IMG/VR virus record: IMGVR_UViG_3300020171_000030
Location: 1 to 60,523 of that record
DNA: 60,523 nt
Origin: a virus
Reading direction: 5' to 3' (one strand)
The notes below the pieces were generated by a model, which was not told where the DNA came from, made no database searches, and worked only from the letters and a program-made list of their open reading frames with translations. Within the stretch, counting starts at the first letter, position 1. Every line of letters begins with the position of its first letter. The position numbers and the translations under genes are program-made. Below are positions 1 to 60,523 of the stretch, piece after piece.

Positions 1-1
1 A

Positions 2-577
2 GCATTACTGCAAGAAGCTAAAAAACATTCCGAGATGTATGTTACATTTATGCAAGGCGCCGCGCAGGGAATGAAAGCTGCATTAGTTGACGGTTTCATA
101 AAAATTGCCAAAGGAGAATTTTCAGGGTTAAAAGATGTAGTGGTTGATTTCGGCAATATTATGCTTCAAGTAATAGCGCAGATGGCTGCAATTGGAATAT
201 TGAAATCGGTAGGCATGGCTGCTTTTCTTGGGGCTCATACTGGCGGATATCTTATGAATTTAGAGAACAGCTTTGGATATCGCAAGAAATTCCATTCCGG
301 CGGCGAGGTCCCGGCAACGCTCCTTGAGGGCGAAGGCGTATTAAACCGAAGAGGCATGCGCTCTTTAGGGGTAGATAATCTGAATAGGCTTAATCGCGGC
401 GAAGGTGGTGGTGTTGGTGGTGGAGATACAATAAATAATTTTTATATCCAAGCTATTGATGTAAAATCATTCAAAGATAGATTGGAACAGCATGGCGATA
501 TATTTAGTAATGCCGCTGCCGCTAATATAAGAGGTAACGGTGTGTTAAGAAAAGCAAGCCAGAGATTTCTTATTTAA
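2..577 (+). CDS. Tail tape measure protein, C-terminal end (partial)
   Basis: The reading frame is open to the left edge, so only the last 191 codons of a longer gene are present. The segment has hydrophobic helices, then a FHSGG turn, the motif EVPATLLEGEGVLNRRG and a Gly-rich stretch. This is the typical C-terminus of lambda-type tape measure proteins, which set tail length and sit in the tail lumen. It precedes the tail-tip genes, as expected. The family call is from the motif and position. Confidence 0.85.
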   Translation, partial: ALLQEAKKHSEMYVTFMQGAAQGMKAALVDGFIKIAKGEFSGLKDVVVDFGNIMLQVIAQMAAIGILKSVGMAAFLGAHTGGYLMNLENSFGYRKKFHSGGEVPATLLEGEGVLNRRGMRSLGVDNLNRLNRGEGGGVGGGDTINNFYIQAIDVKSFKDRLEQHGDIFSNAAAANIRGNGVLRKASQRFLI

Positions 578-643
578 AATGGCTAGAATATATACAAAAT
601 GTGTTAAATATCATGATATATTGAATAAACGAGGAGTTAAAAT

Positions 644-1609
644 ATGAGTTATTCAGATATATTTTCCTTAAATCCGGAATTTGGTCTAGAAGAAAGTATA
701 AATTTTCTGACCAACATTACAGAATCAGAAAGTGGTAAAGAATATCGGGATGCACTATGGGATGACGGCATAAGGGATTATAAACTTACCTGCCAGTTTT
801 TGACTCAGGCAGCGATGAACGAAATATGGCGTTTTTATATAGATAGGAAAGGTCCTTATGATTATTTTCTTATTAAAGTATTAACTGAATATGAATCCCT
901 TAGTGAAAATGCAGGTACTGCTGATAACAATGAAACTATATTTGAATTAGATTATTTTCCAGTTGATACAACAGCAAATCATTCCTGCACAGTTGGAGGT
1001 ATAGCAAATACTAATTATACATTAAGTAATAATTTTACTACTGAAAAATCATATATTACCTTTTCACCTGCCCCAGTTTCAGGAACTATATTAGTTAGTT
1101 ATGAATACTACATGAGAATGCGTTTTGCAGAAGATAAATTAAGCAGGAAGTTAGCGGCGTATCAATTATTGCATACCGGCATGATATTAAAAGAAGATCG
1201 TTGGTCTATTTATGTCCCGCCGAATACTACTTCCAGTTCTTCAAGTTCTTCAAGCAGTTTAAGCAGTTCCAGTTCTTCAAGTTCTTCAAGCAGTTTAAGC
1301 AGTTCCAGTTCTTCTAGTAGTTCAAGCAGTTCAAGTTCTTCAAGCAGTTCATCAAGTAGTTCAAGTTCTTCAAGCAGTTTCAGTTCATCAAGCAGTTCTT
1401 TTAGTTCTTCCAGTTCTTCAAGTTCTTCTAGTTGTTCTTTTAGTTCTTCTTCTAGTTCTAGTTCTAGTTCTAGTTCTAGTTTTTCAAGTAGTTCAAGCAG
1501 TTCTAGTTCTTCTAGCAGTTCATTCAGCTCAAGCAGCTCTAGTTCTTCTAGCAGTTCATTCAGCTCAAGCAGCTCTAGTTCTTCTAGTTCTTCTAGTTCT
1601 AGCAGTTAA
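644..1609 (+). CDS. DUF2460-type distal tail protein with C-terminal polyserine tract
   Basis: 321 aa. Residues 1-200 resemble the DUF2460 tail-tip family (a region near residue 65 reads as aromatic-rich IWRFYIDRKGPYDYF, matching the family's FF..R.G...F pattern). The gene has the position of gene transfer agent g12, just before BR0599, NlpC/P60 and the J-like hub. A good SD (cgaggag) lies before the ATG. From about residue 200 the protein is almost pure serine with occasional Leu, Phe and Cys to its end. Such a tail is not part of the family and matches tracts in four other virion proteins of this phage. A polyserine linker or modification target is inferred. Confidence 0.75.
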   Translation: MSYSDIFSLNPEFGLEESINFLTNITESESGKEYRDALWDDGIRDYKLTCQFLTQAAMNEIWRFYIDRKGPYDYFLIKVLTEYESLSENAGTADNNETIFELDYFPVDTTANHSCTVGGIANTNYTLSNNFTTEKSYITFSPAPVSGTILVSYEYYMRMRFAEDKLSRKLAAYQLLHTGMILKEDRWSIYVPPNTTSSSSSSSSSLSSSSSSSSSSSLSSSSSSSSSSSSSSSSSSSSSSSSSSSFSSSSSSFSSSSSSSSSSCSFSSSSSSSSSSSSSFSSSSSSSSSSSSSFSSSSSSSSSSSFSSSSSSSSSSSSSSS

Positions 1610-1620
1610 AATGTATAAAA

Positions 1621-2484
1621 ATGTATAGTTTATCAGCTACATTAATAGCTATAAAAAATCAGATACAACATAAACCAGTAGAAATTTATGATCTTTATTT
1701 AGGATCTCAGGACGAAGAAGACTCTGATACATTACATTTCGTAAATTTTTACCGGATTACAACTTTTTTTTCTTATTTTGGGCATTCCGCAACAAACTAT
1801 ATCCCTCTAGGAGTTCAAAGAACAGCCATAAAAAAATCAGCTAGTGGCGAAATAGAACAAATATCCTTCAGGATTTGCAATATTAATAAAGCCATGTCGG
1901 CATATGCGGCATCAAAAAACTTCCGCAATAAAAGAGTTGTCGCCAGGTTAATATTCAGGGATCATATTTCTTCTTATTTAGACACTAAAATTATATTTGA
2001 TGGGTTTATCCAAAATATAAGTTTTCCGCAGAAAACAATGGATGCAACGGCTACCCCGAAAATCGGATCATTAAGTTTTGAGACAGGATGGCCATATCAG
2101 ATAGAATGCCATGCCAGGTTCGGAGATAGTTATTGCAAAGTAAATAAAGAACTGGCGGCTAATAAAGTAATCGGGACTGCTACCAATGATGGAACCACTT
2201 CTACTCTTATTGATACTGTTAACCTTACGCAGGCGAATGATTATTGGAATTGGGGATATGTTATTTTTACATCAGGGTTAAATGATGGTGAGTCAAGAAA
2301 AATAGTTGATTTTGATAATGCGACAAAAAAAGCTACATTTGATTATCCTTTAGATAATATTACTAAAGCCGGAGATGGTTTTATTATTTATCGCGGTTGC
2401 GATAAGACATTGAATATATGTACTACACCGTATACCAATACAGATAATTATCATGGATTCCATACAATCCCTTTGACAAAATGA
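1621..2484 (+). CDS. BR0599/DUF2163-type tail-tip protein
   Basis: 287 aa. The C-terminus carries the family hallmark GCDKTLNICTTPYTNTDNYH followed by a Gly-Phe-His-Thr-Ile-Pro ending, which matches the phage_BR0599 C-terminal domain; the N-terminal part fits the DUF2163 domain. In gene transfer agents the equivalent (g13) forms part of the tail tip hub and the conserved cysteines bind a metal or cluster. Its stop overlaps the start of the next gene. The family assignment is firm; the role in the tail tip comes from the family. Confidence 0.85.
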   Translation: MYSLSATLIAIKNQIQHKPVEIYDLYLGSQDEEDSDTLHFVNFYRITTFFSYFGHSATNYIPLGVQRTAIKKSASGEIEQISFRICNINKAMSAYAASKNFRNKRVVARLIFRDHISSYLDTKIIFDGFIQNISFPQKTMDATATPKIGSLSFETGWPYQIECHARFGDSYCKVNKELAANKVIGTATNDGTTSTLIDTVNLTQANDYWNWGYVIFTSGLNDGESRKIVDFDNATKKATFDYPLDNITKAGDGFIIYRGCDKTLNICTTPYTNTDNYHGFHTIPLTK

Positions 2485-2879
2485 GTTTTGACTTAAATCG
2501 ACTTATAGGAATTCCCTTTAAATTAAACCAGAAAGACTTCAGTGGGTGTGATTGTAGGGGTATATGTTGGCTTTATTATAAATATATAAAAAATAAAGAA
2601 TATCCATTTACTGATGGGAAAAGGATATTTTTTAGAAATAGGAAATATGATATTCAACGGATGATAGATGTGATAGCAACGTTTTCTTCTCCGGTTGAAT
2701 TTATTGATTTAAAAGAAGGGGATTTATTGCTTTTAAAAACACTTAATGGCATAGGTGCATTAGCTGTATGTATTAATGATAAACAGATATTACATATGGA
2801 TATTGTTGTAGGATCATGTTTGACTAAGTTAAAGTATCTGGAAGATTTATTTTTAGCGGGGTATAGACCAAATGTTTAA
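2481..2879 (+). CDS. NlpC/P60-like tail-tip peptidase, possibly lacking its catalytic histidine
   Basis: 132 aa, a usual length for tail-associated NlpC/P60 domains, which cleave peptidoglycan stem peptides during DNA entry. The nucleophile motif is intact: GCDCRGICWLYY with Cys25. The second motif, usually an His before Gly-Ile, reads NGIGALAVCINDKQILHM, so the expected His is replaced; His105 in the ILHM segment is the only nearby candidate. It lies between BR0599 and the hub gene with four- and eight-base overlaps. Either the fold is structural only or another His is used. Confidence 0.8.
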   Translation: MSFDLNRLIGIPFKLNQKDFSGCDCRGICWLYYKYIKNKEYPFTDGKRIFFRNRKYDIQRMIDVIATFSSPVEFIDLKEGDLLLLKTLNGIGALAVCINDKQILHMDIVVGSCLTKLKYLEDLFLAGYRPNV

Positions 2880-5800
2880 AAGATTAACAAAAATATTAAT
2901 ATTAATACCATTATTTATTTTATGCACTTATAAATTAGCGCATGCTGATCCTATAACTGCGATTATAACGACGATAATGGCTGTTGTTGCAACAACTATT
3001 ACAGGAACAGCACCGTTATGGATACCAATGGTGGCCCATATCATTGTATATAGCGCGATGATAGCCATGGTCGGCTTTTCTATTTATTCTTCGGTAAGAG
3101 CCGCCCAACAGGCAGATAAATTAAAATCCGCTGGAGGTTCAAGTTCTAAATATACAGCGCCGATTATAAATAATACTTTTTCTAATGAAGGCGTTGTCCC
3201 TATAGTGTATGGTGGGCCTATTCTTTTTGGTGGAAATTTAGTATGGCAGTCAGATCCGGGTACAACAGTCAAGAGATTTCTTTGCGTTTGTATTGGCGAA
3301 ATAACCAGTATTACTAATGTAAAGATAGATGACCAGTCGATAGGAGATCTCTCTGGATGCACCTATACTGCTTATCTAGGGACATCTACTCAATCAGTTG
3401 ATTCCCGCGGATCAGCAACCGTTAAGGGATTACGCGATGTCGCATATATAGCCGCTACAATAACTGCAGGAGATAAAGTAAGCAGCAACCCTACAATAAC
3501 TGCTGAAGTGGTCGGCCGTAAAATACAAACATGGAATTCTGCATCACAGAATTGGACTACTAATGCAATAACATCTTCAAAAAACCCTGCTGCAATAATA
3601 AGAGATTATATGTTATTAAGCAGGGTTTTGGGAGGGTGCGGTATCCCAGAATCATTTATTGACCCAGTTACTTTCGGAGAATTTTTTATGCAATGCGCTG
3701 CATTAATTGATAACGGAAATGGAGGTACGGAAGCAAGATATGAATTAGATATTGCATTAGATACCAAACATTCCGCATTAGATAATCTCGATAAATTACT
3801 TATTACTTGTAATGCTAAAATTATACATAGCGGTGCACTTTATAAAATAGCATTTGAAAAAGCAGGCGAAACTGCTGTAATGGCATTTACAGAAGATAAT
3901 ATCACTAAAGGAACTTTTGTTTATGGATACGGCAAAACGGATTCCATGCCGAATAGGGTAGGCGTTGAATGGATTTCCGCATTAGAATCCAAAAATCCTA
4001 AACGTGTTGCTTGGGCAGAAGATGAGTTGGATCAGGATATTAGAGGAGCTATAGAAGATAAGATTGAATGTTATGGGATAATCAGGCAATCGCAGGCTTC
4101 CAGATTAGCGAATAAATTTTTATATGAAGGGAAACTCGCGGATATATGGTGTGAATTTGAATGTAATATGTCAGCCATGCACTGCGAGCCGTTTGATGTT
4201 GTTTCAGTAACGCATTCCCGGCCAAACTGGACTGCCGCATTATTCAGGATTGTCGGAACAGAAGAAAAAGATTTTGGTAAAGCTAAATTTTCATGTCAAG
4301 CATATAATTCCTCTATTGTTGATGACAGACATGGTTCATCTTTTGACGATTGGGATTATGGGTCTCCATCTAACCCCTTTGCGTCTGTTACAGAGGTTAG
4401 CAATATAATATTAACAGAAGTAGGATGGTTGAATCCTGATGGAACATGGATATCGCATATAGATGTTTCATGGACTAAACCTATCAGCAAACTTGATCTT
4501 TTGGATTCTTATATTATTGAGTTAAAAAAGGGAACAGATAGTTATATAATCGTTGGTTCTGCACCGGCTTCTGCTACGGAATACCGGATTAATATAAACT
4601 TAGAGACTGATGAAATTTATTATATTCGTATTAAAACAAAATCAATAAATAGTATTATATCTAATGGAACAATTTCAGCAGTATTAAAACTTACTGGTAA
4701 AGAATCTCTACCTGACAATGTTTCCGGTTTCGCCTATACATTTACGAATGAACTTGTTTTCAAGTGGAATAAAAATGATGATTTAGATTTAGCGGGATAT
4801 GAAATCCGAACAGAAGATGCTAATTGGGGTATCCAAAGTGCAACTCTTATTTATCGGGGATTAAGCAATACATTTACTATCATTAAACCTGCATCAAGAA
4901 CTCCCGGTGTTTATTATATCAAAGCTTATGATAATTCAGGAAATTATTCTTTTAACGCACAATTTGTTTCACCTACTAACGCCGCGCCAATAGCGCCAAT
5001 TATTACAATGACACAATGGTTTGGTTTTGCTAAAATTCAATGGACTGATGTTGCTGATACTGATTTATTATATTATCAAGTGTATAAATCAGATACTAAT
5101 GCTTGGGCTGGTGAAGAAACATTGGAAGCGGTAGTATCTGGAACAGCGGTAACAGTTCAAGGCAAAGCGCCGGTTGATGTGATGGCCGATGTTGTTGACG
5201 CTACAAGCATTATTGACGCTGATATAATTGCTAAGGGAGTTAATTATTTTGTAGGAGATAGAATCGAACAGACTTCTGGAATTTATAACGGGCAGAAAAC
5301 TACGATTACAGCATTTGATACCGCTATAGGAAAAGTATCTGTAGCAAGTTGGCCATCAGGAACACCTTCAATAGGAGATAAATTTGTATTAAAAGATAGG
5401 GCATATTTTATGGTAAGAGGTGTAGATACTTATGGTGCCGGAGTATTTTCTTCTACAACAACAATAGATTTTACTCCATTATCAGAATCGGAAATAGGAG
5501 ATGCAATAATAAGTGCTAGAAAGCTTATTGCCGGAGAAGTTATTACTTTATCGGCGCAGATAAAAGATGCTATTATAACAAATGCTAAAATTGTATCTTT
5601 GACCGCCGATAAGATTATAACTGGTACATTATCTGCTACTGAAGAGATAGATATCGGAAATAATATGATAATAGACGGCGACGGTAATATAAGAGTCTAT
5701 GCCGATACCGTATATATACAAACCAATATTAATGACCATATAGACTTTAAAGAAAATGGCGGTGCAGAACTTACTGCTAACTTGACTCCTACCACATATT

Positions 5801-6075
5801 ATACTCCAACACAACTGGCGGCAGAAATACAAACAGCTTTAATAGCAGCAGGAGATAATAATTATGTTGTAACATATAATTCTACTACAAGAAAAATAAC
5901 TATCGCTAATGCTAGTTTAACAACACTATCAATATTATGGAATTCTGGAACTAATGCTCGATTAAATGCGGCCGGAGCCGCAGGATTTAATACTACCGCC
6001 GATGATACTGGCGCTTTGACATATACAGGAGATAACGAAGTAGCGTTAAGAGTTTTATTGGGTAAATTATCATGA
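2872..6075 (+). CDS. J-like tail hub / host specificity protein
   Basis: 1067 aa. Residues 1-80 contain a signal-like hydrophobic stretch ending in AHA and further hydrophobic helices, which is unusual for a tail hub. Residues 90-430 match lambda gpJ/Phage-tail_3-type hub domains (GGPILFGGNLVWQ; a segment with LSRVLGGCGIP; CEPFDVVSVTH). Residues about 505-800 look like fibronectin type III repeats. Then comes a region with AKIVSLTADKIITGTL, typical of the C-terminal parts of J proteins, and a last module starting TPTQLAAEIQTAL. This protein closes the tail tube and probably contacts the receptor. Confidence 0.85.
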   Translation: MFKRLTKILILIPLFILCTYKLAHADPITAIITTIMAVVATTITGTAPLWIPMVAHIIVYSAMIAMVGFSIYSSVRAAQQADKLKSAGGSSSKYTAPIINNTFSNEGVVPIVYGGPILFGGNLVWQSDPGTTVKRFLCVCIGEITSITNVKIDDQSIGDLSGCTYTAYLGTSTQSVDSRGSATVKGLRDVAYIAATITAGDKVSSNPTITAEVVGRKIQTWNSASQNWTTNAITSSKNPAAIIRDYMLLSRVLGGCGIPESFIDPVTFGEFFMQCAALIDNGNGGTEARYELDIALDTKHSALDNLDKLLITCNAKIIHSGALYKIAFEKAGETAVMAFTEDNITKGTFVYGYGKTDSMPNRVGVEWISALESKNPKRVAWAEDELDQDIRGAIEDKIECYGIIRQSQASRLANKFLYEGKLADIWCEFECNMSAMHCEPFDVVSVTHSRPNWTAALFRIVGTEEKDFGKAKFSCQAYNSSIVDDRHGSSFDDWDYGSPSNPFASVTEVSNIILTEVGWLNPDGTWISHIDVSWTKPISKLDLLDSYIIELKKGTDSYIIVGSAPASATEYRININLETDEIYYIRIKTKSINSIISNGTISAVLKLTGKESLPDNVSGFAYTFTNELVFKWNKNDDLDLAGYEIRTEDANWGIQSATLIYRGLSNTFTIIKPASRTPGVYYIKAYDNSGNYSFNAQFVSPTNAAPIAPIITMTQWFGFAKIQWTDVADTDLLYYQVYKSDTNAWAGEETLEAVVSGTAVTVQGKAPVDVMADVVDATSIIDADIIAKGVNYFVGDRIEQTSGIYNGQKTTITAFDTAIGKVSVASWPSGTPSIGDKFVLKDRAYFMVRGVDTYGAGVFSSTTTIDFTPLSESEIGDAIISARKLIAGEVITLSAQIKDAIITNAKIVSLTADKIITGTLSATEEIDIGNNMIIDGDGNIRVYADTVYIQTNINDHIDFKENGGAELTANLTPTTYYTPTQLAAEIQTALIAAGDNNYVVTYNSTTRKITIANASLTTLSILWNSGTNARLNAAGAAGFNTTADDTGALTYTGDNEVALRVLLGKLS

Positions 6076-6422
6076 GCGAATACGGACTATTATTAAACAA
6101 TAACAAAGGAGAAAGAGTCTTTTCCACAGAAGATAGAGGTTTGTTGCGTACTAGTCAATATGGAGACATTACAGTCCCACACGCAACTGAATTAGATGGT
6201 GATTGGACAAATGGTGAAATTTTAGTAAATATAACACCGACTGCAAGCCGTATATTACTTGCTTGGACTAACATAGATTCAATATCTACCAACCAAAAGA
6301 TAACGGTAATGCCTTCGCATTTTAATGCGGCTAATGAGATTGACCAACTTATATTAACTAATATGCATCAAACTGATGATACATTGGTAAGATGGATAGT
6401 ATTTAAATATGATGAGAGATAA
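6072..6422 (+). CDS. Small tail-associated protein, first of a pair
   Basis: 116 aa, starting in an ATGA overlap with the hub gene. It begins MSEYGLLLNNNKGERVF, an opening shared by many short proteins found next to phage tail hubs and by its neighbour at 6426. The rest is beta-rich by eye. I do not recognise a defined domain. A tail-tip or fibre-chaperone role is inferred from position. Confidence 0.6.
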   Translation: MSEYGLLLNNNKGERVFSTEDRGLLRTSQYGDITVPHATELDGDWTNGEILVNITPTASRILLAWTNIDSISTNQKITVMPSHFNAANEIDQLILTNMHQTDDTLVRWIVFKYDER

Positions 6423-6425
6423 AAT

Positions 6426-7121
6426 ATGAGTGAGTTTGGGCTATTAGTAAAAAATCAATATGGTAATATACATACTAATGTATTAGCAGAAGCCCCTACT
6501 ATAATTGCTTTTGGATATGGGAATATTGCCGCTAGCGGGAGTATTTATGGAAATATAGGAGCACCAGCAAAAAATGCCATTGGTTTTTATCACGCAGATT
6601 CTTATGCCTCTCCTGCTATGAAATGGTATGGAGATGGTTATGTAAGAATATATCAAAGATTTTGGAAAGTCAGTTCTAAAATATATTTTATAATAGGGCA
6701 ATATGGTCCTGGACAATTAGTTACCACGGATGCTTTTGGGATAAGGAATAATAATATCTTTCAAAATAAATCCATAACCTCTGATCTTCCTCATTTTGTA
6801 ATAGGAACAGCGGTAATACTCACTAAAACTTATGAGACGACAGAGGGACCTTTCGATGATTTTTTATGGGGTGATTCTGCTGCGTTCAATTATTTTTATA
6901 TTCCTTTTGTTGATATCAACCCAGCTGTATTCATGGATTCGATTGCCACGGTAGATGAAATAGAAAGAAGAATACAAGTGGCACACATATGGAGAAATAA
7001 CGCAACAGCTCTAGATTTAGGTTTATATGCCACTATTGATAAATATTGGACTTTGTTAGGGGGTACACAAGACACATTAATTACTCTCATAAAAGGAATA
7101 TCTGGTATCTATGGAGGATAA
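6426..7121 (+). CDS. Small tail-associated protein, second of a pair
   Basis: 231 aa with a MSEFGLLVKNQYGN start that parallels the preceding protein (MSEYGLLLNN), suggesting duplication of an N-terminal docking module. The remainder contains aromatic and Gly-rich beta segments. Function is unknown; a tail tip or fibre component is the simplest reading of the context. Confidence 0.6.
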   Translation: MSEFGLLVKNQYGNIHTNVLAEAPTIIAFGYGNIAASGSIYGNIGAPAKNAIGFYHADSYASPAMKWYGDGYVRIYQRFWKVSSKIYFIIGQYGPGQLVTTDAFGIRNNNIFQNKSITSDLPHFVIGTAVILTKTYETTEGPFDDFLWGDSAAFNYFYIPFVDINPAVFMDSIATVDEIERRIQVAHIWRNNATALDLGLYATIDKYWTLLGGTQDTLITLIKGISGIYGG

Positions 7122-7394
7122 ATGTTTGATAAGAAAGAATATTTAGAAATAACTAAACTCAATTTAGATAAAGATAAACAAGGCATTTCTTTTAACCTTG
7201 ACAAAAAATATAAAGACTTATATCATAATAGAGGCAACAAAATTATATCTGGAGAAGAAGGACTGATTTTAACCAATGGCAAAGAAACCCATATCATTAC
7301 AAGCATAGTCGGAGACAATTTAGTTCTTGATAAACCGATAAAAAACAGCAGTTCATTCACGCTTAAAATAAACAGGATATTAAAATTGAAATGA
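7122..7394 (+). CDS. Hypothetical protein in the tail/lysis region
   Basis: 90 aa, directly after the preceding stop with an SD (ggagg) before the ATG. Lysine-rich, with a beta-rich C-terminal half (TNGKETHIITSIVGDNLVLD). No domain recognised. Its stop overlaps the start of the lipoprotein gene (ATGA), so the two are translationally coupled. Confidence 0.6.
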   Translation: MFDKKEYLEITKLNLDKDKQGISFNLDKKYKDLYHNRGNKIISGEEGLILTNGKETHIITSIVGDNLVLDKPIKNSSSFTLKINRILKLK

Positions 7395-7555
7395 AAATAT
7401 TTTTAATAGCACTATTATTAAGTATTGCAATATTATCAGGATGCGCTACTTTAACACCAACAGAAAGATTGGTATGGGATAGTTATTTTGAACAAATGGA
7501 AAAGGCACGTCAGATTGATATTAGGTTTTTATTGGAGAATCCAAAACAATATTGA
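7391..7555 (+). CDS. Small lipoprotein, candidate outer-membrane spanin subunit
   Basis: 54 aa. It starts MKIFLIALLLSIAILSGC, a lipoprotein signal peptide with a lipobox (LSGC, Cys18), leaving a 37-residue mature peptide. The ATG overlaps the upstream stop by four bases. Phages of diderm hosts often encode a small lipoprotein (o-spanin) in the lysis cassette, and holin-like genes follow here. The spanin role is an inference; the lipobox is directly visible. Confidence 0.6.
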   Translation: MKIFLIALLLSIAILSGCATLTPTERLVWDSYFEQMEKARQIDIRFLLENPKQY

Positions 7556-7556
7556 T

Positions 7557-7748
7557 ATGTTAAAAATAAGTCCTACAACTCAACTGGATATTTTTGAAAC
7601 AGTATTTCTAACACTACTAGAACATCCGTCAATGAGGTGGCGCCTTAAAGCTATACTTGAGTCCCGGGATAGAGTGGATAATGCGGAGTTGGATTTAAAG
7701 TTAAGGAAACTTGAGCTTGAACTTTTACAAAATCAGAAAGGAGAGTGA
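7557..7748 (+). CDS. Small helical hypothetical protein
   Basis: 63 aa from the ATG at 7557, one base after the lipoprotein stop. A longer TTG-started form is possible (7488) but would overlap the lipoprotein for 68 bases. The C-terminal half is charged and helical (ESRDRVDNAELDLKLRKLEL), a likely coiled coil. No SD is obvious, so coupling to the upstream gene is likely. Confidence 0.5.
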   Translation: MLKISPTTQLDIFETVFLTLLEHPSMRWRLKAILESRDRVDNAELDLKLRKLELELLQNQKGE

Positions 7749-7749
7749 A

Positions 7750-7983
7750 ATGAAAATATTAAAATGGATAGCAATATTTCTTCCTACAATATTGGGAATT
7801 TTGGAAGCATTCCTGAAATTCGTAAAAGAGGTATTGACTTTAGTTGTAGATATTCTATTCCCAATAATACCTATCGCTAAATTCAAGGTAATTGTTACAG
7901 CGATGCGTGGTGGCGTGGATAAAATATCTGATTGGCTGAGCAAGAATAAAGAAAAGATACTCGCATATTTAAAGCTAATATGA
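7750..7983 (+). CDS. Holin-like small membrane protein
   Basis: 77 aa with SD aaggagag before the ATG at 7750. Two hydrophobic stretches (about residues 5-20 and 25-45) are followed by a lysine-rich C-terminus (SKNKEKILAYLKLI), a layout common to class II holins. It lies between a lipoprotein and another membrane protein. Holin function is inferred from topology and context only. Confidence 0.5.
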   Translation: MKILKWIAIFLPTILGILEAFLKFVKEVLTLVVDILFPIIPIAKFKVIVTAMRGGVDKISDWLSKNKEKILAYLKLI

Positions 7984-8255
7984 ATCCTTTAATTTTAAGC
8001 GGGGTAAATATAATTTATCACAATATCCGCAGATTTGCGGGAGTGATATTGATAGCAGTAGTGCTTATTGGGGGGCCTTACTTACTTTATAGAAAAGGTT
8101 ATAATAAGGGTTATCAGGCTGGCTATTCCGCAGCAATAAAAGAAAGACCTACCTATGGGCAAGTAGGGACAGTAGTTAATGAAGCTCCAGATGGATATAA
8201 GATATTAGGGGTAAGAGTAAATATCTGGAAGTTTAGATTAGGATTAGGGATTTAA
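7980..8255 (+). CDS. Single-pass membrane protein of the putative lysis group
   Basis: 91 aa, starting in an ATGA overlap. One transmembrane helix (AGVILIAVVLIGGPYLLY) follows a short N-terminus. Then comes a Gly/Tyr/Lys-rich segment (RKGYNKGYQAGYSAA) and a short tail. It is the last plus-strand gene before the terminator. It could be an inner-membrane spanin or lysis accessory, but no coiled coil typical of spanins is visible. Confidence 0.5.
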   Translation: MNPLILSGVNIIYHNIRRFAGVILIAVVLIGGPYLLYRKGYNKGYQAGYSAAIKERPTYGQVGTVVNEAPDGYKILGVRVNIWKFRLGLGI

Positions 8256-8277
8256 ATCTCGAAACCTAGGATAAAAA

Positions 8278-8317
8278 ATATCGCAGAAAAATTATAACTT
8301 CTGCGGTATTTTTTTTT
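8278..8317 (+). terminator. Strong intrinsic terminator, probably bidirectional
   Basis: An 11-bp stem (ATATCGCAGAA with TTCTGCGGTAT, one G-T pair), a 10-base loop and then nine T. A run of A at 8273-8278 gives a U-tract in the other direction, so it can also stop the minus-strand operon ending at 8400. It marks the convergence of the late and early transcripts. Confidence 0.85.
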
Positions 8318-8399
8318 ATAAATCCTAAAATCAGATATGTAAAAATCTATTATATTGTTTTTTGCGTTTCTGTGGGTATGCTACTTGCCCCAGCCCTAA

Positions 8400-8660
8400 C
8401 TACCCTATTTTATTCAAGGAACGTAGATATGCTTGCTTGCCAGCGTTCTCCCTTGATGTAAGTCCTTGATATTTAAGAAGTTGACTATATTTTTCACCAA
8501 TCCTTTTTCGAGTAGGCTTATGGGCCTTACATTTTTCTTCATTTTTGAGCCCAAAACGTTCTTTTCCACCTATTGTTGAGGCTTCTGGATCTAATGGACA
8601 ATTGTTGCAAGAACACGCTTCAAAACTAGGACATTCGCGGTAAGGCATTCTATTTAACAT
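8400..8660 (-). CDS. Cys-rich small protein, putative zinc binding
   Basis: 86 aa. The first 30 residues contain five Cys (RECPSFEACSCNNCPLDPEA), then a Lys-rich helical C-terminus with HKPTRKRIGEKYSQL. It is the last gene of the minus-strand region and overlaps the preceding one by 11 bases. A metal-binding or redox role is likely; no known family recognised. Confidence 0.6.
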   Translation of the reverse strand: MLNRMPYRECPSFEACSCNNCPLDPEASTIGGKERFGLKNEEKCKAHKPTRKRIGEKYSQLLKYQGLTSRENAGKQAYLRSLNKIG

Positions 8661-8913
8661 TTTCTTTCCTTTCTTTTTTAATTGCTATGTTTGGGCTATA
8701 TTTGCTTCTCGGCTGGTATTTCTTAGGCAATCCGCCATAAGACAGATTTTTCATATCTTTTCTAGTCAATGGTTTATTTATCGATTTTTCTTTCGCATGT
8801 TTGCCGCATACGTATCCGATAATACTACTATCTTTCTTATCTCGTATCACGGCAGGGAAATGTTTCGAATCAGCAGTATGGCTTTCACCACAGAGTTTAC
8901 AACGTAATTTCAT
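8650..8913 (-). CDS. Zinc-ribbon small protein
   Basis: 87 aa. Starts MKLRCKLCGES and has a second Cys/His pair (YVCGKHAKEKS), a treble-clef style zinc site, then a basic tail. It overlaps its upstream neighbour by four bases (ATGA). Nucleic-acid binding is plausible but not shown. Confidence 0.6.
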   Translation of the reverse strand: MKLRCKLCGESHTADSKHFPAVIRDKKDSSIIGYVCGKHAKEKSINKPLTRKDMKNLSYGGLPKKYQPRSKYSPNIAIKKERKENVK

Positions 8914-9197
8914 ATTTTCGGCACCTCTCTTTCATTTGTTTCTGTCCCATTTGTTAGTAGGATATACTTTAAATCTTCCGGCGAAACATATCCGCGGCCT
9001 TTCCGGTAGAATTTTGCTTTGGGGCAGTTGGAAAAATGTGAGATATAAGCACCGTCTTTATCTTGGCAAATTGGCATTTTCTTCCCGTTTTCAGTTGAAG
9101 CCCACCAGATTTTTTTATGGCACCCTCTACATTTTCCGTGATCTAATTCGAAATCGACCCAGACTTTTGCTCCACCCTTAAGTATTAAAATAGTCAT
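8910..9197 (-). CDS. Zinc-binding small protein
   Basis: 95 aa with CRGCHKKIWWASTENGKKMP and later Cys/His (CQDKDG, HFSNC), a likely zinc ribbon like those in phage hypothetical proteins that carry WW.....GK.MP. It starts in a four-base overlap with the radical SAM gene upstream and belongs to the same operon. Function unknown. Confidence 0.6.
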   Translation of the reverse strand: MTILILKGGAKVWVDFELDHGKCRGCHKKIWWASTENGKKMPICQDKDGAYISHFSNCPKAKFYRKGRGYVSPEDLKYILLTNGTETNEREVPKI

Positions 9198-10090
9198 ACT
9201 AATTTTTTATATCTACTCCGGTTAACCATAAAAGTATATGCTTCCGGATAATCCATTTTCATAAACAACCAAGGCATGTTTACCCATTGAGCTAATTTAA
9301 TATACTTGTCGTCATTGTAATGGTCTTCATAACGCATACAGTATGGCCGCAACCACAACTTTTCTTTTATGGCTATATTTTTTAAGGTCCTGAATCTATA
9401 AAGATCTTCCTCAAATGTAGAATTGAACCCAACTAAAACATAAAATCTAAATGATTTAATTTTTGCTTTTTTTAAATTCAATATTCCTTTTTCAATTAAT
9501 AGTTGCTCTTGAATATTATCCCAGGCAAACCATAATTCAGATAATTTAGTTTTTTTTAATTCTTGAGCTATTTCATCGTCTAATAATCTTATATCTAATC
9601 CTTGGTTATATTCACCATAGATTTTTTCTTTTTGTAACTGATGTAATATTAAAATTAAATGAGGTTTAATTGCAGTAGCATTGTTATCAAGAAAAGTTAC
9701 TTTTTTTGATTTACCGTCCCAAATATCATATAAATCTGCTTCTATTCTTATAGGACCTTCTTTCTGTGGAACAATACAAAAAGGACATTTTCTAATACAA
9801 CCGCGAGTAGCAAACCCTAAATTTATATGAGGTTTAACTTTTTCTATTTCTTTAGGAAGTTTTTTATAAATATCATAACCAGAACCGCCGATTTCGGCTT
9901 TGCCTTCGAAGTCTCTACATTTATATTTATTTTTGGTAAAGATACAAGATACATAAGTTTTATCGCAAATAGAAGCCATAAGTTCATTATTCCAAATAAC
10001 TTCATCCTCATTATCTAAATGATATTTTTCTATCTTTTTAAGGGCGAAATTAGGTATTTTAGAATCTATATTAATTAGAAGAACTTTCAT
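9194..10090 (-). CDS. Radical SAM protein
   Basis: 298 aa. The motif RGCIRKCPFC (CxxxCxxC) is the 4Fe-4S/SAM signature, near residue 95. The N-terminal part (MKVLLINIDSKIPNF) resembles the Rossmann-like segment that precedes many B12-binding-type radical SAM enzymes. GLDIRLLDDEIA and a segment with FYVLVGFNSTFEED match the later strands of the barrel. Radical SAM enzymes use SAM to start radical chemistry on nucleic acids, proteins or cofactors; the substrate here cannot be told. It is not a QueE-type protein by length and motif. Unusual for a phage early operon outside the queuosine genes. Confidence 0.8.
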   Translation of the reverse strand: MKVLLINIDSKIPNFALKKIEKYHLDNEDEVIWNNELMASICDKTYVSCIFTKNKYKCRDFEGKAEIGGSGYDIYKKLPKEIEKVKPHINLGFATRGCIRKCPFCIVPQKEGPIRIEADLYDIWDGKSKKVTFLDNNATAIKPHLILILHQLQKEKIYGEYNQGLDIRLLDDEIAQELKKTKLSELWFAWDNIQEQLLIEKGILNLKKAKIKSFRFYVLVGFNSTFEEDLYRFRTLKNIAIKEKLWLRPYCMRYEDHYNDDKYIKLAQWVNMPWLFMKMDYPEAYTFMVNRSRYKKLV

Positions 10091-10382
10091 TTTCTTCCTC
10101 TATACTTTTTATCTTCGCGTCAAATACATCTATAACTCGCTTCACTGTTTCGTTTTGAAGCGCCTTTTGATGCAGATAAATCGGCGCGAGATGTTTCTGT
10201 TCTTCGGCTGTTAATGATTTCCAAATTTCATCCATAGGTTTTTCAAACTTGAGTTCAAAGTTTTGCTTTATTTTAGCCCAGCGCTTTTCGTCTTGTTTCA
10301 GTGTTGCTTCGTTATTAATAATGTAACGAAGTGCCTTGAGAAATCGATCGTAGGATTGCTTGAAGTCTTGGATATTATTCAT
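10071..10382 (-). CDS. Hypothetical helical protein
   Basis: 103 aa, charged and mostly helical (KALRYIINNEATLKQDEKRW). It overlaps the radical SAM gene by 20 bases and is the first gene after a 350-base non-coding stretch, so it probably heads this sub-operon. No recognised domain. Confidence 0.55.
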   Translation of the reverse strand: MNNIQDFKQSYDRFLKALRYIINNEATLKQDEKRWAKIKQNFELKFEKPMDEIWKSLTAEEQKHLAPIYLHQKALQNETVKRVIDVFDAKIKSIEEENESSSN

Positions 10383-10400
10383 TTTTGTGTTTCTAAAATA

Positions 10401-10555
10401 GCAACGGTTTGGCTACTGTTTTTGGTATAGATTTTTTAGTGCTGAACCGTTGCTGTTTTTTTGAAATTCTTCATTTTAGGCAGTTTTTTGTAACGGTTTA
10501 TTTTTTCAATTTTCCATAACTCGTTGCAATTACTCAATGTTGTAAAAACCGTTAC
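10401..10555. repeat. Two nested inverted-repeat pairs with AACGGTT core in a 350-base gene-free stretch
   Basis: In the gap 10383-10731, GCAACGGTTT (10401) pairs with AACCGTTGC (10445-10453), and GTAACGGTTTA (10490-10500) pairs with AAACCGTTAC (10546-10555). The same GTAACGGTTTATTT occurs again at 22825-22838. They may be operators of a phage regulator or hairpins in the leader of the 10382-8400 operon. I found no convincing -35/-10 pair and no open reading frame of note in the gap. Confidence 0.55.
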
Positions 10556-10731
10556 GTGCAAGCCAAAAAGGTATATGAAAGAATTATTTTAAAAAATATA
10601 TAAACATTAAAATAAAAATTAATGTATCATATCCCTGGTGAAACTTTCATAACAGTTTCTCCAAAATTTCCGTAAGTCATTGCAATATAACAAAGTCCTG
10701 TTTTTTAGACCAGCCAATAAGCGTTATGGCG

Positions 10732-11160
10732 TTACACGCTAATTTTGAACACGGCTTGCTTACCGCCAGAATGCTTACCAATAGAGATATTTTTATGAAG
10801 TTTAACAAGTAAAAGAATATATTTCTTGACCTTTTCGTACTTCCATCCTGTTAAATTTTCTATATCTTTGTATCGAAACATATTAATATCCGCTTCTTTT
10901 ATTTCTTGATAAAGATTTCTTGCTGTTTTATTTTTTATAATTATATCTGCTTTCTTTTCTATTTTGTTTTTTGCTATTTTTTTTAATCTACTAGATACTT
11001 TGAAATTTAAGTATTCATTTAAAGTAAAAGGATACTTACTTCGGCAGAACTGATGATAATGTCTCTCACAATATCCTTTGGCGTAATGCTTTCTTTTACA
11101 ACTAAGCACTAGGCATTTAACAAATACTTTTTTAAATTCTATTATCCATCCGCCACCCAT
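10732..11160 (-). CDS. Zinc finger plus winged-helix protein, paralogue of the primase-helicase C-terminus
   Basis: 142 aa, ATG directly after the primase stop. Residues 15-40 hold a Cys/His zinc knuckle (CLVLSCKRKHYAKGYCERHY). The C-terminal 50 residues (FRYKDIENLTGWKYEKVKKY ... GKHSGGKQAVFKIS) align with the last domain of the upstream primase-helicase (FKYKDVAEYVDWKVEKVKKW ... GSVGGRGKASTFKIS). This points to a duplicated winged-helix DNA-binding domain. A replication accessory or competitor for the same DNA site is inferred. Confidence 0.65.
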   Translation of the reverse strand: MGGGWIIEFKKVFVKCLVLSCKRKHYAKGYCERHYHQFCRSKYPFTLNEYLNFKVSSRLKKIAKNKIEKKADIIIKNKTARNLYQEIKEADINMFRYKDIENLTGWKYEKVKKYILLLVKLHKNISIGKHSGGKQAVFKISV

Positions 11161-13752
11161 TTAGTCCTCCAAGAGACCGTCTGGTGCATCTGCCGTAGTC
11201 GGGCTGATTGCTTTCCCGGACAAGGGGTCATAAAATAATTTAGTATCACATTTGAAATGTTCCCAAATATCCTCGATTTTAGGTAGGAAGCCTAGCGTAC
11301 TGCTCGACCATTCTAACCCTCTTTTCGATATCTTAAATGTGGAAGCCTTGCCTCTGCCGCCAACACTGCCTTTTTCTTCATATTCCAGTAGGTTGCCATG
11401 TACTAACACATATACCCATTTTTTTACTTTTTCTACCTTCCAGTCAACATATTCCGCGACATCCTTATACTTAAAGATAAACTCATGCGCTGGGTCTTCC
11501 TGTTCAAAATGAGATTTCATATTATTGATGGCCTTCCAAAGTTCTTCTGCTGAAGGCCCTATTTCATAGATGGTATAAGTTAATATCGACTCTGCAATGG
11601 TTTTGGCTACATAATAATCAGCTAGTGTAGAAATAAGGTGTATGGTGCCTTCCTTTGATTTTTCTTGTTTTCTATGAAATTGGTGCAGTAAGGTAACAAC
11701 TTCTATTAATACCCGAAAGCGTTCTCGGTCTCTTCTTATGCGTACCGGCTTATCCGGAAAGCTAGAAAATACCTCTTTGGCATAGGGAATAATTACTTTA
11801 TAATCAGGATTTAATAAACGCTGGATATTCTTCCATAAGTTCAATTCTTTCTCATCAATCTTGAAAGTTTCCCCCATTGCTTTACGCACTGTGATATCTC
11901 CGATTGCCTGGGTCAACTGTGGTGAGTCATCACTGAATACACTGAAGTTCCGCGTTTCGTTTTCATCGAACATATGCGATTTGGTAGTGGTGATAAGAAA
12001 ACCTACCGGACCTTTGACGCGTTTGGTTACAGTTTCCATGTCTCCGGTAGCTGGGTCTTTTATCGGCATCATCAAAATCAAGTCCCCTTCAGACTGAGCT
12101 GTTCTAATAGAGTAGTCAGCACTTTCTGAGCCTTGCAGTTCGTTGATATAGATAATTCTATGCTGCATCCCATCTTCAGGCAAATGGAAGAAAGCGTTTT
12201 GTGTAGCTCGCGTAATGAAATGGTAACCTTCTTCAGGGATAAGTCTTTGGACATTTGTGCAGGCAAAGGATTTACCACTTGACGCTTCTCCTTTCACTGT
12301 CATAGATAATGGTTCGCTGAGTATCCGTGATGTATAACAGAGGTATACCATTAGCCTTAATGTTTCTTCCCCCATAACTCCCATGCGGTTAGTAAGGTCG
12401 ATGATATGATAAAGAAGATTGGGAGTTGATTCAAGAAACTTAATCGCTTCATTTTTTTCTCCTTCGGTCATGATATAAAGTTGCTTCGGCGCAAGCAACT
12501 TATCATGTTCTTCTTTTTCTAGTTGTTTCTTGACTAAATCTTCTAGTTTAATTAGGTCGCTGTCTATTTCTTCATCCTTGGTTGCAGCAACAAAGCGTTT
12601 CCGGTTTGAGGCCATACTAAGGTTGATGATATCCTTATGAGCAATCTTCCCGGACTTAGATAATGTTAGAGATACTTTGAACTTTCCGGCTTTGGTAAAC
12701 TCAAAATTGGTCAACCGGTATTCATAATCTTTCTTTTTAAAAACCATCGCATCTGGATCTCTGAAAACCATAGTAATAATCCCAGCTTCAATTTGTTCCT
12801 TTCTGACTTGAGAACTGGTTAAAGGGCAAGTTTCTTTATCACAATAAGGTTGTATCAATGCATCGTCGCAGCCATAACTTTTATATCCGCCTTTAAATAC
12901 CGATTTAATAATTTGAGAAAGTTCTTTTTCAACTTGCTGTTTTGTTTTATCTGGCGGGAGTTCTTGTTTAGAATTCCAATTCTCTAATAAAGTTTCTATT
13001 TCATCACTTCCTAACCCACGTTCTTTAAAATGTATTGCAAGCCTGAAAGCAGCGTTATGTCTATGCCCTACATTAACTCCTTGTTTTATTTTTTCGATAC
13101 AAGGCAGTTCTTTGGAATAAACTTTATGTTCTTCAGATGTTTCAGTGATGATGATTTTCTTACGTGCTAATTTTCGCATAAACATCACTGCGGGGATAAT
13201 GCCTGAATCAGTGATTCTAATTTTATGGATATCTTTAACATCATCAATAATAATATTATTCTTATCATTGATGAACACTGTGCGTCCGTTCTTGACATCG
13301 CCGCCGAATAAAGGCAGGTTGATATAGTTCCCATACGGGGCGTTTTCGTTGATTTCATCCTGTTTAGGAAAAATCTCACAAATAATTCCTAATTCTTCTA
13401 AAATGCTTTCAAAAATGAGGCGCGGCTTTACCGCCTCGATTGGTTTATCGAAAAATAGCCAACCGTGTGTTCCTTTACTTTTACTGCGTTCTAACCAGAT
13501 TTTAAGATTAAGATTTTCGAGTCTTTGTTTTATAGTTAATGCTTTATCGAAATTATCTTCATCAAGATCGAAACAGATAAATTTAACCCATTGTTTATCA
13601 TAGATGGGATAAATACCGATTCGCTGTATCCCATCGAGATGGTCTTGATAAATTTTAGTCGTTAAAGTAGACTTCATACAAAAATTGTTCATCCCGAATG
13701 CATCTGCGCGCCCTGAAAATAATTTCATAAAAGCATTAAGATTTTGAGACAT
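11161..13752 (-). CDS. Primase-helicase with TOTE-type archaeo-eukaryotic primase domain
   Basis: 863 aa. Residues 10-165 match the TOTE-system AEP primase: LFSGRADAFG, HLDGIQRIGIYPI, catalytic FDLDED (Asp62, Asp64), KGTHGWLFF (His96), and a later FPKQDE and NYINLPLFGG. Residues 218-285 look like PriCT, followed by a Cys cluster (Cys295, 304, 309). The ATPase domain has Walker A GEASSGKS (488-495), and the putative Walker B reads RIIYINELQG with Asn where Asp is usual. A winged helix ends the protein. It should prime and unwind phage DNA. SD aaggagcc precedes the start. No polymerase gene is seen in the window. Confidence 0.85.
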   Translation of the reverse strand: MSQNLNAFMKLFSGRADAFGMNNFCMKSTLTTKIYQDHLDGIQRIGIYPIYDKQWVKFICFDLDEDNFDKALTIKQRLENLNLKIWLERSKSKGTHGWLFFDKPIEAVKPRLIFESILEELGIICEIFPKQDEINENAPYGNYINLPLFGGDVKNGRTVFINDKNNIIIDDVKDIHKIRITDSGIIPAVMFMRKLARKKIIITETSEEHKVYSKELPCIEKIKQGVNVGHRHNAAFRLAIHFKERGLGSDEIETLLENWNSKQELPPDKTKQQVEKELSQIIKSVFKGGYKSYGCDDALIQPYCDKETCPLTSSQVRKEQIEAGIITMVFRDPDAMVFKKKDYEYRLTNFEFTKAGKFKVSLTLSKSGKIAHKDIINLSMASNRKRFVAATKDEEIDSDLIKLEDLVKKQLEKEEHDKLLAPKQLYIMTEGEKNEAIKFLESTPNLLYHIIDLTNRMGVMGEETLRLMVYLCYTSRILSEPLSMTVKGEASSGKSFACTNVQRLIPEEGYHFITRATQNAFFHLPEDGMQHRIIYINELQGSESADYSIRTAQSEGDLILMMPIKDPATGDMETVTKRVKGPVGFLITTTKSHMFDENETRNFSVFSDDSPQLTQAIGDITVRKAMGETFKIDEKELNLWKNIQRLLNPDYKVIIPYAKEVFSSFPDKPVRIRRDRERFRVLIEVVTLLHQFHRKQEKSKEGTIHLISTLADYYVAKTIAESILTYTIYEIGPSAEELWKAINNMKSHFEQEDPAHEFIFKYKDVAEYVDWKVEKVKKWVYVLVHGNLLEYEEKGSVGGRGKASTFKISKRGLEWSSSTLGFLPKIEDIWEHFKCDTKLFYDPLSGKAISPTTADAPDGLLED

Positions 13753-13779
13753 AACAGGCTCCTTATTTATTAAGATAAC

Positions 13780-13863
13780 TTAATTCATCACCCATACCAC
13801 TCCCACACAATAGTAGACCTCATACATCATAGCCATCATCTTATCCCATTCATTCTTATTCAT
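13780..13863 (-). CDS. Very small hypothetical peptide
   Basis: 27 aa, starting MNKNEWDKMMAMMYEVYYC. The ATG overlaps the stop of the upstream gene by four bases (ATGA), and the gap to the next gene holds that gene's SD. The coupling supports translation, but the peptide is too short for a family call. Confidence 0.4.
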   Translation of the reverse strand: MNKNEWDKMMAMMYEVYYCVGVVWVMN

Positions 13864-14321
13864 CTCTTCTCCACATTCGGTATCCTCTGCTCATATATAG
13901 TATTAAGTTGAGAGATGGCATCATCCACTTTTCTTTCACCATAGGAAGTCCAGAGGATATTTATTTCTTTCTTCTTCCCCGTTAAATATAGTTTAAGTAG
14001 ATTGGTTAATACTTCCCTCACCTTCTCATCCCTCGATTTCTGGGGTTCTTCGGACACTTGGGATTGCTTCATCATCGCCAATTTGCAGAGGTGCAAGGCT
14101 TCGTTGAAATTGTCAATTCTACAACCACAATATGATGCTGGTTCAGCTACCATATCACAATTACAAAACTTTTTCTCTCTTTCCTCTGGCATCCCCTTTA
14201 CATTGAGGTATTGCTGGGCGAGGTCAATAAGTAATTTTATTTCTTTCACTCTCATTCTTGCACTACTGTCATACCACTTTTGAACTTGTTCCACCGCCTC
14301 TTTTATCCCTTGCTCATTCAT
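13860..14321 (-). CDS. Hypothetical protein
   Basis: 153 aa, helical, with a small Cys cluster (FCNCDMVAEPASYCGC) at about residues 52-67 that may bind metal. It lies in a tightly coupled series (four-base overlaps on both sides) upstream of the primase-helicase. No recognised family. Confidence 0.6.
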   Translation of the reverse strand: MNEQGIKEAVEQVQKWYDSSARMRVKEIKLLIDLAQQYLNVKGMPEEREKKFCNCDMVAEPASYCGCRIDNFNEALHLCKLAMMKQSQVSEEPQKSRDEKVREVLTNLLKLYLTGKKKEINILWTSYGERKVDDAISQLNTIYEQRIPNVEKR

Positions 14322-14506
14322 TTTCCGCCTCCGAGTTCTTCTATGGTGATGCAGACTTCCGTATCAGCAAATCCCAATTCATATTCTCTGTTCTCTGGGA
14401 TAACTAATTCTTTAAAACCACCAGCAGGATGTTCCTTTTTCTTAAAATTATATTCCCATTCGTGATTAACCCAAACAACAAACCTTTTCCTCCTACCCTT
14501 TGCCAT
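14318..14506 (-). CDS. Hypothetical small protein
   Basis: 62 aa with a basic start (MAKGRRKRFVVWVNHEWEYN), then beta-rich with ENREYELGFADTEVCI. Its SD (ggaggg) overlaps the end of the gene before it and its stop overlaps the next start. Function unknown. Confidence 0.55.
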   Translation of the reverse strand: MAKGRRKRFVVWVNHEWEYNFKKKEHPAGGFKELVIPENREYELGFADTEVCITIEELGGGK

Positions 14507-14508
14507 TT

Positions 14509-14676
14509 TTAACCCTCCTGTGAGTGTTCGTCCTTTGTTGCCAAGTTTTCTGGCTTATAATCTTCACAATTTAGATATGGATAACCAGGACATCTCCTAA
14601 GCACATTAACCCCTAAGTTACATTCTAACTGATATCCATCACGATTATGCACTTGCCATACACATCTTTCTTTCAC
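14509..14676 (-). CDS. Small protein with GTG start
   Basis: 55 aa, beginning MKERCVWQVHNRDGYQLECN. The GTG overlaps the stop of the upstream gene (GTGA) and is preceded by the strong SD ggagggg, which decides the start. Four Cys residues (CVWQ, LECN, RRCPGYPYLNCED) suggest a metal site of the kind seen in short phage proteins with C.YPYLNC endings. Confidence 0.55.
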   Translation of the reverse strand: MKERCVWQVHNRDGYQLECNLGVNVLRRCPGYPYLNCEDYKPENLATKDEHSQEG

Positions 14677-14691
14677 TTCTTCCCCTCCTGT
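14668..14691. repeat. 24-bp direct repeat at gene junctions (copies 14668-14691 and 14856-14879)
   Basis: The two copies are identical (plus strand: TTCTTTCACTTCTTCCCC then TCCTGT). On the coding minus strand each copy encodes the last residues QEGKK plus stop of one gene, and at the same time the SD and GTG start of the next. Repeated junctions of this kind could allow gene cassettes to be gained or lost by recombination. Confidence 0.75.
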
Positions 14692-14864
14692 AAATTTGGG
14701 TTTAAATATTCATCTTTATAAGCAGGGTCATAATTCCAAACCTTTTCAACATTGATTTTTGTTTCCTTGAGAGGCGTTTCACTTGTTCCTAAAACCTCTC
14801 GTCCATTTTTCCACCAAGCAAATGCGGTAAGACCATCAATAAAACCTTGTTTATATTCTTTCAC
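14673..14864 (-). CDS. Hypothetical small protein with GTG start
   Basis: 63 aa, GTG start in a GTGA overlap. The N-terminus MKEYKQGFIDGLTAFAWWKN is of a type common in phage small proteins. The end reads NLQEGKK, and the codons for QEGKK also form the SD of the next gene. The same 24-base junction occurs in front of this gene (see the repeat entry). Confidence 0.55.
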   Translation of the reverse strand: MKEYKQGFIDGLTAFAWWKNGREVLGTSETPLKETKINVEKVWNYDPAYKDEYLNPNLQEGKK

Positions 14865-14905
14865 TTCTTCCCCTCCTGTTCAAAAAGGTTGGCAATCTCT
14901 CTCAC
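14861..14905 (-). CDS. 14-residue peptide between two small genes, possible gene remnant
   Basis: GTG start in a GTGA overlap with the upstream stop; the peptide reads MREIANLFEQEGKK and its stop overlaps the next GTG. Its last five residues are the same as those of the following 63-aa protein and share its DNA. It may be a leader or what is left of a cassette gene after an internal deletion. Confidence 0.3.
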   Translation of the reverse strand: MREIANLFEQEGKK

Positions 14906-15093
14906 ATTCCCCCCTTATCCCATTCATTAAGAAAAGATTGTCTTACTTCTGGACTTCCAGCAATTTTTGAGGCTAACTTTCTTATCACTTTCTCGTCTTT
15001 TGGACTAATGATATAAAATAATTTTGCCCAACTCTTTTCTAAAAGAAAAAAATTAATAATAATATCAGTAATAGACTTCACTATTTCCTTCAT
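14902..15093 (-). CDS. Hypothetical small protein
   Basis: 63 aa. Hydrophobic amphipathic start (IVKSITDIIINFFLLEKSWA) and a basic middle. SD ggagggg lies six bases before the ATG and overlaps the junction repeat. No family recognised. Confidence 0.5.
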   Translation of the reverse strand: MKEIVKSITDIIINFFLLEKSWAKLFYIISPKDEKVIRKLASKIAGSPEVRQSFLNEWDKGGM

Positions 15094-15098
15094 CTCCC

Positions 15099-15119
15099 CT
15101 CCTTTTTTACCCCTGGGCT
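15099..15119. repeat. 21-bp direct repeat at gene ends (copies 15099-15119 and 15938-15958; diverged third copy near 15395-15415)
   Basis: The shared sequence encodes, on the minus strand, the C-terminal residues AQG, a TAA stop and the AAGGAGG SD of the following gene. A third copy with one change (TTTACCCTTGGGCTGATGGC) ends the 17-codon remnant at 15397-15450. Three different genes therefore finish with the same end cassette. Confidence 0.7.
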
Positions 15120-15373
15120 ATGGCGGATTCTAAAATTTGTTCTATGGGAGACTTTGTTTCTTCTCCCGTGGTAGTTAATTCATATCCACTCTCTACACAT
15201 AAAAATCTTCCCGTAATCTGTGCTGCATTTACAAATTTAGTTAGTTTCTTTCGGGCTTCTTTTTGGCTTCTTCCCTTAAAAACATAATCGGTTCTTTTCC
15301 ACGGAGAAAAAAGAAAAGATTGGTCTCTTAAACTTCGTTGCCACCACATATAATATGTTTTAAATTTATTCAT
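15107..15373 (-). CDS. Hypothetical protein
   Basis: 88 aa, basic and aromatic at the start (MNKFKTYYMWWQRSLRDQSF), with a middle (GRSQKEARKKLTKFV) that resembles short phage helical proteins. It ends ESAIAQG, the same end cassette as the methyltransferase at 15946. SD agaggt is present. Function unknown. Confidence 0.5.
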   Translation of the reverse strand: MNKFKTYYMWWQRSLRDQSFLFSPWKRTDYVFKGRSQKEARKKLTKFVNAAQITGRFLCVESGYELTTTGEETKSPIEQILESAIAQG

Positions 15374-15396
15374 TTTAACCTCTCTTTGTGGTATCT

Positions 15397-15450
15397 TTAC
15401 CCTTGGGCTGATGGCAGTTGGTCTGCAATATTCTCACCATTGAACCTCAT
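15397..15450 (-). pseudogene. 17-residue remnant that shares both flanks with the methyltransferase gene
   Basis: The open frame reads MRFNGENIADQLPSAQG. Its end (PSAQG plus stop) equals that of the methyltransferase at 15946-16485, and the 31-bp repeat just upstream equals the sequence just upstream of that gene. The simplest reading is a second copy of the unit from which nearly the whole methyltransferase was deleted. No SD is seen. Confidence 0.4.
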
Positions 15451-15463
15451 ATTTGGCTACCAC

Positions 15464-15494
15464 GCCACACCAGCCCAGAGGGTTATTTTCTTTT
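15464..15494. repeat. 31-bp exact direct repeat (copies 15464-15494 and 16501-16531)
   Basis: Both copies begin GCCACACCAGCCCAGAGGG and continue TTATTTTCTTTT. On the minus strand each covers the C-terminal LKRK codons and stop of a small gene (15483 and 16520) and the spacer that follows. The 1037-base spacing brackets one methyltransferase unit, which suggests duplication or recombination at this site. Confidence 0.8.
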
Positions 15495-15659
15495 TAGTTG
15501 ATAAAATTTATCTTTACTCGGCACTTTCTCCATTATCCAGTCGGCGGCGGCTTGGGATAAAATTCTTAGTAATGCTTTAGAATATTTAGATGTCTCTATG
15601 TCTATATATTTATAACAAATCTTCTCAATCTCCGCCGCTATCTTTGATTTTGTGTCCAT
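15483..15659 (-). CDS. Hypothetical small protein
   Basis: 58 aa beginning MDTKSKIAAEIEKICYKYID, helical, ending KDKFYQLKRK. This ending parallels DRFYMLKRK of the protein at 16520, and the two share the 31-bp repeat. SD aaggat lies seven bases before the ATG. Function unknown. Confidence 0.55.
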   Translation of the reverse strand: MDTKSKIAAEIEKICYKYIDIETSKYSKALLRILSQAAADWIMEKVPSKDKFYQLKRK

Positions 15660-15664
15660 TAGTT

Positions 15665-15733
15665 TTATCCTTTTCTTATAATAAATTCTCCATAAATATA
15701 TTTTGTAGTTTTAACTCCTATTATTTTTCTCAT
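15665..15733 (-). CDS. 22-residue peptide with strong SD
   Basis: The frame reads MRKIIGVKTTKYIYGEFIIR then KG. A strong SD (gggaggt) lies seven bases before the ATG, and the next gene starts six bases after its stop. It fits the tight packing of the operon, but length prevents any functional call. Confidence 0.4.
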   Translation of the reverse strand: MRKIIGVKTTKYIYGEFIIRKG

Positions 15734-15750
15734 TTAATTACCTCCCAGTT

Positions 15751-15927
15751 TTATTCGTTGTCGTCAGGTTTTCCGTCTTCGTATGTATAACAAGTCGGCG
15801 TATTATTTGTCGAAGCGTCAATTTCTGTTTCATCATTGCTACATTGAAAACGATTTACACCTTCTTTTTCCCCTTTATCTTGGTTATAAATACAATCTGT
15901 CATATTACAGGTTATTATTTTATTCAT
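15751..15927 (-). CDS. Small Cys-containing protein, putative zinc binding
   Basis: 58 aa beginning MNKIITCNMTDCIYNQDKGE, with Cys pairs at CNMTDC and further Cys in FQCS and PTCYTYED. The layout resembles small phage proteins with four spaced Cys. SD ggaggag precedes the start and overlaps the 21-bp end repeat. Confidence 0.55.
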   Translation of the reverse strand: MNKIITCNMTDCIYNQDKGEKEGVNRFQCSNDETEIDASTNNTPTCYTYEDGKPDDNE

Positions 15928-15945
15928 TCTTCACCTCCTCCTTTT

Positions 15946-16485
15946 TTACCCCTGGGCTGATGGCAGGGATAAATCCACAAAATTTAATTGATTGGGTAAA
16001 TTTAATTTCCAACAAAACCAAGCAACCTGAAACCAAGCACCTGATCCTTTACCTGATGGAGTAATGAAATTTATTCTTTTATTTGGAATAATTAACTCTA
16101 TACCGTATCTTTTATATAACGAACCTCTCTTTTTCCCTTCAAGTGCAGTTAAAGGTAAAAGAAAAGCAAATGGACTATTTAATTTATAAGCTCTCGCTAA
16201 AAATTTATCTTTGAGAGAATAAGGTGGATTTGTAATTATACAATCATAAGGAAAAGACATTGAATCTGTAAGAAAGTCAAGCCGATGTCCATATTTTCCA
16301 TTTATATCTGTTCCTAAAACCTTAAATCCTGCTTCTTCTAAAAATGTATATAAGTTGCCATTCCCCCAAGCACACTCCCATATTTGCCAATCTTTTTTAA
16401 GATAGGGCAATAGTATATCAAGTGCTTCTTTGGGTGTTTGAAAATTGTCAGGACGACCATTACTTTGTATATTAAGTTTTTTCAT
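15946..16485 (-). CDS. Phage adenine-N6 methyltransferase
   Basis: 179 aa. The SAM-binding motif reads WECAWGNGNLYTFLEEAGF (about residues 36-54), VLGTDIN is the acidic loop, and the catalytic motif is TNPPYS near residue 86, typical of amino-methyltransferases acting on adenine. FLLPLTALEGKKR and the length match small phage methyltransferases, which protect phage DNA or change regulation. It lacks an obvious target recognition domain. The end PSAQG is the repeated end cassette. It could alternatively modify RNA. Confidence 0.75.
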   Translation of the reverse strand: MKKLNIQSNGRPDNFQTPKEALDILLPYLKKDWQIWECAWGNGNLYTFLEEAGFKVLGTDINGKYGHRLDFLTDSMSFPYDCIITNPPYSLKDKFLARAYKLNSPFAFLLPLTALEGKKRGSLYKRYGIELIIPNKRINFITPSGKGSGAWFQVAWFCWKLNLPNQLNFVDLSLPSAQG

Positions 16486-16519
16486 CCTTATCCTTTCCGA
16501 GCCACACCAGCCCAGAGGG

Positions 16520-16732
16520 TTATTTTCTTTTCAACATATAAAACCTATCCTTCCAATCCTGGTCTTCAAGTTTTCTGCGACAAGAACAGCCGTGGTCTGA
16601 GCCACAATATCCACAAACTTTAATCTTCTTAAGTTTATTCTTTTCCATATTATAATCCTCATATACCTGTGGCAGTTCTAATGCTAAACTTATACTATCT
16701 ATTTTATCTAAATCGTTCATTTTATTTATCAT
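16520..16732 (-). CDS. Small zinc-ribbon protein
   Basis: About 70 aa from the ATG at 16732 (MINKMNDLDKID). The frame stays open to 16834, but that part overlaps the RNA fold at 16746-16895 and is unlikely to be coding. The C-terminal half has CGYCGSDHGCSCRRK, a zinc site, and ends DRFYMLKRK like the protein at 15483. No good SD; the start is uncertain (16750, 16732 or 16720). Confidence 0.5.
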   Translation of the reverse strand: MINKMNDLDKIDSISLALELPQVYEDYNMEKNKLKKIKVCGYCGSDHGCSCRRKLEDQDWKDRFYMLKRK

Positions 16733-16745
16733 ATCTGTTATTATC

Positions 16746-16895
16746 CCCATAAAGTAACGAAGAAATAGAAACTGGAAAAGGGTTTCTTCGAGGCAATAAA
16801 GGAGGTGCGGTATGTCTTTGCAGACGATATGCACCGCTAACGAGCATGGGATCTCGTTCCGTTTCTGCCTGAAGGGTCAATTCTTACTTTATGGG
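16746..16895 (-). ncRNA. Candidate structured RNA: four-way fold closed by a 12-bp stem
   Basis: CCCATAAAGTAA (16746-16757) pairs perfectly with TTACTTTATGGG (16884-16895). Inside are three hairpins: 16758-16790 (CGAAGAAA with TTTCTTCG, stacked directly on the closing stem), 16807-16837 (GCGGT with ACCGC, plus an inner GTCT-GCAA-AGAC tetraloop on the minus strand) and 16839-16858 (AACGAG with CTCGTT). It lies between two minus-strand genes. It could be a leader element, a riboswitch-like regulator or a processed phage RNA. No known family recognised. Confidence 0.55.
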
Positions 16896-16915
16896 AGATG
16901 TCAACATTTTAAATC

Positions 16916-17650
16916 TTACTCGGTTTTATCTTCTTCTGTCAACTCTACATCGATGTCTTTCTTCCTGCGGTAAAGCATATCAAAAAAATTCTTGGCTATC
17001 ATATACTCTTCATCTTCACAACGCCTGTTGAAATTGATTACCGGCACGGCGTAAGTTCCTTTATCCCCTTTAACGATTTCTGATTTTAGTGTATACACTC
17101 TAGCGAACATATCTTCACCGGAGAACCGAGCCATTGAAAGAAGTTCTTTCGCTGTCTTTATTGCGGTACGCATTAGAGAAAGAGAAATCGGGAACTGGTT
17201 GAGTTTACCGACAAGCATTACTGGAAAGTTGTATACTATGCTGAATGTAGGCGGCTGATCCCCATCCCAATCTGAACCTGGGACTTCTTCGACCGGCCTA
17301 TCTAAGTATTCAGAGAACTCATCAATCGCCATAGTTACGGTTACGTTGTCTCGCGACATCATTACTAACCCTCTTTCAATATCGAATTGAGCCCGAGTCT
17401 TAAACATGAACAACGGGATAAAATCAATCTCGTCTCCGTAAACTTCTTTAGTCAAGGAATTACCGAGTTGCCCCATTCTTGCCTTGCCGTCAATAACAAC
17501 TTCTGAAAGACCTTGCAGTATAGATAACCTGGCAATTTTGATATCCCCTTCCTCTATTTCGTCAAAACCTGCAGGTAGATTTTTTTCTCCGGAGATACGC
17601 GGTACGAGAGCGCCTTCCTTTTTTATTTCTAACTCTTTATCTTTATCCAT
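16916..17650 (-). CDS. Conserved phage replication-region protein
   Basis: 244 aa. The segment LPAGFDEIEEGDIKIARLSI, then LQGLSEVV, NSLTKEVYGDEIDFIPLFMF and a central DQPPTFSIVYNFPV stretch match a widespread phage protein usually found near single-strand annealing or replication genes. I know the pattern but not a proven function; ssDNA binding is a common suggestion. It follows the 17664 gene after a 13-base gap with SD ggaggg. Confidence 0.6.
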   Translation of the reverse strand: MDKDKELEIKKEGALVPRISGEKNLPAGFDEIEEGDIKIARLSILQGLSEVVIDGKARMGQLGNSLTKEVYGDEIDFIPLFMFKTRAQFDIERGLVMMSRDNVTVTMAIDEFSEYLDRPVEEVPGSDWDGDQPPTFSIVYNFPVMLVGKLNQFPISLSLMRTAIKTAKELLSMARFSGEDMFARVYTLKSEIVKGDKGTYAVPVINFNRRCEDEEYMIAKNFFDMLYRRKKDIDVELTEEDKTE

Positions 17651-17663
17651 TTGAACCCTCCTT

Positions 17664-18062
17664 TTATCCCATTTGTATTGTTATCGTTGGTTTAAAATAA
17701 TACGCGAACACATCTGGAGGTATTGGTTCTCCAGCTTTTAATTTTTCAGAGATAAAAGAAGTTAATGTGCGGTTGTGAATACTAGGCTTTATTAAATCTT
17801 TTCTCCCGCATATCTCATCTATCCAGCGAAACGCTTCTTCTTTTTTGTCTGGTAGAATACTTGCAAATAAAGGTTCCTTTCGGATAACCAAACATTTAAA
17901 TGCTGAACTGCAAAATGTTTTCAGTTCATGGTCATCCATGTATTCTACTAGAGCCATCTCTGCTTTGTCTTTCACCTCTTTGGCCTCCGACAAAGTAGCA
18001 TCTATTTCTTCTACTCTTTGCCGTGCATTAAGGATAGCTTCTAACAGCTCGTTCTCTTTCAT
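17664..18062 (-). CDS. Conserved phage hypothetical protein
   Basis: 132 aa: N-terminal coiled coil (LLEAILNARQRVEEIDATLS), then an alpha/beta part with FAYYFKPTITIQ at the end. This type of protein is often next to the 16916-type protein in phages. SD ggagatg precedes the ATG. The HNH gene upstream overlaps its start by 35 bases. Confidence 0.55.
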   Translation of the reverse strand: MKENELLEAILNARQRVEEIDATLSEAKEVKDKAEMALVEYMDDHELKTFCSSAFKCLVIRKEPLFASILPDKKEEAFRWIDEICGRKDLIKPSIHNRTLTSFISEKLKAGEPIPPDVFAYYFKPTITIQMG

Positions 18063-18963
18063 AAAGTTTCATCTCCTTTCGGTATTCCTTTTCTGTCTTT
18101 TTCCATTTACTATTATTACAATGTGGACATGCTGGTGCTAAGTTTCTATATTCATTTGTCCCTCCTCTCGTTAAAGGTATCTTATGTTCCAAGTGGTCAT
18201 TACCGAATTTAATAGGATTTAAACAAAGGTAACAGGTCAAGGTACCGTATCTTTTAATATTGTTTTCATAAACTCGCTGAATAGTTTTAATAGTTAATTT
18301 ACCAGCTTTTCTCATTAATAACCTTCTTTTTTGAGTATACATTTTATTTCTTATTCTTATTAGCGGATTATTTTTTACAGATTCTCTTCTACGCTTATTT
18401 AAAAAATCTTTATTTTTCTGATAAAATAAGTTTTGGCATAATCTTATTTTTACCTTATTTTTTTGATAATACAATTTATCCCAAATTGGTTTTTGTTTTA
18501 ATAATCTTTTTCTATTTTTCTGTCGATATTTTTTATTGTATTCTTTAATATAATTTCTATTTTTCTTACGCCATTGAGATAACCAAAGTTTTACTTTTTC
18601 TTTATTTTTTATGCGATATTTTTTAAGGATATCTTTACGTCTATTATATATTTGCTTTCCATATTTTTGTTGATAAAGACGATAATACAATGCTATTCTT
18701 TTTTTATTTTTCTTATAATAAAGATAACTTTGTATTGCTCTTTTCTTTTTGTTTTTTTGATGCCATTGTTTATGATATTGGCTTATTTTATCTTTATTTT
18801 GATAATAGTAACGCTTATGATAAACAAGTATTTTTTCTCTATTTTTATCATGATACCGTTTTGAAATTAGTTTTATTTTATCTTTATTTTTTTGTCGCCA
18901 TTGCTTTTGGTATTCTTTATTTTCTTGTCGCCACTGTTTATTGTATTCTTTTTTATCAAACAT
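18028..18963 (-). CDS. HNH endonuclease with Lys/Gln/Tyr-rich repeat region
   Basis: 311 aa. Residues 1-200 consist of irregular repeats of about 14-16 residues of the type YxKQWRQKNKDKIK, a basic DNA-binding or coiled region found before some HNH nucleases. The C-terminal HNH domain has CYLCLNPIKFGNDHLEHKIP, the motif RGGTNEYRNLAPACPHCNNS and a Lys-rich tail. Such free-standing homing-type nucleases cut DNA at a target to spread their own gene. It starts ten bases after a leader hairpin and overlaps the next gene by 35 bases, as expected for an inserted gene. Confidence 0.8.
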   Translation of the reverse strand: MFDKKEYNKQWRQENKEYQKQWRQKNKDKIKLISKRYHDKNREKILVYHKRYYYQNKDKISQYHKQWHQKNKKKRAIQSYLYYKKNKKRIALYYRLYQQKYGKQIYNRRKDILKKYRIKNKEKVKLWLSQWRKKNRNYIKEYNKKYRQKNRKRLLKQKPIWDKLYYQKNKVKIRLCQNLFYQKNKDFLNKRRRESVKNNPLIRIRNKMYTQKRRLLMRKAGKLTIKTIQRVYENNIKRYGTLTCYLCLNPIKFGNDHLEHKIPLTRGGTNEYRNLAPACPHCNNSKWKKTEKEYRKEMKLYERERAVRSYP

Positions 18964-18994
18964 TTTTTAAATAAGAAAAGGCAGCTTTCAGGTA

Positions 18995-19048
18995 TCAAAA
19001 GGAAAAGCGGTTAAGCTTCTCTAACCCTACGGCTGCCTTATTAGACAT
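18995..19048 (-). CDS. 17-residue leader ORF embedded in a folded leader RNA
   Basis: Frame MSNKAAVGLEKLNRFSF with SD-like aaggaagg upstream. The leader holds ATCAAAAGGAA pairing with TTCCTTTTGAT (around the ORF) and AAGGCAGC pairing with GCTGCCTT (overlapping the ORF start and the HNH upstream region). Alternative pairings like these resemble attenuation or translation-coupled control of the HNH gene. It could also be the cut-off start of an older gene. Confidence 0.4.
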   Translation of the reverse strand: MSNKAAVGLEKLNRFSF

Positions 19049-19077
19049 AAAAATACCGCCTTCCTTTTGATGAATTT

Positions 19078-19105
19078 AGTATAACAGATTATAAATTTTT
19101 GTCAA
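19078..19105 (-). promoter_or_regulatory. Sigma70-like promoter, TTGACA-16-TATACT
   Basis: On the minus strand TTGACA (19100-19105) and TATACT (19078-19083) are 16 bases apart. It should start transcription near 19070, giving the leader ORF, the HNH gene and the operon beyond. The -35 box overlaps the stop of the zinc-ribbon gene at 19102. Confidence 0.75.
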
Positions 19106-19251
19106 GATTTTCCTAAAATTTTAAACATCTTTGTCCCGCAATCCGGGCATTTGCCCTTAATTGCATTGCGGCCATTTTTCATTGTTATTTCTTGTGCTTC
19201 TTTTATTTCTTTTGGCGCCTTGCATTTCATACAAAAACCTGTTTCAGACAT
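19102..19251 (-). CDS. DUF5679-type zinc-ribbon protein
   Basis: 49 aa beginning MSETGFCMKCKAPKEIKEAQ, with a second pair CPDCGTKMFKI. The FCMKC ... MKNGRNAIKG ... CPDCGTKMF pattern matches DUF5679 mini zinc ribbons known from archaea, bacteria and phages. SD aaggaggtg is strong. Function of the family is unknown, probably nucleic-acid or protein binding. Confidence 0.75.
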   Translation of the reverse strand: MSETGFCMKCKAPKEIKEAQEITMKNGRNAIKGKCPDCGTKMFKILGKS

Positions 19252-19271
19252 AACTTTAATCACCTCCTTTT

Positions 19272-19460
19272 TTATCTAATAAATCCTTCTATTTGTTCTT
19301 CACAACTATCTTCAAAATCCTTTATAACTTTTATTGCTTCTTTAACTTTCTTTGCATCTTCTGGATTTTCACAGATGTCATCAGGGTCTAAATATCCACC
19401 ATCAGTTAAATCATACCAGAAATCACCTGTCGAATCTTCTAATCCTTTTTTAATCTTCAT
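19272..19460 (-). CDS. Acidic hypothetical small protein
   Basis: 62 aa from the ATG at 19460 (MKIKKGLEDSTGDFWYDLTD), chosen because SD aaggaagg lies upstream; a longer frame would overlap the previous gene. Strongly acidic (GGYLDPDDICENPEDAKKVK), which recalls small DNA-mimic-like or regulatory phage proteins, but no family is recognised. Confidence 0.55.
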   Translation of the reverse strand: MKIKKGLEDSTGDFWYDLTDGGYLDPDDICENPEDAKKVKEAIKVIKDFEDSCEEQIEGFIR

Positions 19461-19462
19461 TA

Positions 19463-19687
19463 TTATTTTCCTTCCTTCTTTTCTTCTACCACTTCCGCTA
19501 TCTTCCAAACAACTTTACCATCTGGGTCTTTTAAACTAAGTTCGCCTTTAGCATACCGTTTGTCAGAAACGTAGTTGGCATTGATTTTATGCACGGCTAA
19601 AACTTTTGCGTTGAAAGTATCCCGGGCTGGGATTGCTTGGGTAGTGATTTGTTCGCCTAACTTTGCTTGTAAAACATACATACGCAT
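19463..19687 (-). CDS. Hypothetical small beta-rich protein
   Basis: 74 aa from the ATG at 19687, preceded by SD aaaggaggtg; the upstream in-frame GTG lies inside the SD and is not the start. Sequence like MRMYVLQAKLGEQITTQAIP with DKRYAKGELSLKDPDGKVVW suggests a small beta barrel. Function unknown. Confidence 0.5.
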   Translation of the reverse strand: MRMYVLQAKLGEQITTQAIPARDTFNAKVLAVHKINANYVSDKRYAKGELSLKDPDGKVVWKIAEVVEEKKEGK

Positions 19688-19692
19688 TCTAT

Positions 19693-20001
19693 TCACCTCC
19701 TTTCATTTATTTTATTTATTATCTTCGCTATAAATTCATCTAACGTTTCTTTCCCTTGCCAATATACTAACGCCTCCCCACCGGCAAGTATAAAGTCCTG
19801 AAGGCAGTATGCCTGGTATTTAGTAAGAACGCCTTTTTTAGATTTTATCTCTATCAAGTAAGGAACGCCTTTAATTAAAAGAAAGAAATCTGCTGGACGT
19901 AGTGTGCAACCCGGGAAATCCGGTATCTTATAAACCCAGCAATTCGAATCTGCTTCTTTGATTTTCTTTTTAAATATTGAATATAATTTTCTCTCACTCA
20001 T
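19693..20001 (-). CDS. VRR-NUC-like PD-(D/E)xK nuclease
   Basis: 102 aa. The core reads TLRPADFFLLIKGVPYLIEI followed by KSKKG and LTKYQAYCLQDFILAGGEAL. This contains the Asp, the ExK pair (IEIK) and the downstream Gln of VRR-NUC or Holliday-junction-type nucleases, a usual size for phage versions. It may act in recombination or DNA processing together with the SNF2 helicase two genes upstream. Confidence 0.7.
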   Translation of the reverse strand: MSERKLYSIFKKKIKEADSNCWVYKIPDFPGCTLRPADFFLLIKGVPYLIEIKSKKGVLTKYQAYCLQDFILAGGEALVYWQGKETLDEFIAKIINKINERR

Positions 20002-20194
20002 GTAAATGCTTCCTTCTCGTTACCCAACTTTTTTTGCCGCTGCCTTTTCTGGTCTTTAAAAATCTCATTAGTGCTTTATGAATAAAAGGTAAAAAATCTT
20101 GAAAACACTCATTGCATAACCCATAAGGAGACATAAAAGGCCAGCCAGACCCAAATTCTTTTTTTCCACATTTACGGCAGATTTTATTTCCCAT
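19994..20194 (-). CDS. Small zinc-ribbon protein
   Basis: 66 aa from the ATG at 20194 (MGNKICRKCGKKEFGSGWPF), preceded by SD aaggaag; an earlier in-frame ATG at 20227 overlaps the SNF2 stop and is possible. CRKCGK and LCNECF form a zinc site. The C-terminus is basic (RRKHLHE). Function unknown. Confidence 0.55.
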   Translation of the reverse strand: MGNKICRKCGKKEFGSGWPFMSPYGLCNECFQDFLPFIHKALMRFLKTRKGSGKKSWVTRRKHLHE

Positions 20195-20219
20195 TATTGC
20201 TTCCTTTTTAATCTTTATT

Positions 20220-21830
20220 TTAGCCATTTCTACCTTTTAACATTTCAAGACATGCTTCAATTAAACTAATCTTTTTATTCAATGCTTTATAAATTATTTC
20301 ATCAATGCTATCTTTGGCTAATAAGTGAAAGTAAGTTACTTTGTTGTGTTGACCAATTCTGTGCTGCCGGTCATTAGCCTGAATATATTGTTCGGAAGAA
20401 TAAGATAAAGAATACCAGACAGCGTATGAACTTTGCTGGAAGTTAATTCCGCTTCCCCCGCTAAGAGGGTGTGCTATTAATAGGCGATATTTATTATTCT
20501 GGAAGTCTTCTATGCTTTTAATCTTTTCCTTTTGAGGCATATCACCATAAAGAATGCAGGCATTGTCTTTAAAAGTTTCTTTTAATTCTCTGACCTCCCA
20601 GTGATACTGCACCCAGATAATAACTTGCCTATCCGCAGGGATTTCTTCTAATAATTCTTTTAGTGCTTCTATTTTTGTATCGCTTATTTTTACAGGGATA
20701 CCTTCTGTATTTATAACGAAACCTCCGGTGATCTCTCGGAGTTTACAAATCTTCGCCAATTCATTCGCGGCTAAAGTAATGCTGTCTTTAAATTCCAATA
20801 TATTTTCTTTTTTCATCATATCATAAGCATTCTGTTGCACTTCATCCATATAGACATGCCTCGTTTCATAAACTTGTTCAGGCAAATCTAACGCATCTTC
20901 TTTTTTTAGGCTGAAGGCCTGTTTTGATATGTTTTCAATTATTGCTTCTTGAGCGCCTTTCATTGGTTTGTAAATATAGCCACCATAACCGCATGAAAAA
21001 AAGTATGTATTACGAAAACGAAAATAATTGTCAGTGCCTAATACTTCAGGATTTACAAAGGTCATCTGTCCAAAAAATTCCAATAATGAATTGGGGTTGG
21101 GGGTGCCACTCATTACGATCCGATGAGGTATTTTATCTTTATAATGCAGTATAGTCTTGGTAATAGCAGCTCGAGGCGACTTCATGACCGAACTTTCGTC
21201 AATAATTAAACACTTAATCTTATCTTCAATTTTGGATTTTTGAGAAAGTATTTTATAATGTGCATAATTTATTATATATACATCATACCCATTATTGATT
21301 TCTTTTAAGTTATGCCATAAAATAACCGCATTTAATTTAGACCATTTTTTTATTTCATTAACCCAGACAGACTCTAATGTAGAAAGCGGCGCAACTATCA
21401 TTGCCGGCACTTTCCAATATTCAATTAATTTTATTGCAATAAGACTCTTGCCTAAGCCAGGCTCAAGAAACAACGCATAACTTCCAAACATCGCAGCTAG
21501 GCTTATCGCCTTCTTTTGATGTTGATAACATATCGATAAATCAATTCCGTCTAGGTTGTCAACTAAGCAGGTATCGGATTTTATCTTATTGGCAAGGTTA
21601 ACTTTTCTATGGTATTCTTCTCTTTCGTCGCGGAGGTGGTCGTAGATAATTTTTGTTTCGTCAGAGTATTCAACTTTAAGATTATCAATAATATCAACAA
21701 GTTTGCGGAGCGGAAAGACCCAAGTGGAATTTGCTTTATTGAATTTATAATCGCCTATTGCTTTGACGAGTTCTTTCTCACTATATTGGCATTTACAGAT
21801 TGCCGAATCTGAATTTGTAGAAACTTGCAT
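20220..21830 (-). CDS. SNF2-family DNA helicase/translocase
   Basis: 536 aa. Motif I is LEPGLGKSL (about 122-130), motif II DESS (211-214), motif III MSGTP (about 240-244), the C-terminal half has LLIAHPLSGGSGINFQ, and motif VI reads QANDRQHRIGQ. This is the full RecA-like pair of SNF2 enzymes, which move along double-stranded DNA and remodel protein-DNA complexes. The N-terminal 60 residues have a HARP-like look (FNKANSTWVFP). Phage copies are linked to replication or recombination. Its SD aaggag directly follows an AAAT tandem repeat. Confidence 0.9.
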   Translation of the reverse strand: MQVSTNSDSAICKCQYSEKELVKAIGDYKFNKANSTWVFPLRKLVDIIDNLKVEYSDETKIIYDHLRDEREEYHRKVNLANKIKSDTCLVDNLDGIDLSICYQHQKKAISLAAMFGSYALFLEPGLGKSLIAIKLIEYWKVPAMIVAPLSTLESVWVNEIKKWSKLNAVILWHNLKEINNGYDVYIINYAHYKILSQKSKIEDKIKCLIIDESSVMKSPRAAITKTILHYKDKIPHRIVMSGTPNPNSLLEFFGQMTFVNPEVLGTDNYFRFRNTYFFSCGYGGYIYKPMKGAQEAIIENISKQAFSLKKEDALDLPEQVYETRHVYMDEVQQNAYDMMKKENILEFKDSITLAANELAKICKLREITGGFVINTEGIPVKISDTKIEALKELLEEIPADRQVIIWVQYHWEVRELKETFKDNACILYGDMPQKEKIKSIEDFQNNKYRLLIAHPLSGGSGINFQQSSYAVWYSLSYSSEQYIQANDRQHRIGQHNKVTYFHLLAKDSIDEIIYKALNKKISLIEACLEMLKGRNG

Positions 21831-21839
21831 AAGAACTCC

Positions 21840-22048
<209 letters not shown>

Positions 22049-22179
22049 TTATATCTCCTTTTTATAGTTGAGTAGTTTGCGTTGAGCAAAACCTTCGGGG
22101 AACCCCCGATGTGCTTCATCTTCTACCCTAATGCCTTGAGCCAACTCGACGCTCGGCACCTACTCTCAAAGTTACACCA

Positions 22180-22305
22180 CTACTCATTTTCATTTATAAA
22201 CTCTTCTATTATATCAGACGGAAACCAATCTTCGCATTTCGGACACCAACCCCCTTCTTCATTGCTATAATTTTCGAGTGCCGTTAAACATCTTGGACAA
22301 ATCAT
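22180..22305 (-). CDS. 41-residue zinc-ribbon protein
   Basis: Starts MICPRCLTALENYSNEEGGW and continues CPKCEDWFPSD, two CxxC pairs. The ATG overlaps the stop of the upstream gene (ATGA). Between it and the 21872 gene lie 131 bases without a clear gene (one small GGGGTT-CCCC hairpin). Confidence 0.55.
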   Translation of the reverse strand: MICPRCLTALENYSNEEGGWCPKCEDWFPSDIIEEFINENE

Positions 22306-22466
22306 TTTTTTCTTTCTAAATATCTTTTACTATGATACGCCATAAATTCTTTCCAGAGACCACTTTCAAATATAAATATCAAACCGTCTTTGCCTAATTG
22401 ATGTTGTTCATTAAGCAGCTCTTCAAGTGCGTCTAATCCTTTAATCATTTCTTCTTTGGTAGGCAT
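22302..22466 (-). CDS. Hypothetical small helical protein
   Basis: 54 aa beginning MPTKEEMIKGLDALEELLNE, amphipathic helices throughout, with an ATGA overlap with the next gene. A small hairpin (GTCCGA with TCGGAC) lies upstream. This type is common in phage early operons; function unknown. Confidence 0.5.
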   Translation of the reverse strand: MPTKEEMIKGLDALEELLNEQHQLGKDGLIFIFESGLWKEFMAYHSKRYLERKK

Positions 22467-22552
22467 TCTATTTTCTTTTATGTCCGAGCAGATAAAGGAG
22501 TCGGACCTTCATTTCCAGATTTCATATAGAATTCTCTGGCGTTCTACCGCAT

Positions 22553-22717
22553 TTAAACTAATCTGCTCATAAATAAATTAGGGAGAGCCGCTAAACTGGA
22601 AAAATTTGCTCTCGGCTGTTCTAATTCTCTCCTTGCTTCTTGCGAAGCGGTAGGTAGAGATTGCGGAATAGAAACCGCACCGTTTTCAGCCACGCTACTA
22701 GCGCCCTTGAATATCAT
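22553..22717 (-). CDS. Possible 54-residue protein in a hairpin-rich leader
   Basis: The frame begins MIFKGASSVAENGAVSIPQS and is read from the transcript started by the promoter at 22785. No clear SD. The same DNA folds into several hairpins (GAGAGC/GCTCTC, GCTTC/GAAGC, GCGG/CCGC), so the stretch 22467-22780 may be a structured RNA instead. Confidence 0.3.
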   Translation of the reverse strand: MIFKGASSVAENGAVSIPQSLPTASQEARRELEQPRANFSSLAALPNLFMSRLV

Positions 22718-22784
22718 TGTGTTATACCGTTATGCTATACAAAGAATTAGATGCAAAATTAGATGCATTTACTCGACGATAATT

Positions 22785-22812
22785 AGTATAACACAAACCA
22801 ATTCCTTGTCAA
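22785..22812 (-). promoter_or_regulatory. Sigma70-like promoter, TTGACA-16-TATACT
   Basis: TTGACA (22807-22812) and TATACT (22785-22790), 16 bases apart on the minus strand, the same boxes and spacing as the promoter at 19078. It fires into the 22717-19102 gene group. The GTAACGGTTTATTT motif lies 12 bases upstream (22825-22838), where a regulator could sit. Confidence 0.75.
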
Positions 22813-22832
22813 CTAGTTTCTTTCGTAACGGT

Positions 22833-23021
22833 TTATTTCTGGTCAAGCATTTCCGGATGTTCCATAGCTTGCCGAACTAACCAGCAAATAATCGCAGAAC
22901 GGGAATCGCAATTCTCCATATCTTTCTTGATCTTGCGGTCTAAGAACGCTATTTCTTCTTGATGTAGGCCGACAAGGACTTGCACCTTGCGTTCTTTCTT
23001 ATTCTTTCTATGCGCTACCAT
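22833..23021 (-). CDS. Ribbon-helix-helix-like DNA-binding protein
   Basis: 62 aa. RKVQVLVGLHQEEIAFLDRK gives a beta strand and helix, followed by a second helix (SRSAIICWLVRQAMEHPEML): the layout of CopG/Arc-type repressors. Its stop is eight bases before the AACGGTT motif and just upstream of a promoter, so autoregulation or control of that promoter is an attractive inference. SD ggaggtg is strong. Confidence 0.65.
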   Translation of the reverse strand: MVAHRKNKKERKVQVLVGLHQEEIAFLDRKIKKDMENCDSRSAIICWLVRQAMEHPEMLDQK

Positions 23022-23035
23022 TAAAACTCACCTCC

Positions 23036-23254
23036 TCATTCCTTATCCTGTTGCGCTACCGGAATATAATTAATTCCGTTTTTCCGCATTTCTGTAACTA
23101 AAGCGTCTGCCATCTTCCTTATCGCGTATTCATTTCCAAAAGGGCCGTGGATATGCGTATGACCTTTTGCGTCAAAGACAATAACTAAATGTTCAACTGC
23201 ATTATCAAAAAATGGATTATTGTCTTTATTATCACAATTAAATGGGCATCTCAT
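23036..23254 (-). CDS. Hypothetical protein
   Basis: 72 aa: MRCPFNCDNKDNNPFF start, then a beta-strand pattern with HLVIVFDAKGHTHIHGPFGN and an amphipathic helix. The middle resembles short phage proteins with G-HIHGP motifs. It overlaps RNase H by 17 bases. Function unknown. Confidence 0.55.
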   Translation of the reverse strand: MRCPFNCDNKDNNPFFDNAVEHLVIVFDAKGHTHIHGPFGNEYAIRKMADALVTEMRKNGINYIPVAQQDKE

Positions 23255-23660
23255 TTTTAACTCCTCTCGTCGCCGCTTTATCCGCTAGATAAACTAACTG
23301 CCTTGGCACCCAGAAGATATGTAGTTTCGGCAGTTGAGCTTTTAATCCAAGAAAAGATTCATACAGCGGCTTTATGTTATCGTGTTTAACATTCCAAACT
23401 TCATTTGCCTGCTTGACAACAGTTTGAGAATCGCAGAAGATATAAACTTCCTGCGTTTTATCTCTCGTTAGTGCATATCTGATAGCACTAAGTAACGCTT
23501 CCCACTCCGCTTCCATATTGGTTTTTATACCGATATCTTGGTGAAAGCGATAGTTAGGATAGATAATTCGCGGGTTATTCGCTCTATCCCAGGCAATCAC
23601 TCCTATGGAAGCAGGTCCGGGATTGCCTTTACTTGAACCGTCGCAAAGAATGACTATCAT
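23238..23660 (-). CDS. Ribonuclease HI
   Basis: 140 aa. Active-site acidic residues are all present: CDGSSKGNPGP (Asp7), NMEAEWEALLSAI (Glu50 region), IFCDSQTVV (Asp75 region), and Asp near the end in LADKAA. RNase H removes RNA from RNA-DNA hybrids, here probably primers made by the phage primase. The start overlaps the upstream stop by four bases. Confidence 0.9.
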   Translation of the reverse strand: MIVILCDGSSKGNPGPASIGVIAWDRANNPRIIYPNYRFHQDIGIKTNMEAEWEALLSAIRYALTRDKTQEVYIFCDSQTVVKQANEVWNVKHDNIKPLYESFLGLKAQLPKLHIFWVPRQLVYLADKAATRGVKNEMPI

Positions 23661-23776
23661 TTAATCTCCTTCTTCGGTATTTTCTTGTTTTTAAAAATCT
23701 CTTTGGCAGATAAACTTAATTTTGGATTTTTCTTTTTGTCCAAGAGATCCTTAATTGAAACACTGAAACATCTCAT
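23657..23776 (-). CDS. 39-residue basic peptide
   Basis: Reads MRCFSVSIKDLLDKKKNPKL and continues to an end KKIPKKEIK. SD aaaggagatg is strong. It overlaps the ParB-like gene and RNase H by four bases each, so it is a coupled link between them. It might contact a replication partner; unknown. Confidence 0.5.
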   Translation of the reverse strand: MRCFSVSIKDLLDKKKNPKLSLSAKEIFKNKKIPKKEIK

Positions 23777-25353
23777 TTTATCATCTCCTTTGGCACCTTT
23801 CCTTTTGTACCTGAACCGAGTAATGTTGTTATTATTTCGTCTTTTTTATCTTTCCAGACCAAACTACCGACTTTAAGTTTCAGTTCTTTCGAGAGTTTCA
23901 TCAAACCGGCTTTGGTAAACTTCTCGAGATACTCTTTGGTTATCACGAATTGCTTTCCGATATTCAGGCTTGCCTCTTCTCCTAATTTCTCTAAAGTCTC
24001 TGTGGCATATTCATTGAGGTGGCTTAATGTAACTTCCTTGATTAACTCGATTAACTTTGAGTTGGTTAAGTTCTTTAACAGGTTGATATCTCGAGCCATA
24101 TAATTTTTAACAGGTTTATCTAATTTTAGGAACTCGGAGATACTATCACTATTGCTGTTCTCTAAATGAAATAACTGATGTAGCAATATACGGTTAATCT
24201 GAATATCTTTAGCGTTCTCTTTCAACCCTTTGATGAAGAAATCGCGTTTAAAAAAGTCAGTCCTATTCGCTTTCTGCCTGGTTTCATATTGGATAGAGGC
24301 ATCTTTCTCTGGATTTCCTGTTTTAGGCAATGAGGTAGCACGGCGTTCAACTGCTTTTGCTTTGCGTAACGACCTCTTGAAGCAATCAGCGTTTAAGCAT
24401 ACCGGTTTTACTTGGCCAGCAGGGCCGATGATAAATGCGAAAGTAGGGCAGGTTACATTACATTCCGTTGTAAACTTCTCTTTATCGAAACCTTGCGCTT
24501 CATATCCGGTAAAGTCAACTAACTCTTTCATCGCTTCATACTCTTTAGAACCATACGAAGGCTCATCTTTGACTACGATTACTTTTTTCCCGGACTTCTT
24601 TAACTCTGCTTCTTTAACTTTCTGAAACTCAGATATCTTTTTGAAATAACAATCAGCGTTTAAACATTTTCCGTCAAGAGAATTATCCCTGTCAAAGAGG
24701 TCTTTCATCAAAGAGCCGTTGAAAGCGCATTTAGTGCAATCTTTCTTGTCAAAACATGCAGACTCAATACGTTGCGAATAATGGCTAAGTTCCCCTTCCG
24801 CTCTGGTAGGTGAATATTTATACTTTTTAATGTCGTTAGCTAACGCTTTCTGAAATTTTGGAGACTGTATCCGCGTCAACACAAACCCGTGTTCTTCAGA
24901 GATTTCGCTTTTCTTAATCATCTCCTTTACTTCTTCGCATAGAGTAAGTAACGCTAATATCCTGCGGATCCTGTATTCCGGCTTTCCTGTGATTACCATT
25001 ATATCCTTGACTGTAAAATCGTCGCCTAATGCCTTATAAGCTAACGCTTCATCAATGGCATTCAAATCTTCCCTTTGCAGATTAGCAACTAACTGATATT
25101 CAATGCGGTCATCTTTTTCAATATCAATGGAGATAACCGGCACTTCTTTTAACTCCGCATATTTCGCGGCGTGAAATCTGCGATAGCCGTCAAGCAAGTC
25201 AAATTTTCCGCCATTTGCTCTGACTAATAACGGTTGCAATATCCCTTTTTCTTTGATAGATTCAATTAAACTGGATAAAGATTCTTTGGTAATATCTTTC
25301 CTGATATTCTCGCCAGTAGAAATCTGGTCTATTTTTATTGTCTGTAAGTTCAT
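23773..25353 (-). CDS. ParB/Spo0J-like protein with two zinc-type Cys clusters
   Basis: 526 aa. Residues 1-90 are the ParB N-terminal domain (ENIRKD, LLDGYRRFHAAK, VANLQRED), followed by a helix-turn-helix region (FTVKDIMVITGKPEYRIRRI). Two Cys clusters follow: CFDKKDCTKC with CLNADC, and ECNVTCPTF with CLNADC again. Chromosome partition proteins use this fold, but similar phage and plasmid proteins also act as nucleases or regulators; there is no ParA gene here. The last third is helical. Confidence 0.8.
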   Translation of the reverse strand: MNLQTIKIDQISTGENIRKDITKESLSSLIESIKEKGILQPLLVRANGGKFDLLDGYRRFHAAKYAELKEVPVISIDIEKDDRIEYQLVANLQREDLNAIDEALAYKALGDDFTVKDIMVITGKPEYRIRRILALLTLCEEVKEMIKKSEISEEHGFVLTRIQSPKFQKALANDIKKYKYSPTRAEGELSHYSQRIESACFDKKDCTKCAFNGSLMKDLFDRDNSLDGKCLNADCYFKKISEFQKVKEAELKKSGKKVIVVKDEPSYGSKEYEAMKELVDFTGYEAQGFDKEKFTTECNVTCPTFAFIIGPAGQVKPVCLNADCFKRSLRKAKAVERRATSLPKTGNPEKDASIQYETRQKANRTDFFKRDFFIKGLKENAKDIQINRILLHQLFHLENSNSDSISEFLKLDKPVKNYMARDINLLKNLTNSKLIELIKEVTLSHLNEYATETLEKLGEEASLNIGKQFVITKEYLEKFTKAGLMKLSKELKLKVGSLVWKDKKDEIITTLLGSGTKGKVPKEMIK

Positions 25354-25355
25354 TT

Positions 25356-25544
25356 TTACTTCTCCTTTTCAGTTATAGTTAATTTTATATCTCTACCACT
25401 TATTACTTTACAAAAATCTTGTTTGATGTAAATCTTAGTTGGATGGAAATCCGGAGGATTTTTTCTATCCTTCATCATAAAGGTATAAAAATTCTTTGTC
25501 TGTCCGGATAATTCAAAATCTGCTTCAAATAATGGCTTTTTCAC
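25356..25544 (-). CDS. Hypothetical small protein
   Basis: 62 aa: FEADFELSGQTKNFYTFMMK, a beta-rich single-domain pattern similar to small phage proteins that carry a DPPDFHPTKIYI segment. It directly precedes the ParB-like gene. SD ggaggtg. Function unknown. Confidence 0.5.
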   Translation of the reverse strand: MKKPLFEADFELSGQTKNFYTFMMKDRKNPPDFHPTKIYIKQDFCKVISGRDIKLTITEKEK

Positions 25545-25562
25545 TTATCTCACCTCCTTTAT

Positions 25563-25703
25563 TTAAGTGTTATTTTCCAAGAAGATATCAATTACTTCAA
25601 TAAGTTTTTCTTTTTGAAAATAAATGGTAACTTCTTTTGTTTTTAGATAAACTACTTTACCGTCAAACTTTATCCCAATAGTTACTTTTTTATTCTCTGC
25701 CAT
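25563..25703 (-). CDS. 46-residue hypothetical protein
   Basis: Begins MAENKKVTIGIKFDGKVVYL. Charged and beta-rich. No strong SD (aaaagaaga). It fills the gap between two better supported genes in frame with operon direction, so it is likely real but unassigned. Confidence 0.45.
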   Translation of the reverse strand: MAENKKVTIGIKFDGKVVYLKTKEVTIYFQKEKLIEVIDIFLENNT

Positions 25704-25719
25704 AGTCTTTTATCTTCTT

Positions 25720-25992
25720 TTACGCTTCGAACTCAATATCAAAATCCTTGTTTACCGGCAGTATTGCGATAGTGTCAAATTTGAATCGCTGATACTTTTG
25801 TAAAGCGATTCGTTCTGGATATAATTCAAGCATTATCGCTAAAGCGAGTTGAGCGCAGCCGGAACCTAAATATCCATGACTGAAGCCATCCGGCGAGTGG
25901 TTATAAACTTTTTGACTTCTCTGTGGAGATAATTCTACTTCATCCATAAAATATCTTCTTGAGGCGGATTCGCCCCGTAATCGGTGCATCAT
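25720..25992 (-). CDS. DUF6166-like protein
   Basis: 90 aa from the ATG at 25992, eight bases after SD ggaggtg (an in-frame GTG lies inside the SD). The segment SPDGFSHGYLGSGCAQLALA matches the DUF6166 pattern, common in phages and mobile elements. Its function is unknown. Confidence 0.65.
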   Translation of the reverse strand: MMHRLRGESASRRYFMDEVELSPQRSQKVYNHSPDGFSHGYLGSGCAQLALAIMLELYPERIALQKYQRFKFDTIAILPVNKDFDIEFEA

Positions 25993-26005
25993 CTTTATCA
26001 CCTCC

Positions 26006-26446
26006 TTAATTGACTATATACTTTATTGCCTCATCTAAAACACTTCGGACTTTTTGTGTATTTTCTGCATACCACTTATTAAGCAGTTTATTTTTTTTGT
26101 ATTCAGGCGTAGTAACTACATAACCAATATCTATCTTTCTTCTCTCTTTGTTTCTGTAAAAGAAATGATAAGCGATGACTGATTTTGTCTTTGCATACTT
26201 TCTTATCCAATCTTTTACATACCCAGGCACATCTTTTAACAGCCAGTTTAAATCGTATTCCTGCAGATGACCTTTCGGATTTGTAAAGCCGTTGCATTCT
26301 GTTTCGTTATACGGCCTGATAAATCCGCTGTATTGAGTATCAGCAATGACATTTCCGGTAGAGATACAATTAGTCTGCCGGTTAAAAGTCTTGTGGTCGC
26401 TTTCAAATAACATTTTATTCCCATTTATCCACTTTATTTTCTTCAT
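26006..26446 (-). CDS. Hypothetical protein
   Basis: 146 aa, basic and aromatic, with YFFRNKERRKIDIGYVV-like beta strands and a helical end. No recognised domain. Only two bases separate it from the next start upstream, consistent with the operon. Confidence 0.5.
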   Translation of the reverse strand: MKKIKWINGNKMLFESDHKTFNRQTNCISTGNVIADTQYSGFIRPYNETECNGFTNPKGHLQEYDLNWLLKDVPGYVKDWIRKYAKTKSVIAYHFFYRNKERRKIDIGYVVTTPEYKKNKLLNKWYAENTQKVRSVLDEAIKYIVN

Positions 26447-26448
26447 CT

Positions 26449-26649
26449 TTATTTCTCCTGAATATAATTATTGATCTCTTGATGAATTGTTTCAAAGTCA
26501 TTTAACTTTTCTAATTCATTAAGAAAATCTACACTAAATAAATCACAAGTTGATAAATCAAAAAAGGCTATTCCTGCCTCAATATCTTTCTTATTCTTTT
26601 CATACCAGATGTCTAGCAACTTCTTCTGCTTTGCATTTAGTCTTCGCAT
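26449..26649 (-). CDS. Hypothetical small helical protein
   Basis: 66 aa, MRRLNAKQKKLLDIWYEKNK then acidic helices. SD ggaggtaag decides the start, which lies 50 bases inside the upstream gene. This long overlap in another frame is unusual. Confidence 0.5.
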   Translation of the reverse strand: MRRLNAKQKKLLDIWYEKNKKDIEAGIAFFDLSTCDLFSVDFLNELEKLNDFETIHQEINNYIQEK

Positions 26650-26839
26650 TTTTTCTTACCTCCTTCATAATTTTAAGCGCGAGATTTCTCGCCGCTTGTA
26701 AATCATAAATAGAAAATTGACTTGCGTTGCGGCCTTCTCTTTCAGTAGTTTCATAAGCTTCATATATATCCGGCGCTTCAATAGTTGATACACCATGAAA
26801 CTCTCCATAACAACTTTCAACTACGATATATTTACACAT
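26600..26839 (-). CDS. Hypothetical small protein
   Basis: 79 aa with VVESCYGEFHGVSTIEAPDI, then a helical Lys-rich tail (KIMKEVRKNAKTKCKAEEVA). The N-terminal beta strands resemble other short phage proteins with an EAPDIYEAYE motif (compare DAPDENTAQNIAEED at 29635). It overlaps both neighbours. Confidence 0.5.
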   Translation of the reverse strand: MCKYIVVESCYGEFHGVSTIEAPDIYEAYETTEREGRNASQFSIYDLQAARNLALKIMKEVRKNAKTKCKAEEVARHLV

Positions 26840-26997
26840 TTATACATCTCCTTGTATTTGTCGTAATTTTTCATTATATCTAAACATTCTTCCTCTGTAA
26901 GACCACTGAGTGCCATAACTGTTTTAACCGCAAACATATTAGTCTTACCACTCTGTCTAACATCTTCATAACTTTGAAACTTTTCTTTAGTAATCAT
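26821..26997 (-). CDS. Hypothetical small protein
   Basis: 58 aa beginning MITKEKFQSYEDVRQSGKTN, with VKTVMALSGLTEEECLDIMK, an amphipathic helix that recalls small phage proteins of the MxxYExVRxSGxxNM type. SD ggaggtg is strong. It overlaps the next gene by 19 bases. Confidence 0.55.
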   Translation of the reverse strand: MITKEKFQSYEDVRQSGKTNMFAVKTVMALSGLTEEECLDIMKNYDKYKEMYKCVNIS

Positions 26998-27003
26998 TCT
27001 TTA

Positions 27004-27159
27004 TCACCTCCTCTCAAGTATTTTAATATTGGCTTCAAAGCCAGTTCCGTGATTACGCCTCCACCATTGGAGAAACTCATAATCATTGCAGGTTTTCATA
27101 TCATAGTTCTTTTTCATTCTGTTCAAGACGCTTCTTTTGACAGTGTATTGCCTTTCCAT
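27004..27159 (-). CDS. 51-residue basic protein
   Basis: Begins MERQYTVKRSVLNRMKKNYD and has DYEFLQWWRRNHGTGFE. Basic and aromatic, possibly nucleic-acid binding. SD ggaggtg is present and its stop lies seven bases before the next start. Confidence 0.5.
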   Translation of the reverse strand: MERQYTVKRSVLNRMKKNYDMKTCNDYEFLQWWRRNHGTGFEANIKILERR

Positions 27160-27162
27160 TTC

Positions 27163-27438
27163 TTAATCACCTCCAAACCTTTCATTATCATAGATAATTC
27201 TCCGGCCAGATAATTTAAGTTCTTCTAACTTTGCATTGAGGTCGCCATCAAAATGTTCCATATAAGGTTGAACTCCAAACCCTAATACCACTTCAATCCC
27301 GCACTCCGGACACTTCCAGAGATCTGCAAACCAAAGTTTATAAATCTCAGTATTGTTGTGCATCATCTCTGCGACTATCACGCCGTTATGTTCTGGTTTT
27401 AATTCAACTTCGCATTTAGCGCATACGCTTTTTGGCAT
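27163..27438 (-). CDS. Zinc-ribbon protein
   Basis: 91 aa. N-terminal CAKCEVELKPEHNG and a second pair KCPECGIEVVLGFG form a zinc ribbon interrupted by beta strands. This arrangement is typical of small phage proteins with CxxC ... LWKCPECG. Function unknown. Confidence 0.6.
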   Translation of the reverse strand: MPKSVCAKCEVELKPEHNGVIVAEMMHNNTEIYKLWFADLWKCPECGIEVVLGFGVQPYMEHFDGDLNAKLEELKLSGRRIIYDNERFGGD

Positions 27439-27441
27439 TAT

Positions 27442-27720
27442 TCACCTCCTTTCTGCTTTTGCAACTGCTTGTTCAATCTTATGCATAGTTACACTAGGAA
27501 ACCACGGCTCTGCTCTATAACCTGAAAGCACACTGTATATTTCTTTACATACACTCAATAATTCTTCTCTTTGTAAATTAGCAAATATCTCTCCATAGTT
27601 GAAAAAAGAATCTATATCTTGTTCAGATAACCACTTTTCAAAATCATCTACCATAACATCTTTAGTTCCTATAAATTGTTCTGCATGCTTTTCCATTAGA
27701 AAATCTTCAAACTTCTGCAT
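27442..27720 (-). CDS. Hypothetical acidic helical protein
   Basis: 92 aa, MQKFEDFLMEKHAEQFIGTK, with DDFEKWLSEQDIDSFFNYGE, a pattern seen in small phage proteins of unknown role. No SD problem; it adjoins the next gene directly. Confidence 0.5.
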   Translation of the reverse strand: MQKFEDFLMEKHAEQFIGTKDVMVDDFEKWLSEQDIDSFFNYGEIFANLQREELLSVCKEIYSVLSGYRAEPWFPSVTMHKIEQAVAKAERR

Positions 27721-27897
27721 TTATATCCTTTCCTTCCAATAAGTGCTTAATCTCATTTCATCATCTATTTTTGTTTTTTCTTCGAAGATAATTACCTGAA
27801 TTTTATACATAGATAACGGCATGCTTGACCGAGAGAATCTCCAGTTGAAATAATTAAGTATCATCTTCTTCAAACTTTCTTTAAATATTTCTCGCAT
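27721..27897 (-). CDS. Hypothetical small basic protein
   Basis: 58 aa from the ATG at 27897 (MREIFKESLKKMILNYFNWR) after SD aaaggaaa. The frame extends further upstream but would run through the tRNA gene, so the shorter start is preferred. Amphipathic and basic. Confidence 0.5.
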   Translation of the reverse strand: MREIFKESLKKMILNYFNWRFSRSSMPLSMYKIQVIIFEEKTKIDDEMRLSTYWKERI

Positions 27898-27918
27898 ATA
27901 ATTTCCTTTTTTATAAAG

Positions 27919-27999
27919 TGCCGGAGCTCTGAATCGAACAGAGTTACTTAACACTCATACGATTGAGTGAGTGCCTTTAACCAATTAGGCTACTCCGGC
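27919..27999 (-). tRNA. tRNA or tRNA-like gene, tentatively Thr (anticodon CGT)
   Basis: Acceptor stem GCCGGAG with CTCCGGC and discriminator A; D arm GCCT/AGGC; T arm CTCTG-TTCGATT-CAGAG, all perfect. The anticodon arm is odd: CACTC/GAGTG closes an 8-base loop AATCGTAT, three bases (not one) link it to the D arm, and the variable region has 8 bases. Taking T33 and A37 as canonical gives anticodon CGT. At 81 bases it is long for a class I tRNA. No CCA is encoded. The isotype is uncertain. Confidence 0.65.
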
Positions 28000-28013
28000 A
28001 GTTTTTTTAAAGA

Positions 28014-28178
28014 TTATTCAACTATATCTTTCGGTCTTACTAAAACTTCATTATAACAACTGTTCGGCGGATCTATCTTGTTGATTATAATTTTGTAAAG
28101 AGTTTCTTTTTCGCCAATGATAATCTCTTTGACTCTGCCATGTATCATTACATCGGCGCCGACTTTAACCTCAATCAT
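28014..28178 (-). CDS. 54-residue hypothetical protein
   Basis: Begins MIEVKVGADVMIHGRVKEII, then IGEKETLYKIIINK. The pattern (short beta barrel with a G-V-EI turn) resembles small phage proteins that bind nothing known. SD aaggagat is strong, and the start overlaps the upstream stop by eight bases. Confidence 0.55.
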   Translation of the reverse strand: MIEVKVGADVMIHGRVKEIIIGEKETLYKIIINKIDPPNSCYNEVLVRPKDIVE

Positions 28179-28581
28179 GTAAAATCTCCTTTTTTTTCGG
28201 TTCTATAAAAGCTACACCGGACAGATGCAACTTTTCGAGAACTGGTTTTATTTTTAACAAATACTCTTTTAATCCTGTAAGGTCTTTAATAGACTTATTT
28301 ACTAACGCCCTTATGAATAAGACCTTATCGCAAGTATGTTCATCGTATTGAAGTTCGCATCTTCTTGCGTTATTTTTATCACGCCAACCACAATTCGCGC
28401 CATCTTTTTCAGCATCTCTAATGGCTTGTTCGTTAAGCATTCCACAGTTATGATCTGAACAATGCCCAACATGTCTTGGAGTAATAGTATAAGGGTGTGG
28501 TTTGAAATTAACTGATTGTATATCTTCAAGTTTAAAATCTTTTGATTTTGGTGCTGGAAACTCTTTAAGTCTATCATCCAT
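28171..28581 (-). CDS. Hypothetical protein with Cys/His residues
   Basis: 136 aa from the ATG at 28581, SD ggggggc. The region HVGHCSDHNCGMLNEQAIRD and later NCGW, RCEL, HTCDK give several Cys/His, a likely metal site. A longer GTG-started form would overlap the previous stop. Function unknown. Confidence 0.55.
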   Translation of the reverse strand: MDDRLKEFPAPKSKDFKLEDIQSVNFKPHPYTITPRHVGHCSDHNCGMLNEQAIRDAEKDGANCGWRDKNNARRCELQYDEHTCDKVLFIRALVNKSIKDLTGLKEYLLKIKPVLEKLHLSGVAFIEPKKKEILHD

Positions 28582-28594
28582 ATTGCCCCCCTTT

Positions 28595-28945
28595 TTAATA
28601 TTCACTTGTTAAAAGTATTACTTTGTCAATGACATATAGCTTAAGATAATCCAGCGGAAAATCTGTATAGGGTATCCGCTGTTGCACTAATGCCTTTTTT
28701 CCGGTATCTTCACGCATTGTTATAACTGCGGCCCTCTTGTCTTCTTCTTCGTCTATGTTCAATTCCCAAAGTTGAAAAGGCACCTGATGATGTTTTGGCT
28801 GATAAGATGCAATAATATCCAAGAGCCAAAAACATTTGCCTTCAGTTGCAAGATAATGAACGCCGTCAGTAAGTTTTAGGCCGCAGAGATAACTGTAATA
28901 CTTTTCTGTGCCTGTAAACTGTTCTAAACTTTGCTCTGTTAACAT
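28595..28945 (-). CDS. DUF6876-like protein
   Basis: 116 aa. The order LEQFTGTEKYYSY, TDGVHYLATEGKCFWLLDII, PFQLWEL and YTDFPLDYLKLYVIDKVILL with final SEY follows the DUF6876 family found in phages and plasmids. Its function is unknown. SD ggaggtg. Confidence 0.65.
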   Translation of the reverse strand: MLTEQSLEQFTGTEKYYSYLCGLKLTDGVHYLATEGKCFWLLDIIASYQPKHHQVPFQLWELNIDEEEDKRAAVITMREDTGKKALVQQRIPYTDFPLDYLKLYVIDKVILLTSEY

Positions 28946-29021
28946 GTTTCACCTCCTTTCAGCATAGAACTGGGTTAAAAGATAAATTTAATCTTGACTT
29001 AACCATATTCTCCCTGAACTT

Positions 29022-29195
29022 TTATGCGTCAAAACCGCTTTGTTTAATATGGCTCTCGCATATTATTACCGGCCCTAAGATAAAGTGCTGCAAGATAATT
29101 TGCGGTATCTTTTTATCATTTAATTCCTTACCGCAGATAATACATTGATTATTATCCGCTCTATTGCGTAAAGTTTTCTCAAGGTTGATGTCCAC
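29022..29195 (-). CDS. Small zinc-binding protein with GTG start
   Basis: 57 aa, beginning MDINLEKTLRNRADNNQCII. CIICGKEL and a later CESHIK supply zinc ligands. The GTG sits 13 bases after SD aggaag and overlaps the previous gene. The helical start plus CxxC resembles short phage zinc proteins. Confidence 0.5.
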   Translation of the reverse strand: MDINLEKTLRNRADNNQCIICGKELNDKKIPQIILQHFILGPVIICESHIKQSGFDA

Positions 29196-29394
29196 TTTGT
29201 ATCACTTCCTTTCCACCTTCTATTTTTAAATCAGCGAAATTGAAATCCAGAACTTCTTCCTTTGTTTCACCCTTTAATACCCGCACTCCGCTTTCCCGGA
29301 TAGATAAAATATAATCTTCGCGAATAATATCAAGAGCGTCAACTTCTGACCTTTCTTCAACTCCTGTTTGTTTTGAAGTGAAAAAGACTCGCAT
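29179..29394 (-). CDS. Hypothetical small protein
   Basis: 71 aa, MRVFFTSKQTGVEERSEVDA, beta-rich with an acidic middle. Its DNA overlaps the next gene by 17 bases. SD aaggaga lies before the ATG. No family. Confidence 0.5.
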   Translation of the reverse strand: MRVFFTSKQTGVEERSEVDALDIIREDYILSIRESGVRVLKGETKEEVLDFNFADLKIEGGKEVIQSGHQP

Positions 29395-29406
29395 TGTTTC
29401 ATCTCC

Positions 29407-29631
29407 TTATTTAATTTCTATTTTATCTACTTCTGACGGCATATCATCTATCCAGATAAGCAGATTTTTAATGTCTTCAACAAATTTTTCTCTATTATCT
29501 TTATAGTTGATGTCCGAAAGCACATCATCCATATCTACATTGGCTTCAATAGTTATTTTTGCTCTTAAGCCCCAAATACCAACAGACATATCTCCTTTAT
29601 TACTTGCTTCTATCATTAATAATTTCTCCAT
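29407..29631 (-). CDS. Hypothetical small protein
   Basis: 74 aa, MEKLLMIEASNKGDMSVGIW, beta strands then an acidic helix (VEDIKNLLIWIDDMPSEVDK). SD ggaggtg precedes it. Function unknown. Confidence 0.5.
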   Translation of the reverse strand: MEKLLMIEASNKGDMSVGIWGLRAKITIEANVDMDDVLSDINYKDNREKFVEDIKNLLIWIDDMPSEVDKIEIK

Positions 29632-29634
29632 CTT

Positions 29635-29817
29635 TCACCTCCTTTTCAAATTAAGCCTTTTGATATAAAGGACATTTAAAATAAGGTTTGCCTTCATAAC
29701 ATTCATTATATAACGGAAATAATCTTCTTCCGCTATATTCTGCGCTGTGTTTTCATCTGGAGCGTCAACTATTTCTTCAAAACTTGCTAACGATATTTTA
29801 ACTTTAAACTTCGGCAT
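29635..29817 (-). CDS. Hypothetical small protein
   Basis: 60 aa, MPKFKVKISLASFEEIVDAP with DENTAQNIAEEDYFRYI, a pattern common to many short phage proteins (beta strand, DAP turn, helix). It overlaps the upstream gene by 14 bases. Function unknown. Confidence 0.5.
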   Translation of the reverse strand: MPKFKVKISLASFEEIVDAPDENTAQNIAEEDYFRYIMNVMKANLILNVLYIKRLNLKRR

Positions 29818-30016
29818 CTCTAACCTCCTTTTCTTTTCTAAATTGTGCGTATAAATTATCTAACTCAATTACATAATATCTTCTGGGATCTTCTTTTAAC
29901 CATCCTATAAACTCTTCAGCGTCTCCATACATCACAGGTCCAAACGCTACCATAGTCGTAGAGCAGTAAAAAACTTCATATTCATCATCTTTATCCCTTA
30001 TAATCCGGCAGCCCAT
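29804..30016 (-). CDS. Hypothetical small protein
   Basis: 70 aa, beginning MGCRIIRDKDDEYEVFYCST; a beta-rich front and helical LKEDPRRYYVIELDNLYAQF. The ATG overlaps the upstream TAA (TAATG). Function unknown. Confidence 0.5.
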   Translation of the reverse strand: MGCRIIRDKDDEYEVFYCSTTMVAFGPVMYGDAEEFIGWLKEDPRRYYVIELDNLYAQFRKEKEVRDAEV

Positions 30017-30195
30017 TATATCGCTCCCTCTATTGAGATAACCCTCATATCAGCTTTATTGCCTCTCAACTGTTCACTTTTATTAGCGTAAGCATCTGCT
30101 TCTGTAAATCTTTCAAAAAGTTTAATACCTCCATTTTCATTCTTTACAGCATCGAGATAACTGTCTTCATCTTTCCACCAGAGTATCATATACAT
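30016..30195 (-). CDS. 59-residue hypothetical protein
   Basis: Begins MYMILWWKDEDSYLDAVKNE; alternating beta strand and helix, with ERFTEADAYANKSEQL. SD aaaggaggtg is strong. Coupled to the next gene through TAATG. Function unknown. Confidence 0.55.
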   Translation of the reverse strand: MYMILWWKDEDSYLDAVKNENGGIKLFERFTEADAYANKSEQLRGNKADMRVISIEGAI

Positions 30196-30307
30196 AATCT
30201 CTCACCTCCTTTCGATAATGTTTAGAACGTGTCTTATACTCTTTGACTATCCCCATCGGATAGCCGAAAGATAATAAGTGGCGCTGGACTCTATTAAGTT
30301 TTTGCAT
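30167..30307 (-). CDS. 46-residue basic protein
   Basis: Begins MQKLNRVQRHLLSFGYPMGI and ends EVRDYVYDTLVER. Basic, possibly nucleic-acid binding. SD ggagatg precedes it, and the end overlaps the next gene by 29 bases. Confidence 0.45.
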   Translation of the reverse strand: MQKLNRVQRHLLSFGYPMGIVKEYKTRSKHYRKEVRDYVYDTLVER

Positions 30308-30318
30308 CTTTCATCTCC

Positions 30319-30597
30319 TTATAAACCGAAGTCGCACTCTATATTAGAGATACTAAATTTAGTCGGAGTTGATCTTGTCTGTTCTATCGCAGAAGCGCCT
30401 TGAATTTCAAGAAGTTTATCTTCTTCTCTTGCTTTCTTCAATACATCTGTCATTGTCGGAAAGTCTCCAGACATATCTCTGCCTGAAATTCTTCCTGCCT
30501 TTTGCCAACCTAGTGGAGATAGCTTTTCTTCGGCAAGAATTTTACTGCCTGTTGAATAACAAATCTTATTGTCTTTAACGAATAGTGTCATTCGCAT
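30319..30597 (-). CDS. Hypothetical protein
   Basis: 92 aa. MRMTLFVKDNKICYSTGSKI, with a basic middle and a beta-rich end. The true start may be the third codon (MTLFV). It overlaps the upstream gene by 23 bases. Function unknown. Confidence 0.5.
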   Translation of the reverse strand: MRMTLFVKDNKICYSTGSKILAEEKLSPLGWQKAGRISGRDMSGDFPTMTDVLKKAREEDKLLEIQGASAIEQTRSTPTKFSISNIECDFGL

Positions 30598-30745
30598 TTA
30601 TCATCTCCTGGGATAAGTTTCTCATCTCTTCCTTTAATTCTTCTGTAAAATCCGCTTTCTCCAAGCACTTTAAAGTCCCAGATAATTCTTTAATCAGGAA
30701 CTTTGCGTGGCGTGTTAACGGCCTTTCGTCTTTTGTAGAGTTCAT
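30575..30745 (-). CDS. 56-residue helical protein
   Basis: Begins MNSTKDERPLTRHAKFLIKE and is helical, with LEKADFTEELKEEMRNLSQE. The ATG overlaps the upstream stop (ATGA). Function unknown. Confidence 0.5.
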   Translation of the reverse strand: MNSTKDERPLTRHAKFLIKELSGTLKCLEKADFTEELKEEMRNLSQEMINANDTIR

Positions 30746-31032
30746 TTACTTGCCTCCTTCAATACCTTTTTTACTTCTCGAGCTCTATCTCCTCGCCAAT
30801 ACGAAAGATTTGAAAGCACATATAATATCTGCACTCTCATCTCTTCACCGATCATCATCTTACCTGTCTTTTCGTGGGCAATGCCTACGAAACCTGAATT
30901 CTCTCCAGAGATAATTACTGCATTGTGGCTATCTCCGAGTTCTAAAGCGGCCTGAGCGTATTCTTTGGCATATTCAGTGAAGCCGCCTTGCGCTTCATTG
31001 ACTACTGCCTCTAATGCTTCTTTGAGTTCCAT
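30742..31032 (-). CDS. Hypothetical protein
   Basis: 96 aa, MELKEALEAVVNEAQGGFTE with helices, a short beta hairpin (NAVIISGENSGFVGIAHE) and a second helical half. Resembles phage proteins of about 90-100 aa carrying AEEYAKAALELGGS-like segments. Function unknown. Confidence 0.5.
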   Translation of the reverse strand: MELKEALEAVVNEAQGGFTEYAKEYAQAALELGDSHNAVIISGENSGFVGIAHEKTGKMMIGEEMRVQILYVLSNLSYWRGDRAREVKKVLKEASK

Positions 31033-31034
31033 AT

Positions 31035-31199
31035 TTACTCCTTTTCATATCCGTCAAACCAGATAACATTGCCCTGAGAGTCTTTTTTATGTGTATCTTC
31101 TCTTTGACAATGTCTTTGTGCTTCTTCAAGAGATAACCCGCGTTGAATAACTCTTTGATTTCCTTTAAACTTAAATCTAATTATCTTATATGTTTCCAT
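31035..31199 (-). CDS. Conserved phage hypothetical protein
   Basis: 54 aa: METYKIIRFKFKGNQRVIQR, then GLSLEEAQRHCQREDTHKKD and a WFDGYEKE end. This pattern (YKI.RF......I..GL.LEEAQ.HC...DT) is widespread in phages and megaphage-like genomes, function unknown. SD ggaggc is good. Confidence 0.65.
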   Translation of the reverse strand: METYKIIRFKFKGNQRVIQRGLSLEEAQRHCQREDTHKKDSQGNVIWFDGYEKE

Positions 31200-31208
31200 A
31201 TTGCCTCC

Positions 31209-31523
31209 TTATCTTGCTGGAACTGGCAAACCTTCGTTAATCTTTTCCTGCCGGCATCTCTCTAAATTCTTGATTAGCCAGTCAGATAATACATCTGCGT
31301 CTTTTAACGCTTCAGGAATAACGCTATTCCCTGTTGTAAAGTCGCAGAACTTCTGAATAACTATGCCAACTAAGATCCAAGAATTTTCCGTCTTCGGATT
31401 CTTGAAACCTCCACAAAGCCTCTTAAACATACCAAATGCCTGAGGCCTTACAGCGCAGAATAATTCTAAGTCTTTAACCGGCTCGCTGCCTTCAATGATA
31501 CTCCAAACTGTTTTGTCTTCCAT
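31209..31523 (-). CDS. Hypothetical protein
   Basis: 104 aa from the ATG at 31523, seven bases after SD ggaggtg (the upstream in-frame GTG lies within the SD). Helical, with ESWILVGIVIQKFCDF-like hydrophobic centre. No family recognised. Confidence 0.5.
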   Translation of the reverse strand: MEDKTVWSIIEGSEPVKDLELFCAVRPQAFGMFKRLCGGFKNPKTENSWILVGIVIQKFCDFTTGNSVIPEALKDADVLSDWLIKNLERCRQEKINEGLPVPAR

Positions 31524-31587
31524 CTTTCTCACCTCCTCTCTTAAAATGTTTTTTGTTCTGAGATAAACTCATCAGGGCAAAGTGCCG

Positions 31588-31615
31588 ACGCTGGAGATAA
31601 TTCTGCCTCCAGCGT
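31588..31615. repeat. Perfect 9-bp hairpin between small genes
   Basis: ACGCTGGAG pairs with CTCCAGCGT across a 10-base loop. A short T-rich tract follows only in the plus direction. It may be an RNA processing or attenuation signal in the minus-strand operon. The surroundings (31524-31698) hold no gene beyond a doubtful 15-codon frame at 31621-31668. Confidence 0.5.
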
Positions 31616-31698
31616 TTCGTTTAATCTCTGTAGCTCTCAAATAGCCATTCTAATATCTCTGGCTCCATCTTAACCTTTCTAACGCTGTAGCATTATGC

Positions 31699-31794
31699 TT
31701 AGCGCTTTATACTTAATGGACATCTTTGGCAATTCCTTGAACTGCAACTCTGGCATACTGGAAAACCTAACAACCAAGATAAAAAGTGTTTCAT
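31699..31794 (-). CDS. 31-residue Cys-knuckle peptide
   Basis: Begins MKHFLSWLLGFPVCQSCSSR, then NCQRCPLSIKR. Two CxxC-type pairs in 11 residues bind zinc readily. SD aaaggaggtg is strong. Similar mini-peptides are common in this genome. Confidence 0.5.
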   Translation of the reverse strand: MKHFLSWLLGFPVCQSCSSRNCQRCPLSIKR

Positions 31795-31796
31795 CT

Positions 31797-31994
31797 TTAT
31801 ATCACCTCCTTTGAAGAAAATTCTCCACAAACTCTCATAGTCCAAGGTACTATTTGATATTCAATATCTATTTTTAATCTCGGAAATCTACTCTTGATTA
31901 CATCTTTTGGAGGAAACCTAAGACAATATCCATAACCGCTATCTATCATTCCATACCACTTGCAATCTTCGCAAATATTTTTGTCTTTATACAT
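31797..31994 (-). CDS. Small Cys protein of the CxxC...C.R.PP...CGEF type
   Basis: 65 aa, with CEDCKWYG, YGYCLRFPPKDVI and a terminal VCGEFSSKE. This three-part Cys pattern is common in phage and bacterial small proteins, probably a zinc site. Function unknown. Confidence 0.6.
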   Translation of the reverse strand: MYKDKNICEDCKWYGMIDSGYGYCLRFPPKDVIKSRFPRLKIDIEYQIVPWTMRVCGEFSSKEVI

Positions 31995-31997
31995 CTC

Positions 31998-32186
31998 TTA
32001 CTCTCCTTTCTGGATATAATCTCTAAACTTCTGCTCGTTGAATGAACTGTTTTCTTCTTTGAGTTTTAAACAGAACTCTGAGATAATTTTATTCATTGTC
32101 TCTGTCGAAAATATCCCCGCCTTTTCTGCTTCGTCTTTTACTTTCCTTAAACACTTCGCTATCAATTCGTAATCTTTTCTGTGCAT
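31998..32186 (-). CDS. Conserved phage hypothetical protein
   Basis: 62 aa: MHRKDYELIAKCLRKVKDEA, an opening seen in many short phage proteins (M..KDYELIA..L......). Helical throughout. SD ggaggta. Function unknown. Confidence 0.6.
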   Translation of the reverse strand: MHRKDYELIAKCLRKVKDEAEKAGIFSTETMNKIISEFCLKLKEENSSFNEQKFRDYIQKGE

Positions 32187-32188
32187 AT

Positions 32189-32491
32189 TTACCTCCTGTA
32201 ATGTTGCAGGTTGCGAATAAAACAGTCTTCCTGATAAACTTCTCTATACCTCAAAGTTGTATTGTATTTGTCTTCATACGCTTTCCAGAAAAGCGAGGCA
32301 TCACAGTCTTCTTCGAGATAAACCTTTTCTCCGTCTATATAAGAGAAACTGCTTATCCTGCCTTCCAGAGATAATGCTATCAGGTCTTGCTTCTCTACCT
32401 CAAGCCAGCCGTGGCCTGGGTCAGAGTAAAAAGTGAATGTCTTTTTCTCCGCAAGATTGATACCACCTGTGCAGTTAATCCCATTTATCAT
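32189..32491 (-). CDS. Conserved phage hypothetical protein
   Basis: 100 aa from the ATG at 32491 (SD ggaggtg upstream; the in-frame GTG is inside it). The stretch FTFYSDPGHGWLEVEKQDLI, then FSYIDGEKVYLEEDCDASLF is a recognisable phage pattern of unknown role. No enzyme motif is clear. Confidence 0.6.
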   Translation of the reverse strand: MINGINCTGGINLAEKKTFTFYSDPGHGWLEVEKQDLIALSLEGRISSFSYIDGEKVYLEEDCDASLFWKAYEDKYNTTLRYREVYQEDCFIRNLQHYRR

Positions 32492-32506
32492 CTCTCTCAC
32501 CTCCTT

Positions 32507-32872
32507 TCATTTGAGAACTGTAACCTCTAAATACTTTATGCCAAATTGAAGCGCTTCGTTATGGCCGGGAAGATAAATATCTAAATGTTTGATGTGATTT
32601 TTCTTATCTCCAAATAGAGACTTGGCGCCTCGATCTTGAATTGTAAAGTAACCAAGACCTTTAATGTAAATCTTCGTGCCGAAGGGCAGCCAGTTGCAGG
32701 CAACAAAGCCATACTGCGCTTTCTTGCCCGAAGCAGTGATACCATCTGTTTTACCGCAACATTTTATACAAGCGCAATACGCTGTAATCTTCCACAAATT
32801 TGAAGCGAAAACATTTGCGTGGAAGATTAAAAGGAAAACTAGTGCGAGATAATAACGCTTGGATTTAGACAT
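32507..32872 (-). CDS. Secreted 3D-domain (Asp-Asp-Asp) protein, probable cell-wall hydrolase
   Basis: 121 aa with a signal peptide (YYLALVFLLIFHANVFAS). The mature part starts ITAYCACIKCCGKTDGITAS and contains FGTKIYIKGLGYFTIQDRGA and HLDIYLPGHNEALQFGIKYL: the aspartates and fold of the 3D domain shared with MltA-type lytic transglycosylases. It would cut or bind peptidoglycan outside the inner membrane. Lying first in the early operon next to the origin, it may help lysis or act on superinfection. Catalysis is not proven. Confidence 0.75.
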   Translation of the reverse strand: MSKSKRYYLALVFLLIFHANVFASNLWKITAYCACIKCCGKTDGITASGKKAQYGFVACNWLPFGTKIYIKGLGYFTIQDRGAKSLFGDKKNHIKHLDIYLPGHNEALQFGIKYLEVTVLK

Positions 32873-32896
32873 TTTAACCTCTAACTGTTAATATCC

Positions 32897-33288
32897 TGTG
32901 GATAACTTTTAATCATAACGCTTTATAAGTGAGTTAAATCTTTGATATTACTATACTTATAAATCTATGGTAAAGAACCGTTATGCTGTTATGATGTGGG
33001 GAGTTGAGACCGCCCTCATCTCCTCACTTCTAACACTCCAATAAACTCTCTTATTATATATATATTATATATAAGTAACTATGTATATACATAATATATA
33101 CCTTTCAACTATATTGTAATTTTCACTTTGCTTCATTGCTGCGTCAAAGGTTTTCTACTTTGAAATAACTGTGGAGATAATTGGACTCGGTTAAGGTGCC
33201 AGAGTTATCCACAGAGTTATGCACACTTAAAAAACTTTTTTATCTTGTGGACAACTCTGTTGATATCTTTATCCACAAGTTATGCACA
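32897..33288. other. Candidate replication origin with DnaA-box cluster
   Basis: TTATCCACA-type sites: reverse at 32897-32905; forward at 33205-33213, 33217-33225 (TTATGCACA), 33269-33277 and 33280-33288 (TTATGCACA); a near match on the reverse strand at 33246-33254. Paired sites are 11-12 bases apart, one helix turn. Two further perfect boxes lie at 34018-34026 and 34030-34038. An almost pure A/T stretch at about 33050-33110 could be the unwinding element. Transcription diverges around it. The region 32873-33385 has no gene. Confidence 0.65.
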
Positions 33289-33321
33289 ACTTTAAAAATT
33301 CCTTTTTTATGTATGAAAACA

Positions 33322-33348
33322 AAAAGCGCAAGAGTTCCTTGCGCTTTT
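33322..33348 (-). terminator. Intrinsic terminator, both strands possible
   Basis: Perfect 11-bp stem AAAAGCGCAAG with CTTGCGCTTTT and a 5-base loop. The minus strand reads into TTTTTG, ending the transcript of the 33386-33901 gene. Confidence 0.8.
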
Positions 33349-33351
33349 AAA

Positions 33352-33371
33352 AATTTATGAATTGCAATTCT
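33352..33371. repeat. 20-bp inverted repeat flanking a single gene (partner 33929-33948)
   Basis: AATTTATGAATTGCAATTCT at 33352-33371 recurs exactly in inverse orientation at 33929-33948, and similarity continues a few bases (AATTG). Each arm contains the palindrome GAATTGCAATTC. Together they enclose the 33386-33901 gene. Confidence 0.8.
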
Positions 33372-33385
33372 TAAATTGCTTTTGT

Positions 33386-33901
33386 TTATATTGTGATATT
33401 GCTTTTTATCAACTGCGATGCTTTATACACAATATTATCTGCAATTCTATCATCGCCGTTTATTCCTTGCAATGCTAACTTTGCTTTAAATTCTTTTTGC
33501 CAATTCGCTTTACTTATATCAATCACAATTTCTTTAATACCATCGCGATTGAATTTAAGCAGATTCTTTTCAACAACAAAAGAATTTTTTTGATGCGGCA
33601 AGGAGTTGTTCTGTTTGTAGTTCACAAAAGCAAGAATCTCTTTTGCAAAAGCAACATCGGATTTGATTGCTTTCATAGCAATCTTGAATTGCTCTTTTAA
33701 CAATCCTGCTTTTGCTTTTGCAGAAGTTAAAATCTTTTCCGCTTCTGCAATTTGTTTTTGCTTCTCTTCTGCCGGCAAATTATCAGCGTATTCAATAGCA
33801 ATTGCAGCCTTTTTTGCTTTCATCTCTACTTTGATTTTGGATTCTTGCTCCCGCAACTGCTTTGCTTCTTGCAACAATTCTGCGATTGTTTTTTTTGCCA
33901 T
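33386..33901 (-). CDS. Coiled-coil protein in its own transcription unit at the origin
   Basis: 171 aa from the ATG at 33901 (MAKKTIAELLQEAKQLREQE), chosen for SD ggaggat; a start further upstream lies in the inverted repeat. A long coiled coil (residues 5-95, Lys/Glu/Ala-rich) is followed by a mixed region. It has its own promoter (33975-34003), terminator (33322-33348) and flanking inverted repeats, like a moron gene. Its codons often spell GCAAT. A DNA-binding or origin-related role is possible but unproven. Confidence 0.65.
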   Translation of the reverse strand: MAKKTIAELLQEAKQLREQESKIKVEMKAKKAAIAIEYADNLPAEEKQKQIAEAEKILTSAKAKAGLLKEQFKIAMKAIKSDVAFAKEILAFVNYKQNNSLPHQKNSFVVEKNLLKFNRDGIKEIVIDISKANWQKEFKAKLALQGINGDDRIADNIVYKASQLIKSNITI

Positions 33902-33974
33902 CGGGATATCCTCCATTAAACAATTTGCAGAATTGCAATTCATAAATTGTCAAAGAACATTTTGATTATAAATA

Positions 33975-34003
33975 AGCATACCATATATATATATGTTTGT
34001 CAA
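33975..34003 (-). promoter_or_regulatory. Sigma70-like promoter, TTGACA-17-TATGCT
   Basis: On the minus strand TTGACA (33998-34003) and TATGCT (33975-33980) are 17 bases apart, with an A/T alternating spacer. It drives the monocistronic 33386-33901 gene. Confidence 0.75.
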
Positions 34004-34060
34004 ATATTTATTTTCATTTATCCACAGAGTTATCCACAAGCAAAATAACGGAAAAGTTAG

Positions 34061-34090
34061 AAAAAAATAATGGCGGGGCGCGCACCGCCA
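34061..34090 (-). terminator. Minus-strand intrinsic terminator
   Basis: TGGCGG (34071-34076) and CCGCCA (34085-34090) form a GC-rich stem with an 8-base loop, followed on the minus strand by TTATTTTTTT. It would end a short minus transcript of the 34092-34240 region. A TATAAT box at 34239-34244 and a 19-codon frame starting MKIWGLNKK make a small RNA or peptide gene possible there. Confidence 0.6.
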
Positions 34091-34321
34091 CTCTGCAACA
34101 TACCTTCGAACTTACGTTTCTACTTAGCTAAATCTCTAAAATATCTTCTTACTTTTTTGTTTAAACCCCAAATTTTCATAAATATTTTATCCTTTATTCT
34201 TCTTCTCACCGTCCATCAATCAAGCAAGAGTTCAAAGCATTATAAAATAGGTAAAAGACAAGGAAGAGTTCAGAAAAGAAATATCTTGACATTACTATCT
34301 TTCTATGGTAACTATCTTAGT

Positions 34322-34735
34322 ATGAACAATAAAGGCGAAAGGAATGGAAATTGGCGTGGTGGAACTTCAGAATATCCAAATCACTATTTAATGAAAAAGA
34401 ACCGCCTTATTATTCTTCTATATAACCCCATTTGCGAAATCTGTAAGAAAAATTCTGCCGTAGAAATTCATCATAAGGATTTCTCAAGAGATAATCATAA
34501 CCTATCAAACTTACAAGCAGTGTGTCACTCTTGCCATCCCAGACGGCTTAGAGTAAAAATTATATCCATTGATAAAGTTAAAATAATAAGAGACACTTTA
34601 AGTTCAGAAATTCATCAAAGATACGGAATGACAGTGAAAGATATAGCAACCAAGTTAAATCGTTCTCAAGGTTTTGTTGTGTATTGGCATAAATATTCTG
34701 TAAATAGATTAAGCACATTATTATCTAAAGGATAA
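34322..34735 (+). CDS. HNH homing-type endonuclease with C-terminal HTH
   Basis: 137 aa from the ATG at 34322 (MNNKGERNGNWRGGTSEYPN). The NGNWRGG opening and the HNH core CEICKKNSAVEIHHKDFSRD followed by HNLSNLQAVCHSCHPRR are typical. The C-terminus GMTVKDIATKLNRSQGFVVY is a helix-turn-helix for site binding. TTGACA (34286) and TAACTA (34309) with a 17-base spacer lie so near that the mRNA may be leaderless; no SD is visible. The frame is open further upstream, but that part has no HNH features. Confidence 0.75.
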   Translation: MNNKGERNGNWRGGTSEYPNHYLMKKNRLIILLYNPICEICKKNSAVEIHHKDFSRDNHNLSNLQAVCHSCHPRRLRVKIISIDKVKIIRDTLSSEIHQRYGMTVKDIATKLNRSQGFVVYWHKYSVNRLSTLLSKG

Positions 34736-34768
34736 ATAATGGTTTATACTAAAGGTAAGCAAAAATTC

Positions 34769-34796
34769 AGCCCTGAATTATTATCAGGGCTTTTTT
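34769..34796 (+). terminator. Intrinsic terminator after the HNH gene
   Basis: AGCCCTGA pairs with TCAGGGCT (8 bp, 7-base loop), followed by TTTTTT. It insulates the HNH gene from the GroES operon. Confidence 0.8.
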
Positions 34797-34819
34797 ATTG
34801 TAAGCGAAAGGAGGCTATA

Positions 34820-34879
34820 ATGCCACTAACAGAGGTTAAGGAAACTTTAGAAGACATATGGAATTTTAGATATGTATAA
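34820..34879 (+). CDS. 19-residue peptide leading the GroES operon
   Basis: Reads MPLTEVKETLEDIWNFRYV with SD aaaggagg before the ATG. A second 17-codon frame (34872-34925, MYNAVKKLQKGGEENPV) overlaps both it and the groES start by a few bases, forming a translationally coupled chain. Real peptides or only leader translation; cannot be told. Confidence 0.35.
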   Translation: MPLTEVKETLEDIWNFRYV

Positions 34880-34921
34880 TGCAGTTAAGAAACTGCAAAA
34901 AGGAGGAGAGGAGAACCCAGT

Positions 34922-35218
34922 ATGAACACTATTATCCCATTAAACAACCGAGTTATTATTGAGCCAGAGAGTAAGGAAGAGGTTAGTAAAGGCGGGATTA
35001 TCATTCCAGACATTGCGGGTCAGAAAGCGCCGACGAAAGGCCGGGTTATCGCGATATCTGATGACAGTAATACGAAACACAAGATTTCTGTTGGTGATTT
35101 GGTACTATTTTCTAAATACGCGGGGGTAGAAATAGTGATTCCCGCGAGTGAGGTCGGGAAAAAGGACAGGCAGTTACAGGTAATAAAAGACGAAGATATA
35201 TTAGCGGTGATAAGATGA
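34922..35218 (+). CDS. GroES-type co-chaperonin
   Basis: 98 aa, the usual GroES length. Recognisable parts are PLNNRVIIEPE at the start, the mobile loop KGGIIIPDIAGQKAPTKGRV, then VGDLVLFSKYAGVEI and DILAVIR at the end. Phage co-chaperonins (T4 gp31 is the known case) replace host GroES so that GroEL can fold the capsid protein. SD aggaggag. No GroEL gene is present, so it must work with the host's. Confidence 0.9.
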   Translation: MNTIIPLNNRVIIEPESKEEVSKGGIIIPDIAGQKAPTKGRVIAISDDSNTKHKISVGDLVLFSKYAGVEIVIPASEVGKKDRQLQVIKDEDILAVIR

Positions 35219-35228
35219 GGAGGTTAAA

Positions 35229-35450
35229 ATGCCAATAGAACCGATTAGCGAGATAAACATATTAGAGCCGTTATTAGTATTATCGAAAAAGTATTATGCC
35301 GGTGGGGAAGTAGTTATAGAATTCATCACTCCGGAAAACAAAGAAATCAATTCTCATGTAGAGATTACTTTCAAGAAAAGTGAGGATGTATTCAAATTAG
35401 GTCAAAAGTACAGAGTTACTTTTACTCAAATAGTAGAACAGGAGACTTAA
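35229..35450 (+). CDS. Hypothetical small protein
   Basis: 73 aa, beta-rich (LLVLSKKYYAGGEVVIEFIT). SD gaggagg, and its stop overlaps the next start (TAATG). Small proteins of this type follow GroES-like genes in some phages; function unknown. Confidence 0.55.
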   Translation: MPIEPISEINILEPLLVLSKKYYAGGEVVIEFITPENKEINSHVEITFKKSEDVFKLGQKYRVTFTQIVEQET

Positions 35451-35875
35451 TGAATAATGGGAATGAACAAAGGCTGGATAGCATAAAAAGGGAACTTAAA
35501 CAGAAACAAATCACTATTATTAAAGAAGCGGCACAACTGACTTTCGAAAAGTTAGAGGAGTTAGAGAAGCAGAAGAACATTATTCAGAACTCGATTAAGA
35601 TTTTAAAACACGACCTTTTCGATTTAAAAGATGGCCGGTTGGATAGGGTGCTTGAGAGGCAGAGTTTGAATGAGGAAGTGAAGTCGATAAGCGTTATTGC
35701 TGTAACAAAGATAGTTGTGCCAAACGGACAGGTACAGGTTAATGTCTCGCCCTGGTATGAGGAGTATGAGTTTAAAATATTGGAGGGCGAGCCGTGTAAG
35801 ATTAATAACTCCATGACAAAGACCCACGCTTCGGGGAGTTATAAGTTGAAGGATGGGACAATAAGGTATTTATAG
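35450..35875 (+). CDS. Coiled-coil hypothetical protein
   Basis: 141 aa. Residues 5-60 form a coiled coil (IKRELKQKQITIIKEAAQLT, LEELEKQKNIIQNSIKILKH); the C-terminal half is beta-rich. Perhaps a scaffold or fibre chaperone; no family. Confidence 0.5.
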   Translation: MNNGNEQRLDSIKRELKQKQITIIKEAAQLTFEKLEELEKQKNIIQNSIKILKHDLFDLKDGRLDRVLERQSLNEEVKSISVIAVTKIVVPNGQVQVNVSPWYEEYEFKILEGEPCKINNSMTKTHASGSYKLKDGTIRYL

Positions 35876-36070
35876 ATGAAAAAATTTATTATTAAAGGAA
35901 AAGTATGGAGTGGATTTCATGGCGAATATAAGAAACCTCCTATTTATATAATTTTTAAACCAGGATCAGATGGAATATTTATAGATGATATTTTTAGAAA
36001 ATATTTAAGAAAAGAAGTTTATATAACTATAAAAGAAATTAAAAAAGGAGCTAATAATGCAAGAGCATAA
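35876..36070 (+). CDS. Hypothetical small protein
   Basis: 64 aa, KGKVWSGFHGEYKKPPIYII and a Lys-rich end, beta-rich. It overlaps the large glycosyltransferase gene by 14 bases. No SD is visible; coupling likely. Confidence 0.5.
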   Translation: MKKFIIKGKVWSGFHGEYKKPPIYIIFKPGSDGIFIDDIFRKYLRKEVYITIKEIKKGANNARA

Positions 36071-38564
36071 TCTCTTCAAAGTAAAAAATTTTCAAGAAGC
36101 GCAAGAAGCAGTCGTTGGTTCGTGTAATGGTTTCAGCAAAGAAGAAAGATGGAATGCGGAAACTCCAGCGTTTGCGAAAAAGATAATATCTTATTTTAAT
36201 CCTAATCGGACTGATTATGTTTTAGATTATGGTTGCGGTGTCGGCAGATTAGCTAAGGAAATTATAAAGCAATGTGGTGGTTGTTATATTTTGGGCATAG
36301 ATACTTCTATTCAAATGTTAGAAGAAGCTCAAAAGTATGTTCCAATGAATAGTCTTAAATTTGGAACTGCTTTACCTAATGAAATACAAAAAGGTAACTT
36401 CGATCTTGCCTATTGTATTTATACCTTACAGCATGTCCCAGCGATAGAACTTCGCGAAATCTTATCTCGAATATACAACCATCTTAAAGATGATGGCTAT
36501 TTCATATATTGTTCAAGCGATTTTAGGATGGCGATACGCTTTGATAATAAAGGATTCTTTGATGACAGGTTTTTAGGAGTGAATCTTCAAGAAGAGATAG
36601 AAAGATTTTTTGATAAAGTTGAACCATTATTTAATGAAGAAGATTTTAAGGATAACTATATCTTGAAAAAGATGATTACCGGCTGTGATAGCGGTATGGC
36701 GCATCCGGCATTTGTGTATAGAAAGAAAATCGAAAAAGATATTACGCCAGTAATCGAAATTGAAGGAATTAAAGTTTATAAAGATGGCAATAAATTAGTT
36801 GCTGGTAGAGAAATAGAGGAAAAATTAGGGCAACTACAAAAACTTCTTCTTATCAACCGCCTCTCTCCAGGCGATATCTTAGTAATGACTAATGCCATCC
36901 GTGATTTACATTTAGCACATCCTAATAAATTTATTACTGATGTACGAACTCCTTGCCCGGATATCTTTGAGAATAATCCTTATATTACTAAATTAACTTA
37001 TGATGAAAATAAGTATAACGAAATTAACACTTGGTTTGGCTCTAATATAGGTAAGACTAAAATGCTTGGCGATATTATGTGTGTTGATATGCAATATCCT
37101 TTAATACACCAGTCTGGAGCTCGAGGCGCTCATTTCGCTGAAGGGCATAGGGAATTCCTTGAAGAGACTCTTAAAATAAAGATACCGCAGACAAAAATAA
37201 GACCGGAACTTTATCTTTCAGATGTAGAGAAAGTTGGATTAATAAGGATACCAAACAATATAAAAGGTAAATATTGGGTTATCAATGCCGGCAGCAAAGG
37301 CGATTATACATTGAAGCAATACCCTTATTATCAAGAAGTAGTTAATTTTTTGAAAAATAAAATCACTTTCGTGCAGATAGGAGTTAAGTCGCATATTCAT
37401 AAACCGTTGGATAATGTTATTGATATGGTAGGAAAGACGAATAATAGAGAATTATTCAGTTTGATTTATCACGCTGAAGGAGTAATTTCCTGTGTAGCCT
37501 TTCCGATGCACATTGCGGCTGCCTTTAAAAAGCCCTGTGTGGTAGTGGCGGGTGCAAGAGAAGGCACCCGTTGGGAACTTTATCCTAACCACAGATTTAT
37601 CTATGTCAACGGATGTCTGCCTTGCGCGGATTATGATGGTTGCTGGAGGTCGAAGATAGAAGATTGTAATTATAAAAAGAACGGTATACCTCTCTGCATG
37701 TCTTTAATCAAACCAGAAGAAGTTGCAAGAGAAGTAGAGAGATATTACGAAGGTGGAGTTTTGAAATATGATATTACAGAACCGGTTATACTTAACCTAA
37801 AAGGAGAAGATAAAATGAAAAAAGAAAGCAATACTGACGATACAATATCTACAACCCATACAACTCCAAAAAGTAAACCTAGTAATAAAGAAATAAAATA
37901 TGAACTTCTACCTTTCAAAGTTAATTCACCTCAAGTCAACTCTGCAATCTTTAATATCCTGCGTATCCTTAAACAACTCACCCCTACCGATACTTATCTT
38001 GAAGCGTATCAGTGGCATTACGATAAACGAAAAGAATCGTTTATGGATATCTATCACTTTATGCAATATCTCGGCGCGACAGTGCGGCCTAAACGGATAT
38101 TAGAGATAGGTACGCGTACCGGCATTTCAATATGTCAGTTACTTTCAGCTTACCTTAATTATAGTGAATTAGAGAAAGTGATACTCTGCGATTTATTCAA
38201 TGATGGGCTTTCGACACCTGGGGTAGTTCTAAATGCTTTAAAATATTTGAATATCCCTGTGGATAAAGTGCAGTTCATTATAGGCAATTCACTTGAAGAG
38301 ATACCTAAGTTAATAGGTAAGGAAAGTTTCGACTATGTGCTTATTGACGGTTCGCATGACCGAAATGATGCTATGCAAGATCTTGAAAATTCTTATAAGT
38401 TAATTGAACAAGGTGGATATCTCTGTGCGGATGATCTTACAGAAGACGGTTGTAATCTTCAGCCAGTTTGGGATGATTTTAAGCAAAGACATAGTAATGA
38501 GTTTGTATTTATGGAAGACGATAGTAATGGTAAGGGCGTAGGAATTGCTCGAAGAATATGTTGA
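36057..38564 (+). CDS. Three-domain methyltransferase / GT9 glycosyltransferase / methyltransferase
   Basis: 835 aa. Residues 30-240: class I SAM methyltransferase (VLDYGCGVGRLAKEI, LAYCIYTLQHVPA). Residues about 250-575: GT9/heptosyltransferase-like (LLINRLSPGDILVMTNAIRD, VINAGSKGDY, VISCVAFPMHIAAAFKKPCV, GTRWELYPN). Residues 587-835: a second methyltransferase (ILEIGTRTGISICQLL, VLIDGSHDRNDAMQDLENSY). A perfect SD (aaggag) sits inside the frame before an in-frame ATG at 37815, residue 587, so the last domain may also be made alone. It is the lead enzyme of a sugar-modification cluster. Confidence 0.8.
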   Translation: MQEHNLFKVKNFQEAQEAVVGSCNGFSKEERWNAETPAFAKKIISYFNPNRTDYVLDYGCGVGRLAKEIIKQCGGCYILGIDTSIQMLEEAQKYVPMNSLKFGTALPNEIQKGNFDLAYCIYTLQHVPAIELREILSRIYNHLKDDGYFIYCSSDFRMAIRFDNKGFFDDRFLGVNLQEEIERFFDKVEPLFNEEDFKDNYILKKMITGCDSGMAHPAFVYRKKIEKDITPVIEIEGIKVYKDGNKLVAGREIEEKLGQLQKLLLINRLSPGDILVMTNAIRDLHLAHPNKFITDVRTPCPDIFENNPYITKLTYDENKYNEINTWFGSNIGKTKMLGDIMCVDMQYPLIHQSGARGAHFAEGHREFLEETLKIKIPQTKIRPELYLSDVEKVGLIRIPNNIKGKYWVINAGSKGDYTLKQYPYYQEVVNFLKNKITFVQIGVKSHIHKPLDNVIDMVGKTNNRELFSLIYHAEGVISCVAFPMHIAAAFKKPCVVVAGAREGTRWELYPNHRFIYVNGCLPCADYDGCWRSKIEDCNYKKNGIPLCMSLIKPEEVAREVERYYEGGVLKYDITEPVILNLKGEDKMKKESNTDDTISTTHTTPKSKPSNKEIKYELLPFKVNSPQVNSAIFNILRILKQLTPTDTYLEAYQWHYDKRKESFMDIYHFMQYLGATVRPKRILEIGTRTGISICQLLSAYLNYSELEKVILCDLFNDGLSTPGVVLNALKYLNIPVDKVQFIIGNSLEEIPKLIGKESFDYVLIDGSHDRNDAMQDLENSYKLIEQGGYLCADDLTEDGCNLQPVWDDFKQRHSNEFVFMEDDSNGKGVGIARRIC

Positions 38565-38896
38565 TTGATATATTAAACGAATATCGCAAGGTTAATGGCA
38601 AAGAACATGTTTTCTGCTGGAATCCGGTAGAAAACGATTACTGTTTATCTCACTGTCATTATATGGCGTGGAATAACCAGTTTGAACACGCGCCAGAAAA
38701 TTTATTAAAAGGCAGAGCGGAAGCCATAGTTTTTTGCGATTTTCAGTATGATAATGAAATAACCATAAGGCATTTAATTTATGAATGTATTGATAAGTCT
38801 CAAAAACATAAAGATATAGTTCTTAATTACGAAAACCTTGCTTATGGATTTTATATTTATAATAATAAGGCGTACTTAGTTATAAGGGGTTGGTAG
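38558..38896 (+). CDS. CAP/SCP-like domain protein
   Basis: 112 aa. DILNEYRKVNGKEHVFCWNP, HCHYMAWNNQFEHAPENLLK, AEAIVFCDF and a late beta sheet follow the order of CAP/SCP domains (two His and a Glu of the cavity are present). No signal peptide. Role in a phage unclear, perhaps binding of sugars or lipids. It overlaps the previous gene by seven bases. Confidence 0.6.
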   Translation: MLIDILNEYRKVNGKEHVFCWNPVENDYCLSHCHYMAWNNQFEHAPENLLKGRAEAIVFCDFQYDNEITIRHLIYECIDKSQKHKDIVLNYENLAYGFYIYNNKAYLVIRGW

Positions 38897-38942
38897 ATGG
38901 GAGAAGCTGGTAGATTTCACACGGGGGAAAGGAGAAATCTCT

Positions 38943-39836
38943 ATGAAATTTGAAATTATTATGCCGTATAGGCCTTATTGTCATGGAGATTTATGCTCGC
39001 CAAGTGGAGATCTAATCCAACTTGAAGATGGCAGTTGGATAAATGATATTGGGAAGATTTTTGAAGAGGGATTAGAATATGAAAAACATCGAGTCAGCAT
39101 TCGACAAGCAATAGAGGCTTTGAATAGAAATTCCTTCTATAAACATCATATAATAGTTGCAATAGACGCAGATGTTTATCCAAATAAATCTTTTTTAAAG
39201 AATTTTGAAAATGTATCTATCATTAAGTCAGAATTTAAAGTTCCTCAAAAAGATTGTGGGTTGAGAATAGGTTATGCTTATAAGACCGTTCTTGAATCTC
39301 TTTCGGAAGAAAGTTTTATCTGCCATATGTATTTATCTGATACTATTTGTTCTAAAGATTGGGATAAATACATAGTAGAGGCTATTGATAGGTTTGGAGA
39401 GGATAAAGTCTATGCCCCTATTTGGGTTGAAGGTTCTCATGGGTCGTTTCAAGAATTAGTTGGAGTAGAGTTGACACCCGATTTTATTTGGAACGAATGT
39501 TCAAAGAAAATTTGCGGTGGAGCGTTTTTTTTCCCAGATCCTAGGCGAGACTATATCCAAGAAGAAGATTTTGAGCATTACATTGAAGTATTGAAGAAGG
39601 GAAATAGAGATTGCATTATTGAGAATTGTGGAGGAAGATTCTTCGGTTGGTTGACATGTCTATGTATGAAGACTGTTTATGCCAAACAAGTAAAAATTGA
39701 TTTCACTGTTAGCCAGTCTATGGGTACAGGTTTTGATGGGGAACTCGGAAAATTAGGTTTAAAAAAAGTAGTAGTTACAAACTCGTTTATCTGGCATCCA
39801 CAATGTTCACATTTAGAATTAAGATTGAGATATTAA
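38943..39836 (+). CDS. Putative glycosyltransferase (GT-A-like)
   Basis: 297 aa. Starts FEIIMPYRPYCHGDLCSPSG; the section with VAIDADVYPNKSFLKNF resembles a nucleotide-sugar site with a DAD motif, and CHMYLSDTICSKDWDKYIVE fits the acceptor half of GT-A enzymes. SD aaaggag. Family assignment is tentative; the context of sugar genes supports it. Confidence 0.6.
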   Translation: MKFEIIMPYRPYCHGDLCSPSGDLIQLEDGSWINDIGKIFEEGLEYEKHRVSIRQAIEALNRNSFYKHHIIVAIDADVYPNKSFLKNFENVSIIKSEFKVPQKDCGLRIGYAYKTVLESLSEESFICHMYLSDTICSKDWDKYIVEAIDRFGEDKVYAPIWVEGSHGSFQELVGVELTPDFIWNECSKKICGGAFFFPDPRRDYIQEEDFEHYIEVLKKGNRDCIIENCGGRFFGWLTCLCMKTVYAKQVKIDFTVSQSMGTGFDGELGKLGLKKVVVTNSFIWHPQCSHLELRLRY

Positions 39837-39875
39837 GTCTAAAAGCCATTGAAAATATAAGACAGAAAGGTCTTT

Positions 39876-40544
39876 ATGATAATAGAAGAAATAGAAATAT
39901 TAGAATACAATAAGGATGTAATGGAATTTAAGGGAGTTGATTTTAAGAATATGCCGATAGACCAATGGCTTTATTTTGCTAAGGCTAATTTGACTTACGG
40001 CGAACCGGGGATAGATTATTACGAACTTGCTGCATTACATCAAGCTTGTGAGACTTTAGGAAAGCGGCCTTTAACAATATTAGAAACCGGTATGTGTTAT
40101 GGAACTACCACCAGATATTTTTTAGTAAGGACTATAAAGTATGGCGGAGAGTTGCATACATTTGAAGTTGCTATCCGCGGTAAATTTAAAGAGACTATGC
40201 AGGAGTTAGGACTCTGGGATAAGATAAACTTGCACGGACATTCCATAAAAGATGCTTGGAACAAAGATATAGATGTTCTTTTTATAGACTCCGAGCATGC
40301 TCTTTCTGATGCATTAGGTGAATATATGCGGTTCAGAGAATGGCTTAAAGAAAATTCAATTATAGGATTCCATGATACAAGTTGTTGCGCTGGTGTTAAA
40401 AAAGCTCTTGAGATGATACAAGAAGTTGATGAGTTGGAATTAATAAGTGAAGTAGATAATAAAGCTAGTGCAGGAATAAAATTGTTTAGAAGAAAAGCAA
40501 AAAACAGAACTGATAGATCTTGGAATATGAATAAGAGAATATAA
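39876..40544 (+). CDS. Class I SAM methyltransferase
   Basis: 222 aa. TILETGMCYGTTTRYFL is the SAM motif, VLFIDSEHALSDALGEYMRF the Methyltransf_24 (CmcI-like) acidic motif and IIGFHDTSCCAGVKKALE the following strand. Such enzymes often O-methylate sugars. SD agaaagg. Confidence 0.75.
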   Translation: MIIEEIEILEYNKDVMEFKGVDFKNMPIDQWLYFAKANLTYGEPGIDYYELAALHQACETLGKRPLTILETGMCYGTTTRYFLVRTIKYGGELHTFEVAIRGKFKETMQELGLWDKINLHGHSIKDAWNKDIDVLFIDSEHALSDALGEYMRFREWLKENSIIGFHDTSCCAGVKKALEMIQEVDELELISEVDNKASAGIKLFRRKAKNRTDRSWNMNKRI

Positions 40545-40546
40545 TT

Positions 40547-41593
40547 ATGAGTATGATAAGAGAAGGTAATATTAAGGTCAAAAAATTTTCTAAGGATGAC
40601 CCTGCGCTTACGTGTCATCATAAACTTTTAGAAAACGGACTTCCTGTAGCAGAGATTATAGAAGAGATAAAGGAAGAAGGATTTATAATTAAAAAAAGCG
40701 CTTGGGTGGAAGGTACGACTTTTGCGAAAATAGAACCTACAGCAATAGATTGGGAGCGATTTGGAGTATTTTTCGCTGATATGAACAATTTAGGAATAAC
40801 AGCGTATGATTTAGTATACCGGAATATATTGCGCCGTTTAGACGGACGAGTTATTGTGTGCGACTTAGCGAAATTATATCCTTCAGATTTTCCAGAAGAG
40901 CCTATTGTAAAAGATCTATTGAATAGTATATATTTGCTGGAAGAATATAAACAGGCCTTTCTAAAAGGATATCTTACAAAAAGGTTTATAAGTAAAGAAA
41001 GTCTTTTGGAAAAAGAATGCCTGTTTAACTACGACGGTTATCAAGATCTTTATTGTAATGATGAGTTAATTCGTAAAGGTATCAGGTCAAATAAAAGGCT
41101 TTCTATGATTAAAGATGATTTTAAAGATAAAAATGTTTTAGATCTTGGATGTTCTATGGGAATGTTCTGTCGAGAGGCAAAAAGAAAAAGAGCCTTTAAA
41201 GTATTGGGAGTAGATAATATAGTCCGGGGAAAAATCAGACATCTAATTGATCTTCCGGCTTATATTTCATATCTGGAAGGACTTGCTATCCAGTATCAAT
41301 GTGAGGATATAGAGCATATTAACCTCAAAAATAGAGTTATAGATACTAAATGGGACATAATTTTCTTTTGTGCGATGTTAGGGCATCTCAAAGAAGACCG
41401 CGAAGCTTATGTGAAATGGCTTAAAAGCATAACAAAGATAATATATTTTGAGTCTAATCTTGGAGGCACAGAAGAAAGGATGATGCCTTTTATAGATAGA
41501 ATAGAATTCTCTAAAGTTGAATGTTTAGGAGAGAGCGGAGATCCTGACAGGTATCCAGATAATCATTATATAATGTGGAGGTGTGAATGTTAG
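40547..41593 (+). CDS. Kinase-like plus methyltransferase fusion
   Basis: 348 aa. The first 190 residues resemble the protein-kinase-like fold of small-molecule kinases (GFIIKKSAWVEGTTFAKI, GITAYDLVYRNILRRLDGRV, IVCDLAKLYPSDF, with N and D in place). Residues 195-348 hold a SAM methyltransferase (NVLDLGCSMGMFCREAKRKR, IIFFCAMLGHLKEDREAYVK). Phosphorylation and methylation of one acceptor would fit glycan tailoring. Confidence 0.6.
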   Translation: MSMIREGNIKVKKFSKDDPALTCHHKLLENGLPVAEIIEEIKEEGFIIKKSAWVEGTTFAKIEPTAIDWERFGVFFADMNNLGITAYDLVYRNILRRLDGRVIVCDLAKLYPSDFPEEPIVKDLLNSIYLLEEYKQAFLKGYLTKRFISKESLLEKECLFNYDGYQDLYCNDELIRKGIRSNKRLSMIKDDFKDKNVLDLGCSMGMFCREAKRKRAFKVLGVDNIVRGKIRHLIDLPAYISYLEGLAIQYQCEDIEHINLKNRVIDTKWDIIFFCAMLGHLKEDREAYVKWLKSITKIIYFESNLGGTEERMMPFIDRIEFSKVECLGESGDPDRYPDNHYIMWRCEC

Positions 41594-42279
41594 ACGATTA
41601 TAAAAACCCAAGTTTTTTTGCACCAGATTTTGATTATTTCAAAACATACCCTGCGCCGATGTTTGAGGCAGTGTTTAATCAGCATATAGGTCCTTGCAAT
41701 TCGACAACGCCTTATTTTGGGCCTCTGCTTTATTGGCTTTGTAGATGTGTGAATGCTTTAAATGTCATGGAAATAGGTTTAGCTCAAGGTTGGTCTAGTT
41801 TCTTTATGGCAAGCGCGGTTAAAGACGCAGGCGTCAGAAATGGCGTAGAGGGAACTTATTACGGAGTGGATATCGCTGATAAAAAAGAATTATTTGATGA
41901 AATGAATGCAAGGGGCGTAAATGCTAAGTTTATTCATAGTGATTCATTAAAATGGCTTGAAACTCAGACTGAAATAGAAAAGAATAAATTAGAATTAGTC
42001 TTTATCGATGGGTGGCATGAAACAGAACATGTCAAAAGAGAAGTAGAATTGATTTATCCACTTTTAAAAGATAAAGGAGACGGATATCTTATATTACACG
42101 ACGTTTCAGCTTGGTGTGAGGAAGTTTATCCAATTATATTGAATGACCCAAAATATAAATGGGAGTCAATTAGGTTTTTAATGAATTATGGGTTAGCAAT
42201 TATGCGGAAAATGGAAAATTTTCCTTATGATAAAATTTTCTGGCCTGATGGTTGTCAACATGAGCAAGGCGTTTTATAA
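41587..42279 (+). CDS. Class I SAM methyltransferase
   Basis: 230 aa. VMEIGLAQGWSSFFMASAV is the SAM motif, LELVFIDGWHETEHVKREVE the Methyltransf_24 motif, YLILHDVSAWCEEVYPI the next strand. It overlaps the previous gene by seven bases, so both act together. Sugar O-methylation is a likely role. Confidence 0.75.
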   Translation: MLDDYKNPSFFAPDFDYFKTYPAPMFEAVFNQHIGPCNSTTPYFGPLLYWLCRCVNALNVMEIGLAQGWSSFFMASAVKDAGVRNGVEGTYYGVDIADKKELFDEMNARGVNAKFIHSDSLKWLETQTEIEKNKLELVFIDGWHETEHVKREVELIYPLLKDKGDGYLILHDVSAWCEEVYPIILNDPKYKWESIRFLMNYGLAIMRKMENFPYDKIFWPDGCQHEQGVL

Positions 42280-42293
42280 GATGGGGAATATTT

Positions 42294-43301
42294 ATGAGTA
42301 ATTATACATTCATTGTTTGTGCTGATATCCGCTATCTTCCTGAATGGGTTGCTTTAGCCAATTCGCTTGATTATGTTGGGAACAAAGAAGATATGCACTT
42401 CTACGGATATAAAATTCCGCAATCTGTAATTGAACAGTTTTCTAAATTAAATTATTCAATTATTTTTCATAGTATCACAGATGAAGAAATTTCAGCAAAT
42501 CATGGTTTAAGTGAAGTTGTCTGCCGAAAGCGATATTATTTCGCTAATGAAATAGGACAAGATTATAAGGCAGTATGTATTTTAGATGCAGATATGATAT
42601 TTGTTAGAGATCCTAAACTATATTTCGAAATTGCAGAAAAAACTGGGTTTGTATTAGGAGTCGTAAAGGAACAAAAAGAATCTTATAAAGACCCTCATCA
42701 CAAATTTAAAAATGAATGGATAATGCCTGAAGGTTTTATACCTGAATTTGATTTATGTAACTGTCCATTATTTGTAGATATGAAGATATGGGGAGAAGCA
42801 TTAAAAAGAAGTTATGAGATATTTATTGACGGTTTTGATGAGATGAAAGGTGATAATTTCAAAGGACCTGATATGTCAGCAATGAATTTAATGCTTGCAA
42901 AATATGGTTCTGAAGGTAAAACTATATCATTGCCTAATGTTCAATGGCTTTCTACAAACGAACAGGCTCTTAAATTATATCAAAGAGCTGTAACTGATTA
43001 TGGAAAAATAAAAACTGAAACAGGAACACCAATATATAGTTACCACGGGCAATATTTTCATCCTCGCTGGAGAAATGTACAGTTAATGAATAGAGATCAT
43101 TGTGCTAAAGGATATTTTAAAGCAAGTGGAGATTCTCTTGAATGTTCAAATAATATTGCACGAGGAGCTATGGAATTACTTTATGAAAGATTTAAAAAAA
43201 TGTTAGATTGGAAAATTATTATAGAAAAGAAAAATTATAGGCATCCTGAAAAGAACAGTGGATTTTTAGATATTGTTTCTGATGAGGATTTTTTAAAATG
43301 A
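42294..43301 (+). CDS. Nucleotide-diphospho-sugar transferase (GT-A fold)
   Basis: 335 aa. FIVCADIRYLPEWVALANSL, then the metal-binding DxD motif in VCILDADMIFVRDPKLYF, WIMPEGFIPEFDLCNCPLFV and HGQYFHPRW at the end. The layout resembles GT8-type or related retaining transferases. The last 67 bases are overlapped by an antisense HNH gene. Confidence 0.7.
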   Translation: MSNYTFIVCADIRYLPEWVALANSLDYVGNKEDMHFYGYKIPQSVIEQFSKLNYSIIFHSITDEEISANHGLSEVVCRKRYYFANEIGQDYKAVCILDADMIFVRDPKLYFEIAEKTGFVLGVVKEQKESYKDPHHKFKNEWIMPEGFIPEFDLCNCPLFVDMKIWGEALKRSYEIFIDGFDEMKGDNFKGPDMSAMNLMLAKYGSEGKTISLPNVQWLSTNEQALKLYQRAVTDYGKIKTETGTPIYSYHGQYFHPRWRNVQLMNRDHCAKGYFKASGDSLECSNNIARGAMELLYERFKKMLDWKIIIEKKNYRHPEKNSGFLDIVSDEDFLK

Positions 43302-43819
43302 TTTATTTTTTCTCTAATTTTCCCTCTACATTTTATAGAACATGTATTATGTTTACAATGCCTTTGGCGAGATGGACAAAGTTTAAATATTTTTCCACAT
43401 ATAAAACACCTAGTTTTATTAGGATGATGATTAGCAAAAGGATTATGAATTTGACTATGTATTTTTTTAGTGATAAGTTTCAGATTTTCTATTCTATTGT
43501 CATCTTTTATCCCATTTATATGATGAACCAATTCTTTAGAAGTAAGATACTTTCCAATATGTTTCTCCATAATAATGCGGTGTTCCATAACATAACCGCG
43601 TATTTGTGCGAAAGGATGCTCAGGTTTATAAACAACAACATACCCAGTGGTAACTTTATGCCTACCACCTTTCCATTTAGGATTATTTTCTCCAAGCAAA
43701 TATTTATGTCTATCTTTCCAATGGCAGAATTGAGAACAATAATGTCGTTTATTTCTTTTAATTCTATACAGTTTCCTAAAAAGAATTTTTTTACAAGTAA
43801 AACATTTAATTTTAATCAT
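43235..43819 (-). CDS. HNH endonuclease, antisense insertion in the sugar cluster
   Basis: 194 aa. CSQFCHWKDRHKYLLGENNP and KWKGGRHKVTTGYVVVYKPE, then the HNH core HRIIMEKHIGKYLTSKELVH followed by HINGIKDDNRIENLKL, and a C-terminal Cys cluster (CFICGKIFKLCPSRQRHC). Homing-type nuclease on the opposite strand to its neighbours with its own promoter. Its 3' end overlaps the transferase gene by 67 bases. Confidence 0.8.
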   Translation of the reverse strand: MIKIKCFTCKKILFRKLYRIKRNKRHYCSQFCHWKDRHKYLLGENNPKWKGGRHKVTTGYVVVYKPEHPFAQIRGYVMEHRIIMEKHIGKYLTSKELVHHINGIKDDNRIENLKLITKKIHSQIHNPFANHHPNKTRCFICGKIFKLCPSRQRHCKHNTCSIKCRGKIREKINHFKKSSSETISKNPLFFSGCL

Positions 43820-43825
43820 ATATCT

Positions 43826-43854
43826 ATTTTATAGTGGAACGAATGAACTGTCAA
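43826..43854 (-). promoter_or_regulatory. Sigma70-like promoter, TTGACA-17-TAAAAT
   Basis: On the minus strand TTGACA (43849-43854) and TAAAAT (43826-43831) are 17 bases apart, just upstream of the antisense HNH gene, which would have a very short leader. Confidence 0.7.
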
Positions 43855-43876
43855 GATAAATTTTAAAGGAGAAATA

Positions 43877-44713
43877 ATGCTACGTCTTAAGCGTATCTGG
43901 GAAGGCGACCAACCTAAATTGTCGCATTATTTGGATATACTGAAAAAAGGTAAAGTCGGACTTTGTTTTGGTCATGGGCTTGGAGATACTGTAATGTTTT
44001 TGAATGTTTTTGATAAATTGGCTTCATTATATCCTGATATTCAATTTGATTTAATACTCCAGAGAAATTTGGGTTTTGAGGAGTTAGTAGATGATATTGT
44101 AGGAAAAAATAAAGCAGTAGTTTATACGCATGATTTATCCTATAATCAAGAAACTTCTGAATATGATATTATAGCGGATATAGATTTTCCAATGTCAGAA
44201 AACCAAACTGAAATTACTAAAGCGGAAAAATGTTGCAGGGATGAGTTGGGGATTGAGTTAATATCAGGGCATAAAAAGATTACCTGTGGAGTTAATAAAC
44301 TTGTAGGATTACATCTACAAATAACCTGTTTGCCTGATAGCGCTAATGTGCCTTATGACATAGCAAAAAAGATATGGCAGGAAATTAAAGATGCAGGATA
44401 TATTCCTTTAGAAATTTTAATGGAACATGTTTTCCACAATCCAGTAAATAAGAAATACGATTTTATTGACCGACATTTAAGAGATATACCACCAAAAATT
44501 TCTACTTTAATAGGTATTATAGAAGATTGTAATAAAATCATTTGTTGTGTTAGCGGAGTTTTTCATACAGCATTGAGTATATTATCGCCTGAAAGAATAT
44601 GTTTATTAGAGAAAGATTTTTTAGCACCATCTTTTACTAAGTTATCCATTAAGAGAATTAATATCAAAGAATATCAAGACGGTTCTATAAAAGACTGGCT
44701 TCAAATTTTATAA
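43877..44713 (+). CDS. GT9-like glycosyltransferase
   Basis: 278 aa. FGHGLGDTVMFLNVFDKLAS is the GT9-type N-terminal loop, and IICCVSGVFHTALSILSPER the C-terminal donor-site region in which heptosyltransferases read S.....H.A. Shorter than cellular GT9 enzymes (about 320-350 aa). SD aaaggag. Sugar donor unknown. Confidence 0.65.
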   Translation: MLRLKRIWEGDQPKLSHYLDILKKGKVGLCFGHGLGDTVMFLNVFDKLASLYPDIQFDLILQRNLGFEELVDDIVGKNKAVVYTHDLSYNQETSEYDIIADIDFPMSENQTEITKAEKCCRDELGIELISGHKKITCGVNKLVGLHLQITCLPDSANVPYDIAKKIWQEIKDAGYIPLEILMEHVFHNPVNKKYDFIDRHLRDIPPKISTLIGIIEDCNKIICCVSGVFHTALSILSPERICLLEKDFLAPSFTKLSIKRINIKEYQDGSIKDWLQIL

Positions 44714-44739
44714 ATTAAGGTTTCTATTAACCAAAAAAT

Positions 44740-44775
44740 AGCCAAAATTATTGTAAAAATGATTTTGGCTTTTTT
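44740..44775 (+). terminator. Intrinsic terminator between sugar cluster and surface genes
   Basis: AGCCAAAAT pairs with ATTTTGGCT (9 bp, 13-base loop) followed by six T; preceding A's could serve the minus strand. It separates the sugar cluster from the late virion operon. Confidence 0.75.
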
Positions 44776-44790
44776 AATTAGGAGGTAAAT

Positions 44791-45573
44791 ATGCCTAAAG
44801 AACTTGATTATATGGAATACTCCACTGACGCCCTTGCACAGGCGGCGTATGTAACGAATGCCACTGAAGCAATTATCTCCAACGCTGATATAGACAATGA
44901 AGATATGGCTGATATTACTGACTGGACTGATAGCGATAGCGGAACTGGAGTATCTACCCAAGAAACCTTTGATGGCAAGTCTTGTATGAAATTATTAAGT
45001 GGCGGAACGGCTGGTGGAGTAGCAAATAGAAATCAAGATATTGGAGCTTTCGGCACAAGAACAGTATTTTCTTTCAATGCCTATTTTGAAACTCTGGGAG
45101 TAACAGGTGATAATGACTTTTATTTTACAGCAAATAATGGGACTAATTACTTTTACTGTATTTTCGCTTCTGATGGCTTAGTCATTTATGATGGAGCAAC
45201 GTGGAATGAAATAGGAACGAATTTAGTAGTTTCAGATGTTTGGCAAGAATGGACTTTTGATTGTAACTGGACAACACAAAGAGCAGAAGTTTACCTAGAT
45301 GGTGTATTAAAAGCATCAAATGTAGATTTTTCTTATGCTCAACCAACAACTGACGGATTGATAAGGTTTATGCAAAATGGAGCAACCACAGTTAATGGAC
45401 TAACTTATATAGATTGGTTTAAGGCTGGAACTACTACCGCAATAAACCCTAATTTTCAGTATCTCCAATCCTACTCCGAATCCACCATCAAAACTCAAGG
45501 GAGTTATGCGTTGAAGGCGGTGGCGGCGATAACGGATAGTTTGAATAAGACTTTAACAAGGACAATAACATAA
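44791..45573 (+). CDS. Surface protein with jelly-roll (LamG-like) domain, 5' part of a possibly frameshifted gene
   Basis: 260 aa, SD taggagg. Residues 1-35 (MEYSTDALAQAAYVTN) resemble openings of phage surface modules; residues 60-215 look like a concanavalin-type beta sandwich (ETFDGKSCMKLLSGG, WQEWTFDCNWTTQRAEVYLD). The last residues (YSESTIKTQGSYALKAVAAI, then TDSLNKTLTRTIT) begin a carbohydrate-binding-like domain that is continued in the +1 frame by the next gene. Confidence 0.6.
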   Translation: MPKELDYMEYSTDALAQAAYVTNATEAIISNADIDNEDMADITDWTDSDSGTGVSTQETFDGKSCMKLLSGGTAGGVANRNQDIGAFGTRTVFSFNAYFETLGVTGDNDFYFTANNGTNYFYCIFASDGLVIYDGATWNEIGTNLVVSDVWQEWTFDCNWTTQRAEVYLDGVLKASNVDFSYAQPTTDGLIRFMQNGATTVNGLTYIDWFKAGTTTAINPNFQYLQSYSESTIKTQGSYALKAVAAITDSLNKTLTRTIT

Positions 45574-45583
45574 CAATAATCTA

Positions 45584-48232
45584 ATGGCAATAAACTTATC
45601 TGGTCTTAATGTAATCAAATTTGATATTTATGCTTCAAGAACAGGAAGTAATATCAAAATCGGCATCCACGACTCTGGCGGAACGACTACGGAAATTACT
45701 CCCAATATCACTTCTGCTAATACATGGCAAGCAGTTTCTTGGGATATTTCTGCTGTTAGTGATGCTAATAAAGATGCCATTGATAGTATTATTGTAACGA
45801 TAGTCAACGCAGACGCAGCGAATACCTTTTATATTGACAATATGCGTGCTGCGATAGCAGATTTGACAGACCAAAATTGGGTCTATTTTGATATTTATTC
45901 GAGTAGGACAGGTTCAAATGTTAAAGTGGGACTTCACGACGCCGATGGCATAACTACGGAAACAACGCCGAATGTCGTTTCAGCAAATAATTGGCAAGGA
46001 GTTAATTGGGACTTCTCTGGCGTTTCTAATGCCAACAAAGATGAAATAGATCAGGTTATAGTTACAGTAGTCAATGCAGATGCGGCCAATACTTTTTATA
46101 TTGATAATATGTTTGGGACAACTACTAGTTCTAGTTCTTCTAGTAGTTCTAGCTCTTCTAGTAGTTCAAAAAGTTCGAGTAGTTCAAGTTCTTCCAGTAG
46201 TTCATTAAGTTCTAGCAGTTCTAGTTCTTCTAGTTCATCAAGTAGTTCATTCAGTTCGAGCAGTTCTAGTTCTTCTAGTTCTTCAAGTAGCTTTAGTAGT
46301 TCAAGCAGTTCCAGTTCCTCAAGTAGTTCCAATAGTTCTAGCTCTTCAAGTTCATCAAGCAGTTCATTCAGCTCAAGCAGTTCTAGTTCTTCGAGTAGTT
46401 CTTTCAGCTCAAGCAGTTCCAGTTCCTCTAGTTCTTCGAGCAGTTCATTCAGCTCAAGCTCTTCCAGTTCTTCAAGCAGTTCAAGCAGTTCATTCAGCTC
46501 AAGCTCTTCCAGTTCTTCAAGCAGTTCAAGCAGTTCATTCAGCTCAAGCTCTTCCAGTTCTTCAAGCAGTTCAAGCAGTTCAAGCAGTTCATTCAGCTCA
46601 AGCTCTTCCAGTTCTTCAAGCAGTTCAAGCAGTTCAGAAAGCTCGAGCAGTTCAAGTTCTTCAAGTTCTTCAAGCAGTTCAGAAAGCTCAAGCAGTTCCA
46701 GTTCTTCAAGTTCTTCAAGCAGTTCAGAAAGCTCGAGCAGTTCAAGTTCTTCAAGCAGTTCAGAAAGTTCGAGCAGTTCAAGTTCTTCAAGTTCTTCAAG
46801 TTCTTCATTCAGCTCGAGCAGTTCAAGTTCTTCAAGTTCTTCATTCAGCTCGAGCAGTTCTAGTTCTTCAAGTTCTTCAAGCAGTTCAGAAAGCTCAAGC
46901 AGTTCCAGTTCTTCAAGTTCTTCAAGCAGTTCAGAAAGCTCGAGCAGTTCAAGTTCTTCAAGTTCTTCATTCAGCTCAAGCAGTTCCAGTTCTTCAAGTT
47001 CTTCAAGCAGTTCAGAAAGCTCGAGCAGTTCAAGTTCTTCAAGCAGTTCTTTCAGCTCGAGCAGTTCTAGTTCTTCCAGTTCTTCAAGCAGTTCTTTCAG
47101 CTCGAGCAGTTCTAGTTCTTCTAGTTCATCAAGCAGTTCATTAAGCTCAAGCAGTTCTAGTTCTTCAAGCAGTTCATTCAGTTCAAGCAGTTCCAGTTCC
47201 TCTAGTTCTTCGAGCAGTTCGTTCAGTTCAAGCAGTTCTAGTTCTTCAAGCAGTTCATTTAGCTCAAGCAGTTCCAGTTCCTCTAGTTCTTCGAGCAGTT
47301 CGTTCAGTTCAAGCAGTTCCAGTTCCTCTAGTTCTTCAAGCAGTTCATTTAGCTCAAGCAGTTCTAGTTCTTCCAGTTCTTCAAGCAGTTCATTCAGCTC
47401 AAGCAGTTCTAGTTCTTCCATCTCTTCAAGCAGTTCATTCAGCTCAAGCAGTTCTAGTTCTTCAAGTTCTTCTAGCAGTTCATTCAGCTCAAGCAGTTCT
47501 AGTTCTTCCAGTTCTTCAAGCAGTTCATTCAGCTCAAGCAGTTCTAGTTCTTCCAGTTCATCAAGCAGTTCATTCAGTTCAAGCAGTTCCAGTTCTTCTA
47601 GTTCTTCTAGTTCTTCTAGCAGTTCATTCAGTTCAAGCTCTTCCAGTTCTTCTAGTTCTTCTAGCAGTTCATTCAGTTCAAGCTCTTCCAGTTCTTCTAG
47701 TTCTTCTAGTTCTTCTAGCAGTTCATTCAGTTCAAGCTCTTCCAGTTCTTCTAGTTCTTCAAGCAGTTCATTCAGTTCAAGCAGTTCCAGTTCTTCAAGT
47801 AGCTCAAGCAGTTCATTCAGCTCAAGCAGTTCCAGTTCTTCAAGCAGTTCAAGCAGTTCATTCAGCTCGAGCAGTTCCAGTTCTTCAAGTAGCTCAAGCA
47901 GTTCATTCAGCTCAAGCAGTTCCAGTTCTTCAAGTAGCTCAAGCAGTTCATTCAGCTCAAGCAGTTCCAGTTCTTCAAGCAGTTCAAGCAGTTCATTCAG
48001 TTCAAGCAGTTCTAGCTCTTCCAGTTCTTCAAGTAGCTCTAGTTCTTCTAGTTCTTCAAGCAGTTCTAGTTCTTCAAGCAGTTCTAGTTCTTCAAGCAGT
48101 TCTAGTTCAGCTTCATCATTACCTCATAAAGTTGAATTTAAGGATAAAACATATAATTATAAATTCAATAATGATACTAGTGATTATAAGTTTAAAGATG
48201 ATACGAGTGATTATAAATTCAAAGAACAGTAA
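45584..48232 (+). CDS. Surface protein with carbohydrate-binding-like repeats and giant polyserine tract
   Basis: 882 aa. Residues 1-90 and 90-178 are two related beta-sandwich repeats (FDIYASRTGSNIKIGIHDSG; FDIYSSRTGSNVKVGLHDAD), the first lacking its beginning, which is found at the end of the preceding frame. Then about 660 residues are nearly all Ser with a Phe, Glu, Leu or other residue every 12-15 positions, encoded by mixed AGC/AGT/TCT/TCA codons in 36-45-base repeats. The C-terminus has three copies of a DTSDYKFK-like motif. There is no SD before the ATG. Probably a long spike or linker on the virion. Confidence 0.7.
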   Translation: MAINLSGLNVIKFDIYASRTGSNIKIGIHDSGGTTTEITPNITSANTWQAVSWDISAVSDANKDAIDSIIVTIVNADAANTFYIDNMRAAIADLTDQNWVYFDIYSSRTGSNVKVGLHDADGITTETTPNVVSANNWQGVNWDFSGVSNANKDEIDQVIVTVVNADAANTFYIDNMFGTTTSSSSSSSSSSSSSSKSSSSSSSSSSSLSSSSSSSSSSSSSSFSSSSSSSSSSSSSFSSSSSSSSSSSSNSSSSSSSSSSSFSSSSSSSSSSSFSSSSSSSSSSSSSSFSSSSSSSSSSSSSSFSSSSSSSSSSSSSSFSSSSSSSSSSSSSSSSSFSSSSSSSSSSSSSSESSSSSSSSSSSSSSESSSSSSSSSSSSSSESSSSSSSSSSSESSSSSSSSSSSSSSFSSSSSSSSSSSFSSSSSSSSSSSSSSESSSSSSSSSSSSSSESSSSSSSSSSSFSSSSSSSSSSSSSSESSSSSSSSSSSFSSSSSSSSSSSSSSFSSSSSSSSSSSSSSLSSSSSSSSSSSFSSSSSSSSSSSSSSFSSSSSSSSSSSFSSSSSSSSSSSSSSFSSSSSSSSSSSSSSFSSSSSSSSSSSSSSFSSSSSSSSISSSSSFSSSSSSSSSSSSSSFSSSSSSSSSSSSSSFSSSSSSSSSSSSSSFSSSSSSSSSSSSSSSSSFSSSSSSSSSSSSSSFSSSSSSSSSSSSSSSSSFSSSSSSSSSSSSSSFSSSSSSSSSSSSSSFSSSSSSSSSSSSSSFSSSSSSSSSSSSSSFSSSSSSSSSSSSSSFSSSSSSSSSSSSSSFSSSSSSSSSSSSSSSSSSSSSSSSSSSSSSSSSSSSSASSLPHKVEFKDKTYNYKFNNDTSDYKFKDDTSDYKFKEQ

Positions 48233-48246
48233 GGAGGTGTTTAACG

Positions 48247-48552
48247 ATGCCAAACATAAAGCACGAATACTATGTTGCTGATGATGTAACTTTTAGAGGC
48301 TCATTTGAAATTGATGGCGTGGCGCAAACGCCAGATAGCGGATCTGCTAAAGTGCAGATATGGAAAGTCGGTTCTACTACGGCGGTATTGGCTGAGACTG
48401 CCGCGACAATATCAACGACACAAATAAGATATAAATATACGCCTTTAGTTATAGGCACATTTACATTATTCTTTTATGCTACATTTAATAACGGCGCGGA
48501 TAAAAGGACAGGAGTGATTGAATTTCTGGTTAAAAAGAAAGAGGCGCATTGA
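48247..48552 (+). CDS. Small beta-sandwich virion protein
   Basis: 101 aa, YYVADDVTFRGSFEIDGVAQ, ending in RTGVIEFLVKKKE. An Ig-like or BppU-like beta pattern. SD aaggaggtg. Its stop overlaps the terminase small subunit start (ATGA). Confidence 0.55.
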   Translation: MPNIKHEYYVADDVTFRGSFEIDGVAQTPDSGSAKVQIWKVGSTTAVLAETAATISTTQIRYKYTPLVIGTFTLFFYATFNNGADKRTGVIEFLVKKKEAH

Positions 48553-49136
48553 TGAATGAAAACTCGTTAGCAAATTTAAGAGTTCCAAAACCTAGAAAAG
48601 AAGGGTATGGATATCGGTATGCATTACCGCAGGAAAAGATTGATGAACTGTTCACCTATTTAGCTGAAGGTATTTCTTTAAAACAATCCGCGAAAAAAGC
48701 GAAAATGTGTTTTGAGACAGCAAGAAAGTATTTCCGTAGAGGAGATGAGAAACGAGGGATTAAACCGCTGCAATGGCGTTTAACTATATTCCAAGATAAA
48801 ATATCTGAAAAATATAATGTGCTTCTAGTTGAACGTCGGGCTGAAATGGTTGATATTCTCCGGACAAGTATAAACAATTTAAAACAGAAGTTAGAAGAAA
48901 AAGTATGTAAGTTTTGCGAAGGAACAGGGATACAGACTGGGAAAGATGAAATGAAAATTCCTTGTCCTGTTTGTGAAGGTGAAGGAAAAATCGGGGGGTC
49001 GTTAATGGATAAATCTACATTAAGAGATTTAGACCGGTTGATACGTCTTGAAGTATTTCTTCTTGGCGGAGTTACACAGCAAGAAAAAGAAAGAAAAATG
49101 TTAAGCGCAGAGGAGATTAGTGGAGAACAACGTTGA
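48549..49136 (+). CDS. terS: Terminase small subunit with DnaJ-type zinc motifs
   Basis: 195 aa. A helix-turn-helix (LAEGISLKQSAKKAKMCFET ARKYF region, residues 35-60) fits DNA recognition at packaging. Residues 115-145 carry CKFCEGTG and CPVCEGEG, the CxxCxGxG zinc motifs of DnaJ, which are unusual in small terminases. It lies directly before the large subunit and overlaps it by 17 bases. Assignment rests on the HTH and position. Confidence 0.65.
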   Translation: MMNENSLANLRVPKPRKEGYGYRYALPQEKIDELFTYLAEGISLKQSAKKAKMCFETARKYFRRGDEKRGIKPLQWRLTIFQDKISEKYNVLLVERRAEMVDILRTSINNLKQKLEEKVCKFCEGTGIQTGKDEMKIPCPVCEGEGKIGGSLMDKSTLRDLDRLIRLEVFLLGGVTQQEKERKMLSAEEISGEQR

Positions 49137-50694
49137 AAGAATAAATTGGCAAAAAGAAATAGAAAGCCGGTCTCAGCAAGACGCGAGAAAGTGGCAGATT
49201 AAAGAATACCGGCGCTGTGCTGAGGATAAAATATATTGGTTCAATAATTATGTTTGGACGATGGATACTCGTAGAACGCCATCAATTATACCGTTTGTAT
49301 TATGGCCTAAACAGATAGAGTTAGTTAAAGAATTAGATAAATACCAAGATTTGTTTATTGATAAACCTCACGATCTCGGCATTTCTTGGACAATTATGGG
49401 GTGGGAGTTACATCAGGATTTATATACAAAAGGTTTTACTGCATTGAATATTTCAAGAAAAGAGTCAGAAGTGCAAGATTCCGGTAATACTTTTCACGCA
49501 TTACACGGACGGTTATTATTTATGTATTCCAGACTTCCACCATTTTTAAAGCCGCGGATCCATAACCCGTTTTTAATATTCGCGGTGCCTTCAATGAATT
49601 CAGTGATTAAAGGAGAGTCATCTAACCCCAATGCCGGAAGAGATACGCAATATAAATTTATTTTTATTGATGAAGCGGCGTGTATAGAATGTCTTGATGA
49701 AATGTGGAAAGGAGTTCGCGCTGCTACAAATACTGTTTGTCTTAATTCAACTCCTCCAAAAGAAAGTGTGAATAATAAATTTGCTGAAATAAAAGATATG
49801 CCTAATTCCGGTTTTACTAAAATGAGGTTTCATTGGAAAGATAATCCGCAACATGATGAAAACTGGTTTAATAAAAAAACTGCTTCAATGACAGAAGAAG
49901 AAATAGCGCAGGAGGTTTTAGTAGGGTATGATAAGGCAAAAATTAATCGTTCCTATCCTGAGTATGATGATGGGATACATCTGTTAGGGCATAAGGTATA
50001 TCTTAACCCGAAATCAAAATTGTATGCCTTTCAGGACTTTGGGCTTGAAGGCGAAGGATGGATCTTTGCACAAAAAGATTTTGAAGATAGATTATTCTGT
50101 ATATATTACAAATTATTTTTTAATATGCTCACTCTAGAGTTATATCATGAGTTTATCAAATGTTTAGATGCTTTAGGTTATACAGGGCTAATAAGTGATA
50201 TTGTATTTATAGGAGATAAGTCTGGGAATAAAAGAAGCAGATTAACTAAAACAAGTGTGATAGAAGATTGGAAAAAAGTATCTAATGGACAAATTGATAT
50301 CCATACCCGCGAACTTTCTAATGATGAGAAGATGAAATGCGTTAAGGCGTGCCTTAAAAAATATATTAACGGCAGGCCGCAGTTTAATATTTCAGATGAG
50401 CCGACCTGCCTAGAATTGGCAAAGTGCTTAAAAAATGTTACTTTGAATAAAACTGGGCAAGACCATATTGACAATAAATATACTCACGCAGTTAATATGA
50501 TAGAATATGGCATAAATTATTTATTTCCTAAAACTAAAGCTGCGGGAATTGTGGTAGGGATAGATCCGGGGCAGGAAATAAGGGATGAAAACGGAAAAGT
50601 TATTAGAACTGTTGAACCTATTATGACTAGAGGTGCTTCTGTGGCTAGCGTTATAGGTGAAAGAAGAATTATTAGAGGAGGTTTATTAAGATGA
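49120..50694 (+). CDS. terL: Terminase large subunit
   Basis: 524 aa, GTG start inside the small-subunit gene. The ATPase has the variant P-loop IDKPHDLGISWTIMGW (80-95), Walker B KFIFIDEAAC, a coupling motif LNSTP, and an RNase H-like nuclease with FQDFGLEGEG, FIGDKSGNKRSR and KYTHAVNMIEYG. It pumps DNA into the prohead and cuts concatemers. The P-loop variant without GKS is known for many phage terminases. Confidence 0.9.
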   Translation: MENNVERINWQKEIESRSQQDARKWQIKEYRRCAEDKIYWFNNYVWTMDTRRTPSIIPFVLWPKQIELVKELDKYQDLFIDKPHDLGISWTIMGWELHQDLYTKGFTALNISRKESEVQDSGNTFHALHGRLLFMYSRLPPFLKPRIHNPFLIFAVPSMNSVIKGESSNPNAGRDTQYKFIFIDEAACIECLDEMWKGVRAATNTVCLNSTPPKESVNNKFAEIKDMPNSGFTKMRFHWKDNPQHDENWFNKKTASMTEEEIAQEVLVGYDKAKINRSYPEYDDGIHLLGHKVYLNPKSKLYAFQDFGLEGEGWIFAQKDFEDRLFCIYYKLFFNMLTLELYHEFIKCLDALGYTGLISDIVFIGDKSGNKRSRLTKTSVIEDWKKVSNGQIDIHTRELSNDEKMKCVKACLKKYINGRPQFNISDEPTCLELAKCLKNVTLNKTGQDHIDNKYTHAVNMIEYGINYLFPKTKAAGIVVGIDPGQEIRDENGKVIRTVEPIMTRGASVASVIGERRIIRGGLLR

Positions 50695-52121
50695 AAAAAA
50701 CTAAAGCAATACAAGAACCATCTGAGGTTGTCGTCAATTTTAACGAACGTGGAAAACGGCAGGCTGAAATTCAGCGCAGGTTAGCTGAGGCATATCCGAT
50801 GATAGGCGGATCAACTGAAGATTCGTTATGGCGTTCACTTACTACCAATCAGGATAGAGATCTTAATCTGCTTACGCAGAGAAGGATGCAGGATATCGCA
50901 TTTTACCTATACGATAGCAATCCTATGGCTAAAAGAATAATTGATATACTTAAAGATTTCATAGTAGGAGACGGGTTTAGATATTCTGCAGTTGATCCAG
51001 AAGTAAAAGAAGTCATTGATGAATTTTGGAATGACCCGGATAATAACTTAGATATGGAAATCGAAACTGATGTTGCTGAGTTGCATATTTTCGGCGAACT
51101 TTGTTTGCCAGTCTGGGTTAATTCGGCTAACGGCGCTGTAAAATTAGGATATATAGACCCTAAGACAATATTAAAAATCAAAAAAGATTCTAGTAATACT
51201 AAAATAAATAAAATTTTAATCTGGAGAAAACCCAGCGGCTCAGTTGAAAGAGAATTAAATATTATCAATGTTGATAGAAATACAAGATCTAAAACTTATG
51301 GAAAATTAGTAGGAGGTTGTTTCTATTTTACAATTAACAAAGTAAGTTCAGCGACGAGAGGAAGGTCAGAATTGCTCTGTTTGGCCGACTGGCTCGACGG
51401 ATATGACCAATTCCTATTCGCAAGGTTAGAAAGAGCATTTTTGTTAAACAATTTTATCTGGGATATCCAATGTGAAGGGATGAATAAAGGAGAACTAGAA
51501 GAGTTTGTTAAAACTTTAGCCACGCCTCGTCCCGGTTCGATAAGAGCGCATAATGAAAAGATTACTTGGAAGGCTGAAACGCCGAAATTAGAATCTGCTG
51601 ACGCTTCAGAAGAGGCAAGGTTATTTAAACAGCAGATATTAGGCGGTGCTGGATTTCCGGAATTGTGGTTTGGAGAAACTTCAAGCACAACGAGAGCAAC
51701 AGCTTTAGAGACCAGCCTTCCTGTATTAAAAAGGTTAAGATCTCGTCAAAGAGTAATAAAATATCAATTACAATTTATTATCAATTTTGTTATAGACCAA
51801 GCAATAATAGCTAAGAGGCTAAAAGAAGATGTTGATAGGCGATTTAAAATTATACCGTTTCCGATTGTTTCTCGCGATAATAAAGGTACTGCAGAAGCTA
51901 TGGGAGGATTAGTTCAAGGATTAGTTGTAGCTAAACAGAATAATTGGATAACTAATAAAAAAGCGAAGACAGTCCTTAATGCTGTATTAACGCAATTCGG
52001 AGTGGATATGGAAAGTAATACTGATGAGGAAGATGATAAGGAAGATGGTGAAAGCAGTAGTTCAACGTCATCAAACTCTTCCAGTAGTTCAGAAAGTTTA
52101 AATGGGATGGAGGTAATATAA
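50691..52121 (+). CDS. Portal protein with short polyserine tail
   Basis: 476 aa. Features of SPP1/HK97-type portals: LYDSNPMAKRIIDILKDFIV, DVAELHIFGELCLPVWVN, RGRSELLCLADWLDGYDQFL, GGAGFPELWFGETSSTTRAT. The end is GESSSSTSSNSSSSSES, a small version of the serine tracts seen elsewhere. It forms the DNA entry pore, with the tail inside or outside the head. ATGA-type overlap with terL. Confidence 0.85.
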   Translation: MKKTKAIQEPSEVVVNFNERGKRQAEIQRRLAEAYPMIGGSTEDSLWRSLTTNQDRDLNLLTQRRMQDIAFYLYDSNPMAKRIIDILKDFIVGDGFRYSAVDPEVKEVIDEFWNDPDNNLDMEIETDVAELHIFGELCLPVWVNSANGAVKLGYIDPKTILKIKKDSSNTKINKILIWRKPSGSVERELNIINVDRNTRSKTYGKLVGGCFYFTINKVSSATRGRSELLCLADWLDGYDQFLFARLERAFLLNNFIWDIQCEGMNKGELEEFVKTLATPRPGSIRAHNEKITWKAETPKLESADASEEARLFKQQILGGAGFPELWFGETSSTTRATALETSLPVLKRLRSRQRVIKYQLQFIINFVIDQAIIAKRLKEDVDRRFKIIPFPIVSRDNKGTAEAMGGLVQGLVVAKQNNWITNKKAKTVLNAVLTQFGVDMESNTDEEDDKEDGESSSSTSSNSSSSSESLNGMEVI

Positions 52122-54056
52122 ATGAAAAACTTTTTATTAGCATTATTAGAAGATTTCTCTTTAGATAAGATAGATATCCTATCTGATAATGACAAAATTA
52201 TGGAAGGAGTGAAACCTGCGTTTGGCTCTCCAGGCGGCAAGTTCTTTGTAGCTGGTAAACTGATAGCCATGTTTCCTGAACACAAAAGATATGTCGAGCC
52301 GTTCATAGGTGGCGGCAGCATATTATTCAGGAAGAATAAACAGGCCGAAGAGTTCATCAACGATAAGGATCAGGAAATATTTACTTGCTTCAAATTCATG
52401 CAGAATATTACTGAACAGCAGGTAGAAGCACTGAATAAAATGGACTGGAAGACATCGAAGATAACTTTCGGCAAATTATTGGCTGAATACAAAGAAAGTC
52501 CAGCGAATAAGGATCCTGTTTACCAGTTCTACCGCTACACTTACATTAAAGCGGCCTCGGATGCCGGAGAGATGCGTTCCTATGATGATAGGGCTGAAGG
52601 CGAAATAATGAAACTTACAACCCGTTTAGCCAAAATTAAAGAACGCCTTGCTGGCGTAACCATAGAGAATATTGATTATAAAGATTTTGTGAATAAATAT
52701 TCCAATGCTGAGTCTTTTACTTTCCTTGACCCGCCATATCCTTCAGCAAAGATGAACTGGAAGTGGTGTCCGACTCAGGAAGAGTTTGAGGCTTTTACCA
52801 AGACTGTCCCGGGCAAATGGATGGTTACTTATGAGGTCTGTGATGGTTGGAAAGAGTCAAAGTATTATAGAAAAATACTTTCTCAATACAACTTGGCTTG
52901 CCCTACTGCAGGCCACATGACCAGAAAATCGGAATTGGTAATTACGAATTATCCTATGGAACAGAATACTTCTTATCTATCAACTTCTTGTTTGGATCAA
53001 GAAGAGATATCAGAGGCTTTAGATTTTTATGAGATTATAGGACAGGCAATAGGTGAAGCTAGCATGTGTTGGAGTGAAACACCGAAAGGAGTTTTTGACA
53101 GCACTAGAGCAAACAAAATTTTGAATAGTTTATTGAAACTATACGCAGCGAAGCGTAGAGGTGAAGAAGTAAAACAATCCTTTGAAGAATTAAAACAATC
53201 ATTCAGAGAATGTATAAAGAAGATGATTGAGTCTGGTATCACCAATTTTAATCCTGAAAAGTTGTCTCCATTTGCTTTAGAGTTATTTGACAAATATACA
53301 GAATACAAATATATAACTACTCAAACTGACGGAAATAAACAAGCGTTTAATTCATTTAAGGAATTAAAAGAAAGCAATATAGATTATACTGAATATCATT
53401 TAGATATTAAAATGAAAGAGACAGAAAAGAAGATAGGTAACTTTGCCTTATACCATCAATGGTGGAAAGGAAAACATTTAGAAAGCAAGAGTTTAGATAG
53501 TTTTATAATCGCAACTGATTTGAATATTGATTTATTTTTGGATAAGAATCCGTTAAACGAAGATTTTAAAGAGTCAATATTTTACATCAAACCGTCAAAA
53601 TATGAAGTTATGAAGGTCAATGAATCCACTACTTTTGTGGCTCCGCGAAGCAATCTCAATATTACCGAGATGCCGGCTTGGATGAAAATAATTGATATGG
53701 GAAAGATATCAATTTTAGAAAGTACTGAATTAGAAAAAACAATAGAGTTTTCAGGTAGTAAATTAAAAGGAATATTTGTGGCTAAAAGAGCTACAGAAAA
53801 TTCGGATTTCTGGACTATTCAAGAAGAATCTCGACACAGTAGAGATAAATGTATGGAGTGTTCAGAACCACCAAAGTATGAAGTGAAATGGGCTGAAGGT
53901 ATGGGGCATGCATGGTTCTGCGAAGAACATTTTAAAAGCTGGAGTAAAGAAAATAAAGATGATATTGATTATGTAAAAGAAGTTAAAGATGGGATAGCTT
54001 CTGATAAATTTGCAGATAATACTAACCCTAATATAAGAGATATTATATTAAAATAA
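52122..54056 (+). CDS. D12-class adenine methylase fused to a second domain
   Basis: 644 aa. Residues 30-280 are a Dam-like D12 methylase: GSPGGKFFVAGKLIAMF, YVEPFIGGGSILF (57-69), FTFLDPPYPS (Asp203-Tyr206). The rest (300-644) is unassigned, with a C-terminal Cys/His site (KCMECSEPP, WFCEEHF). The gene sits between portal and capsid genes, where a head morphogenesis protein is usual, so the second half may be structural. It starts the base after the portal stop. Confidence 0.75.
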   Translation: MKNFLLALLEDFSLDKIDILSDNDKIMEGVKPAFGSPGGKFFVAGKLIAMFPEHKRYVEPFIGGGSILFRKNKQAEEFINDKDQEIFTCFKFMQNITEQQVEALNKMDWKTSKITFGKLLAEYKESPANKDPVYQFYRYTYIKAASDAGEMRSYDDRAEGEIMKLTTRLAKIKERLAGVTIENIDYKDFVNKYSNAESFTFLDPPYPSAKMNWKWCPTQEEFEAFTKTVPGKWMVTYEVCDGWKESKYYRKILSQYNLACPTAGHMTRKSELVITNYPMEQNTSYLSTSCLDQEEISEALDFYEIIGQAIGEASMCWSETPKGVFDSTRANKILNSLLKLYAAKRRGEEVKQSFEELKQSFRECIKKMIESGITNFNPEKLSPFALELFDKYTEYKYITTQTDGNKQAFNSFKELKESNIDYTEYHLDIKMKETEKKIGNFALYHQWWKGKHLESKSLDSFIIATDLNIDLFLDKNPLNEDFKESIFYIKPSKYEVMKVNESTTFVAPRSNLNITEMPAWMKIIDMGKISILESTELEKTIEFSGSKLKGIFVAKRATENSDFWTIQEESRHSRDKCMECSEPPKYEVKWAEGMGHAWFCEEHFKSWSKENKDDIDYVKEVKDGIASDKFADNTNPNIRDIILK

Positions 54057-54065
54057 AGTTTTTAC

Positions 54066-54094
54066 TTGACAATTTGATAAAAGTATGGTAAGCA
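54066..54094 (+). promoter_or_regulatory. Possible promoter, TTGACA-17-TAAGCA, with a DnaA-like box downstream
   Basis: TTGACA at 54066-54071 and a weak -10 TAAGCA at 54089-54094; TTATCCACA follows at 54121-54129. This 134-base gap could boost capsid gene expression. The lone box may be chance. Confidence 0.4.
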
Positions 54095-54138
54095 TTTAAT
54101 AGATAAAGTTATTAACAGAGTTATCCACAGGAGCGATA

Positions 54139-54204
54139 ATGATCGATTTTGAATTAGGCTATATAGTAGGCTTATTTAAGGAGATTAATCATGCCATACC
54201 CTAA
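54139..54204 (+). CDS. 21-residue peptide upstream of the prohead gene
   Basis: Starts MIDFELGYIVGLFKEINHAI and ends with Pro, after SD aggag. Its end overlaps the next gene by 14 bases, so it may serve translational coupling. Confidence 0.35.
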   Translation: MIDFELGYIVGLFKEINHAIP

Positions 54205-54508
54205 TACCCATAGTGCTAGGGTAACAGAGCCATTACCTCAAAATTCTGCTATTTACGCGACTAAGAGTATAGCTCCAGGTATCAGCATTATTTTACAAAA
54301 ACCTAAAAGCGATCCTAACGCCTCTATGAAAGTACAGTCCTACCGTTTTGGCAAACATCAGTTCACTCCTGAAGAAGCAAAAGCGTGGTTGAAAAAACAC
54401 AATATTTCTTATATTTCATTTGAACCGGCAAGAACCGGGAATGAGGAAAATAGGAAAGAAATTATTGAAAGGATAACTAAAGAACTCTCAGGTGCCATAA
54501 TTGCTTAA
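54191..54508 (+). CDS. Prohead-associated protein
   Basis: 105 aa. MPYPNTHSARVTEPLPQNSA, then YRFGKHQFTPEEAKAWLKKH and ISYISFEPA: the pattern of the short domain that often precedes or opens phage prohead proteases. SD aaggag. Overlaps the capsid polyprotein gene by eight bases. Confidence 0.7.
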   Translation: MPYPNTHSARVTEPLPQNSAIYATKSIAPGISIILQKPKSDPNASMKVQSYRFGKHQFTPEEAKAWLKKHNISYISFEPARTGNEENRKEIIERITKELSGAIIA

Positions 54509-57101
54509 ACTTAATCAGACCAATATAGTCTGTTTTTTAGAAAGCACGCCTTCCGGTGATATCTGGAAAGTGATGATTATTGAAGAAGGACTTTCTAAAA
54601 ACGGAAAGTATTACACCAAAGAAGCCCTCCAAAAAGCAGTCCCTCTTTTCGAAAAATCTAAAGTATGTTTCTACGAATGGAAAGATAAACATTTTGACCA
54701 TATTCCTTTATCAATAGAAAAAATTCGACCAGAAGGGTTTCCTCTCCAAACAGCAGGGTATCTTGATAATGTTAAATACGAAACTGTAAAAATTGAGGGG
54801 AGAGAAGTCTCTGGTTTAACTGGGTCTCTGCATTTACTCGAAGAAAATAGTAAAGTTCAAGAGTTAAAGCAGATGCTCGTGAATGCCTGGCAGAAAGGAT
54901 TAAAAAACTTTCTTGGGTTATCAATAAACGCGGAAGGGCCATCAAGCGTGCGTATGCTTAACGGTCAACCGGTAACGGTGGTGAATGGGATTACTAAAGT
55001 ATTCAGCACAGATTTTGTAACTCAACCCGCGGCTGGCGGTGAGTTACTAAAAATAATCGAAAGCATTAACCAAAGAGGAGGATTAGAACAAATGTGGAAA
55101 AAGATTCTTGAAGCCTTAAAAGCTTGGAATCCGAAGTTGTTAGAAAGCGTTGATATCGAGAATATCACAGAAGAAGAGGTAATCAGTATTTTTGAGTCGT
55201 TGGTTACAGAAGCAAAAACAAAAAAATCTTCTAAATGCGCTGAGTTAGAAGGTATTGTAAAGCATTTAAAGGATAAGAAATATGATGAAGCAGAAAAACT
55301 GCTAAATGAAGTCATTAAAATGAAAGAAATGACTGATGAGGAGTTATGTAAAGCTGATGATACGACATTGTCTCCTGAACAGAAAAAGAAAAAAGCAGAA
55401 TTGCTTAAGGCACAATCAGATGCTGCTGCTGCAGGTCAGACAGAAGCGAAGAAGAAACAAGATGAAATGGATAGGAAAAATAAAGATTTAGAGGCCAGAT
55501 TAGCTGATATAGATAATCAGTTAAAGGTCAGGGAATGTAAAGAAATGCTTGAATTGGCTCTTGGTGAAAGCAATCTCCCTGAACCGATAAAGAGTAAAAT
55601 CCGTAATACCTTTAAAAGTAAGGTATATAAAGAGGCTGAATTAAAAGAAGCAGTTAAGATTGAACGCGAGACGTTAGCGAAGTTAATCGAAAGCAGAGCC
55701 GTAATCGATTTTGGTGGAGATGTTGAAGGGTCTTTCGTTGAAAGAGAACCGATTACAAGGCTGCAGGCGTCTTTGGATTTAATGTTTGATTATAAGCCAA
55801 CTGATGATGAAAAAGAGAAATATAAAGGTATTGATAGATTTAGTTCATTAAGAGAAGCCTATGTGGTTTATACAGATGATCCACAGATTTCAGGTATGTT
55901 AGGCCCTAAAGCCTTAGCAAGATTACAAGAAGCTACTGAGGCAAGTTTTGCTTATGCATTAGGTTATTCTATGCAAAGACGTATGCTTCCTGAATATCGG
56001 GCAATACCAGAACTTTGGAAAAAAATAGCGGTATCTACACCGATAAAAGATTTTAAATTGCAAGAAAGAATTCAGTGGGGAGGTTTTGGCGTTCTTCCTA
56101 CGGTTCAGGCCGCAAGAACAGTTGCTGGCACTCCTATTGACTCTGAAACTCCGGCTTATCCTGAACTTGGATTCCCGGCTGACCAAGAAGCAACCTATGC
56201 AGTGATGACAAAAGGTGGTATCGTTACCTTAACCAGAAGAATGATTATTGACGACGATTTGAAAGTTCTTACAGGTATTCCAAAGAGAGTCGGCAAGGCT
56301 GCTGGTTATACATTGAATCAGTTTGTATTTGATTTAATGATAGGTTATGGCGCTTCTGGTATCAATACAGCAACCATTTATGACAGCGCGGTACTTTATA
56401 TTGCAGCACATAAGAATTTAAGGACAGGAGTTTTAGGTTATGATAACCTGCAAGATTTATTGAATGATATGTGGTATCAGTGCGAGCTTGGATATAAGAC
56501 TGATGTTGCAACACAGTTAGAAGCAGCAGGAACTTCGTTAGTTGTAACAGCTACTCATGCCGCATTTTTTAAAGCCGGAGATTATGCTTGGCTAGACGGC
56601 GAAATCGTAAGAGTAGATGCCTCGGATGGCAGCGCTACATTGATTATTGCAAGAGGTATGTTTGGAACGACTGATGCTCAGCATATAGTAGGTGTTGATG
56701 TGCGTAAAGTAACACAGTTCTTAGCCTTAGAGAAACCTATTCTCTGGGTGCCTAGAGCATTAAACGGAACAGCGTTAGCGCTGCAAAAATCTGAAAAGCA
56801 TCCTGAAACTGCGGAAGGCGGAATTAACACATTGAGAGACCAGTTTGATGTTCAGCAAAGCCCGTTCCTTCGCGGTGATGAGAATAACTATTATCTATCA
56901 GCAAAACCTTCTGATGTTGAAGGTATCGAAATAGGATTTTTGAACGGAAAAGAAGAACCTGAGATTTTAGTGCAAGACCAGCCTACAGTCGGCAATGTGT
57001 TTGTGTATGATACGATTCGCTACAAAGTACGTCATGAGTACGGCGGAGCGGTTGTTGACTTTAGAGCGTTTGCTGGTTCAATAGTATCAGGAGTAGCATA
57101 A
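54501..57101 (+). CDS. Fused prohead protease, scaffold and major capsid protein
   Basis: 866 aa, TTG start. Residues 1-185: prohead protease (FYEWKDKHFDH with His64/67, FLGLSINAEG with Ser141, STDFVTQPAAGGELL). Residues 260-400: charged coiled coil, the scaffold part. Residues about 430-866: HK97-fold capsid protein (YAVMTKGGIVTLTRRMIIDD, YTLNQFVFDLMIGYGASG, PRALNGTALALQKSEKHPET, YDTIRYKVRHEYGGAVVDFR). The three are usually two or three genes. Self-cleavage must free the capsid domain. GroES may assist folding. Confidence 0.85.
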   Translation: MLKLNQTNIVCFLESTPSGDIWKVMIIEEGLSKNGKYYTKEALQKAVPLFEKSKVCFYEWKDKHFDHIPLSIEKIRPEGFPLQTAGYLDNVKYETVKIEGREVSGLTGSLHLLEENSKVQELKQMLVNAWQKGLKNFLGLSINAEGPSSVRMLNGQPVTVVNGITKVFSTDFVTQPAAGGELLKIIESINQRGGLEQMWKKILEALKAWNPKLLESVDIENITEEEVISIFESLVTEAKTKKSSKCAELEGIVKHLKDKKYDEAEKLLNEVIKMKEMTDEELCKADDTTLSPEQKKKKAELLKAQSDAAAAGQTEAKKKQDEMDRKNKDLEARLADIDNQLKVRECKEMLELALGESNLPEPIKSKIRNTFKSKVYKEAELKEAVKIERETLAKLIESRAVIDFGGDVEGSFVEREPITRLQASLDLMFDYKPTDDEKEKYKGIDRFSSLREAYVVYTDDPQISGMLGPKALARLQEATEASFAYALGYSMQRRMLPEYRAIPELWKKIAVSTPIKDFKLQERIQWGGFGVLPTVQAARTVAGTPIDSETPAYPELGFPADQEATYAVMTKGGIVTLTRRMIIDDDLKVLTGIPKRVGKAAGYTLNQFVFDLMIGYGASGINTATIYDSAVLYIAAHKNLRTGVLGYDNLQDLLNDMWYQCELGYKTDVATQLEAAGTSLVVTATHAAFFKAGDYAWLDGEIVRVDASDGSATLIIARGMFGTTDAQHIVGVDVRKVTQFLALEKPILWVPRALNGTALALQKSEKHPETAEGGINTLRDQFDVQQSPFLRGDENNYYLSAKPSDVEGIEIGFLNGKEEPEILVQDQPTVGNVFVYDTIRYKVRHEYGGAVVDFRAFAGSIVSGVA

Positions 57102-57124
57102 TTTAACCGATTTAATGGCGATGA

Positions 57125-57160
57125 CCGGGTAGGAAACTACCCGGCACAGCTGTTAAGCTG
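57125..57160 (+). ncRNA. Pair of strong hairpins between capsid and decoration genes
   Basis: CCGGGTAG-GAAA-CTACCCGG (57125-57144) is a perfect 8-bp stem with a GNRA tetraloop, followed directly by CAGCT-GTTA-AGCTG (57147-57160) and a weaker CTTAA/TTAAG pair before the SD of the next gene. No U-tract follows, so it is not a classical terminator. RNA processing or stabilisation of the capsid message is inferred. Confidence 0.6.
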
Positions 57161-57189
57161 AAAAATGCTTAATGTTAAGGAGGTATTAA

Positions 57190-57537
57190 ATGCCTAAATT
57201 TTCAAGATATGATTACAGTGTTGCCAGTCAAAGAGGGACTGCAATAACAAAAACGTCTGCTTATACCATTACAGAAGCAGATATTTTAAGGATTGGTCAA
57301 TTTTTTATTTGTAGTGGAGTTACTACTTTAACTTTACCTGTAGCTAGCGGTAATTTAAAAGGCGTTAGTGTGTATATCCATGGGAATAACGCCTCGTCAA
57401 AAGTAGCTGTAGTTGCTGGATTCGGTGGTGGTGGTACAAATTACGACACAGTAACCATAGGAGCTTATAATACCGTAGAGTTTTGGTGCAACGGAACTTA
57501 TTGGTATGCCTTATCTCAATCTGTAGGCGCAACCTAA
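57190..57537 (+). CDS. Capsid decoration-type protein, copy 1
   Basis: 115 aa, SD aaggaggt. YDYSVASQRGTAITKTSAYT, ILRIGQFFICSGVTTLTLPV, VSVYIHGNN, AGFGGGGTNYDTVTIGAYNT. The neighbouring protein has a homologous N-terminus, so this is a tandem duplication. Position after the capsid gene suggests an outer decoration or a head fibre base. Confidence 0.6.
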   Translation: MPKFSRYDYSVASQRGTAITKTSAYTITEADILRIGQFFICSGVTTLTLPVASGNLKGVSVYIHGNNASSKVAVVAGFGGGGTNYDTVTIGAYNTVEFWCNGTYWYALSQSVGAT

Positions 57538-57557
57538 CCAGATAAAGGAGGATACCT

Positions 57558-58736
57558 ATGCCAAAACCTACCAGATATAAATATAGCGTTGCCAATAAAA
57601 GAAGGGCATCGTTAAGTAAATCAATCAATTATTCTCTTACAGAGAATGATATATTACGAAGTGGATATTTATTCGTTACTCTTACCGCAGCCTGCACTTT
57701 AACCCTTCCTGTTGCAAGCACTAATTTAAGAGGCGTAAGTATTTATGTAACTACATCTGACCAGGGTAATGCCTATGTTGCAGCTGGTTTTGGTGGTGGT
57801 GGTGGTAGTTACGATACAGCGCAGATAGGAAGATATGAGACTGCAGAGTTCTGGTGTGATGGCAGTTATTGGTATGCTTTAGATGTAACTGTTACCGGAA
57901 CTGGATCTAGTTCATCTAGTTCTTCCAGTTCTTCAAGCAGTTCAAGCAGTTCTTCCAGTTCAAGCTCAAGCAGTTCATTGAGTTCGAGTAGTTCATCAAG
58001 TTCGAGCAGTTCATTGAGTTCAAGCAGTTCATCTTCAAGCAGTTCATCTTCAAGCAGTTCATCTTCAAGCAGTTCAGAAAGTTCTTCTAGTTCGAGCTCA
58101 AGCAGTTCAAGCAGTTCATCAAGCAGTTCAGAAAGTTCTTCTAGTTCATCTTCAAGCAGTTCAAGCAGCTCAGAAAGTTCAAGCAGCTCAAGCAGCTCAA
58201 GCAGCTCATTGAGTTCAAGTTCTTCCAGTTCTTCAAGCAGTTCATTGAGTTCAAGTTCTTCAAGTAGTTCATCTAGCAGTTCTATAACAACTGGTTGGCT
58301 TGGGATAGATAACACTTGGTTATCTTCTGACTGTGGAGATGATGGCGGTTCTACAACTATTGAGAATGGCTTAGCTGGGACGAATGTTTGGAAACATACT
58401 GCTAATGAGACACATCAGTTCATTCTTGATTTAAAGAGTATACTTAATGTGCAGCAAGTTCGAGGCCGTTCAGGCGGTGATTTAAGCTGTGACCCGATAA
58501 ATGTTAATATTTATGTCAGCGAAGATGGAATTACTTGGGGGACAGCAGTAGCCGCTAATATCGCAACTTGGCAAGATGTTACCACTTGGCAAGAAGTCGC
58601 TTGTACAGCTAAGAATGGCAGATATGTCAAAGTAGAGATCACTACTACTGAAAGCGCAGTTAAAACGCTTGAGTTCGGCGGACCTGCAGGTGCGTTCTTT
58701 AAGATCTTCGATGTTTACGCCGTAAATGCAGTTTAG
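57558..58736 (+). CDS. Decoration-type protein, copy 2, with polyserine linker and F5/8C-like domain
   Basis: 392 aa. Residues 1-112 are a paralogue of the previous protein (YKYSVANKRRASLSKSINYS, FGGGGGSYDTAQIGRYETAE). About 130 residues of Ser with Leu and Glu follow. The C-terminal 150 residues (WLGIDNTWLSSDCGDDGGST, NVYVSEDGITWG-like core, ARNGRYVKVE-like end seen as NGRYVKVEIT) resemble discoidin/F5-8C domains that bind sugars. A flexible head fibre that docks on glycans is a good model. Confidence 0.7.
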   Translation: MPKPTRYKYSVANKRRASLSKSINYSLTENDILRSGYLFVTLTAACTLTLPVASTNLRGVSIYVTTSDQGNAYVAAGFGGGGGSYDTAQIGRYETAEFWCDGSYWYALDVTVTGTGSSSSSSSSSSSSSSSSSSSSSSSSLSSSSSSSSSSSLSSSSSSSSSSSSSSSSSSSSESSSSSSSSSSSSSSSSSESSSSSSSSSSSSSESSSSSSSSSSSLSSSSSSSSSSSLSSSSSSSSSSSSITTGWLGIDNTWLSSDCGDDGGSTTIENGLAGTNVWKHTANETHQFILDLKSILNVQQVRGRSGGDLSCDPINVNIYVSEDGITWGTAVAANIATWQDVTTWQEVACTAKNGRYVKVEITTTESAVKTLEFGGPAGAFFKIFDVYAVNAV

Positions 58737-58793
58737 TTAAAATAAATTAGGGGGGAGAGAAATCTCCCTCCTAATAAATATAGGAGATAATAA

Positions 58794-59024
58794 ATGGCAT
58801 ACCCTGCTTATAAATGTCCATTTAAAAGTAGTACTACAGCTGGACTAACTTGTGAAAATGTCGCTTGCGGTGCGTTTAATGTAATAGAAAACGATTGCAA
58901 TCCAATTATGATATGGCGCAAGCAATTTCAACTATCAGGAAAAGTAGTCCCTAATACGAATACTTATTCCAGTTCGTCCAGTTCTAGTTCATCTTCTAGT
59001 TCCAGTTCATCTACTACTGCATAA
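58794..59024 (+). CDS. Small Cys protein with polyserine tail
   Basis: 76 aa: MAYPAYKCPFKSSTTAGLTC, Cys in pairs (LTCENVACGAF, DCNPIMIW), then about 15 Ser and TTA. The Cys may bind metal or cross-link. It is the fifth virion-region protein with a serine tract. Confidence 0.6.
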   Translation: MAYPAYKCPFKSSTTAGLTCENVACGAFNVIENDCNPIMIWRKQFQLSGKVVPNTNTYSSSSSSSSSSSSSSSTTA

Positions 59025-59043
59025 TTTTAGAGGAGATAGGATA

Positions 59044-59331
59044 ATGCCAGATGAATCTGTGACTAGAGAAGAATGTTTAACATCAATGCAAAGAATACAT
59101 CAAAGAGTTGATGAAATTAGTAATTGTTCCATAGAAGTTAAGACCTCTGCCAAGAATATAGAAAAAAGTGTTTGTGAGATGCATAAAATTATGTATGGTA
59201 GTGAAAGTTCTGATGGGATTGTAACTAAAGTTTCAAATTTAGCGCAGAAGGTAGCGGGTCTTTTTTGGTTTGGCGGAGTGGTAATAGTGGCTCTGGTAAG
59301 TGCTTTAGTAGGGATATTTATAAAAAAATAA
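59044..59331 (+). CDS. XhlA-like membrane protein with coiled coil
   Basis: 95 aa. SMQRIHQRVDEISNCSIEVK begins a coiled coil; residues 70-92 (GLFWFGGVVIVALVSALVGI) form a C-terminal transmembrane helix followed by FIKK. The layout equals that of XhlA-type hemolysin or holin-accessory proteins, though here it lies among head genes. Confidence 0.6.
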   Translation: MPDESVTREECLTSMQRIHQRVDEISNCSIEVKTSAKNIEKSVCEMHKIMYGSESSDGIVTKVSNLAQKVAGLFWFGGVVIVALVSALVGIFIKK

Positions 59332-59332
59332 T

Positions 59333-60061
59333 ATGGATTACACCCGGGAAGATTATCTAGCACGCCTCGAGACGGTTTTACAGGACGACGCGGAAAAACT
59401 GCAACCTGATGATAAATACCGTATTCTATCCCGGGCTGTATTAATTTTCTCTAAAGACAGGCCACATACAAAAATTCATGAACTGACTGGCGATGGCACG
59501 AGTTATGATTTTGCGTTACCGACTGACTGGGTAGATAACTTTTCTTATATTAAAGGAGAAATAGAATATCCGGCAGATGATTATCAAAGCCCGAATTATA
59601 TTGAATCGATAGATTGGAAGTTTTTCAAGAAATTAACAGGGACTCCTGCAGTTACGACCACTTATCTGCGTTTCCTTACTTTTATCCCTGTAAATGCTAA
59701 AACAGCAAGATTTGAGTATGCCTTACCGCATACATTAGATGAAACAACTTGTACCATTGATAATAATGATATAGAGGCAGTAGTAACATTAGCTGCCAGT
59801 CTTTGTTTCTGGGCTCTTGCGGCAAAGTTTGCACAAAGCACGGATTCTACTCTTGAGGCGGATGTTATTGACTATCAGCGGAAATCAGATTTATATACCA
59901 ATTTAGCTAAGGAACAACTGGCTATATATAATTCGCTGATGGGCTTAGGGGCAGAAGCTAAAGGCGGCGCGGCTGCTTCAGCCGGGGTCGCTATTAAGGA
60001 CCTTGATATAATATATCAATGGTCTGAAGATATGCTGACACATCCACTCAGGTATCGATAA
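59333..60061 (+). CDS. Head-tail connector (adaptor) protein
   Basis: 242 aa. Helical start (REDYLARLETVLQDDAEKLQ), beta insert (DFALPTDWVDNFSYIKGEIE) and a second helical part (EAVVTLAASLCFWALAAKFA, YQRKSDLYTNLAKEQLAIY) are typical of gp6/adaptor-like proteins following the capsid gene. It would attach to the portal. Confidence 0.6.
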   Translation: MDYTREDYLARLETVLQDDAEKLQPDDKYRILSRAVLIFSKDRPHTKIHELTGDGTSYDFALPTDWVDNFSYIKGEIEYPADDYQSPNYIESIDWKFFKKLTGTPAVTTTYLRFLTFIPVNAKTARFEYALPHTLDETTCTIDNNDIEAVVTLAASLCFWALAAKFAQSTDSTLEADVIDYQRKSDLYTNLAKEQLAIYNSLMGLGAEAKGGAAASAGVAIKDLDIIYQWSEDMLTHPLRYR

Positions 60062-60195
60062 TATACCCCAGAACAAAGATTTAAACGAGAAGGCGGAGAT
60101 AGAAACGACCCTTATATATAATATATATATAAGAAATATGTAATATCTTATATATTTATAATATATATATCCTTCCTATCTCTCCTAAAAATGTA
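60062..60195. other. AT-rich gap with alternating TA palindromes
   Basis: Tracts of TATATA at 60113-60131 and 60150-60171 pair with each other, and GGAGATAG upstream nearly matches CTATCTC downstream, so the whole gap can form one long stem. It may be an RNA processing site; no gene or promoter is clear. Confidence 0.4.
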
Positions 60196-60523
60196 ATGTC
60201 ATTAAGTCTAATCCGCGCTCAAATCAAAACTAAATTAGAAGCTATCTCTGGTGTAGAGAAAGTTTACGATTTTAAACGATTTTGCAACGCTTGGGCTACC
60301 TATAAGGATTTATTTATAAAGGATTCAAAGGTAAACACTTGGGAGATTGAAAGAAAGTCTTTCTCGCGGACTGGTAGAGGCGGTTCAGGTAATGTGGAAG
60401 ATACAACTCATGAATTCATTATTCGCGGGTTTTACTCTTTTTATGATATTCTGGCGACAGAAAAAACATTTCAAGACTTAGTGGAAACAATCTGCGCTGA
60501 TTTTATAGATGACCCTACACTTG
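60196..60523 (+). CDS. Head-tail or tail completion protein (partial, runs off the window)
   Basis: 109 codons without stop to the right edge. Starts MSLSLIRAQIKTKLEAISGV, then EKVYDFKRFCNAWATYKDLF and WEIERKSFSRTGRGG, ending FQDLVETICADFIDDPTL. Length and pattern fit phage neck or tail-terminator proteins. No SD is obvious, so the start is uncertain. Confidence 0.6.
   Translation, partial: MSLSLIRAQIKTKLEAISGVEKVYDFKRFCNAWATYKDLFIKDSKVNTWEIERKSFSRTGRGGSGNVEDTTHEFIIRGFYSFYDILATEKTFQDLVETICADFIDDPTL

What the first reader, a model, noticed from the sequence alone, without database searches (positions are those of the whole stretch)
16746..16895. 150-nt multibranched RNA fold
A perfect 12-bp closing stem encloses three hairpins, one stacked directly on the stem and one with a GCAA tetraloop on the minus (coding) strand. 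It occupies the leader of a small zinc protein gene between two operon segments. Chance formation of all four stems is unlikely. I recognise no known RNA family.
Basis: partly seen in the sequence, partly recalled or inferred. Interest (0 to 1): 0.7.

Follow-up and report, generated by a model that had tools for sequence, protein, structure and literature searches.

The report
Small structured RNA in phage operon
A bacterial virus carries a roughly 150-letter folded RNA between two genes, and a related virus keeps the same shape with different letters, so the fold is real and is used for something, but what it does is not yet known.

Summary
On the minus (coding) strand, 16745-16896 folds at -46.2 kcal/mol (z -5.1). 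Conservation is the stronger evidence. A second phage contig (L005, IMGVR_UViG_3300028298_000007) has a homologous element at the same place, after the same gene (Pam3 gp34-like). A covariance model built from the window sequence alone finds it at E = 2e-22. Of 46 base pairs, 15 are changed on both sides and still pair. 97.8% of cells pair, against 46-54% when the partner is slid. Paired positions are only 58% identical but unpaired ones are 81%. Folding L005 by itself gives the same helices.

In L005 the next gene is an acyl-carrier-like protein and a tRNA lies just upstream. In a third relative (L002) that slot holds only a tRNA. No Rfam family matches.

Best reading: a new, narrowly distributed phage RNA family in a tRNA slot of the replication operon, probably a stand-alone RNA like T4 RNAC/RNAD or GOLLD/ROOL. 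A gene-independent cis element is the main rival. Only two members are known. Expression and function are untested.

The parts
16745..16896 (-). whole structured RNA element (152 nt)
   Evidence: fold z -5.1; homologue L005:6815-6962 found by the window-only covariance model at E 2e-22; 15 doubly compensated pairs
16884..16896 (-). P1 closing stem, 5' strand UCCCAUAAAGUAA
   Evidence: 13/13 pairs kept in L005, 6 of them changed on both sides
16745..16757 (-). P1 closing stem, 3' strand; overlaps AUG 16748-16750, a possible start of the zinc-protein gene
   Evidence: sequence
16871..16883 (-). J1/2, single-stranded GAAUUnACCCUUC, 12 of 13 identical in L005
16859..16870 (-). P2 5' strand AGGCAGAAACGG
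   Evidence: predicted in both sequences independently; mostly invariant, so no covariation
16791..16802 (-). P2 3' strand
16798..16805 (-). CCUCCUUU, invariant and identical to the anti-Shine-Dalgarno core of 16S rRNA; predicted largely paired (P4/P2)
16839..16858 (-). P3 hairpin
   Evidence: one double change, shorter in L005
16804..16835 (-). P4 hairpin: basal 5 bp, symmetric 5x5 internal loop, distal 4 bp, GCAA loop at 16818-16821
   Evidence: basal helix 1 double change, distal helix 3 of 4 pairs doubly changed
16758..16790 (-). P5 hairpin abutting P1; loop UUUUCCAGUUUCUA (16766-16779) identical in L005
   Evidence: 4 double changes in the stem, 14/14 loop bases identical
16916..17650 (-). 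upstream gene, Pam3 gp34-like protein; anchor of synteny
   Evidence: PF23977 E 8.5e-21
16520..16750 (-). downstream gene, small Cys-rich (possibly zinc-binding) protein; start codon uncertain (16750, 16732 or 16720)
   Evidence: ORF list; no Pfam match
11161..13752 (-). primase-like gene, next conserved gene; in L002 and L005 it follows the slot directly or after one gene

Best explanation
It is a genuine conserved structured RNA of about 150 nt, transcribed on the minus strand as part of the phage's replication-module operon. Shown computationally: the shared secondary structure P1/P2/P3/P4/P5, kept by compensatory change; the fixed slot after the gp34-like gene; a neighbouring tRNA in one relative; a different downstream gene in each phage. 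Inferred: it is released from the polycistronic transcript as a separate, stable small RNA, the way phage tRNAs are. P1, with P5 stacked on it, would close and protect the ends. The conserved unpaired sequences (GAAUUnACCCUUC and the P5 loop UUUUCCAGUUUCUA) would be the surfaces that bind a host or phage partner in trans. The partner is unknown.
For: Homologue at the same locus. Model from the window alone finds it with 88.8 bits, E 2e-22. 15 of 46 pairs changed on both sides, 97.8% of cells paired, 0 of 500 shuffles as good on any measure. RNAfold on L005 alone gives the same helices. Consensus energy z -12 against column shuffles; sense strand better than antisense (-53.9 vs -47.6), and four G-U pairs exist only on the sense strand. 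Unpaired positions 81% identical, paired 58%. Downstream gene differs: Cys-rich protein versus acyl carrier protein. tRNA immediately upstream in L005, and only a tRNA in that slot in L002. RNAs of unknown function near phage tRNAs are a known kind: GOLLD, ROOL (PMC12286853). T4 RNAC and RNAD are phage RNAs of unknown function (PMC9697503).
Against: Only two members. The window phage has no tRNA beside the element. No own promoter or terminator is conserved: a sigma-70-like match just upstream in the window (-35 at 16942, 10/12) is absent from L005 and close to chance. No expression data. P1 overlaps a possible start codon of the next gene in the window, which could mean cis action.
Confidence: 0.5

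Rival explanations
1. A cis-acting intercistronic element that acts on whatever gene lies downstream: processive antitermination, an mRNA processing or stability element, or translational control by P1 covering the ribosome-binding site.
For: It lies between co-directional genes and just before a start codon in both phages. In the window P1 contains AUG 16748-16750 and the GGGG stretch just before the other candidate starts. It sits at the upstream edge of the variable gene block before the primase gene.
Against: The downstream gene is different, and in L005 a good ribosome-binding site (AAAGGAG) lies free outside the fold. No alternative terminator or anti-terminator stem was found in L005. 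L002 does without it in the same operon.
Confidence: 0.32
2. A ligand-sensing aptamer or a self-cleaving ribozyme of an undescribed class.
For: Multibranched core with invariant junction and loop sequences; no Rfam class.
Against: Downstream genes share no pathway. No expression platform is visible. None of Rfam's ribozyme or riboswitch models reaches its threshold.
Confidence: 0.08
3. The fold acts as single-stranded or cruciform DNA, for example as a replication or recombination site in the replication module.
For: Located between replication genes. The antisense strand also folds well.
Against: Four G-U pairs fit only the RNA-sense strand, and antisense folding is weaker. No repeats or related copies elsewhere in the genome.
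Confidence: 0.05
4. Chance fold in a spacer, or a decayed mobile element without function.
For: Perfect 12-bp inverted repeats of this kind are expected 1-2 times per window.
Against: 15 compensatory pairs and the unpaired/paired identity contrast.
Confidence: 0.03

Closest known systems
T4 RNAC and RNAD
   Same: Small phage RNAs of unknown function (PMC9697503); from general knowledge they lie in the T4 tRNA cluster and are of similar size.
   Different: No sequence link was tested beyond Rfam; different phage group; here there is at most one tRNA, and expression is unknown.
GOLLD and ROOL RNAs
   Same: Structured RNAs of unknown function encoded by phages and prophages, often near tRNAs (PMC12286853).
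   Different: GOLLD members often exceed 800 nt; this one is ~150 nt and does not match their Rfam models.
manA and wcaG motif RNAs of cyanophages
   Same: Candidate structured RNAs in phage genomes (PMC2864571).
   Different: Those sit upstream of genes of recognisable functional classes and are thought to regulate them; here the downstream genes have nothing in common, and Rfam finds no match.
Retron ncRNA (msr-msd)
   Same: End-to-end closing stem around several hairpins.
   Different: No reverse transcriptase (PF00078) in any of the four phage records.

Membership tests
Any Rfam 15 family (including GOLLD, ROOL, HEARO, wcaG, manA, tmRNA, RNase P) | score at or above the family's gathering threshold | tested here: not met
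   No match in the window at gathering threshold; at E up to 10 only chance hits to unrelated families far below their thresholds
Conserved structured RNA (generic) | compensatory base changes that keep helices in a homologue | tested here: met
   15 doubly changed pairs, 97.8% of cells paired, slid controls 46-54%
Retron | reverse transcriptase encoded beside the ncRNA | tested here: not met
   No PF00078 match in G000 or the relatives' records; controls rang
Gene-specific leader (riboswitch or autoregulatory leader of the zinc-protein gene) | same kind of downstream gene in relatives | tested here: not met
   Acyl-carrier protein gene downstream in L005
T4 RNAC/RNAD-like stand-alone phage RNA | location in or beside a tRNA gene or cluster | tested here: inconclusive
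   tRNA 10 nt upstream in L005; tRNA alone in the slot in L002; no tRNA beside it in the window
T4 RNAC/RNAD-like stand-alone phage RNA | accumulates as a discrete stable RNA | not testable with these tools
   no transcript data for this phage

The most novel reading that the evidence does not exclude
A phage RNA that handles ribosomes or messages through an anti-Shine-Dalgarno mimic. The invariant CCUCCUUU equals the 16S rRNA 3'-end core, and its P2 partner GAAACGG could instead pair with the invariant P5-loop CCAGUUUC, which would free CCUCCUUU to act as a switchable SD trap. The alternative pairing is predicted as the best loop target in both sequences but is not better than chance (130/2000 and 470/2000 shuffled loops as good).
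Probability: 0.04. Interest if true: 0.9.

Novelty: new variant of a known kind. Interest (0 to 1): 0.5.

Why it matters
Small stable RNAs beside phage tRNAs have been known since T4 and still have no function. A compact 150-nt example with a clear five-helix architecture and sharply conserved unpaired patches is easier to test (probing, pull-down, structure) than the large GOLLD or ROOL RNAs. It also shows that a reader of raw sequence can pick out an RNA family missing from Rfam.

Tried and rejected
DNA similarity searches in phages and plasmids gave only short chance matches. Four DNA-pattern scans of IMG/VR returned L005 (as L008) as the only true member; the other hits lack the fold and R1 does not score them. 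The genome contigs pattern scan gave four hits, all judged chance, one of them inside what reads as a metA-like coding gene. Model R2 in 1573 sampled genomes of four phyla, and unfiltered in more distant gp34- or primase-bearing phages, found nothing. Host remains unknown. L013 (GAAACGG...CCTCCTTTCGCCTCGGAG in an apparently non-coding stretch of another phage) looked similar by eye, but R1 does not score it, so it is not counted as a member. Protein-coding explanation: stops or indels break every frame between the two sequences. Pseudoknot P2/P5 loop: not significant. A full-density fold scan timed out and was rerun coarser.

Full report
OBSERVATION. The 150 nt at 16746-16895 fold on the minus strand at -46.2 kcal/mol, z -5.09, with none of 200 dinucleotide shuffles as good; the plus strand reaches z -3.54. 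In a scan of 1612 windows of 150 nt on both strands the element ranks 4th. The perfect 12-bp closing repeat is real but by itself ordinary: the window has two such repeats, and about 1.5 are expected in simulated sequence.

HOMOLOGUE. The upstream gene (16916-17650, Pam3 gp34-like, PF23977) was used to find relatives in IMG/VR. In L005 (IMGVR_UViG_3300028298_000007) the same gene is followed by a tRNA (6727-6804), then by a stretch at 6815-6962 that is clearly homologous to the element, then by an acyl-carrier-protein gene (PF00550) and the primase gene. In L002 the slot between the gp34-like gene and the primase gene holds only a tRNA-Met. In the window it holds the RNA, a Cys-rich small protein, a DNA methyltransferase (phrog_799) and further small genes, then the primase gene.

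STRUCTURE TEST. A covariance model built from the window sequence alone with the structure P1 (13 bp), P2, P3, P4 (two segments) and P5 (8 bp) finds L005 at 88.8 bits, E 2e-22. It finds nothing else in the full records of the window and four other viruses. In the structural alignment 15 of 46 pairs are changed on both sides and still pair: 6 in P1, 4 in P5, 4 in P4, 1 in P3. 97.8% of cells pair; sliding the partner drops this to 46-54%, and none of 500 shuffles reaches any of the five measures. That alignment was fitted to the window structure, but RNAfold on L005 alone gives the same helices. RNAalifold recovers them unaided with z -12 against column shuffles. Overall identity (72%) equals that of the flanking genes (71-73%), yet paired columns are 58% identical and unpaired columns 81%. 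That is the signature of selection on structure plus conserved unpaired contacts. The sense strand is favoured: antisense consensus -47.6 against -53.9, and four G-U pairs would be A-C on the other strand.

ANATOMY. P1 closes the RNA, and P5 abuts its 3' strand. J1/2 (GAAUUnACCCUUC) and the P5 loop (UUUUCCAGUUUCUA) are nearly invariant. P2 carries P3 and P4 on a three-way junction. P4 has a symmetric 5x5 internal loop and, in the window, a GCAA loop. P2 is almost invariant, so covariation neither supports nor opposes it. GAAACGG in P2 could pair with CCUCCUUU (P2) or with the P5 loop; the second is not significant.

WHAT IT IS. No Rfam family matches. No reverse transcriptase is present, so it is not a retron RNA. 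The downstream gene changes, so it is not a leader tied to one gene. Its slot is one in which relatives have a tRNA. The most economical reading is a stand-alone phage RNA co-transcribed with the replication genes, comparable in kind to T4 RNAC/RNAD (PMC9697503) and to GOLLD/ROOL near tRNAs (PMC12286853), but a separate family. A gene-independent cis element is nearly as likely. Transcription, processing and partner are not shown.

LIMITS. Two members only, from related phages. Four IMG/VR DNA-pattern scans, one genome-contig scan and 1573 sampled genomes gave no third. The host is unknown. The genome sampling was not guided by host, so its emptiness says little.

Noticed in passing
window 27918-27999 (-); L005 6727-6804 (+): tRNA-like genes whose anticodon loops look enlarged (about 10 and 9 nt); ARAGORN reads a four-base anticodon (aatc) for the first. 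Possible frameshift-decoding tRNAs or odd tRNA mimics.
   Followed up: no
window 8251-8400 (+), 10351-10500 (+), 60076-60225 (-): Three other 150-nt windows fold even further below their shuffles than the finding (z about -6 to -7); at least two are long hairpins followed by T runs, probably terminators.
   Followed up: partly
window 644-1609, 45584-48232, 50691-52121, 57558-58736: Several structural-region proteins contain very long poly-serine tracts (SSSSSSFSSSS...), in one case several hundred residues.
   Followed up: no
L005 6985-7227: A phage-borne acyl-carrier-protein gene (PF00550) inside the replication operon.
   Followed up: partly
window 16913-16942 (-): Sigma-70-like promoter match (TTGACA-18-TAAGAT, 10/12) whose start point would fall about 10 nt before the RNA; not seen in L005.
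   Followed up: partly
L013 about 2905-3000: Apparently non-coding stretch in another phage with GAAACGG...CCTCCTTTCGCCTCGGAG, resembling the element's P2 strands by eye; not scored by the model.
   Followed up: partly
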